Shown piece by piece: positions 1 to 21,381 of a stretch of 21,381 nt of DNA (positions are counted from its first letter, which is position 1; each line of letters starts with the position of its first letter). The stretch spans positions 1,596 to 22,976 of the IMG/VR virus record IMGVR_UViG_3300014050_000153, one strand, 5' to 3'. The DNA is from a virus. The position numbers were made by a program, and so were the translations under genes. A model generated the notes under the pieces. The model was not told where the DNA came from, did no database searches, and saw only the letters and a program-made list of their open reading frames with translations.

Positions 1-1
1 C

Positions 2-268
2 CGGCTGCATACGGAGTACCAGATACAGCTATGCGCATATCGTATGCTTTATCACGACCTGCACCCATTCGATGAAGATGTTGAGTATTGCAAGCTGATA
101 CGGATCGGCATGGATGGTGACTACGAAGAGCGTGATTTTCACAACTTAACCACTCAGACGGAGGTGTGGAATGCGATCCTGCGCCTCTATTCTGAATACA
201 AAAAACTAGAGGATCGCAGCAAAGGACAGACATGGCCACGGAAACGACTGCAAAAGCAGTCAAGCTGA
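2..268 (+). CDS. C-terminal part of a PD-(D/E)XK (RecB/Cas4-like) nuclease, 5' partial
   Basis: The frame is open from the first bases of the window, so the gene starts upstream. The first ATG, at 44, is internal. The visible 88 residues contain Q9-x-x-x-Y13 (QLCAY), the Q-x-x-x-Y motif that follows the catalytic D/E-x-K in RecB- and Cas4-type nucleases. An I-R-I-G strand and a helical tail with W and Y residues follow, also as in that family. The catalytic D and E-x-K would lie outside the window. Proteins of this type in phage replication operons are usually recombination or end-processing exonucleases. The 3' end overlaps the next gene by 37 bases. The fold call is inferred from one motif plus layout; a different nuclease of the same superfamily is possible. 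Confidence 0.55.
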   Translation, partial: RLHTEYQIQLCAYRMLYHDLHPFDEDVEYCKLIRIGMDGDYEERDFHNLTTQTEVWNAILRLYSEYKKLEDRSKGQTWPRKRLQKQSS

Positions 269-489
269 ACCTGTTCGCAAACAAGCGAGCAGCGGAAAAC
301 CCCAAGGCACCCAAGTTCGCCAGCCCTCGCAAGAAGGATGGGGAGAAGTGGGTGGATGAGACGGTTGAAATCCCCGCAGGCAAATACAAAGCCGCCTGCT
401 GGGTTCGTGAGGACAAGAACGGCAACAAAATGTTGTCGATCTCCCTTACTGATGTCGAAGGTTCGACAAGCGGTGGCGATATTTTTTAG
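232..489 (+). CDS. Small basic protein of the replication operon, possibly ssDNA-binding
   Basis: This 85-residue protein has a Lys/Ala/Pro-rich N-terminal 45 residues and then a short beta-rich part (about 46-76). It ends Gly-Gly-Asp-Ile-Phe, a short acidic/hydrophobic tail loosely like the tip of SSB proteins. The start follows AAAGGACAGAC directly before ATG, a good ribosome site of the same design as several genes of the minus-strand operon. It sits between two nuclease genes and upstream of the helicase, so a role in replication or recombination is likely. I do not recognise the family. The SSB-like reading rests only on tail, charge and position and is weak. Confidence 0.7.
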   Translation: MATETTAKAVKLNLFANKRAAENPKAPKFASPRKKDGEKWVDETVEIPAGKYKAACWVREDKNGNKMLSISLTDVEGSTSGGDIF

Positions 490-513
490 TCGCACCTAGC
501 TGAGGGAGCCGAG

Positions 514-916
514 ATGCCGATCAATTCCTGCGCAAAGGGCAAGCGTGGTGAAAGAGCGTGGAGGGATTTTCTTCGCTCGATTGGTGTCTCGGCTCCGCCG
601 AGGCCGTCAATTTTCTGGATCGCCTGACTCACCAGATGTGGTTTCCGATGACGGCTTCCACTGGGAGGTTAAGTGGGTTGAGAACCTCAACATTCACAAG
701 GCCGTTGAGCAGGCGGTAAGGGACGCTGGCAAGGACAAGCTGCCAGCCGTTGCCTTCAAAAGGAACAACACTGGCTGGACGGTAGCCATGCGTGCTGAGG
801 ATTTTTTCAGGGCTGTTCATGGAAAGACCAGCGATTGCTGGCCTTCTTGGCTCAAGGCTCGTGACGAATCATTCCAGAAGCATGCGGATGCTATTGGGAA
901 ATGGATTAAATCATGA
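514..916 (+). pseudogene. Holliday-junction-resolvase-like PD-(D/E)XK nuclease, split by a +1 frame change
   Basis: Two overlapping frames together make one protein. From ATG 514 (after GAGGGAG) the first frame gives 27 residues with the K-G-K-R-G-E-R-A-W N-terminus typical of phage PD-(D/E)XK resolvases, then drifts and stops at 625-627. The second frame, open from GTG 545, continues the family with R-R-G-R-Q-F-S-G, S-P-D-V-V, W-E-V-K and a downstream Q. Skipping one base near 595 joins them into about 133 residues with E13, D41, E51-x-K53 and Q66 in the usual order. The stop overlaps the helicase ATG. The cause may be a real mutation, an assembly error or a programmed +1 shift. No classical slippery site or stalling stop codon is seen at the junction, so error or mutation is more likely. 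The downstream frame alone lacks the N-terminal glutamate helix. Confidence 0.75.
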
Positions 917-2202
917 GCGACTATAACCTTTTTGACTTGGAGTTGGAGAAGTCGGTGCTGGCCACGGCCATTGCAGATCAGGATGTTCATCGTGATGTTT
1001 GCGGATGGTCTTCCGACTTGTTTGGAAGCCCTGTCGCAAAGTCAATGCACACGGCCATCTGCAGGCTGAGCGCAAGGGGGGCACCCGCTGACCCTCTTTT
1101 GATCCTTGGCGAATTCAAGAACGGCGAGAGACAGATGATGCAAAACTATCTTGCCGACATCATGTCCAAGCCGCTTCTTCCAAACAGAAAACATCTCACC
1201 AGCTTTGAGGACAGGCTTGTCGAGATGGCTCGCTTGCGCTCCATGCATCAGGCTGCAGAGGAATCCCTTCACCTGATCAGGGCTGGGCACAAGTCAGCCG
1301 AGGTGGGTGCCGCAATGGAGCAGTACTCCAGTTCAACATTCAGCAGGCAAAAGGGCGTTGATATCGGCGATGCGGCCATGTCGATAACCGAAAGGGCTAG
1401 GCACCTGATCCGCACTGGATGCGCCTATGCTGGGATTCCGACTGGGTACCCAGAGCTGGATCACTGCATCGGCGGGATGACCAACGGCCATTTGATTTTA
1501 TTGGCTGGGTTCACAAACATGGGGAAGTCGGCATTTGCAATACAGCTTTGTTATCACGCACTGAAGACTGGGCACCAATGTGGCTACATCTCGATGGAGC
1601 TTTCCGCCTCGGACATTGCCGAGCGTCTGATTGCCCTGTCTGGTGAGATCAGCACCGACGAGCTGCGAACCCTCGGCAAGATGACTCCCGAGCAGTTGGA
1701 GCGTTTGGACAAGGTGGCCATGAGGATGAAAGAACTTCCGCTGGTTGTGATGGACAGACCGACATGGTCGATGCACGAGGTTCGTGCCGAGGCTCGCAGG
1801 CTCAAGCGCAAGGGATGTTCGCTGCTGGTAATTGACCTGCTCGGGAAGGTTCATGTGGACACCAAGAAGCAGGACAGCCGTGCCAGAGAGCTGGAAATGG
1901 TTGCGTCCCAGACGAAGTCGTTGGCCAAGGAACTGGACATGCCAATCCTTGGCTGCGTCCAGCTAAATAGACAGAGCGTATACGAGGCTCAGGCCGAACT
2001 GCACCACCTCAAGGACTCCAATGGTCTGGCCGAGAACGCCGACGAGGTTCTCATTCTTGATCGGAGGAACCCGAAGCTGAATGACTGCAGGCTTTTCGTG
2101 AAGGTTCGCAAGTCCCGCAGGGGATCAAACAGTGCAGACATCCCATTCAAGTTCGATCCGAAGCATCAGTCCTTTAAGTACGAAGCTCCAGAGGCGTTGT
2201 GA
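913..2202 (+). CDS. dnaB: DnaB-family replicative DNA helicase
   Basis: This 429-residue protein has the two-part layout of DnaB. A helical N-terminal domain spans about 5-125, and a RecA-like SF4 helicase core about 165-425. Visible motifs are Walker A A-G-F-T-N-M-G-K-S (198-206), S-M-E-L with catalytic Glu229, Walker B L-L-V-I-D (304-308), Q-L-N-R (350-353), L-K-D-S-N-G-L-A-E-N-A-D (366-377) and the basic V-R-K-S-R-R-G (398-404). It unwinds the fork as a hexamer. After Walker B the usual D-Y-L-Q is replaced by D-L-L-G, and Walker A has F-T-N where R-P-S is common, so it is a diverged phage version. No primase or polymerase is visible here. The ATG overlaps the previous stop (ATGA). The identification is secure. 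Confidence 0.95.
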   Translation: MSDYNLFDLELEKSVLATAIADQDVHRDVCGWSSDLFGSPVAKSMHTAICRLSARGAPADPLLILGEFKNGERQMMQNYLADIMSKPLLPNRKHLTSFEDRLVEMARLRSMHQAAEESLHLIRAGHKSAEVGAAMEQYSSSTFSRQKGVDIGDAAMSITERARHLIRTGCAYAGIPTGYPELDHCIGGMTNGHLILLAGFTNMGKSAFAIQLCYHALKTGHQCGYISMELSASDIAERLIALSGEISTDELRTLGKMTPEQLERLDKVAMRMKELPLVVMDRPTWSMHEVRAEARRLKRKGCSLLVIDLLGKVHVDTKKQDSRARELEMVASQTKSLAKELDMPILGCVQLNRQSVYEAQAELHHLKDSNGLAENADEVLILDRRNPKLNDCRLFVKVRKSRRGSNSADIPFKFDPKHQSFKYEAPEAL

Positions 2203-2435
2203 ATATAACTGTTAGCGTAGCAAAAATTGGTAAAAGGTATCATTTGACTACCAAGAGCTGGCTGCATGAATGTCCTCTCGGCGGAAGATGGATAATGGGT
2301 GGCAAAGTCCCAGAGCTGGGATGGGAACATGACTCAAAGTCGGATGCCGAGAAAGCGAGGGAGCAGTGGCAGTCTTATATTCAAGAACGGCAGACCGACA
2401 AAAAAAAATCATCTCGTCGAAGGGCAGCGAAGTGA
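2199..2435 (+). CDS. Small hypothetical protein, 78 aa
   Basis: The gene starts with GTG overlapping the helicase stop (GTGA), so it is probably translationally coupled to the helicase. The protein is mixed in character, with several Trp and Gly in the middle (around 20-45). An A-E-K-A-R-E helix follows, and the C-terminus (65-78) is strongly basic and Lys/Arg-rich, which would suit nucleic-acid contact. A run of eight A residues near 2400-2407 lies inside the gene. I do not recognise the family. Its place suggests an accessory replication factor, but that is position only. Confidence 0.65.
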   Translation: MNITVSVAKIGKRYHLTTKSWLHECPLGGRWIMGGKVPELGWEHDSKSDAEKAREQWQSYIQERQTDKKKSSRRRAAK

Positions 2436-2632
2436 CGACATTCTCAGATCCAACCAAGCGCAGTCTGGAGGTAGGACTTCAGCAGGCAACAGAATGCAAT
2501 GAGCGTCTGTGGCTTCACAACCGAAGAATGCATGACGCACTTCAGAAGGTGGCTGAGTGGCTTGATGGCATCGGGGACAAGCCAGACTGGGAGGCTAGGG
2601 TTCGGGCAAGCCTTGAGGACAACAAGCCGTGA
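2432..2632 (+). CDS. Small helical hypothetical protein, 66 aa
   Basis: The frame is open from 2366, but I place the start at GTG 2432, which overlaps the previous stop as GTGA, the pattern of its neighbours. The product is mainly helical, with heptad-like spacing across residues 10-45 (Leu, Leu, Leu, Met, Leu, Val). It ends with a short Asp/Trp-containing segment. It may be a small coiled-coil protein. The family is not recognised and the function unknown. An upstream start at ATG 2366 is possible but would overlap the previous gene by 70 bases. Confidence 0.6.
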   Translation: MTTFSDPTKRSLEVGLQQATECNERLWLHNRRMHDALQKVAEWLDGIGDKPDWEARVRASLEDNKP

Positions 2633-2820
2633 ACTGCATGTCCGACTACTGCAATCTTCATGTGAATGGGAAAGTCATACCGCCAAGCAAATGGTCGATA
2701 AGATGGGAGGATGATGGTGATTTTATTGGGTACTATTTTGATGGAAGTCGTGAATACGGAATTCAGTCGTCCGAAATTGAGATCCATGACCCAGCCTACG
2801 GAAGGGTATTCCCAAAATGA
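2629..2820 (+). CDS. Small hypothetical protein, 63 aa
   Basis: It starts at GTG 2629 overlapping the previous stop (GTGA). ATG 2638 is an alternative only three codons on. The sequence is acidic and aromatic, with strands likely around V-N-G-K-V-I and G-Y-Y-F-D-G and a Y-G-I-Q-S-S-E-I-E-I stretch, so a small beta-rich domain is probable. The stop overlaps the next ATG. There is no recognisable family and no motif that assigns a function. Confidence 0.6.
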   Translation: MNCMSDYCNLHVNGKVIPPSKWSIRWEDDGDFIGYYFDGSREYGIQSSEIEIHDPAYGRVFPK

Positions 2821-3038
2821 TTTTACAGTTGAACCCAGAGATATGGATGATGACCCCAAGGGGTGAGGGTATGGCGTTCCTCGTTACAGATTACGGACTC
2901 GATCACAACAAAGTCTTCACGGTTCTTTTGCAGTCTGGTGATGTCCTTGATTTCGACATGAAAGACTGTCGTCGATGCGAGAATGCAACCTACGGACTTG
3001 TGAAATTTCCAGAACCACCAGCACCCCACTATCCATGA
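2817..3038 (+). CDS. Small hypothetical protein, 73 aa
   Basis: The ATG overlaps the preceding stop (ATGA). The protein looks beta-rich, with a pattern of short strands (T-V-L-L-Q-S-G-D-V-L-D-F). It carries two nearby cysteines (C51 and C54 in D-C-R-R-C) and ends in a proline-rich tail. Two cysteines three apart could be half of a metal site, but no second pair is present. It belongs to the string of small coupled genes between helicase and hydroxylase. The function is unknown. Confidence 0.6.
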   Translation: MILQLNPEIWMMTPRGEGMAFLVTDYGLDHNKVFTVLLQSGDVLDFDMKDCRRCENATYGLVKFPEPPAPHYP

Positions 3039-3364
3039 CAATATCAGGATCAATTCAGCCCAGACTTGAGATAGTCAGGAGAACGCCAAACTCGGAGATG
3101 CTGGCGAGGATTGCTTACGACAATGTCCTGTCGGTGATGGGAAAGAATCTTGCCAATGGGAAGCATGAGGATGGTGGGTGGAACGAGGGTGCCGAGGCCA
3201 GCCCTAAGTGGCACCTGCACCGTGTGGTACGCCATTGCGTACAGGCCATGATGCTGATGGATGGGGTGGAGCCGAAGGACAGGGAGACGATTGAGATCCA
3301 TGTAAGGCATGCGCTCGCAAGGTCAACCCTTGCGCTGGCTCAGGTAACTGGAGCAGCGACATGA
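3035..3364 (+). CDS. DUF5664-like / dATP-dGTP diphosphohydrolase-like small helical protein
   Basis: I choose ATG 3035, which overlaps the previous stop, over the ATG 60 bases upstream; this gives 109 residues. The central part has a G-G-W-N-E-G stretch, then W-H-L-H-R-V-V-R-H, then a H-V-R-H-A-L-A-R helix. This order resembles the N-W-x-x-G ... R-H ... H-L-x-H-A layout I associate with DUF5664 and related small phage nucleotide hydrolases. Such helical proteins act on deoxynucleotides or have unknown roles. The match is by eye and partial; the acidic metal ligands of MazG proteins are not obvious. Its place beside replication genes fits nucleotide metabolism. Treat the enzymatic label as tentative. 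Confidence 0.6.
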   Translation: MTISGSIQPRLEIVRRTPNSEMLARIAYDNVLSVMGKNLANGKHEDGGWNEGAEASPKWHLHRVVRHCVQAMMLMDGVEPKDRETIEIHVRHALARSTLALAQVTGAAT

Positions 3365-4095
3365 GCTGCAGAAACTCGTCTTGCAAAAACAGCTTGCAAT
3401 GCCAAGGAGGCGAAGTAGGTGTGTCAGTGGAAGCGGTGCATAGCGGGTCGGGAGATCCGACCACAGGTAAAAGTGTCTGTTCCTCAGCGTCGAATTACCT
3501 TGTTCAACACACCGCTTCCGCTTTTTTAGCGCATCATCCAACTGCTAAGCAGGACATTACATCTGCCGTATGCATCCCAGATGTATTCACTCCAACAGAA
3601 TGCATGACAATTATTTGCGAGGCACAGGCTGTCGGCATGGAGAGAGCAAAGATCCTACGAGATGGTAAATCAATTAAGAGTTATGGGAGGACATGCTCGG
3701 CGGTGTGGCTCCCGAGGAAGGTCGGCAGGGAATGGATGTATCAGCGTGTGGTCAATGCCTCCCTAGATGTTAACGATCAAAATTACAGGTTTCAACTGGA
3801 CGACATACAGTCTCTTCAGGTTTTGGAATACAGAATGTTCCAGCGTTTTTATTGGCACTACGACACATTCATCGATAGCAGGAGAAAGCTGACGGCTGTC
3901 TTCAATTTGTCAGACCCAAGGGATTATGTCGGAGGTGGCCTGAGGATTATCGGGACGATCTATAATAAGTGGTGGCTTCGCCAGCGTGGTGCTGGCGTTT
4001 GGTTCCCCAGCTTTGTACGCCATTCCGCCAAGGCTCCGCTATGGGGAAGGCGGTGGGTTCTGGTTGCTTGGCTCCTTGGAGAGGAATTCAAATGA
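3361..4095 (+). CDS. 2OG-Fe(II) oxygenase, prolyl-4-hydroxylase-like
   Basis: The double-stranded beta-helix core is clear. It has iron ligands H166-Y-D168, then a G-G-G-L-R-I strand, the distal R-H221-S-A ligand and a basic residue (R230/R231) in G-R-R-W-V-L-V-A-W for 2-oxoglutarate (numbering from ATG 3361). Phage proteins of this kind hydroxylate protein or nucleic-acid targets; the substrate here is unknown. The start is a problem. ATG 3361 overlaps the previous stop and GTG 3421 follows AAGGAGG, but both add 45-65 odd residues before the domain. No ATG, GTG or TTG lies between 3439 and 3603. An ATT at 3556 after AAGCAGGAC would give a normal-looking 179-residue enzyme and leave 3365-3555 as a leader. 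Enzyme class is secure; the start is not. Confidence 0.85.
   Translation: MSCRNSSCKNSLQCQGGEVGVSVEAVHSGSGDPTTGKSVCSSASNYLVQHTASAFLAHHPTAKQDITSAVCIPDVFTPTECMTIICEAQAVGMERAKILRDGKSIKSYGRTCSAVWLPRKVGREWMYQRVVNASLDVNDQNYRFQLDDIQSLQVLEYRMFQRFYWHYDTFIDSRRKLTAVFNLSDPRDYVGGGLRIIGTIYNKWWLRQRGAGVWFPSFVRHSAKAPLWGRRWVLVAWLLGEEFK
3429..3527 (+). ncRNA. Candidate three-way-junction RNA ending in a U-tract
   Basis: A perfect 10-bp pairing joins 3429-3438 (GGAAGCGGTG) with 3510-3519 (CACCGCTTCC). It encloses a 6-bp hairpin (GGTCGG 3446-3451 with CCGACC 3457-3462, loop GAGAT) and a second arm (AGGTAA 3465-3470 with TTACCT 3495-3500). Six T follow at 3522-3527. This looks like a folded leader or terminator RNA rather than chance. 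It lies in the stretch where the start of the hydroxylase gene is uncertain. It does not fit a tRNA or any riboswitch class I know. Confidence 0.4.
3541..3552. promoter_or_regulatory. Dispersed palindrome, copy 1 (ACTGCTAAGCAG)
   Basis: Stem CTGC/GCAG (or CTGCT/AGCAG) around TAA. Identical 12-mers occur at 9485, 12121 and 20777. This copy lies just before the possible ATT start of the hydroxylase, the same kind of place as the other copies. Confidence 0.5.
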
Positions 4096-4382
4096 CCCAT
4101 CGCATCATTGAGATGAGCGTCAAAAACAGGGAGTGGCTTAGGCACATTGCTCCCGAGGCAATTCTAGTTGATGGTTTTGACGATTGCATCATTGGGGTTG
4201 GACACCGTGGGGGTGGTGGTGGTTCTGTAATTGTTTACGACAGGGAACAAATTATCACAAAGCTGGTCGAGAGGGACGGCTTGGAATACGACGAGGCCGA
4301 GGATCATTTTGATTACAACATAGCAGGCACATATCTGGGTGACAGAACACCGATCTTTGCCGATACGGATTGGAAAAAATAA
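4092..4382 (+). CDS. Conserved phage hypothetical protein, 96 aa
   Basis: I start it at ATG 4092, which overlaps the hydroxylase stop (ATGA). The frame is open from 3969, but that part shadows the hydroxylase. The sequence has the pattern of a common small phage family of unknown function: an I-L-V-D-G-F-D-D-C-I-I-G-V opening, a central V-Y-D-R strand, an E-Y-D-E-A-E-D-H-F-D-Y-N helix and a closing Y-L-G-D-R-T-P-I-F. A Gly-rich loop of five glycines lies at about 36-42. Members usually sit in replication or accessory early operons, as here. No enzymatic motif is evident. Confidence 0.8.
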   Translation: MTHRIIEMSVKNREWLRHIAPEAILVDGFDDCIIGVGHRGGGGGSVIVYDREQIITKLVERDGLEYDEAEDHFDYNIAGTYLGDRTPIFADTDWKK

Positions 4383-4936
4383 TGGACGGCTCGGTCGTTG
4401 TTCGGCTTGAGCGTTATGAAATGGAGCTGGCCAGCTTGGTCGGCAAGGCGAGAAACCTTTCAGCAATCGTGAGGCAGTCCAAGGATGTTTACCCATGCGA
4501 CTCCCAGAGCGCATGGGGTCAGCATATTGATGGTGCTGGTGCCGAGCTGGCGTTTGCAAAGTTTATCGGACTGTATTGGGATGGCTCCGTAGATACCTAC
4601 AGGAGCGGAAGCGGAGACCTTCCGTATACCCAGATCGATGTGAAGCACTCGAGGGATGGGAAGTGGAAGGTGAAAGAAAGGGACAGGGGGGAATTGGTTT
4701 TGGTAAGGGGCACGATGCCCGAGTATGTGATCGAGGCGTATTGCAACGCAGATAATATAAAGAAATACAAACCTGCCTACTGCGATCCGACAAAGCTGTG
4801 GCTCATACCAGACGACGAGATGCGCAGGGATTTCTCTGTGCTCCGTAAAAAAATCTGGCGCAGGGCATTCGAGGCAAGGGAGGGATTGAACCAGCCCAAG
4901 CCCGAGAGTCCTAGCGTGTCACATAACTATATTTAG
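4382..4936 (+). CDS. PD-(D/E)XK-like phage protein of unknown role, 184 aa
   Basis: The start is ATG 4382, overlapping the previous TAA as TAATG; an in-frame TTG at 4370 is less likely. After a helical N-terminus comes G-A-G-A-E55-L-A helix, then S-G-S-G-D79-L, then I-D86-V-K88 and a hydrophobic strand L-V-L-V-R-G. E, D and D/E-x-K in this order and spacing are the signature of PD-(D/E)XK nucleases. The C-terminus (W-L-I-P-D) is also typical of a widespread phage hypothetical family with this layout. A DNA-cleaving or DNA-binding role is inferred. It is the last gene of the left operon and overlaps the last minus-strand gene tail to tail by 26 bases. Confidence 0.75.
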   Translation: MDGSVVVRLERYEMELASLVGKARNLSAIVRQSKDVYPCDSQSAWGQHIDGAGAELAFAKFIGLYWDGSVDTYRSGSGDLPYTQIDVKHSRDGKWKVKERDRGELVLVRGTMPEYVIEAYCNADNIKKYKPAYCDPTKLWLIPDDEMRRDFSVLRKKIWRRAFEAREGLNQPKPESPSVSHNYI

Positions 4937-5087
4937 CTAGGACATTCGCAGCCTCACGAGAGGCGGACGAAAGCAGGATCAGGCAAAGGGAGGCAACCAG
5001 CCCGATGCAGATGCCAATGGCTATCAGCGTCCTGCACCTGATCTCGTTGTCCCGCCTGTCCACCGACAATGTGATGTTCCTCAGCAT
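4911..5087 (-). CDS. Small single-pass membrane protein, 58 aa
   Basis: This is the last gene of the leftward operon. The start at 5087 has a near-perfect AAAGGAGGT seven bases upstream. An in-frame ATG at 5108, overlapping the previous stop, would add seven residues. The N-terminal 22 residues are polar and charged; one hydrophobic helix follows (L-I-A-I-G-I through L-C-L-I-L-L, about 23-42), then a short soluble tail. It could be a lysis, superinfection-exclusion or membrane-anchoring protein; nothing decides among these. Its 3' end overlaps the convergent gene. Confidence 0.65.
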   Translation of the reverse strand: MLRNITLSVDRRDNEIRCRTLIAIGICIGLVASLCLILLSSASREAANVLAKYSYVTR

Positions 5088-5104
5088 GTTTTTGTTACCT
5101 CCTT

Positions 5105-5380
5105 TCATCTGTCCTGAATCATCGGAATCTCGAACCGTGTGTTGAATCGGGACTCCAGCCACTCGTCGATTGCGATGAGCGACTCGATGATTTCGGTTTT
5201 TTCTTTTGTGCCAGTGGCCTTCGCCATCACCTCGGTCTTTCCGCACCTCGCCATGTGCCTAAGCCATTGCCACTGGCTAAGGCGTGGGCATGAGCGGTTG
5301 GACTCACGGTGTGATGGTCTGGCCTTGATCCTTCTGGTCACGATGTTGCTGGCCGACCAAGGGGAAGAGGCGTTCTTCAT
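5105..5380 (-). CDS. Small basic hypothetical protein, 91 aa
   Basis: The start is ATG 5380, six bases after AGGAGG and overlapping the CopG-like gene's stop (ATGA). The first 40 residues are rich in Arg, Ser and Lys, with a W-Q-W-L-R-H-M-A-R segment. The second half is helical and acidic (T-E-I-I-E-S-L-I-A-I-D-E-W-L). A basic, possibly nucleic-acid-binding part and an acidic helical part may be separate units. The family is not recognised. Co-translation with the RHH protein hints at a linked role, though such coupling is the rule in this operon. Confidence 0.6.
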   Translation of the reverse strand: MKNASSPWSASNIVTRRIKARPSHRESNRSCPRLSQWQWLRHMARCGKTEVMAKATGTKEKTEIIESLIAIDEWLESRFNTRFEIPMIQDR

Positions 5381-5514
5381 TTGCCAACCTCCTGCGAAAG
5401 CCACCTGTCGATGGCCTCCCGCACGATGCTGGCAATCGAGCGACTGCCGTTTTCCCTTGCATATTTCATCAGCCTCGCCATCAGATCGTCACCCAAGCTG
5501 ATCGATATCCTCAT
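5377..5514 (-). CDS. CopG/Arc-type ribbon-helix-helix DNA-binding protein, 45 aa
   Basis: This short gene begins M-R-I-S-I-S-L-G-D-D-L. That is the single beta strand of the ribbon-helix-helix fold, then helix A (L-M-A-R-L-M-K-Y-A-R), the G-S-R-S turn, and helix B (I-A-S-I-V-R-E-A-I-D-R-W-L). The S-R-S-I-A-S-I-V-R-E-A-I pattern is the family hallmark. RHH proteins bind short palindromic operators as dimers, usually repressing their own or nearby promoters. The ATG overlaps the upstream stop (ATGA) and the stop overlaps the downstream ATG. It is a candidate reader of the ACTGC/GCAG palindromes in this window, though that link is only a hypothesis. Fold confidence is high. Confidence 0.85.
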   Translation of the reverse strand: MRISISLGDDLMARLMKYARENGSRSIASIVREAIDRWLSQEVGK

Positions 5515-5693
5515 GGCATCTCCTCTGGGATTTCCTCGAGGGCATCCCGCACAGCCTCCTCGGCTGTGGATTGAGCGTGTTCCACGAGTTCGTCGTCGTT
5601 CCCGATGACTCCCTCGTCACGCAGTTTCTCGACGATGCGTGAGGCAATCGCCTCGATGGTTTCGCTGTCGTCGATGACCTGTCTTATTGTCAT
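5511..5693 (-). CDS. Small acidic helical protein, 60 aa
   Basis: I set the start at ATG 5693. It overlaps the previous stop and sits after GGGAGGAG; the longer frame to 5762 is a read-back into the preceding gene. The product is very acidic and almost all helix. It contains I-V-E-K-L-R-D-E-G-V-I, and ends E-E-I-P-E-E-M-P. An acidic 60-residue protein encoded just before an RHH protein could be an antitoxin-like or DNA-mimic partner, but no toxin is evident and I infer nothing firm. Confidence 0.65.
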   Translation of the reverse strand: MTIRQVIDDSETIEAIASRIVEKLRDEGVIGNDDELVEHAQSTAEEAVRDALEEIPEEMP

Positions 5694-6550
5694 GATCTTG
5701 ACTCCTCCCGACTGCCAAGCAGTTGCCTCGCTGCCTTGAAAAGCTGGATGAGTTTCCAACATTCCTTGCCCCGCAACTTCTCATCATGGATCGTGAACTG
5801 CAGGTTGAGATTGCAGTCGATGTGCGATGCGTTGTTGCCGTGCACGGCCAGCGTGACAGCCACCTTTCCGTTCTTCTTGGTTACCGTGCGGGTTGGCCAA
5901 CTGCCCCTCTGGCAGTCCTCGTAGGAGCGTAGGTCACCCTCACGAAATGGATCGATGTTGTAGATGAGCTGACTGTCGTCCGACTGGGCGGGGATCTTTT
6001 TCTGCACGCCAGCAAGGCGGTACAGTGCCTTGACCGTGGCACGGTTCCTCCTGCGTTGTACGGAATAGTACTCCCTGTCCGCCTCGTACTGCTTGAGCAG
6101 TTTCTGCCCGAGGAGTTTCAGCTCGACGATGAGCGATGCCACATAGGGAATCGACTCGGCGTTGAATCTCCACTTGGTTGGCAGGTTGTGCTTCTGCCCG
6201 ATGATGTCTCCCCATACGGCGTAAACGCATGGAGCCTCACCACGGTGACAGGTCAGCGTAACCCTGAACTGATTATCAGACGGCAGGGTGATGCTGTACT
6301 TGTCTTTGTACTCGTCGGACTTTTCGCTGATGTAGTCACGAACCCTCCACAACTGCTCGCTGAGTGCAGAGCTATTCCACCCTCGGAGCCTTGTCGCCTT
6401 GCCCAGCTCGGGGATTTGCCCAGCCAGTTTCAGCGTCACGCCATTCTTCAGGATGCGCTCGGCCACATCCCTCGGCAGGCGTTTGAACAGGTTCTGTCTT
6501 GTGATCCACAGCTCATTGCCCTGCGGTGCTCTTTGTCTTTTGATGCTCAT
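5690..6550 (-). CDS. Hypothetical protein, 286 aa
   Basis: Not recognised. The first 60 residues are basic and helical (R-Q-N-L-F-K-R-L-P-R-D-V-A-E-R-I). A middle part follows with strands and a C-H-R-G-E-A-P-C segment (two Cys six apart), then a long helix rich in Leu, Lys and Tyr (about 140-180) and a beta-rich region with alternating hydrophobics (about 220-260). A second helix and an Arg/Glu/Ser tail close the protein. The ATG overlaps the upstream stop (ATGA). It sits downstream of the VWA gene and may belong to that module. No catalytic motif is evident. Confidence 0.8.
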   Translation of the reverse strand: MSIKRQRAPQGNELWITRQNLFKRLPRDVAERILKNGVTLKLAGQIPELGKATRLRGWNSSALSEQLWRVRDYISEKSDEYKDKYSITLPSDNQFRVTLTCHRGEAPCVYAVWGDIIGQKHNLPTKWRFNAESIPYVASLIVELKLLGQKLLKQYEADREYYSVQRRRNRATVKALYRLAGVQKKIPAQSDDSQLIYNIDPFREGDLRSYEDCQRGSWPTRTVTKKNGKVAVTLAVHGNNASHIDCNLNLQFTIHDEKLRGKECWKLIQLFKAARQLLGSREESRS

Positions 6551-6870
6551 CGTCTGTCCCTCCTTGGTTTTTTACCCTCACGAATGAAGGTGATTGTGTT
6601 GACCTTCTCGTACCCACGCCTGACCAGCTCCTGCTCGGCGAGCCTGAGCCTGTCCTGCGTGTCGAATGGAATCCCAGACTTGGACAGGAAATAAAAATCC
6701 CACCAAAGCCCAAGAGTCTCATCAATCAGTCGCTGGGTTGGCAGCTTGGCGAAGTCCCGAATGATGCGGTTGACCCGCTCGATGGCGGTCTCGCCCTTCG
6801 GCCTTTGCTGGCTGGCAATCTCAGCCCTGAATTCCCTCGGCGTTATCGTTGTCGATTTGTTTGTAGGCAT
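6547..6870 (-). CDS. Hypothetical protein, 107 aa
   Basis: The start is ATG 6870, preceded by AAGGAGCAGACACA, the same ribosome site plus CAGACA spacer used by other genes in this operon. The product is mostly helical, basic at both ends (the C-terminal 12 residues are nearly all Lys, Arg or Gly), with a W-W-D-F-Y aromatic cluster near residue 60. The family is not recognised. It begins a string of overlapping genes running to 4911, so its ribosome site probably drives a translation block separate from the VWA gene. Confidence 0.75.
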   Translation of the reverse strand: MPTNKSTTITPREFRAEIASQQRPKGETAIERVNRIIRDFAKLPTQRLIDETLGLWWDFYFLSKSGIPFDTQDRLRLAEQELVRRGYEKVNTITFIREGKKPRRDRR

Positions 6871-6934
6871 TGTGTCTGCTCCTTCCCGAGAGGGAGCCGA
6901 GGCCGTGAAGCCCCAGCTCCCTCGTCGATTTGTT

Positions 6935-8302
6935 TCACACCCCGAGGGGTATGTTCACCCGCTCGCCATAGGGAGGGGTGATGTTGGTTGTGTTGCCGTG
7001 AATCGCCCAAACCGTTGGGCAAATTTCACGACCCCAGTTGGATGTCTCTCCATCGGTGATGAAGAGGTGAACCTTCACCTCGTGGCCGTCCGAGACCAGC
7101 GACTCCAGCTTTTCGCTGGCATCGTCGAAGTCGGTGCCACCACCGCCACGCAATTTCGGCAGCGGGTCGCCGTCGAGATATTCCTCGAAGCCGTAGTGCT
7201 GAGTGTCGCACGATCCGATGAAGACTTTCGCCCTCAGCGTCTGGGCACACTCGGCAACCTCGGCGATGGCCTGACGGTACCGCTCCTCGCAAATGGAACC
7301 CGAGGTGTCCACCGTCACGGCAATGACCCCAGCTCCCTCGGCGCAAAGGCTCGGGAGAATGAAGTCACGGTGACGGCGGGACGGCCTGCGCCAGCTCCAG
7401 TCGTCGGTGGTGCGCTCAGTCAGGTGACGGCGTAGCTCGTCCCGCCAGTTGACCAGCGGTTTGCGAGCCTCGCCCAGCAGTCGAGCCAGCCCAGCGGGGA
7501 GTGACCCAGCCAGTCGAGCAGTCGCCTCGGCGGTGGCCACGGTGCTGTCGATTTTGTCCGACAACTCCTGAGCCTGAGCCTCGGTGAGCTGATTGCCCGA
7601 GCCGTCCTTGGGGTCTTCAATATCCCCCCAGCCAGTCGATTGCTCGTCGCCCTGCTGGTCGCCAGACTGACCGCCAGATTGTTGGCCGTCCTGATCTCCA
7701 GACTGGTCTCCAGCCTGATCTCCAGAACTGCCTTCATCGTCGGACTCATCGCTGTCGCCATCGCCAGAGCCAGACTCGTCAGACTTCTCGTCGGACTCGT
7801 CGTCTCCACCAGAGCCAGAGCCAGAGTTTTCCTGATCGTCCTGCTGGTTCTGATCCTGCTGTTGCTGTTGCTCCTGCTTCTGCTCCTCCTGCTTCTTCGA
7901 GAGAATCTCGTAGATTTGGAAGGCGGACAGGTCACGGTACTTCTCGTCGAGCAGACCGCCCTCGGGGAGGTAGTACCCGCCGTCCTTGCAGATGAGGTTG
8001 ATGGCGTAGTCACATGCCTGATTCCACCGTGATGGGTCACGGTGCCCACGCACCAGAGGGTGCTTGAGGATCACATGAAGAACCTCGTGCACAATGAGAC
8101 CAACGACCTGCCTGACCTCCAGCTTCTCGAGGAAGCTGGGGGCAAAGCGGATGCGGGTGCCATCGGTGCACGCCGTCTTCGCAGACTCGTCGAGGATGCT
8201 CGGCAAAGTCAGCGCAACCGTCCCGAAGAACGGTGCGTTGAGCACGAGCCAAGTCCTCGCCCGAGAAAGTTTTTCCTCGGGAGTAATTTGTTTCTTGTTC
8301 AT
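6935..8302 (-). CDS. Zinc-metallopeptidase-like plus VWA domain protein (DUF2201/CobT-like)
   Basis: Three parts are visible in 455 residues. An N-terminal domain (1-135) has H72-E-V-L-H76, an H-E-x-x-H zinc motif, as in DUF2201 putative metallopeptidases. A low-complexity linker (about 137-225) is almost entirely Gln, Asp, Ser, Glu and Gly. A VWA domain (about 280-440) keeps a full MIDAS: D332-x-S334-x-S336, T390 and D417. VWA proteins of this type pair with MoxR- or CobS-type AAA+ ATPases, and that ATPase is the next gene upstream. The pair is likely a chaperone-like machine that remodels or inserts a metal into a target. The start follows GGAGG, and a palindrome sits just upstream. The phage-specific role is unknown. 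Confidence 0.88.
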   Translation of the reverse strand: MNKKQITPEEKLSRARTWLVLNAPFFGTVALTLPSILDESAKTACTDGTRIRFAPSFLEKLEVRQVVGLIVHEVLHVILKHPLVRGHRDPSRWNQACDYAINLICKDGGYYLPEGGLLDEKYRDLSAFQIYEILSKKQEEQKQEQQQQQDQNQQDDQENSGSGSGGDDESDEKSDESGSGDGDSDESDDEGSSGDQAGDQSGDQDGQQSGGQSGDQQGDEQSTGWGDIEDPKDGSGNQLTEAQAQELSDKIDSTVATAEATARLAGSLPAGLARLLGEARKPLVNWRDELRRHLTERTTDDWSWRRPSRRHRDFILPSLCAEGAGVIAVTVDTSGSICEERYRQAIAEVAECAQTLRAKVFIGSCDTQHYGFEEYLDGDPLPKLRGGGGTDFDDASEKLESLVSDGHEVKVHLFITDGETSNWGREICPTVWAIHGNTTNITPPYGERVNIPLGV

Positions 8303-8316
8303 CGCTGAACCTCCAT

Positions 8317-8331
8317 GACTGCTTCGCAGTC
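8317..8331. promoter_or_regulatory. Dispersed palindrome, copy 2 (GACTGC-TTC-GCAGTC)
   Basis: A perfect 6-bp inverted repeat with a three-base loop, in the 31-base gap between the AAA+ stop and the VWA start. It lies immediately upstream of the VWA ribosome site, so on the mRNA it would form a small hairpin next to GGAGG. Confidence 0.6.
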
Positions 8332-8333
8332 GG

Positions 8334-9377
8334 TTAAGAGTTTACCGCCAGCACCTGACCACGGTTGATGACCCACTCGTTGTAGGCATCGCTCGAGGTC
8401 TCGAGTTTCGGATTCACCCGAGTCGCCGTCTTGGTGGCGAATGCCTCGAACTCAGCCCCGAGGCGGGGAATGTAGGTGAAGAACGCCTTCGCATTCTTCT
8501 CGTTCTTCAGCCGAGCGGTGAGCGCACCGACCAAAGCCCAGCGCACCTCGGGTTTCGAGGGAACCGTGGCCTTGGCGGGATTCGCCAGCACCTCGTCGGG
8601 CAATGTCGCCAGCCCCTCGTACACGGTCAGGAAGCCGTGCAGGTCGAGGCCAGCCGTGCCCAGAGCACCGCTGAGCCAAGAGGGAGAGGTGAGTCCAGCC
8701 TTGACGACCTTGTCCACCGCCTCCCACGAGCGGGGGCAAGCCACTTTCTTGGCGAAGTCCGCAGTGGGTTCCTCGCTGAAGCGGTCAGGTCGGAACTGCA
8801 GGAAGCTGAGAATCTGCGGAGAGATTCCAGCACCAGCAGCCCAGCCCAGCCAGTGGTCGAGATCGGGGATGACCTCGAGCGTGGCATCGAACCGCCCGAT
8901 GAGCGGGGAGATGAGCCAGCTCACGCCAGCACGGTCAGTGCGTGCGTTGGTCGCACCCACGAACTGCACGCAATCGGGGATGCGTTTTCCTTCGACCTCT
9001 CTCGCCCAGATGATGTGTTGCAGACCCTTCTGCACCGCCTCACTCGCTTGCCCGAGATCGTCGAGGAAGCAGAGCGTGGGCACCTTCGCATTCAGCAACC
9101 TGCGGAGCAGGCCGATGGGGTCGAAGGTTGCCTGACCGTTGAGGACGACAGGGAGACCCTTGTAGTCCGTAGGATCGGAGCAGGCGGGAGTGTCCACGAT
9201 CACGGTGGGATCACCGCCGATTTCCTCGGCCACCCGCTTCCAAGCGGACTGCACGAGGGCGGTTTTACCAACGCCAGCTCGCCCGATGAGGAGCGTGCTG
9301 ATCTTGTTTTTGAAGGCGAGGTACAAATCCTCGGCCAACTTTCCGACTTTCACTGAGTTAATGATGTTGTTGTTCAT
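8334..9377 (-). CDS. MoxR/CobS-type AAA+ ATPase
   Basis: I start it at ATG 9377 (347 aa), because the extra 27 residues of the longer frame are a read-through of the A-rich leader. Walker A is G-R-A-G-V-G-K-T (32-39), Walker B T-L-C-F-L-D-D (101-107) and sensor 1 G-A-T-N (141-144). A likely arginine finger lies in I-G-R-F (160-163). A helical lid and C-terminal part follow. This is the AAA_5/MoxR layout. MoxR-type rings work with VWA partners, and the adjacent gene encodes one. Phages are known to carry cobS/cobT-like pairs whose function in infection is unclear. The start has only a weak GAGAG site and the CAGACACA spacer shared with its neighbours. Confidence 0.92.
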   Translation of the reverse strand: MNNNIINSVKVGKLAEDLYLAFKNKISTLLIGRAGVGKTALVQSAWKRVAEEIGGDPTVIVDTPACSDPTDYKGLPVVLNGQATFDPIGLLRRLLNAKVPTLCFLDDLGQASEAVQKGLQHIIWAREVEGKRIPDCVQFVGATNARTDRAGVSWLISPLIGRFDATLEVIPDLDHWLGWAAGAGISPQILSFLQFRPDRFSEEPTADFAKKVACPRSWEAVDKVVKAGLTSPSWLSGALGTAGLDLHGFLTVYEGLATLPDEVLANPAKATVPSKPEVRWALVGALTARLKNEKNAKAFFTYIPRLGAEFEAFATKTATRVNPKLETSSDAYNEWVINRGQVLAVNS

Positions 9378-9398
9378 TGTGTCTGTTCTCTCTTTCTG

Positions 9399-9493
9399 TT
9401 TTTGTTTTTGTTTTTGTTTGGTGCACCCAGTCATTCGACAGGGATCATGGGAGCGCACCGACAGGCGATGCGCTCCTGATGATCACTGCTAAG
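9399..9493 (-). repeat. Structured intergenic leader A, upstream of the AAA+ gene
   Basis: On the mRNA strand this reads: palindrome copy 3, GATCATCA, an 8-bp hairpin (9450-9457 with 9469-9476, loop 11), TGATCCCTG, GGGTGCA, then an A-rich unpaired stretch of AAAAAC units before the ribosome site. The order matches leader B at 10389-10480, so the two are repeated designs. Confidence 0.55.
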
Positions 9494-9496
9494 CAG
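9485..9496. promoter_or_regulatory. Dispersed palindrome, copy 3 (ACTGCTAAGCAG)
   Basis: Identical to copies at 3541, 12121 and 20777. The stop codon of the 289-aa minus-strand gene (9489-9491) lies inside it. It is preceded by GATC on the plus strand, giving the recurring GATCACTGC string. Confidence 0.55.
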
Positions 9497-10358
9497 ATGC
9501 CCCGAGCGTCGAGCGAAGGGACTCGAGCGTCGAGAGCACCGACTTCGATGCGCTGACGGCCTGCGCACGAGTGGTCTTGTCGTTCCGCAGAACCTCGGGG
9601 TCGTTGAAGACCGCCAAGGTTTTGCGTGCATTCGCCAAGGCCGTGGCAATTTCCGCATTGCCAGTGAAGTTGAGACACTCGGCCTCATCGATCACATCGG
9701 CCACCGAGTGAACGGTGCTGTCCCGAAAGACAGCGTCCGACTTGGCGAGCACCTGACCGAACTTTCCGACGACCTCGGCCACCCGCTCGAGGAGCGAGGC
9801 GTGGCAGTCGGCCAGCCGTGCGCTGACCGCCTGCTTCGCCCGAGCCTGCAGGGCGGGATCGTTCAGGTCGGTTTCCCGAGGGAACGAGAACTGGTCAAAA
9901 GCAACCGAGAATTTCTGGCGGAAACTCTCGGAGGTTTTCGGGTACTCGCTCGGGTTGAAGAGACCGTTGAGGCGAAGCTCGGCCTCGCATTTGATCTCGT
10001 GGTACTTCGCCGCCAGCTCGTCCGCCAGCTCGTTGAACTCGGCCACCAACTTGTCGTGGATGGCGATGAACGACTGGTAGGACGAGATTGGGAGAACCCT
10101 CTGCTCGCCGTGCCAAGGGAGAGTGAACTTGTAAAAGTTCTCCCGAATCCTCGAGGCCACCTGATTGATGGCCTTGAGGTAGTCGGGGCGGATCAGTGCC
10201 TTGACGAACCGTCCGCCCTGTCCCGAGTTGATCTTGTGGTTCTCCTCGACCTCGGCGGTGGCCTTCCGATCCTGCCGTCCCCCGATGAAGCGGGAGATGG
10301 ACAAGTCAGCGAGCCGTGCGTGGCCGTTGAGTTTGTCGTGGGTGATGTGTGTGTTCAT
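9489..10358 (-). CDS. Helical protein of the AAA+/VWA module (DUF3150-like), 289 aa
   Basis: I choose ATG 10358, which follows AAGGAGCAGAC; the seven extra upstream codons are not needed. The protein is mostly long helices (about 85-140 and 165-280), with a middle P-S-E-Y-P-K-T segment and Ser/Ala-rich C-terminal helices. Size, helical nature and position directly upstream of a MoxR/CobS-type ATPase and a VWA gene resemble the DUF3150 phage family as I remember it. I cannot confirm this without a profile search. It is probably the substrate, adaptor or structural partner of the ATPase. No enzymatic motif is visible. Confidence 0.75.
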   Translation of the reverse strand: MNTHITHDKLNGHARLADLSISRFIGGRQDRKATAEVEENHKINSGQGGRFVKALIRPDYLKAINQVASRIRENFYKFTLPWHGEQRVLPISSYQSFIAIHDKLVAEFNELADELAAKYHEIKCEAELRLNGLFNPSEYPKTSESFRQKFSVAFDQFSFPRETDLNDPALQARAKQAVSARLADCHASLLERVAEVVGKFGQVLAKSDAVFRDSTVHSVADVIDEAECLNFTGNAEIATALANARKTLAVFNDPEVLRNDKTTRAQAVSASKSVLSTLESLRSTLGASA

Positions 10359-10388
10359 GTCTGCTCCTTCTGCCAGCAATCGCTGGCG

Positions 10389-10480
10389 GTTTTTGTTTTT
10401 GTTGTCTGCACCCCGCTTTGGCAGGGATCACTGCAACCCTCGGGGCATTCCCTCCCGAGGGCTGAGGGTGATCACTGCAA
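10389..10480 (-). repeat. Structured intergenic leader B, upstream of the 289-aa gene
   Basis: It has the same order of parts as leader A. On the plus strand: GTTTTTGTTTTTGTT, TGCACCC, CAGGGATCA, an 8-bp hairpin (CCCTCGGG 10437-10444 with CCCGAGGG 10454-10461), then TGATCACTGC. A further perfect 6-bp hairpin (GCCAGC/GCTGGC, loop of 4, about 10371-10386) sits beside the ribosome site. Confidence 0.55.
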
Positions 10481-10606
10481 GTCGCTCACCCATGCGAATG
10501 GATAAAAAAATCCATTCACATGCAATGCCCAGACCCGCTCGTCCTCGATGAAGCGAGTGGAGTAGGCACTCTCCCAAACAGGTTTTGGAAGACTTTGTAT
10601 GTCCAT
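10472..10606 (-). CDS. Small hypothetical protein, 44 aa
   Basis: A short frame begins at ATG 10606 with AAAGGAGG six bases upstream and ends at TGA 10472-10474, just where leader B begins. The product is aromatic (five Phe/Tyr and three Trp in 44 residues), with a hydrophobic G-F-F-Y-P-F-A-W stretch near the end. Strong ribosome site, tidy spacing and fit between neighbours support a real gene. The family and function are unknown. Confidence 0.65.
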   Translation of the reverse strand: MDIQSLPKPVWESAYSTRFIEDERVWALHVNGFFYPFAWVSDLQ

Positions 10607-10620
10607 GCTGTTCCTCCTTT

Positions 10621-10803
10621 TTATTTTAGTGTTTTGCCAACCGAGGGGTGACCGTGAACCCTGTCGATCACGGCTCGGATGACGGCACCGTTGATCGCCT
10701 CGAGGAAGTCACCACTGATTCTCGTGAACTTTCCGCCCCGCCGTTCTTTCGATTGGTGGAGAGCGTATTTCTTCACGGCTGCTTTGTTGATCAGCACGCT
10801 CAT
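10621..10803 (-). CDS. Small basic protein with histone-fold-like features, 60 aa
   Basis: The ATG overlaps the upstream stop (ATGA). After a short N-terminal helix (A-A-V-K-K-Y-A-L), the protein reads K-F-T-R-I-S-x-x-F-L-E-A-I-N, then a roughly 22-residue amphipathic helix, and H-P-S-V-G-K-T-L-K at the end. In archaeal histones, loop 1 carries R-V-S, helix alpha2 is long and amphipathic, and loop 2 carries R/G-K-T-V/L-K. The same three elements occur here in the same order. If correct, it would be a minimal dimer that binds or compacts DNA, as described for some phage and bacterial histone-like proteins. Helix alpha3 would be missing. This is inferred by eye only. Confidence 0.7.
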   Translation of the reverse strand: MSVLINKAAVKKYALHQSKERRGGKFTRISGDFLEAINGAVIRAVIDRVHGHPSVGKTLK

Positions 10804-11066
10804 GATTTTGAATCTCCCCGTGAACTCCAGACATCATTCCCATCCTTCTCGACCTCACGAAGAATGTTCTTCGCATGGGAGAGAGGGAGGAGATTGATGA
10901 TCCAGTCCCACAGCTCGTGGGTTTTGAACGCCTCGAGATTCTGCCAGAAAAGCTCCTGCCGTTCTGGGGGCAACGCCTCGAGCCATTGCCTCGTCGTCGT
11001 GCGGGTCTTCGACCTGTACTTCGACTTCAGGTTTCTGATTTTTATGTCAGTTACTGATGCGGTCAT
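10800..11066 (-). CDS. Hypothetical protein, 88 aa, first gene of the leftward operon
   Basis: The start is ATG 11066 after GGAGGTACAGACAC, another case of the ribosome site plus CAGACA spacer. The N-terminal 30 residues are basic (K-I-R-N-L-K-S-K-Y-R-S-K-T-R). The rest is helical and Trp-rich (R-Q-W-L-E-A-L, E-L-F-W-Q-N-L-E, L-W-D-W-I-I-N-L-L). The family is not recognised. As first gene of the operon after a long structured leader, it could be an early regulator, but nothing proves it. Confidence 0.7.
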   Translation of the reverse strand: MTASVTDIKIRNLKSKYRSKTRTTTRQWLEALPPERQELFWQNLEAFKTHELWDWIINLLPLSHAKNILREVEKDGNDVWSSRGDSKS

Positions 11067-11532
11067 GTGTCTGTACCTCCATGTTTAGTTTTTGTTTTCA
11101 GAATCCAGCACACGGTGCCGAACTCATGACTGCACCCCGAGCCGACATAGGCCGAGGTGCAGTGTATGAATTCAGTTTTTGTTATTTGATCAGCCGACCT
11201 GACTTGCTCCCGCTAGTCGCAGGTCGCCCCGAGTGATCGCTCGGGGGAGACTCAGTTTTTCCAAGAGTGGCAGTGCGCTCCGAACTCGCCCCGCATCCCT
11301 GCGGGAGTCATCCAGCTTGCTCGTTGACGATTTGAACCTCGAAAACTTTCAGGTCACCCGATCATAAAAGATCGCCTGTACCTTACTCGCCCTCGGGATC
11401 GTCGGGAGGTTCTCCGATATGTGGGGAGAATTCTCCTCGAGGAAATCACTGCCAAGCGTCGAATCTCTTTAGTGTCACCGCAGTCGAATCAATGAACTAA
11501 GGGTATGTTGCACCATTTTGGTGAAGCCGTCA

Positions 11533-11545
11533 ACTGCTTTGCAGT
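11533..11545. promoter_or_regulatory. Dispersed palindrome, copy 4 (ACTGC-TTT-GCAGT), beside a minus-strand TTGAC box
   Basis: A perfect 5-bp inverted repeat. On the minus strand it runs into TTGACG, a -35-like box pointing toward the leftward operon, though the expected -10 is poor. On the plus strand a GATAAT (11555-11560) lies downstream without a good -35. Confidence 0.5.
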
Positions 11546-11697
11546 CACACCGTAGATAATATGACACTAGCAGGGGATCGCCACCAGATGCCGAAAAAAT
11601 CGCTCTAGGATGGCCTATAAAGCGTTTTGATGGGCTGGGTAGTATGGGGACAGCGGGGCACCTTACAGAGTAGACGGCCTGAGCGGGGGATATTGGA

Positions 11698-11889
11698 TCA
11701 CCAAGGCGGGAGGATAATTTCGGGGGAACCTGCAGGAGAAAGAATGTTTTGTTTTTCTTGGTTCGCTTGGTCTCGAGAGAGAATTTCATTTCGTTCCAGA
11801 GGCAAGGTCTCGAAAGATTCAAGCACGGTTTCCAGAGGGGAGATGGTCGTCACATGGTTGAGGATCGAACTCATCGCTGGGTTTCGCAT
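11698..11889 (-). CDS. Doubtful small protein in the regulatory region, 63 aa
   Basis: An open frame on the minus strand from ATG 11889 (or GTG 11940) has a protein-like, acidic, helical composition (L-E-T-V-L-E-S-F-E-T-L-P-L-E-R-N-E-I-L) and a Pro-rich end. A GGGGGAGG sits upstream but about 12 bases from the ATG, too far to be convincing. Other long frames cross the same bases. It may be a small early gene at the head of the leftward transcript, or chance. Confidence 0.25.
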   Translation of the reverse strand: MRNPAMSSILNHVTTISPLETVLESFETLPLERNEILSRDQANQEKQNILSPAGSPEIILPPW

Positions 11890-12120
11890 CGTGAGCAGAA
11901 GCCTCCCCCAATTAAGGGGAAGGCTTTCTGGAGTCGTCACCGCTTGGGATGCTCGCTCGCAGTGTCTGTCTTTTCGTGCTCGGGTTTACCAACCCTCACG
12001 CTCGAATGCTCGAGTCAAACGCCTGTCTTTTTAAGAGCGGGTGGAGTTCACGAGTCCCCGCTCGTCGAGAATTTCGCAACCCACACGGCTCTGTTCGATC
12101 TTTCTTCCGCTGGGAGGACA

Positions 12121-12132
12121 ACTGCTAAGCAG
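12121..12132. promoter_or_regulatory. Dispersed palindrome, copy 5 (ACTGCTAAGCAG)
   Basis: Identical to the copies at 3541, 9485 and 20777. It lies 46 bases before the TerS start and 11 bases before a TTGACT box. Confidence 0.55.
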
Positions 12133-12143
12133 CCAGAAGTGTT

Positions 12144-12171
12144 TTGACTTGCAGGTGCAACGCAATAAAAA
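12144..12171 (+). promoter_or_regulatory. Possible sigma70-type promoter for TerS
   Basis: TTGACT (12144-12149), a 16-base spacer and TAAAAA (12166-12171). Transcription would begin within a few bases of the GTG start at 12178, giving a nearly leaderless message. That would explain why no ribosome site is seen. The -10 is only a 4/6 match. Confidence 0.35.
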
Positions 12172-12177
12172 ACCGCT

Positions 12178-12750
12178 GTGCCACGAAAAAAAGTCGAGCC
12201 TCGGCCTGCCGAGAATCTTTCCATCGCATCGCTGAGTGATGCACCACCAATCACCAAACTGGTGAAGGATGATGATCGGACAGAAAAAAAAATCACGAAG
12301 CGTCGAGGCCGTCCAGTGCCTCAACTCGAGAGCCTGAACGAAAAAACAATCGCCGAGATCGGACAACTTGCTCGACTCGGAATGAATGAGCGACTCATCG
12401 CTGGTGCGATTGGGATCAGCGTTTCGAGAATGCAAAAGTGGAAGGACGAGTCGGAACAATTTCGGAGCCTGCTCGAAAGAGAGCGGGAGAGATTCGTCGC
12501 CGACAATCTCATGAAGCTCCGCAATCACGCATCGACCTCGCCCCAGTCTGCGCAGTGGCTCCTCGAGAGAGTCCGCCCCGAGGAGTTCAGTGCGAAGACA
12601 GAGCTAAGAATTTCTGGTGGAGTGAGTAACACGACGACGATGGACATTTCCCCGAGCGTCTGCCAGCTCCTCGCTGAGGCTCGATCCAAGCCGATTGATG
12701 CCGAGGTGCTGTCGATCTCTTCTTCTTCCTCTGATCAAAAGAATAGCTGA
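12178..12750 (+). CDS. terS: Terminase small subunit
   Basis: A Pro/Lys-rich N-terminus (1-50) is followed by a helix-turn-helix (about 55-90: L-N-E-K-T-I-A-E-I through S-V-S-R-M-Q-K-W). A charged helix comes next (92-118), then S-A-Q-W-L-L-E-R-V-R-P-E-E-F, the A-x-W-x-L-E-R-x-x-P-x-x-F pattern of phage small terminases. A Ser-rich tail ends it. TerS binds the packaging site and hands DNA to TerL. GTG 12178 is the first possible start after an in-frame stop at 12166-12168. The function is supported by TerL downstream. Its codon style (CTC, GAG, CGA) resembles the leftward operon more than TerL. Confidence 0.75.
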   Translation: MPRKKVEPRPAENLSIASLSDAPPITKLVKDDDRTEKKITKRRGRPVPQLESLNEKTIAEIGQLARLGMNERLIAGAIGISVSRMQKWKDESEQFRSLLERERERFVADNLMKLRNHASTSPQSAQWLLERVRPEEFSAKTELRISGGVSNTTTMDISPSVCQLLAEARSKPIDAEVLSISSSSSDQKNS

Positions 12751-12805
12751 TGGAATCTCTTCCTCAAAAAGTCTGAAAGCCAAAGACATATCCAAATAAA
12801 ATCCG

Positions 12806-12985
12806 ATGTCAAAGATACCCCCACCACCGCCCAGCCCCCTCCCACGCTACTCTAATAATATAGACCCAAACGACACACCACCCATCTGCATTATCGGCTA
12901 CACCCCGCCCCCTGTTTTTACCTATCCCCACCCCACAATTTTGGCGCACCCAGCCGCCATAAAAACCCCATGTTTGGAGGCATGA
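12806..12985 (+). CDS. Possible proline-rich small protein, 59 aa
   Basis: Between TerS and the next gene an ATG opens a 59-codon frame that is about one third proline (P-P-P-P-P near the start, T-P-P-P-V-F-T-Y-P-H-P in the middle). No ribosome site is seen. The stretch is extremely C-rich on the plus strand, which itself produces proline codons and few stops, so chance is a real alternative. Apart from this frame I see nothing else in 12751-12980 except a GGAGG belonging to the next gene. Confidence 0.25.
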   Translation: MSKIPPPPPSPLPRYSNNIDPNDTPPICIIGYTPPPVFTYPHPTILAHPAAIKTPCLEA

Positions 12986-12989
12986 CTTA

Positions 12990-13202
12990 ATGCCTTGGAA
13001 TTACGAAGAACACAAAGCACGGCTTCATGCCGACGAGGCATACAAGACACGCTTCTATGCCATGTGTCGGGGGTGGCTTCGGAACAAGCTGCGGAACGAC
13101 CCAGAGTATGCCCTGATCTACAAAGTAAAGCGGCGCATACAGGCAAGGAAGCGCAGGAAGCTGCAAAAGAAGCTGAGGGCTAAACATGACAGAGCAGGAT
13201 AA
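12990..13202 (+). CDS. Small very basic protein before TerL, 70 aa
   Basis: ATG 12990 follows GGAGG at nine bases. The product is helical and strongly basic, with the second half rich in Lys and Arg (K-V-K-R-R-I-Q-A-R-K-R-R-K-L), so it probably binds nucleic acid. It overlaps the TerL start by 17 bases. A terminase-associated or HNH-like role would fit the position, but no HNH motif or Cys pairs are visible. The family is unknown. Confidence 0.65.
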   Translation: MPWNYEEHKARLHADEAYKTRFYAMCRGWLRNKLRNDPEYALIYKVKRRIQARKRRKLQKKLRAKHDRAG

Positions 13203-14595
13203 GCTGAAGTTCCTTTCAACCTTGGCTGGGTTCAGCACCCAGTACCTCGGGCTTACCCCATACCCTTGGCAGATTCAGTGTATGGATGCCTTGGACGCTG
13301 GCGGGAGGGTGGCCGTCAGGGCACCCAACGGATCTGGGAAGTCGAGCTTCTTGGTCGTCCCAGCCATCATCTGGCACTGCGCCGTCTTCCCAAACAGCTA
13401 TGTGATTGTGACCTCCAATGTGGGGCGGCAGATCAAGTCTGGGCTATTTGCCACCGTCCATAAGTTTGCCTCAAAGCTCAAGGGTTGGACGGTCAACTCC
13501 AACGAGCTGATCAGCCCGATCAACGGAAGGGCGGTTGCCTTCACTACCGATGAACCCCAGCGGATGGAGGGCTGGCACCCCGAGGGCAGCACCACTGGCG
13601 GCAAGGGGAACCTGATGCTGATTTATGACGAGGCCAAGTCGATCCCAGCCGAGATATGGCACGCTGGGGAACGCACCCAACCCAACCGATGGCTGGCCAT
13701 CAGCAGCACAGGCTCGGCCAACAGCTTCTTTGCCAAGTGCTTCAGGGAGCACGCCAAGTTCTGGAAGACCTTCACGATCCCGATTGGCCAGTGTCCCCAC
13801 ATCACAGAGGAGTCCATCAGGAACCTCAAGGAGCTGTATGGAGACGACCATCCTTTGGTCAGATCCATGATCCATAACGAATTTGTGGACGAGGGGGACA
13901 ACTCGACAGTGATAACCGAATCCAAGATCAGTGAGTGCAGGGGCAATCCACCAGAGCATGTGAAGATGGACAAGGTGGCCTTTATAGACTGGGGAGGTGC
14001 TGGAGTGGACGAAACCGTCTTGGCCATCATGGAGGGCAATAAAATGCTGCCATTGATCATTATTAAGGATCGGGACGAAATGCGGACGGTGGGCAGGGTA
14101 ATCCGTGAGCTGAGGGCATTCGGGGTAAGCCCCAAGCTGGTCTTTGCCGACAACGGCGGGATTGGATCTCCGATGATCAGGCGAATGGATGAACAGGGTT
14201 TCAGCGTAAATAGGATCAACTTCGGGTCTGCTGGGTCGGCTGGCTACCACAATAAGGCGGCTGAGATGCTGTTTAAGGCGGCTCGCCTGATTGAGGATAG
14301 GGGAGTGATCCTACCAAAGGACGACATCATGGATGGCCAGCTATGCACCCGCAGGTTCCACACGACATCAAGCGGTGACATTAAGCTGGAAAGCAAGGCC
14401 GACTATAAGCAGAGGACTGGTGGGAGCAGCCCAGACAGGGCGGATGCCGCAGCGGGAGCCATTTGGGCATATATCAAGACCAAGCCGAGCTTGACCCAGA
14501 ACACAGTTGATGGTAGCCATATGCAGACGGATGTATTTGGAAATACTATACAAACTTTTGAGTCTGACCGTGGCGGCTTCGATGCTGGTGATTAA
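13186..14595 (+). CDS. terL: Terminase large subunit
   Basis: The ATPase half has Walker A A-P-N-G-S-G-K-S (46-53) and Walker B L-M-L-I-Y-D148-E149, followed by the S-S-T-G coupling region (173-176). The RNase-H-like nuclease half has acidic residues in I-D268-W-G-G, F-A-D322-N-G-G and S-P-D417-R-A-D420. The 469-aa length is usual. It powers DNA packaging and cuts genome ends with TerS and the portal. The start overlaps the preceding basic protein gene. Identification is secure; the packaging type (cos, pac or other) cannot be read from this alone. Confidence 0.95.
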   Translation: MTEQDKLKFLSTLAGFSTQYLGLTPYPWQIQCMDALDAGGRVAVRAPNGSGKSSFLVVPAIIWHCAVFPNSYVIVTSNVGRQIKSGLFATVHKFASKLKGWTVNSNELISPINGRAVAFTTDEPQRMEGWHPEGSTTGGKGNLMLIYDEAKSIPAEIWHAGERTQPNRWLAISSTGSANSFFAKCFREHAKFWKTFTIPIGQCPHITEESIRNLKELYGDDHPLVRSMIHNEFVDEGDNSTVITESKISECRGNPPEHVKMDKVAFIDWGGAGVDETVLAIMEGNKMLPLIIIKDRDEMRTVGRVIRELRAFGVSPKLVFADNGGIGSPMIRRMDEQGFSVNRINFGSAGSAGYHNKAAEMLFKAARLIEDRGVILPKDDIMDGQLCTRRFHTTSSGDIKLESKADYKQRTGGSSPDRADAAAGAIWAYIKTKPSLTQNTVDGSHMQTDVFGNTIQTFESDRGGFDAGD

Positions 14596-16440
14596 ATGAC
14601 CACCAAGGAGCTGTACGAGGCGTTTTGCGACGACCTGAAGAATCGAACAACTTGGGAGGATCGGCAGAAGGTCTGGTACACGATGTGCAACGGTGGGCTG
14701 CGCAGGAAGCGCAAGCCTTTCCCCAATGCGGCTGACCTGCACTACCCCTTGGCTCAGTCAATCATCAACAAGTTTGTTCCATTTTACATAAACCAGATCT
14801 ACTCGGCTGAGAATCTGGCCAGCTTTATCCCCCGCAAGCCCCAGATGCAGCATTTGCGGTATGCCGCAGAAAGCTGGTTTAACTACCAGCTTCGTGAGCG
14901 CAGCAACTTTGAGGCGGAAATGCAGGTGTTCGTTGCCGCCATGCTGCGGTGCGGATTGTCATTCATGAAGGTTTTCTGGGATGAGGGCAAAAAATCCGTG
15001 CGGTTTGATGCCATCAATCCGATGTATGTGGTGTTCCCATACTACGCCAAGGACATGGATACCCTTGATCGCATCTGCCATGTGATGGAAATTTCCGAAG
15101 CCCAGTACAGGAGCAACCCTTCGTATAAACAAAACGACGATTTTATTAAGCGTATCACTGGGGATGGATCTTCAGCCAACGCTGGGATCAAGGCTTACAA
15201 CCAGCACAAGCTGAGCAGGCAGGGACTTACCGAGGCCATTCGCAAGGACTCCATCATCATCTGGGAGTGCTACAGCAGGGATCCCAAGAGCGGGGTTATC
15301 ACGGTTCACACCATCAGTCCTCAGGCTCCAGACGAGCCAATCAGGGAGAGCTTTGAGCTTCCGTATTCCCACGGAAAGTTTCCGTTTGTTCCGTGTATCC
15401 TTGAGCACACTCCAGACAAGGGGATGTATTCCAGCCGTGGCGTTTGCGAAACGGTTGCGGCTTTTGAGGCGGCACTCACAAAAACCATGAACGCCAAGGC
15501 GGATGCCATGAGCCTTTACAATGCCCCGATGTTTTCCAGCGATCAGGACATACCCAATGTGAACAATATCAAGTTCGGCACAGGGGTTCTCCTGCCGACT
15601 GGTGTTAAGCCAGTACTCATGCCGCAGCCACCGATCAGCTTTGATCAGGAGATGACCCAGATGCGGCAGGTGGCCGAGTATCTGGTGTCCATGCCTGATT
15701 TCGGGCTTACGCAGGGAAGGCTTGGAAGCTCCAAGCCACGCACGGCGACTGAAATCCAGAATATCGGTCAGCTTATGGGCGTAAATACCGACCTGCGGAT
15801 CAAGCTCTTCAGGCTTGCCATGTCCCATATCTACAAGCAGGCGTACTCGATTTTGACGGAATTCGCCCACGATCAACTCCTTTACGAGTATCAGAATCAG
15901 TTTTCTCAGGTTCCGATGGAGGCCATCATGTTTGATTACGAAATCAAGCCGTCTGGGAGTGCTGACGGAGTGAATCGTGTCATGCAATACCAGAAGGCGT
16001 TGGTTCGCTTCCAGACCCTTCGTGGGGATCCCTTTGTCAACCAGCCAGAACTTCGCAGGGACTTGCTCGAGGTTGATGACCCGCACTTGGTCGGGCGAAT
16101 GCTGATTGATCCGCAGGCCAAGAAACAAATGGATGCCGAGGAAGCTGGCTCCGAAAACCTTTTATTGGATCAGGGCTTTGCATCGGTGGCCGTGGAGCCA
16201 GCCGATGATCACGAGATTCACCTGCAGATTCACATGGATCGGCTGCAGCTTGCTGGCCAGCGTGGTCAGGAGTTGGCCGAGGACAGCGGTGCGGCATACA
16301 CCAATCATATTCAGACCCACCTGCAATTCCTCATGCAGTCCAATCCAAACCTAGCCAAACAGATTGCGGCTCAGATTCAGTCTGCAATGGCCGCAAAGGC
16401 CAAGCAGGCATCGATAAGCCAAAATAGATTGGTGGCATGA
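14596..16440 (+). CDS. Portal protein
   Basis: The gene starts directly after the TerL stop and is 614 residues long. The N-terminus has the portal-like P-F-P-N-A-A-D-L-H-Y-P-L pattern, then mixed alpha/beta wing regions. The stem/clip region carries a long helix around T-A-T-E-I-Q-N-I (about 380-395). The last 100 residues are Gln/Ala-rich helix, typical of the crown. It forms the dodecameric ring at the capsid vertex where TerL docks. Length and layout suit a podovirus- or siphovirus-type portal. Position between TerL and the scaffold/capsid genes supports it. Confidence 0.88.
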   Translation: MTTKELYEAFCDDLKNRTTWEDRQKVWYTMCNGGLRRKRKPFPNAADLHYPLAQSIINKFVPFYINQIYSAENLASFIPRKPQMQHLRYAAESWFNYQLRERSNFEAEMQVFVAAMLRCGLSFMKVFWDEGKKSVRFDAINPMYVVFPYYAKDMDTLDRICHVMEISEAQYRSNPSYKQNDDFIKRITGDGSSANAGIKAYNQHKLSRQGLTEAIRKDSIIIWECYSRDPKSGVITVHTISPQAPDEPIRESFELPYSHGKFPFVPCILEHTPDKGMYSSRGVCETVAAFEAALTKTMNAKADAMSLYNAPMFSSDQDIPNVNNIKFGTGVLLPTGVKPVLMPQPPISFDQEMTQMRQVAEYLVSMPDFGLTQGRLGSSKPRTATEIQNIGQLMGVNTDLRIKLFRLAMSHIYKQAYSILTEFAHDQLLYEYQNQFSQVPMEAIMFDYEIKPSGSADGVNRVMQYQKALVRFQTLRGDPFVNQPELRRDLLEVDDPHLVGRMLIDPQAKKQMDAEEAGSENLLLDQGFASVAVEPADDHEIHLQIHMDRLQLAGQRGQELAEDSGAAYTNHIQTHLQFLMQSNPNLAKQIAAQIQSAMAAKAKQASISQNRLVA

Positions 16441-16676
16441 GTGATCAGGACATATCGGACATCAGGGAGCGTTTGGCTCGGATGGAGGAGAGGCAACTGG
16501 CGATTCACTCGATGTTTCACCAGTCGCTTTCCAATTACGGTGATCTCGTCAATCGGGTTCACAGTCTTGAGAAACTCAAGGGGCACTTCTATCTGGCAGC
16601 GGCTGTGCTCGGAACTCTTGTCTCGATTGGTTGGGAGTTGATCAAGGTTTTCTTTGTCAGCAACAAGAATGCCTGA
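16437..16676 (+). CDS. XhlA/holin-like small membrane protein, 79 aa
   Basis: The ATG overlaps the portal stop (ATGA). An amphipathic coiled coil (about 5-47, with R-E-R-L-A-R-M-E-E-R and V-H-S-L-E-K-L) leads into one C-terminal membrane helix (about 52-72, F-Y-L-A-A-A-V-L-G-T-L-V-S-I-G-W), then a short basic tail. This layout matches XhlA-type haemolysin and related phage proteins that work with holins. A role in lysis fits the lysis genes a kilobase downstream. An unrelated membrane anchor is possible. Confidence 0.65.
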   Translation: MSDQDISDIRERLARMEERQLAIHSMFHQSLSNYGDLVNRVHSLEKLKGHFYLAAAVLGTLVSIGWELIKVFFVSNKNA

Positions 16677-16677
16677 A

Positions 16678-16881
16678 ATGAGCAGGGAAGATCAGGCGAT
16701 TGCCGCCATCCAGTACCTGCACTCCGAGGGTTTCATTGAGCCGTTTTTGGACGATGACGGAGATCCGTGCATCAGGCTTACCGTGGATCTAAAGAAGGCA
16801 AGAAGGGCTGTAACAAGGATGATGAAGGGGCAGCCGCCAGAGGAACTCGACTGGTGGCAAAAAGCAGACAAAAACAGTTGA
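16678..16881 (+). CDS. Small hypothetical protein, 67 aa
   Basis: I start it at ATG 16678, right after the previous stop; ATG 16669 in the same frame is an alternative. It has a helical N-terminus (D-Q-A-I-A-A-I-Q-Y-L), an acidic D-D-D-G-D loop and a basic helix (L-K-K-A-R-R-A-V-T-R-M-M-K). It is not recognised, and no clear ribosome site precedes either start. The stop lies in the promoter-like sequence for the next gene. Confidence 0.6.
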   Translation: MSREDQAIAAIQYLHSEGFIEPFLDDDGDPCIRLTVDLKKARRAVTRMMKGQPPEELDWWQKADKNS

Positions 16882-16905
16882 CTGCATACGCAGTGGGTCT
16901 ATAGG
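16878..16905 (+). promoter_or_regulatory. Promoter-like sequence overlapping palindrome copy 6
   Basis: TTGACT (16878-16883), 16 bases, TATAGG (16900-16905). The palindrome ACTGC-ATAC-GCAGT (16881-16894) overlaps the -35 box, where a bound repressor would block polymerase. The next gene starts at 16913. Confidence 0.4.
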
Positions 16906-16912
16906 TAAAGAC

Positions 16913-17239
16913 ATGCCATCAAATCAGGAGCTTTACGATGCTGTGTGTAGGAAATCCGCAAAGCGGAATGACACCAATGTTACTGGCAGCGCAGCCGCAA
17001 CCCTAATGGCGGCAAATTCCGCTAGGCTTGGTTTTACCATTCAAAATGCCGACACGGTGGACATTTATATCAGATTTTCAACTTCCAATCCATCCGCATC
17101 GAATCACGACCTAAGGCTGGCTGCGGGTCAGCTTTACAGCCAGATGGATAACATGGTTTACACTGGAGCTGTTACAGCTCTTCCTGTTTCAGCGACCACT
17201 TCAGGCGGCGTGCGCTGCAGTGAATTTATAGTTTCATGA
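16913..17239 (+). CDS. Small beta-rich virion-associated-like protein, 108 aa
   Basis: The ATG follows GGTAAAGAC. After a short helical start the protein is beta-rich and small-residue-rich (A-A-A-T-L-M-A-A-N-S-A-R-L-G-F-T-I-Q-N-A). It then carries V-D-I-Y-I-R-F and a L-A-A-G-Q-L-Y-S ... Y-T-G-A-V-T-A-L-P pattern. That run recurs in small phage beta-sandwich proteins thought to decorate or line the virion. The assignment is a pattern impression. Its stop overlaps the next ATG. Confidence 0.65.
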   Translation: MPSNQELYDAVCRKSAKRNDTNVTGSAAATLMAANSARLGFTIQNADTVDIYIRFSTSNPSASNHDLRLAAGQLYSQMDNMVYTGAVTALPVSATTSGGVRCSEFIVS

Positions 17240-17403
17240 ACTGGCTAACTGAAAACTTCACAAATATCATGGCCGTTGTCGGTGCAGTCGTTGTGCTGGC
17301 ACGGATCGTCGTGAAATTGACTCCGACCCCTGCGGACGACACGGTGCTTGAAAAAATCGTGTCAGTCCTCAAGACGCTCGGGCTTCATATCGACGATAAA
17401 TGA
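17236..17403 (+). CDS. Small membrane protein, possible holin, 55 aa
   Basis: The ATG overlaps the previous stop (ATGA). A hydrophobic helix (about 10-26, I-M-A-V-V-G-A-V-V-V-L-A-R-I-V-V) is followed by T-P-T-P and a polar helix. This short layout with a Pro-Thr-Pro turn resembles small phage holins placed before endolysins. It stands directly before the spanin-like pair and the endolysin, so holin is the best guess. Confidence 0.6.
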   Translation: MNWLTENFTNIMAVVGAVVVLARIVVKLTPTPADDTVLEKIVSVLKTLGLHIDDK

Positions 17404-17561
17404 TTCGTCTCTTGGGTGCTCTGCTAGACCTGATCATCAGGTTGATGCCGACACCCAAGGATATTCGGGACAAGCAGGCAAGGGATAAGCGTGATGAACG
17501 CAAAAATCGCATTGGCCGCATTTTCACTGGGAGCGATGGCGTTCCTTGGTGGGTGCGCTAG
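17400..17561 (+). CDS. Small membrane-associated protein, possible Rz-type inner spanin, 53 aa
   Basis: The ATG overlaps the previous stop. A hydrophobic N-terminal segment (L-L-G-A-L-L-D-L-I-I-R-L) is followed by P-T-P and a highly charged helix (D-I-R-D-K-Q-A-R-D-K-R-D-E-R-K). The gene then runs in a different frame through the start of the lipoprotein gene. Nested inner- and outer-spanin genes are a known phage arrangement. Against it, the hydrophobic part is short for a membrane anchor and the protein is smaller than most Rz. Confidence 0.55.
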   Translation: MIRLLGALLDLIIRLMPTPKDIRDKQARDKRDERKNRIGRIFTGSDGVPWWVR

Positions 17562-17727
17562 TACATCAAATTTTAGCCCACCAGCGGACTCGGTAACATT
17601 TCTAACAAACGACTACCGCTTTAAGGCGGTCATGAACTCGGGAGACGATGTCAGGGGATGGGCTAAAGACACACTGGAGGTAATCAATGAGCTTCAGTAC
17701 CAACTCGAACTGGAAAGAAACAAATGA
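17494..17727 (+). CDS. Small lipoprotein, possible outer spanin
   Basis: ATG 17494 (after an in-frame GTG at 17491) starts a clear lipoprotein signal: M-N-A-K, a hydrophobic core, then the lipobox L-G-G-C with the lipidated Cys at about residue 21. About 56 mature residues follow, ending in a charged helix (L-E-V-I-N-E-L-Q-Y-Q-L-E-L-E-R-N-K) suited to coiled-coil contact. The first 68 bases overlap the preceding gene in another frame, as Rz1 does with Rz. This implies a Gram-negative host with an outer membrane. Confidence 0.7.
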   Translation: MNAKIALAAFSLGAMAFLGGCASTSNFSPPADSVTFLTNDYRFKAVMNSGDDVRGWAKDTLEVINELQYQLELERNK

Positions 17728-18248
17728 TCTCCAAGCAGAAAATAGAGGAGATTTACAAAGATATCCTGAAGGGTTTAGAGCCTTCCTTCGCCGCTCGGGT
17801 GGCTGCATGGAGGGATGCGGTTACTGCCTCAGGTGTGACTCCGTACATTTATTGCGGACGGAGAACACCAGCGGAGCAGGAGGAGCTTTATCGTCAGGGC
17901 AGGACGAAGTCTGGGAGGATTGTAACTAACGCCAGAGGATACCCCATACCACAATCATTCCATTGCTATGGAAGGGCTATAGACTGGGTGCCAGCCAAAC
18001 AGGTTTCGGGAGGTAATTTCGAGGCCGATTGGGATAATGTGCAGCATTACGGCATTGGGATTGAGAATGGGAAACTCTTTAATCTGGTGGCACTTACTTG
18101 GGAAAGACCGCACCTTCAGGACGGATTCTTCAAGGACTGGCGTGACTTGGCTCACAACGAGGCAGAGGCACCGACAGAGGAGCCAGTAACGCACGCTCCC
18201 AATGTAGGGAAAACAAAAAAGGGTAAAGTATCCATTCGCAGAGCTTAG
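17724..18248 (+). CDS. Endolysin, M15-type peptidase (D-Ala-D-Ala carboxypeptidase/VanY-like)
   Basis: The ATG overlaps the lipoprotein stop (ATGA). The catalytic domain shows G-R-R-T-P-A-E-Q-E-E-L-Y-R-Q-G-R-T, then S-F-H80-C-Y-G-R-A-I-D87, and the third zinc ligand in E-R-P-H130-L-Q. The H-x6-D ... H set and the R-x-x-x-E-Q-x-x-L-Y pattern are diagnostic of M15-family phage endolysins, which cut peptidoglycan peptides. A charged tail from about 145 is not part of the catalytic core. There is no signal peptide, so release needs a holin, for which candidates lie upstream. Confidence 0.88.
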   Translation: MISKQKIEEIYKDILKGLEPSFAARVAAWRDAVTASGVTPYIYCGRRTPAEQEELYRQGRTKSGRIVTNARGYPIPQSFHCYGRAIDWVPAKQVSGGNFEADWDNVQHYGIGIENGKLFNLVALTWERPHLQDGFFKDWRDLAHNEAEAPTEEPVTHAPNVGKTKKGKVSIRRA

Positions 18249-18253
18249 CAGTT
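18243..18253 (-). promoter_or_regulatory. Partial palindrome copy 7, touching a TTGACA promoter box
   Basis: GCTTAGCAGTT is the reverse complement of the 5' eleven bases of the common copy (AACTGCTAAGC). It contains the endolysin stop and runs into TTGACA, as copies 4 and 6 abut TTGAC. Confidence 0.45.
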
Positions 18254-18279
18254 GACAACCACAATGGCATGTGTAAGAA
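18252..18279 (+). promoter_or_regulatory. Possible promoter for the capsid gene block
   Basis: A consensus TTGACA (18252-18257), a 16-base spacer and TAAGAA (18274-18279). It precedes the genes for the 114-aa protein, scaffold and major capsid protein. The -35 is perfect; the -10 is 4/6. Confidence 0.4.
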
Positions 18280-18288
18280 CACCATCAA

Positions 18289-18633
18289 GTGATCAAGCTA
18301 CGCCTATTCCTTAGGGCTGTTTCGGCGGCTCTTTCGGTTTTCAAATATACCAATTTCCATTCCGTTAAGTGGGAGGATGATGACAGGCTTGCCCTTATTC
18401 AGTACCTCCGCTCGGAGTCTGGCGAGCGTCTTCGCAGGCTACTTTTGGCTTTTTGCTCCCTTCGGGATGCCAGAGTGTCTCTGGCCGCAGGTGGCAAGTT
18501 CGAGGCTGGCAAGGCAGTTGGGTGTAGGGAGATGGTCTCATATCTCGACTACTTGTGCTCCAGCGGGAACGAGAAAGATTCCGAGACAGCCGACAATGGG
18601 GACACGGCTGACCTCGGTCATTTAGTCCCCTAA
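18289..18633 (+). CDS. Hypothetical protein upstream of the scaffold gene, 114 aa
   Basis: The start is GTG 18289 with no clear ribosome site. The first 16 residues are basic and hydrophobic. The core (about 30-95) is helical, with D-D-D-R-L-A-L-I-Q-Y-L-R-S-E-S-G-E-R-L and a G-K-F-E-A-G-K-A-V-G-C-R-E-M helix. Such short helical proteins are common next to portal and capsid genes. An acidic, Asp/Thr-rich tail ends it. The function is unknown. Confidence 0.65.
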   Translation: MIKLRLFLRAVSAALSVFKYTNFHSVKWEDDDRLALIQYLRSESGERLRRLLLAFCSLRDARVSLAAGGKFEAGKAVGCREMVSYLDYLCSSGNEKDSETADNGDTADLGHLVP

Positions 18634-18657
18634 AATTCGGAAAGAAAGGACTCCGTT

Positions 18658-19623
18658 ATGTCCAATGAAGCAATAGCCGAACCAGCGGTTCAATCCGCTG
18701 GTGAAGGTCAGGGTCTTGATGCCGAGTTACAGGCTCTAGGCAGACTAGCAGCAGAGGTCGATGGTTTCGCACCGCCCAAGGTCGAGGATCAAGCCCCCCG
18801 AAAAACAGGTGGAGTCCCATCTGCGGGTAAGAAGGAATCGGCTGAAAAAGCCGAACAACGCACAGCATCCACAGCGAACTCCGAAGCAAAGGCTGAGAGC
18901 GATGACCCAACGACAAGGGAAATAAAATCTCTTGATGTTGGTGAGGATCGTGAACGCAGCCGAAACAGGCTTGGACAACTCTGGGAGCAATTCAACGCAA
19001 AACAGCGTGAGTTTGCGGAACAGAGAGCCAAGTGGGAGGCCGAGGTTGAGCAATTAAAATCGGCACCTCCGAAAAATCCGAGGGATGGATACAGCCCCAA
19101 GGAGCTAAGGGAGTTTGCAAAAGAGTGGGAAAATGAAGGCAGGGATGACCTTGCAGACGAGGCACGAAAGCGTGCCTCACAGATCGAGGAGGAAGAGGAC
19201 AGAAATTCACGCCTCAACAAACAGCGTCAGGCTGAGTTTGAGAATCGTGTGAAAACAAACTGGACTAACCTCGTAAAGGAAAACCCAGATTACAATGATC
19301 AGGGTTCGGATCTGTATCAGGTCACCATGAACTTCATGCAGCATCAGGATCCCTTGGTTAGGGATTTCCTGAACCGCCATCCAGATGGTTTGGTTTTGGC
19401 GAGTGCCCTAGCAAAACTTCAGATTGCTGGGGAGTCCGCTGCGGATGCTGTGAAAGAAGTTGCTCGGTTAAAGGCCGAAAACGAAAAACTAAAATCAAAG
19501 TTTTCGCTTGGGTCGTCAAATCCTGTTGCCCCTATGGGCGACAAGAGCATGAAAGACATGAGCACGGCTGAGGCCGAAGCCCATGTCCGTGCAATGGCGA
19601 TGCAGGCAGATGGCTTGATTTAG
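18658..19623 (+). CDS. Scaffold-like capsid assembly protein, 321 aa
   Basis: ATG 18658 follows AAAGGA. The protein is highly charged and mostly disordered or helical. It has an Ala/Glu/Pro-rich first 95 residues, a long coiled-coil stretch (about 100-205, heavy in Glu, Arg, Lys and Gln), and another helix before the end (about 258-280). It ends in a short Met/Ala-rich helix. Composition, length and position immediately before the major capsid gene are those of phage scaffolding proteins, which direct procapsid assembly through a C-terminal helix. There is no protease domain. Confidence 0.75.
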   Translation: MSNEAIAEPAVQSAGEGQGLDAELQALGRLAAEVDGFAPPKVEDQAPRKTGGVPSAGKKESAEKAEQRTASTANSEAKAESDDPTTREIKSLDVGEDRERSRNRLGQLWEQFNAKQREFAEQRAKWEAEVEQLKSAPPKNPRDGYSPKELREFAKEWENEGRDDLADEARKRASQIEEEEDRNSRLNKQRQAEFENRVKTNWTNLVKENPDYNDQGSDLYQVTMNFMQHQDPLVRDFLNRHPDGLVLASALAKLQIAGESAADAVKEVARLKAENEKLKSKFSLGSSNPVAPMGDKSMKDMSTAEAEAHVRAMAMQADGLI

Positions 19624-19641
19624 TTTTAGAGGTATAAACAT

Positions 19642-20688
19642 ATGGCTATGATGACGGTCAGTAACCCAGCTACGCTGGCTGACCAGTTTCAGGCTTTGTT
19701 CTCGAAGAAACTTCTGAATGGTGTCGCCGAGACTCTCATTCTGAACAACTACGGAACTAAGTATGATCTTCCCACTAATACTGGGAATAACAGCATCACC
19801 ATGTTCCAATGGAACACAACTCCCGACGGCACTCAGGTCTCTAACCTGACCGAAGGTACCCCGATCTCCAGCTATCGTGAGGTCGGTCTTCGGAAGGTTA
19901 ATGTGCCCCTGACGCAGGTCGGTGAAGCCCTCAAAGTGACTGACATCCTTAACTACACGCAACTTTTCAATGCGCTGCAGGAAGGGATCCGTGCTCTCAC
20001 CTTGGACGCTTCGCTCCATCTGGATACCGTTGTTCGTAATGCGCTGCAGGGCGTGACCACTGCCACTGGCTTGGCCAGCGGCATTTCCGCCGCACGCACC
20101 ACGGACATCTATGGGGCTACCGTTCCTAAGATCTACGCTGGCACAGCTTCTAGCTTTGCCACGCTGTCGAGCACTTCGTATCTTACTCCTTCTGACCTTC
20201 TGGATGCAGCTACGCTCATCCGCTTGGACAAGAATGTGAGCCTGAACGAGGAGTTTACGGCGGTTGTGGATCCCACGGTTGCGGCAGATCTCCTCAAGGA
20301 CAATACTGTCGTTAACATTGCTTCGTACAACTCCACCAAAACTGGGGTGTCCGATCTTGTTAAAGGCCAGCTCGGTCAAATTTATGGTGTCAATGTGCAA
20401 CAGCACACCAACTCCTACAAAGAGACCTTGGGCGGCACTGAGGGAACCTTTAGCTCCAGTGGTACTGTTGTCTCGACCTATGTTCTTACTGATGGTGTCT
20501 TCGGAACGGTCAACTACGCTGGCCAATCCCCCTACGCTCCTTCTGTCGTGATTGTCGATAAACCCGACAAGTCCGACATCCTCAACCAGAATATCTATGC
20601 TGGTTGGAAGGCGCATTGGGCGGTTCAGGTGTTGAACGGAAAGAAGGGTCGCATCATTAAGAGCACGACTCGGGCAATCAATCCGTAA
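19642..20688 (+). CDS. Major capsid protein, N4-gp56-like
   Basis: ATG 19642 follows AGAGGT. The 348-residue protein reads like the N4-gp56 family. Its N-terminus has A-D-Q-F-Q-A-L-F-S-K-K-L-L, followed by the L-T-E-G-T-P-I segment. The V-P-L-T-Q-V-G-E-A-L-K-V-T-D strand and the helix L-D-T-V-V-R-N-A-L come next. Toward the end are V-I-V-D-K-P-D-K-S-D and the basic C-terminus. The family has the HK97-type fold. The gene is flanked by the scaffold before and a strong terminator after, as expected for the most expressed late gene. Codon choice is rich in C/T-ending codons, unlike its neighbours, which fits high expression. Confidence 0.92.
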   Translation: MAMMTVSNPATLADQFQALFSKKLLNGVAETLILNNYGTKYDLPTNTGNNSITMFQWNTTPDGTQVSNLTEGTPISSYREVGLRKVNVPLTQVGEALKVTDILNYTQLFNALQEGIRALTLDASLHLDTVVRNALQGVTTATGLASGISAARTTDIYGATVPKIYAGTASSFATLSSTSYLTPSDLLDAATLIRLDKNVSLNEEFTAVVDPTVAADLLKDNTVVNIASYNSTKTGVSDLVKGQLGQIYGVNVQQHTNSYKETLGGTEGTFSSSGTVVSTYVLTDGVFGTVNYAGQSPYAPSVVIVDKPDKSDILNQNIYAGWKAHWAVQVLNGKKGRIIKSTTRAINP

Positions 20689-20703
20689 GCCTTTTTAGGC
20701 CGT

Positions 20704-20728
20704 GATCGGGGGTATGTCCCTGCCGATC
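20704..20728 (+). other. Hairpin after the capsid gene
   Basis: GATCGG-GGG (20704-20712) pairs with CCC (20718-20720) and CCGATC (20723-20728) with a two-base bulge. No T-run follows. It sits before the terminator and may protect the capsid mRNA 3' end. Confidence 0.5.
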
Positions 20729-20731
20729 TAA

Positions 20732-20762
20732 GAGACCCCGCTTCGGCGGGGTTTCTTATTTA
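20732..20762 (+). terminator. Rho-independent terminator after the major capsid gene
   Basis: GAGACCCCGC (20732-20741) pairs with GCGGGGTTTC (20746-20755) around a TTCG tetraloop and is followed by a T-rich run. It is the clearest terminator in the window, 43 bases after the capsid stop. Confidence 0.9.
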
Positions 20763-20776
20763 CAGATAAGCAAGTA

Positions 20777-20788
20777 ACTGCTAAGCAG
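20777..20788. promoter_or_regulatory. Dispersed palindrome, copy 8 (ACTGCTAAGCAG)
   Basis: Identical to the copies at 3541, 9485 and 12121. It lies five bases before the ATG of the next gene, where a ribosome site would be, so it could hide the start when folded. Confidence 0.55.
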
Positions 20789-20793
20789 ATGGT

Positions 20794-21081
20794 ATGCCAG
20801 CCTACGAGTATCGGCAGGATGACGGCAGTACTGTTATCAGGGTATTGCCTGTTGATGAGAGGGACTCATATCCGAATCGGATCACAGTACCAAGCAACAT
20901 ATGCTTTGTTGGAACTGCCTATGACCCGACTATCTCTGCAAACAAGATAAGGGAGGGGTATAAAATCATTGAGCAAAGGGGCGGCTACATAAAGACATCC
21001 AAGCGTGACTTTGAGCGAGCTTGGGGAAGTCACGACACAAAAACTGTGATGAGGAGCGGAAAAGCAGTAAACACGGTGTGA
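20794..21081 (+). CDS. Small hypothetical protein, 95 aa
   Basis: The start is ATG 20794. The opening M-P-A-Y-E-Y-R resembles FmdB-type zinc-ribbon proteins, but the four cysteines of that family are absent (one Cys only). The remainder (I-T-V-P-S-N-I-C-F-V-G-T-A-Y and a helical, Lys-rich end) is not recognised. It may be a phage family that lost the zinc site, or unrelated. The ribosome site is poor and partly replaced by palindrome copy 8. Confidence 0.6.
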   Translation: MPAYEYRQDDGSTVIRVLPVDERDSYPNRITVPSNICFVGTAYDPTISANKIREGYKIIEQRGGYIKTSKRDFERAWGSHDTKTVMRSGKAVNTV

Positions 21082-21381
21082 AAGACGGTAAGCAGCTTGG
21101 CGAATTAGCCGAGCTTATGTTTGCGGTGGAAGTGCTTAAAAGAGGGGGAGTTCCGTCAAAACCAGTTGGGGACAGCAGCCCATACGACTGGGTTGTTCAT
21201 GCGGGTGGGCGTTTCCACAGGGTACAGGTCAAAAGCAGTTGGATGGGTGTCCTGACGAGGACTGGGTGTAGGTCTGTTCGCCGATGCCGTGTAAACATAG
21301 CCTCTGGGCACGCCAGCAAGGTCGCATACACAAAGGCAACAATCGATTTTATGGCTATATGGCTAGACCCATTTCAGTCTT
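21078..21381 (+). CDS. PD-(D/E)XK endonuclease, 3' partial
   Basis: GTG 21078 overlaps the previous stop (GTGA), and the frame stays open to the window end (101 codons). The visible part has a helix with E9 and E12 (Q-L-G-E-L-A-E-L), Y-D37-W-V-V, then V-Q50-V-K52-S-S. The D ... (E/Q)-x-K order fits a PD-(D/E)XK nuclease of the kind related to intron-type and restriction-like endonucleases (layout as in PF11645). A later D-F-M-A-I-W strand fits too. Placed after the capsid gene and terminator, it may be a homing-type or accessory nuclease. Confidence 0.7.
   Translation, partial: MKDGKQLGELAELMFAVEVLKRGGVPSKPVGDSSPYDWVVHAGGRFHRVQVKSSWMGVLTRTGCRSVRRCRVNIASGHASKVAYTKATIDFMAIWLDPFQS

What the first reader, a model, noticed from the sequence alone, without database searches (positions are those of the whole stretch)
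6935..10358. Three-gene module: helical protein, MoxR/CobS-type AAA+ ATPase and zinc-peptidase/VWA protein
Seen: Walker A/B and sensor motifs in the ATPase. The partner has an H-E-x-x-H site, an 85-residue Gln/Asp/Ser linker and a complete MIDAS. A long helical protein is encoded just before. Known: MoxR-VWA and CobS-CobT pairs are chaperones or metal-inserting machines in bacteria. Inference: the phage carries a full remodelling machine that acts on its own proteins or the host's. The combination of peptidase-like and VWA domains with a dedicated helical partner is the best candidate here for an undescribed system.
Basis: partly seen in the sequence, partly recalled or inferred. Interest (0 to 1): 0.8.

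Follow-up and report, generated by a model that had tools for sequence, protein, structure and literature searches.

The report
Phage–plasmid MoxR/VWA-protease/DUF3150 module
This phage carries a three-protein molecular machine (an ATP-driven motor, a protein joining a zinc-protease-like domain to a target-gripping domain, and a third partner of unknown function) that also occurs in many other phages and in conjugative plasmids, which suggests that it serves the DNA of mobile elements rather than only building virus particles.

Summary
On the minus strand of an IMG/VR phage fragment lie a DUF3150-related protein (10358-9489), a MoxR/midasin-type AAA+ ATPase (9377-8334) and a DUF2201 protein (8302-6935): HExxHx4H domain, 87-residue acidic Gln/Asp/Ser linker, complete MIDAS VWA domain. 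Motifs are invariant in 66 diverse phage homologues. Of 80 distant viral loci, 74 have the ATPase and 55 the third gene, always on one strand; 52 of 80 sampled bacterial loci also have it.

The two-gene core is already known: N4 gp24/gp25 ('unknown function'), and jumbo phages, where Iyer et al. 2021 proposed virion assembly. New here are three points. The third gene belongs with DUF3150 (profile-profile E=5e-13; AF2 pLDDT 95). A parallel AAA+/DUF3150/HExxH-linker-VWA triad sits on conjugative plasmids, next to ssb-bet-exo in three of five plasmids inspected. In 23/23 viral records with a virion marker the module lies on the strand opposite terminase, portal and capsid genes.

Best reading: a mobile-element AAA+/VWA remodelling machine acting on nucleoprotein complexes during DNA replication, recombination or transfer. 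The target is unproven (0.42). Virion assembly and host takeover or counter-defence remain rivals. New variant of a known kind.

The parts
9489..10358 (-). Third component, 289 aa, DUF3150-related; ATG start with an AAGGAG-like ribosome-binding site
   Evidence: Profile-profile comparison with plasmid DUF3150 proteins prob 97.9, E=5.3e-13; BFVD top match a DUF3150 protein, E=1e-14, TM 0.84; AF2 pLDDT 95.1; below Pfam's own cut-off
8334..9377 (-). MoxR/midasin-clade AAA+ ATPase, 347 aa (ORF opens at 9458; likely ATG start 9377, with only a weak ribosome-binding-like sequence)
   Evidence: AAA_5 E=3e-6; phrog_1297 E=3e-48; best PDB profile match midasin E=4e-44; Walker A/B, sensor and arginine residues conserved in 43 homologues
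6935..8302 (-). DUF2201 protein, 455 aa: N-terminal zinc-metallopeptidase-like domain, disordered acidic linker, C-terminal VWA domain
   Evidence: PF13203 E=2.5e-52 and PF09967 E=3.8e-11, both over Pfam cut-offs; VWA fold Z up to 12.8
8060..8089 (-). HEVLHVILKH, residues 72-81: HExxHx4H motif
   Evidence: Invariant in 66 phage homologues and in plasmid and actinobacterial homologues
7997..8026 (-). WNQACDYAIN, residues 93-102: invariant helix following HExxH, candidate third metal-ligand region
   Evidence: W93, N94, A96, D98 and N102 invariant
7631..7891 (-). Acidic Gln/Asp/Ser/Gly linker, residues 138-224 (87 aa, 95% Q/D/S/E/G/N)
   Evidence: low pLDDT over 172-219; length varies between relatives
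6935..7324 (-). VWA domain with full MIDAS (D332-x-S-x-S336, T390, D417)
6547..6870 (-). Small gene (107 aa) following the VWA gene, unknown function
   Evidence: Found again in the nearest relatives L009, L010, L017; no Pfam or PHROG match
5690..6550 (-). Conserved fourth gene of this phage clade (286 aa), start overlaps the previous stop, unknown function
   Evidence: Follows the module in L002, L003, L005, L008-L010, L014-L019 (16 HMM hits); no PHROG match and no significant Pfam match

Best explanation
It is a three-component AAA+/VWA remodelling machine of mobile genetic elements. By analogy with NorQ-NorD, RavA-ViaA and midasin, the MoxR-type ATPase forms a ring, the VWA domain docks on it and grips a target peptide through its metal site, and ATP hydrolysis pulls on or reshapes the target. 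The long acidic linker tethers a zinc-protease-like domain that can reach the gripped target and cleave or bind it. The DUF3150-related protein is a dedicated third subunit, perhaps an adaptor that selects the target. The target is most likely a protein-DNA complex handled during replication, recombination or transfer of the element's own DNA. Shown here: domains, invariant motifs, conserved co-location and co-direction, a parallel triad in conjugative plasmids, and separation from virion genes. Inferred: complex formation, ring formation, metal binding, cleavage and the identity of the target.
For: Invariant HExxHx4H and MIDAS residues in 66 homologues and invariant ATPase motifs. ATPase beside VWA in 74 of 80 viral loci (40 of 40 with 4.5 kb on both sides) and the third gene in 55 of 80, all on one strand; third gene in 52 of 80 bacterial loci. 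Third gene homologous to DUF3150 of conjugative plasmids. A parallel triad AAA+ / DUF3150 / VWA with its own invariant HExxH, acidic linker and MIDAS in pCAR1 and four other plasmids, directly beside or interleaved with ssb, recT/bet and lambda-exonuclease genes in three of the five and with ssb, recT and lambda-exonuclease genes 10-19 kb away in pCAR1. DUF3150 on 1139 plasmids, 983 of them conjugative. DUF2201-type triads on some 40 plasmids of mainly Burkholderiales and beside VirB4/VirB11-like genes in 18-19 genome loci. Plasmids make no virions. In phages the module lies on the strand opposite terminase, portal and capsid genes in 23 of 23 records and on the polA strand in 10 of 11. In N4 it sits between RNA polymerase II genes and the DNA helicase and polymerase genes. 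Literature: deletion of the SXT genes bet, exo, s067, s068 and s070 lowered transfer up to 10-fold (PMC2791158); that s067/s068 are the DUF3150/VWA genes is my inference from their position in IncC plasmids.
Against: No experiment on any of the phage proteins was found. DnaB-type helicase genes lie on the opposite strand too (13 of 13), so the strand pattern shows separation from virion genes rather than attachment to replication genes. No YqaJ exonuclease was found in 35 phage records, so the recombination link is strong only in plasmids. In jumbo phage RaK2 the two-gene version lies among head and tail genes on the same strand. The ATPase was seen in virion mass spectrometry of phage DC4, by one peptide (PMC10638138), and carries an 'ESI-MS/MS' note in PA5oct. 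N4-type phages and pSYSA have no recognisable third gene. The canonical Glu third zinc ligand of M48-type proteases seems replaced by Asn94 or Asp98 (inference), so cleavage may be absent.
Confidence: 0.42

Rival explanations
1. Virion assembly and maturation chaperone-protease: the MoxR/VWA pair helps fold or assemble head or tail proteins and the metallopeptidase domain processes them, as proposed by Iyer et al. 2021 for jumbo phages by analogy with the Acidianus two-tailed virus.
For: Published proposal (PMC7824862); placement in the virion gene cluster of RaK2; ATPase peptides in virion preparations of DC4 (PMC10638138) and PA5oct (note in the record).
Against: The same module is on conjugative plasmids that make no virions; in 23 of 23 viral records the module is on the strand opposite virion genes; in N4 it lies among the genes before the DNA helicase and polymerase.
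Confidence: 0.2
2. Host takeover or counter-defence: the machine extracts and cleaves a host protein (for example a defence or nucleoid protein) early in infection or after plasmid entry.
For: Early- or middle-type placement in N4; a transcription unit separate from virion genes; shared by phages and conjugative plasmids, both of which face host defence; the catalytic Glu of HExxH is invariant.
Against: The module is kept together over large sequence distances and not seen in variable accessory islands as anti-defence genes usually are (inference); no PADLOC match, though PADLOC holds defence rather than counter-defence models; no defence target suggested by any neighbour.
Confidence: 0.25
3. 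Metal insertion or cofactor chaperone in the manner of CobS-CobT or NorQ-NorD: the HExxH domain is a metal-binding site, not a protease, and the machine loads metal into another protein.
For: Same ATPase clade and VWA fold, with NorD among the structural matches; the plasmid relatives match CobT/VWA models; the third zinc ligand is not the canonical Glu (inference).
Against: No CobT domain in the window protein; no metalloenzyme neighbour conserved with the module was recognised; the Glu of HExxH is invariant, which pure metal binding would not require.
Confidence: 0.1

Closest known systems
Phage MoxR-vWA-metallopeptidase pair (N4 gp24/gp25; group 2.2 jumbo phages, Iyer et al. 2021, PMC7824862; PHROGs 1297 and 1314)
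   Same: Same ATPase and same DUF2201 metallopeptidase-VWA protein in neighbouring genes
   Different: No DUF3150-related third gene recognisable in N4-type phages; the window and most sampled metagenomic phages have it between, before or after the pair
AAA+ / DUF3150 / VWA genes of IncP-7 pCAR1, IncC and related plasmids (ORF100-103 of pCAR1, PMC2642839)
   Same: Homologous ATPase, homologous DUF3150 protein, VWA protein with HExxH, acidic linker and MIDAS
   Different: VWA protein is CobT/NorD-like and longer; its HExxH domain is only weakly similar to DUF2201_N (E=5e-4) and is followed by NxxED.RIE instead of WNxACDYAIN
DUF2201-type triads of Burkholderiales plasmids (e.g. Cupriavidus pMTS2)
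   Same: ATPase - DUF3150-like - DUF2201 VWA in one direction
   Different: On conjugative plasmids, near PRTRC or type IV secretion genes, not in a phage
MoxR-vWA ternary conflict systems (VMAP, iSTAND, FtsH, beta-propeller; Kaur et al. 2020, PMC7159879)
   Same: MoxR ATPase plus VWA protein plus a third component
   Different: Third component is DUF3150-related; no effector domain; VWA is C-terminal to a metallopeptidase-like domain
RavA-ViaA and NorQ-NorD
   Same: MoxR ATPase working with a MIDAS VWA partner; NorD appears among fold matches
   Different: No HExxH domain or acidic linker of this kind is known to me in RavA-ViaA or NorQ-NorD (memory, not tested); no DUF3150

Membership tests
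MoxR-clade AAA+ ATPase | Walker A, Walker B, sensor 1 Asn and arginine finger | tested here: met
   GRAGVGKT, CFLDD, N144, R162, R216; invariant or nearly so in 43 homologues
MoxR-clade AAA+ ATPase | Closest to the dynein/midasin/MoxR branch rather than to other AAA+ branches | tested here: met
   Best PDB profile matches are midasin at E=4e-44, far ahead of Clp ATPases at 7e-15; AAA_5 over Pfam cut-off
MoxR-clade AAA+ ATPase | Helix-2 insert of the clade | not tested
DUF2201 (metallopeptidase-VWA) family | Pfam DUF2201_N and DUF2201 over curated cut-offs | tested here: met
   178.6 bits against 23.2 and 43.6 against 26.4
DUF2201 (metallopeptidase-VWA) family | HExxH and complete MIDAS conserved | tested here: met
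   Invariant in 66 sequences
DUF3150 (PF11348) | Score over Pfam's curated cut-off | tested here: not met
   Window protein not reported even at E up to 10; nearest plasmid relative L023 22.1 bits against cut-off 24.9. Hence called DUF3150-related, not a DUF3150 member
DUF3150 (PF11348) | Homology by profile-profile comparison and predicted fold | tested here: met
   hhalign prob 97.9, E=5.3e-13 over 176 columns; Foldseek BFVD DUF3150 protein E=1e-14, TM 0.84
Gluzincin / M48-type zinc protease | HExxH in a protease-like fold | tested here: inconclusive
   All 11 PDB profile hits of the domain are M48, MJ1213, HtpX, BepA or Ste24 chains, but weak (best E=0.009), with HExxH aligned in the two alignments printed; the domain was not folded and searched alone
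Gluzincin / M48-type zinc protease | Downstream Glu as third zinc ligand | tested here: inconclusive
   Downstream invariant helix is WNxAxDxxxN with no invariant Glu; ligand assignment needs a metal-bound structure
Cobaltochelatase CobS-CobT | CobT / CobT_C domains in the VWA partner | tested here: not met
   Not among Pfam hits of the window protein at E up to 1; found only in the plasmid relatives
MoxR-vWA ternary conflict systems (VMAP, iSTAND and others) | VMAP, iSTAND, FtsH or beta-propeller third component with effector domains | tested here: not met
   Third protein is DUF3150-related and no effector, FtsH or propeller domain was found in the module; VMAP models themselves were not available
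Known anti-phage defence systems (PADLOC) | Match to a PADLOC model | tested here: not met
   Only one E=0.06 hit to the ATPase P-loop region

The most novel reading that the evidence does not exclude
Lytic phages and conjugative plasmids share one ancient ternary machine (DUF3150 + MoxR AAA+ + HExxH-linker-VWA) that pulls apart and cleaves proteins bound to the element's DNA during single-strand annealing recombination, replication or entry: a mobile-element counterpart of AAA+-assisted DNA-protein complex proteolysis, carried by over a thousand sequenced plasmids, including IncC multidrug-resistance plasmids.
Probability: 0.2. Interest if true: 0.85.

Novelty: new variant of a known kind. 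Interest (0 to 1): 0.52.

Why it matters
The core pair is a widespread unexplained gene pair of phages (matches in 423 and 516 of 50,697 phage records), including the model phage N4, and is often mislabelled 'HNH endonuclease'. The third gene's family, DUF3150, is on over a thousand plasmids, mostly conjugative, and no paper in the searched library names it. Linking the two as one kind of ternary machine turns several 'unknown function' core genes into one testable system. It also weakens the only published idea found (virion assembly), because plasmids have no virions.

Tried and rejected
Foldseek of the third protein against PDB: no match at E<=0.001. VIA-align second look: only its helical bundle, at Z near 10, which is not meaningful for helices.
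Tree correlation (mirror tree): hel-vwa r=0.79 and vwa-atp r=0.77, but control genes (primase-helicase 0.91, terS 0.86) correlate as well or better, so it says nothing about interaction (the last comparison in that script failed for lack of shared loci).
Search for a hidden third gene in two-gene loci: gap proteins in LUZ7, MIF8, L038, L043, L065, L087, L096, L099, L106 and others do not match the third-gene profile.
HTH_27 hit on the third protein (E=0.007): sub-threshold, rejected.
'HNH endonuclease' (PHROG 1314): annotation error, rejected.
YqaJ exonuclease in 35 phage records: none.
DUF3150 Pfam search of the window's own record: no hit, though that search found nothing in its control genomes either.
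CRISPRi-ART paper for N4 essentiality data: no MoxR, ATPase, N4-like or Schitoviridae mention found in its main text.
Promoter and terminator scans: nothing informative.
Full report
OBSERVATION. The window is part of a 22,976-base virus record. On its minus strand lie, in order of transcription, a 289-aa protein (10358-9489), an ATPase (9377-8334), a 455-aa protein (8302-6935), a 107-aa protein (6870-6547) and a 286-aa protein (6550-5690). Pfam gives AAA_5 for the ATPase, and DUF2201_N 'putative metallopeptidase domain' (E=2.5e-52) plus the DUF2201 VWA-like domain (3.8e-11) for the 455-aa protein. At lower window coordinates on the plus strand is a DnaB helicase gene; at higher coordinates on the plus strand are a terminase-like, a SU10-like portal and a capsid gene. 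The module is therefore transcribed against both.

CONSERVATION OF RESIDUES. In 66 phage homologues at about 30% identity, H72, E73, H76, H81, W93, N94, A96, D98, N102, D332, S334, S336, T390 and D417 are invariant. The HExxHx4H, N/A/D/N and MIDAS residues also hold in plasmid and actinobacterial homologues. Linker length varies widely between relatives. The ATPase keeps its Walker and arginine residues, and its profile matches midasin best among solved structures (E=4e-44). The peptidase domain profile finds only zinc proteases of the M48/minigluzincin/HtpX/BepA/Ste24 kind, weakly (best E=0.009). AlphaFold2 gives a confident N-terminal domain, a disordered linker and a VWA domain that matches VWA folds at Z up to 12.8; NorD of a NorQ-NorD complex is among the Foldseek matches.

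CO-CONSERVATION OF GENES. Close relatives keep the order third gene - ATPase - VWA - (107-aa gene) - 286-aa gene. Among 80 loci found with a VWA profile in the viral collection (some nearly identical; 65 distinct at 88% identity among those of sufficient length, earlier loci included), 74 have the ATPase and 55 the third gene, all on one strand. Of the 40 loci with at least 4.5 kb on both sides, 40 have the ATPase and 27 the third gene. Three orders occur: ATPase-third-VWA (most common), third-ATPase-VWA and ATPase-VWA-third. In bacterial genomes 52 of 80 loci have the third gene. The two-gene version (N4, RaK2, PA5oct, phage G, CRP-7, Thermus phage phiFa, pSYSA) has no recognisable third gene.

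THE THIRD PROTEIN. It fails Pfam's DUF3150 cut-off. It is nevertheless homologous to DUF3150 by profile-profile comparison with five plasmid DUF3150 proteins (prob 97.9, E=5.3e-13) and by predicted structure (BFVD DUF3150 protein, E=1e-14, TM 0.84). Its model is very confident (pLDDT 95) and mixed alpha/beta with a C-terminal helical bundle. No PDB chain matched at E<=0.001.

MOBILE-ELEMENT DISTRIBUTION. The third gene of this type is on 42 plasmids of mainly Burkholderiales. In Cupriavidus pMTS2 the three genes are contiguous, near a PRTRC cassette; in 18-19 Paraburkholderia and Caballeronia genome loci VirB11- and VirB4-like genes lie nearby on the same strand. DUF3150 proper is on 1139 plasmids, 983 conjugative. 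In the five inspected plasmids it sits with an AAA+ gene and a VWA gene. In IncC the order is AAA+, hypothetical, ssb, bet, lambda-exonuclease, DUF3150, VWA; in two others ssb, recT and lambda-exonuclease stand directly before the triad; in pCAR1 they lie 10-19 kb away. These plasmid VWA proteins have an invariant HExxH, NxxED.RIE, a long acidic Q/S-rich linker and a MIDAS. Their HExxH region aligns with that of the phage protein at E=5e-4, so the common architecture may be shared ancestry or convergence. pCAR1 ORF100-103 had been noted as conserved in R478, Rts1, SXT and R391 (PMC2642839). In SXT, deletions of bet, exo, s067, s068 and s070 lowered transfer up to 10-fold (PMC2791158); the identity of s067/s068 with DUF3150/VWA is my positional inference.

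VIRION GENES. In 35 long viral records, terminase large subunit (19 records), portal (12) and capsid (6) genes cover 23 records, and all are on the strand opposite the module. PolA is on the same strand in 10 of 11 records and DnaB opposite in 13 of 13. The records are related, so these counts are not independent. They show a transcription unit separate from virion genes, which is not what the virion-assembly idea would lead one to expect; they do not prove a replication role.

KNOWN WORK. N4 gp24 and gp25 are listed as ATPase and vWFA protein of unknown function (PMC2784036). Iyer et al. described the pair with the N-terminal metallopeptidase domain in jumbo phages and proposed virion assembly plus processing (PMC7824862). 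Weak support for a virion link exists: one ATPase peptide in phage DC4 virions (PMC10638138) and an 'ESI-MS/MS' note on the PA5oct ATPase. No paper in the searched library names DUF3150.

MECHANISM. Shown: domain content, invariant sites, co-location, plasmid counterparts. From established knowledge of MoxR-VWA pairs (reviewed in PMC7159879): the VWA domain grips a peptide and ATPase action alters the bound protein. Inferred: the tethered zinc-protease-like domain acts on the gripped target, and the third protein is an adaptor or structural subunit. The catalytic Glu of HExxH is invariant, which favours hydrolysis, but the usual Glu third ligand is not evident, so binding without cleavage is possible. 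The only functional theme common to phages and plasmids is handling the element's own DNA, or the host cell it enters; I prefer the former at 0.42, host takeover or counter-defence at 0.25 and virion assembly at 0.2.

VERDICT. The core is already described; the ternary form shared with conjugative elements is a new variant of a known kind.

Noticed in passing
window 6935-8302; also N4 gp25, LUZ7 gp39, RaK2 gp481, PA5oct gp144 in RefSeq: PHROG family 1314 is named 'HNH endonuclease', and RefSeq phage records carry this label for a protein whose only domains are a DUF2201 metallopeptidase-like domain and a VWA domain: a propagated annotation error.
   Followed up: partly
window 5690-6550: A conserved 286-aa protein of unknown function follows the module in the window's close relatives only, with a start overlapping the previous stop; no PHROG and no significant Pfam match.
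   Followed up: partly
window 3361-4095: A 2OG-Fe(II) oxygenase (E=2.6e-8) is encoded on the plus strand between DnaB and the module.
   Followed up: no
window 13186-14595: Probable terminase large subunit poorly covered by models: weak DEAD, phrog_5902 (unknown) and phrog_38 hits, while its relative L073:1438-2862 matches phrog_2 terminase.
   Followed up: partly
L194 (IncC plasmid pNDM10469) 4145-12138: The recombination genes ssb-bet-exo lie between the AAA+ gene and the DUF3150-VWA genes, so the triad and the Red-like system interleave on an IncC plasmid.
   Followed up: partly
L193-L197 VWA proteins: CobT/NorD-like VWA proteins of conjugative plasmids have an invariant N-terminal HExxH plus NxxED.RIE before the acidic linker, a metallopeptidase-like signature not reported by Pfam.
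   Followed up: partly
L132:10746-11417 and eight further Acidobacteria loci: Acidobacterial copies of the triad lie near a Siphovirus Gp157-type gene, and ten acidobacterial loci have an RNase-H-like gene, which suggests phage-like or mobile-element context.
   Followed up: no
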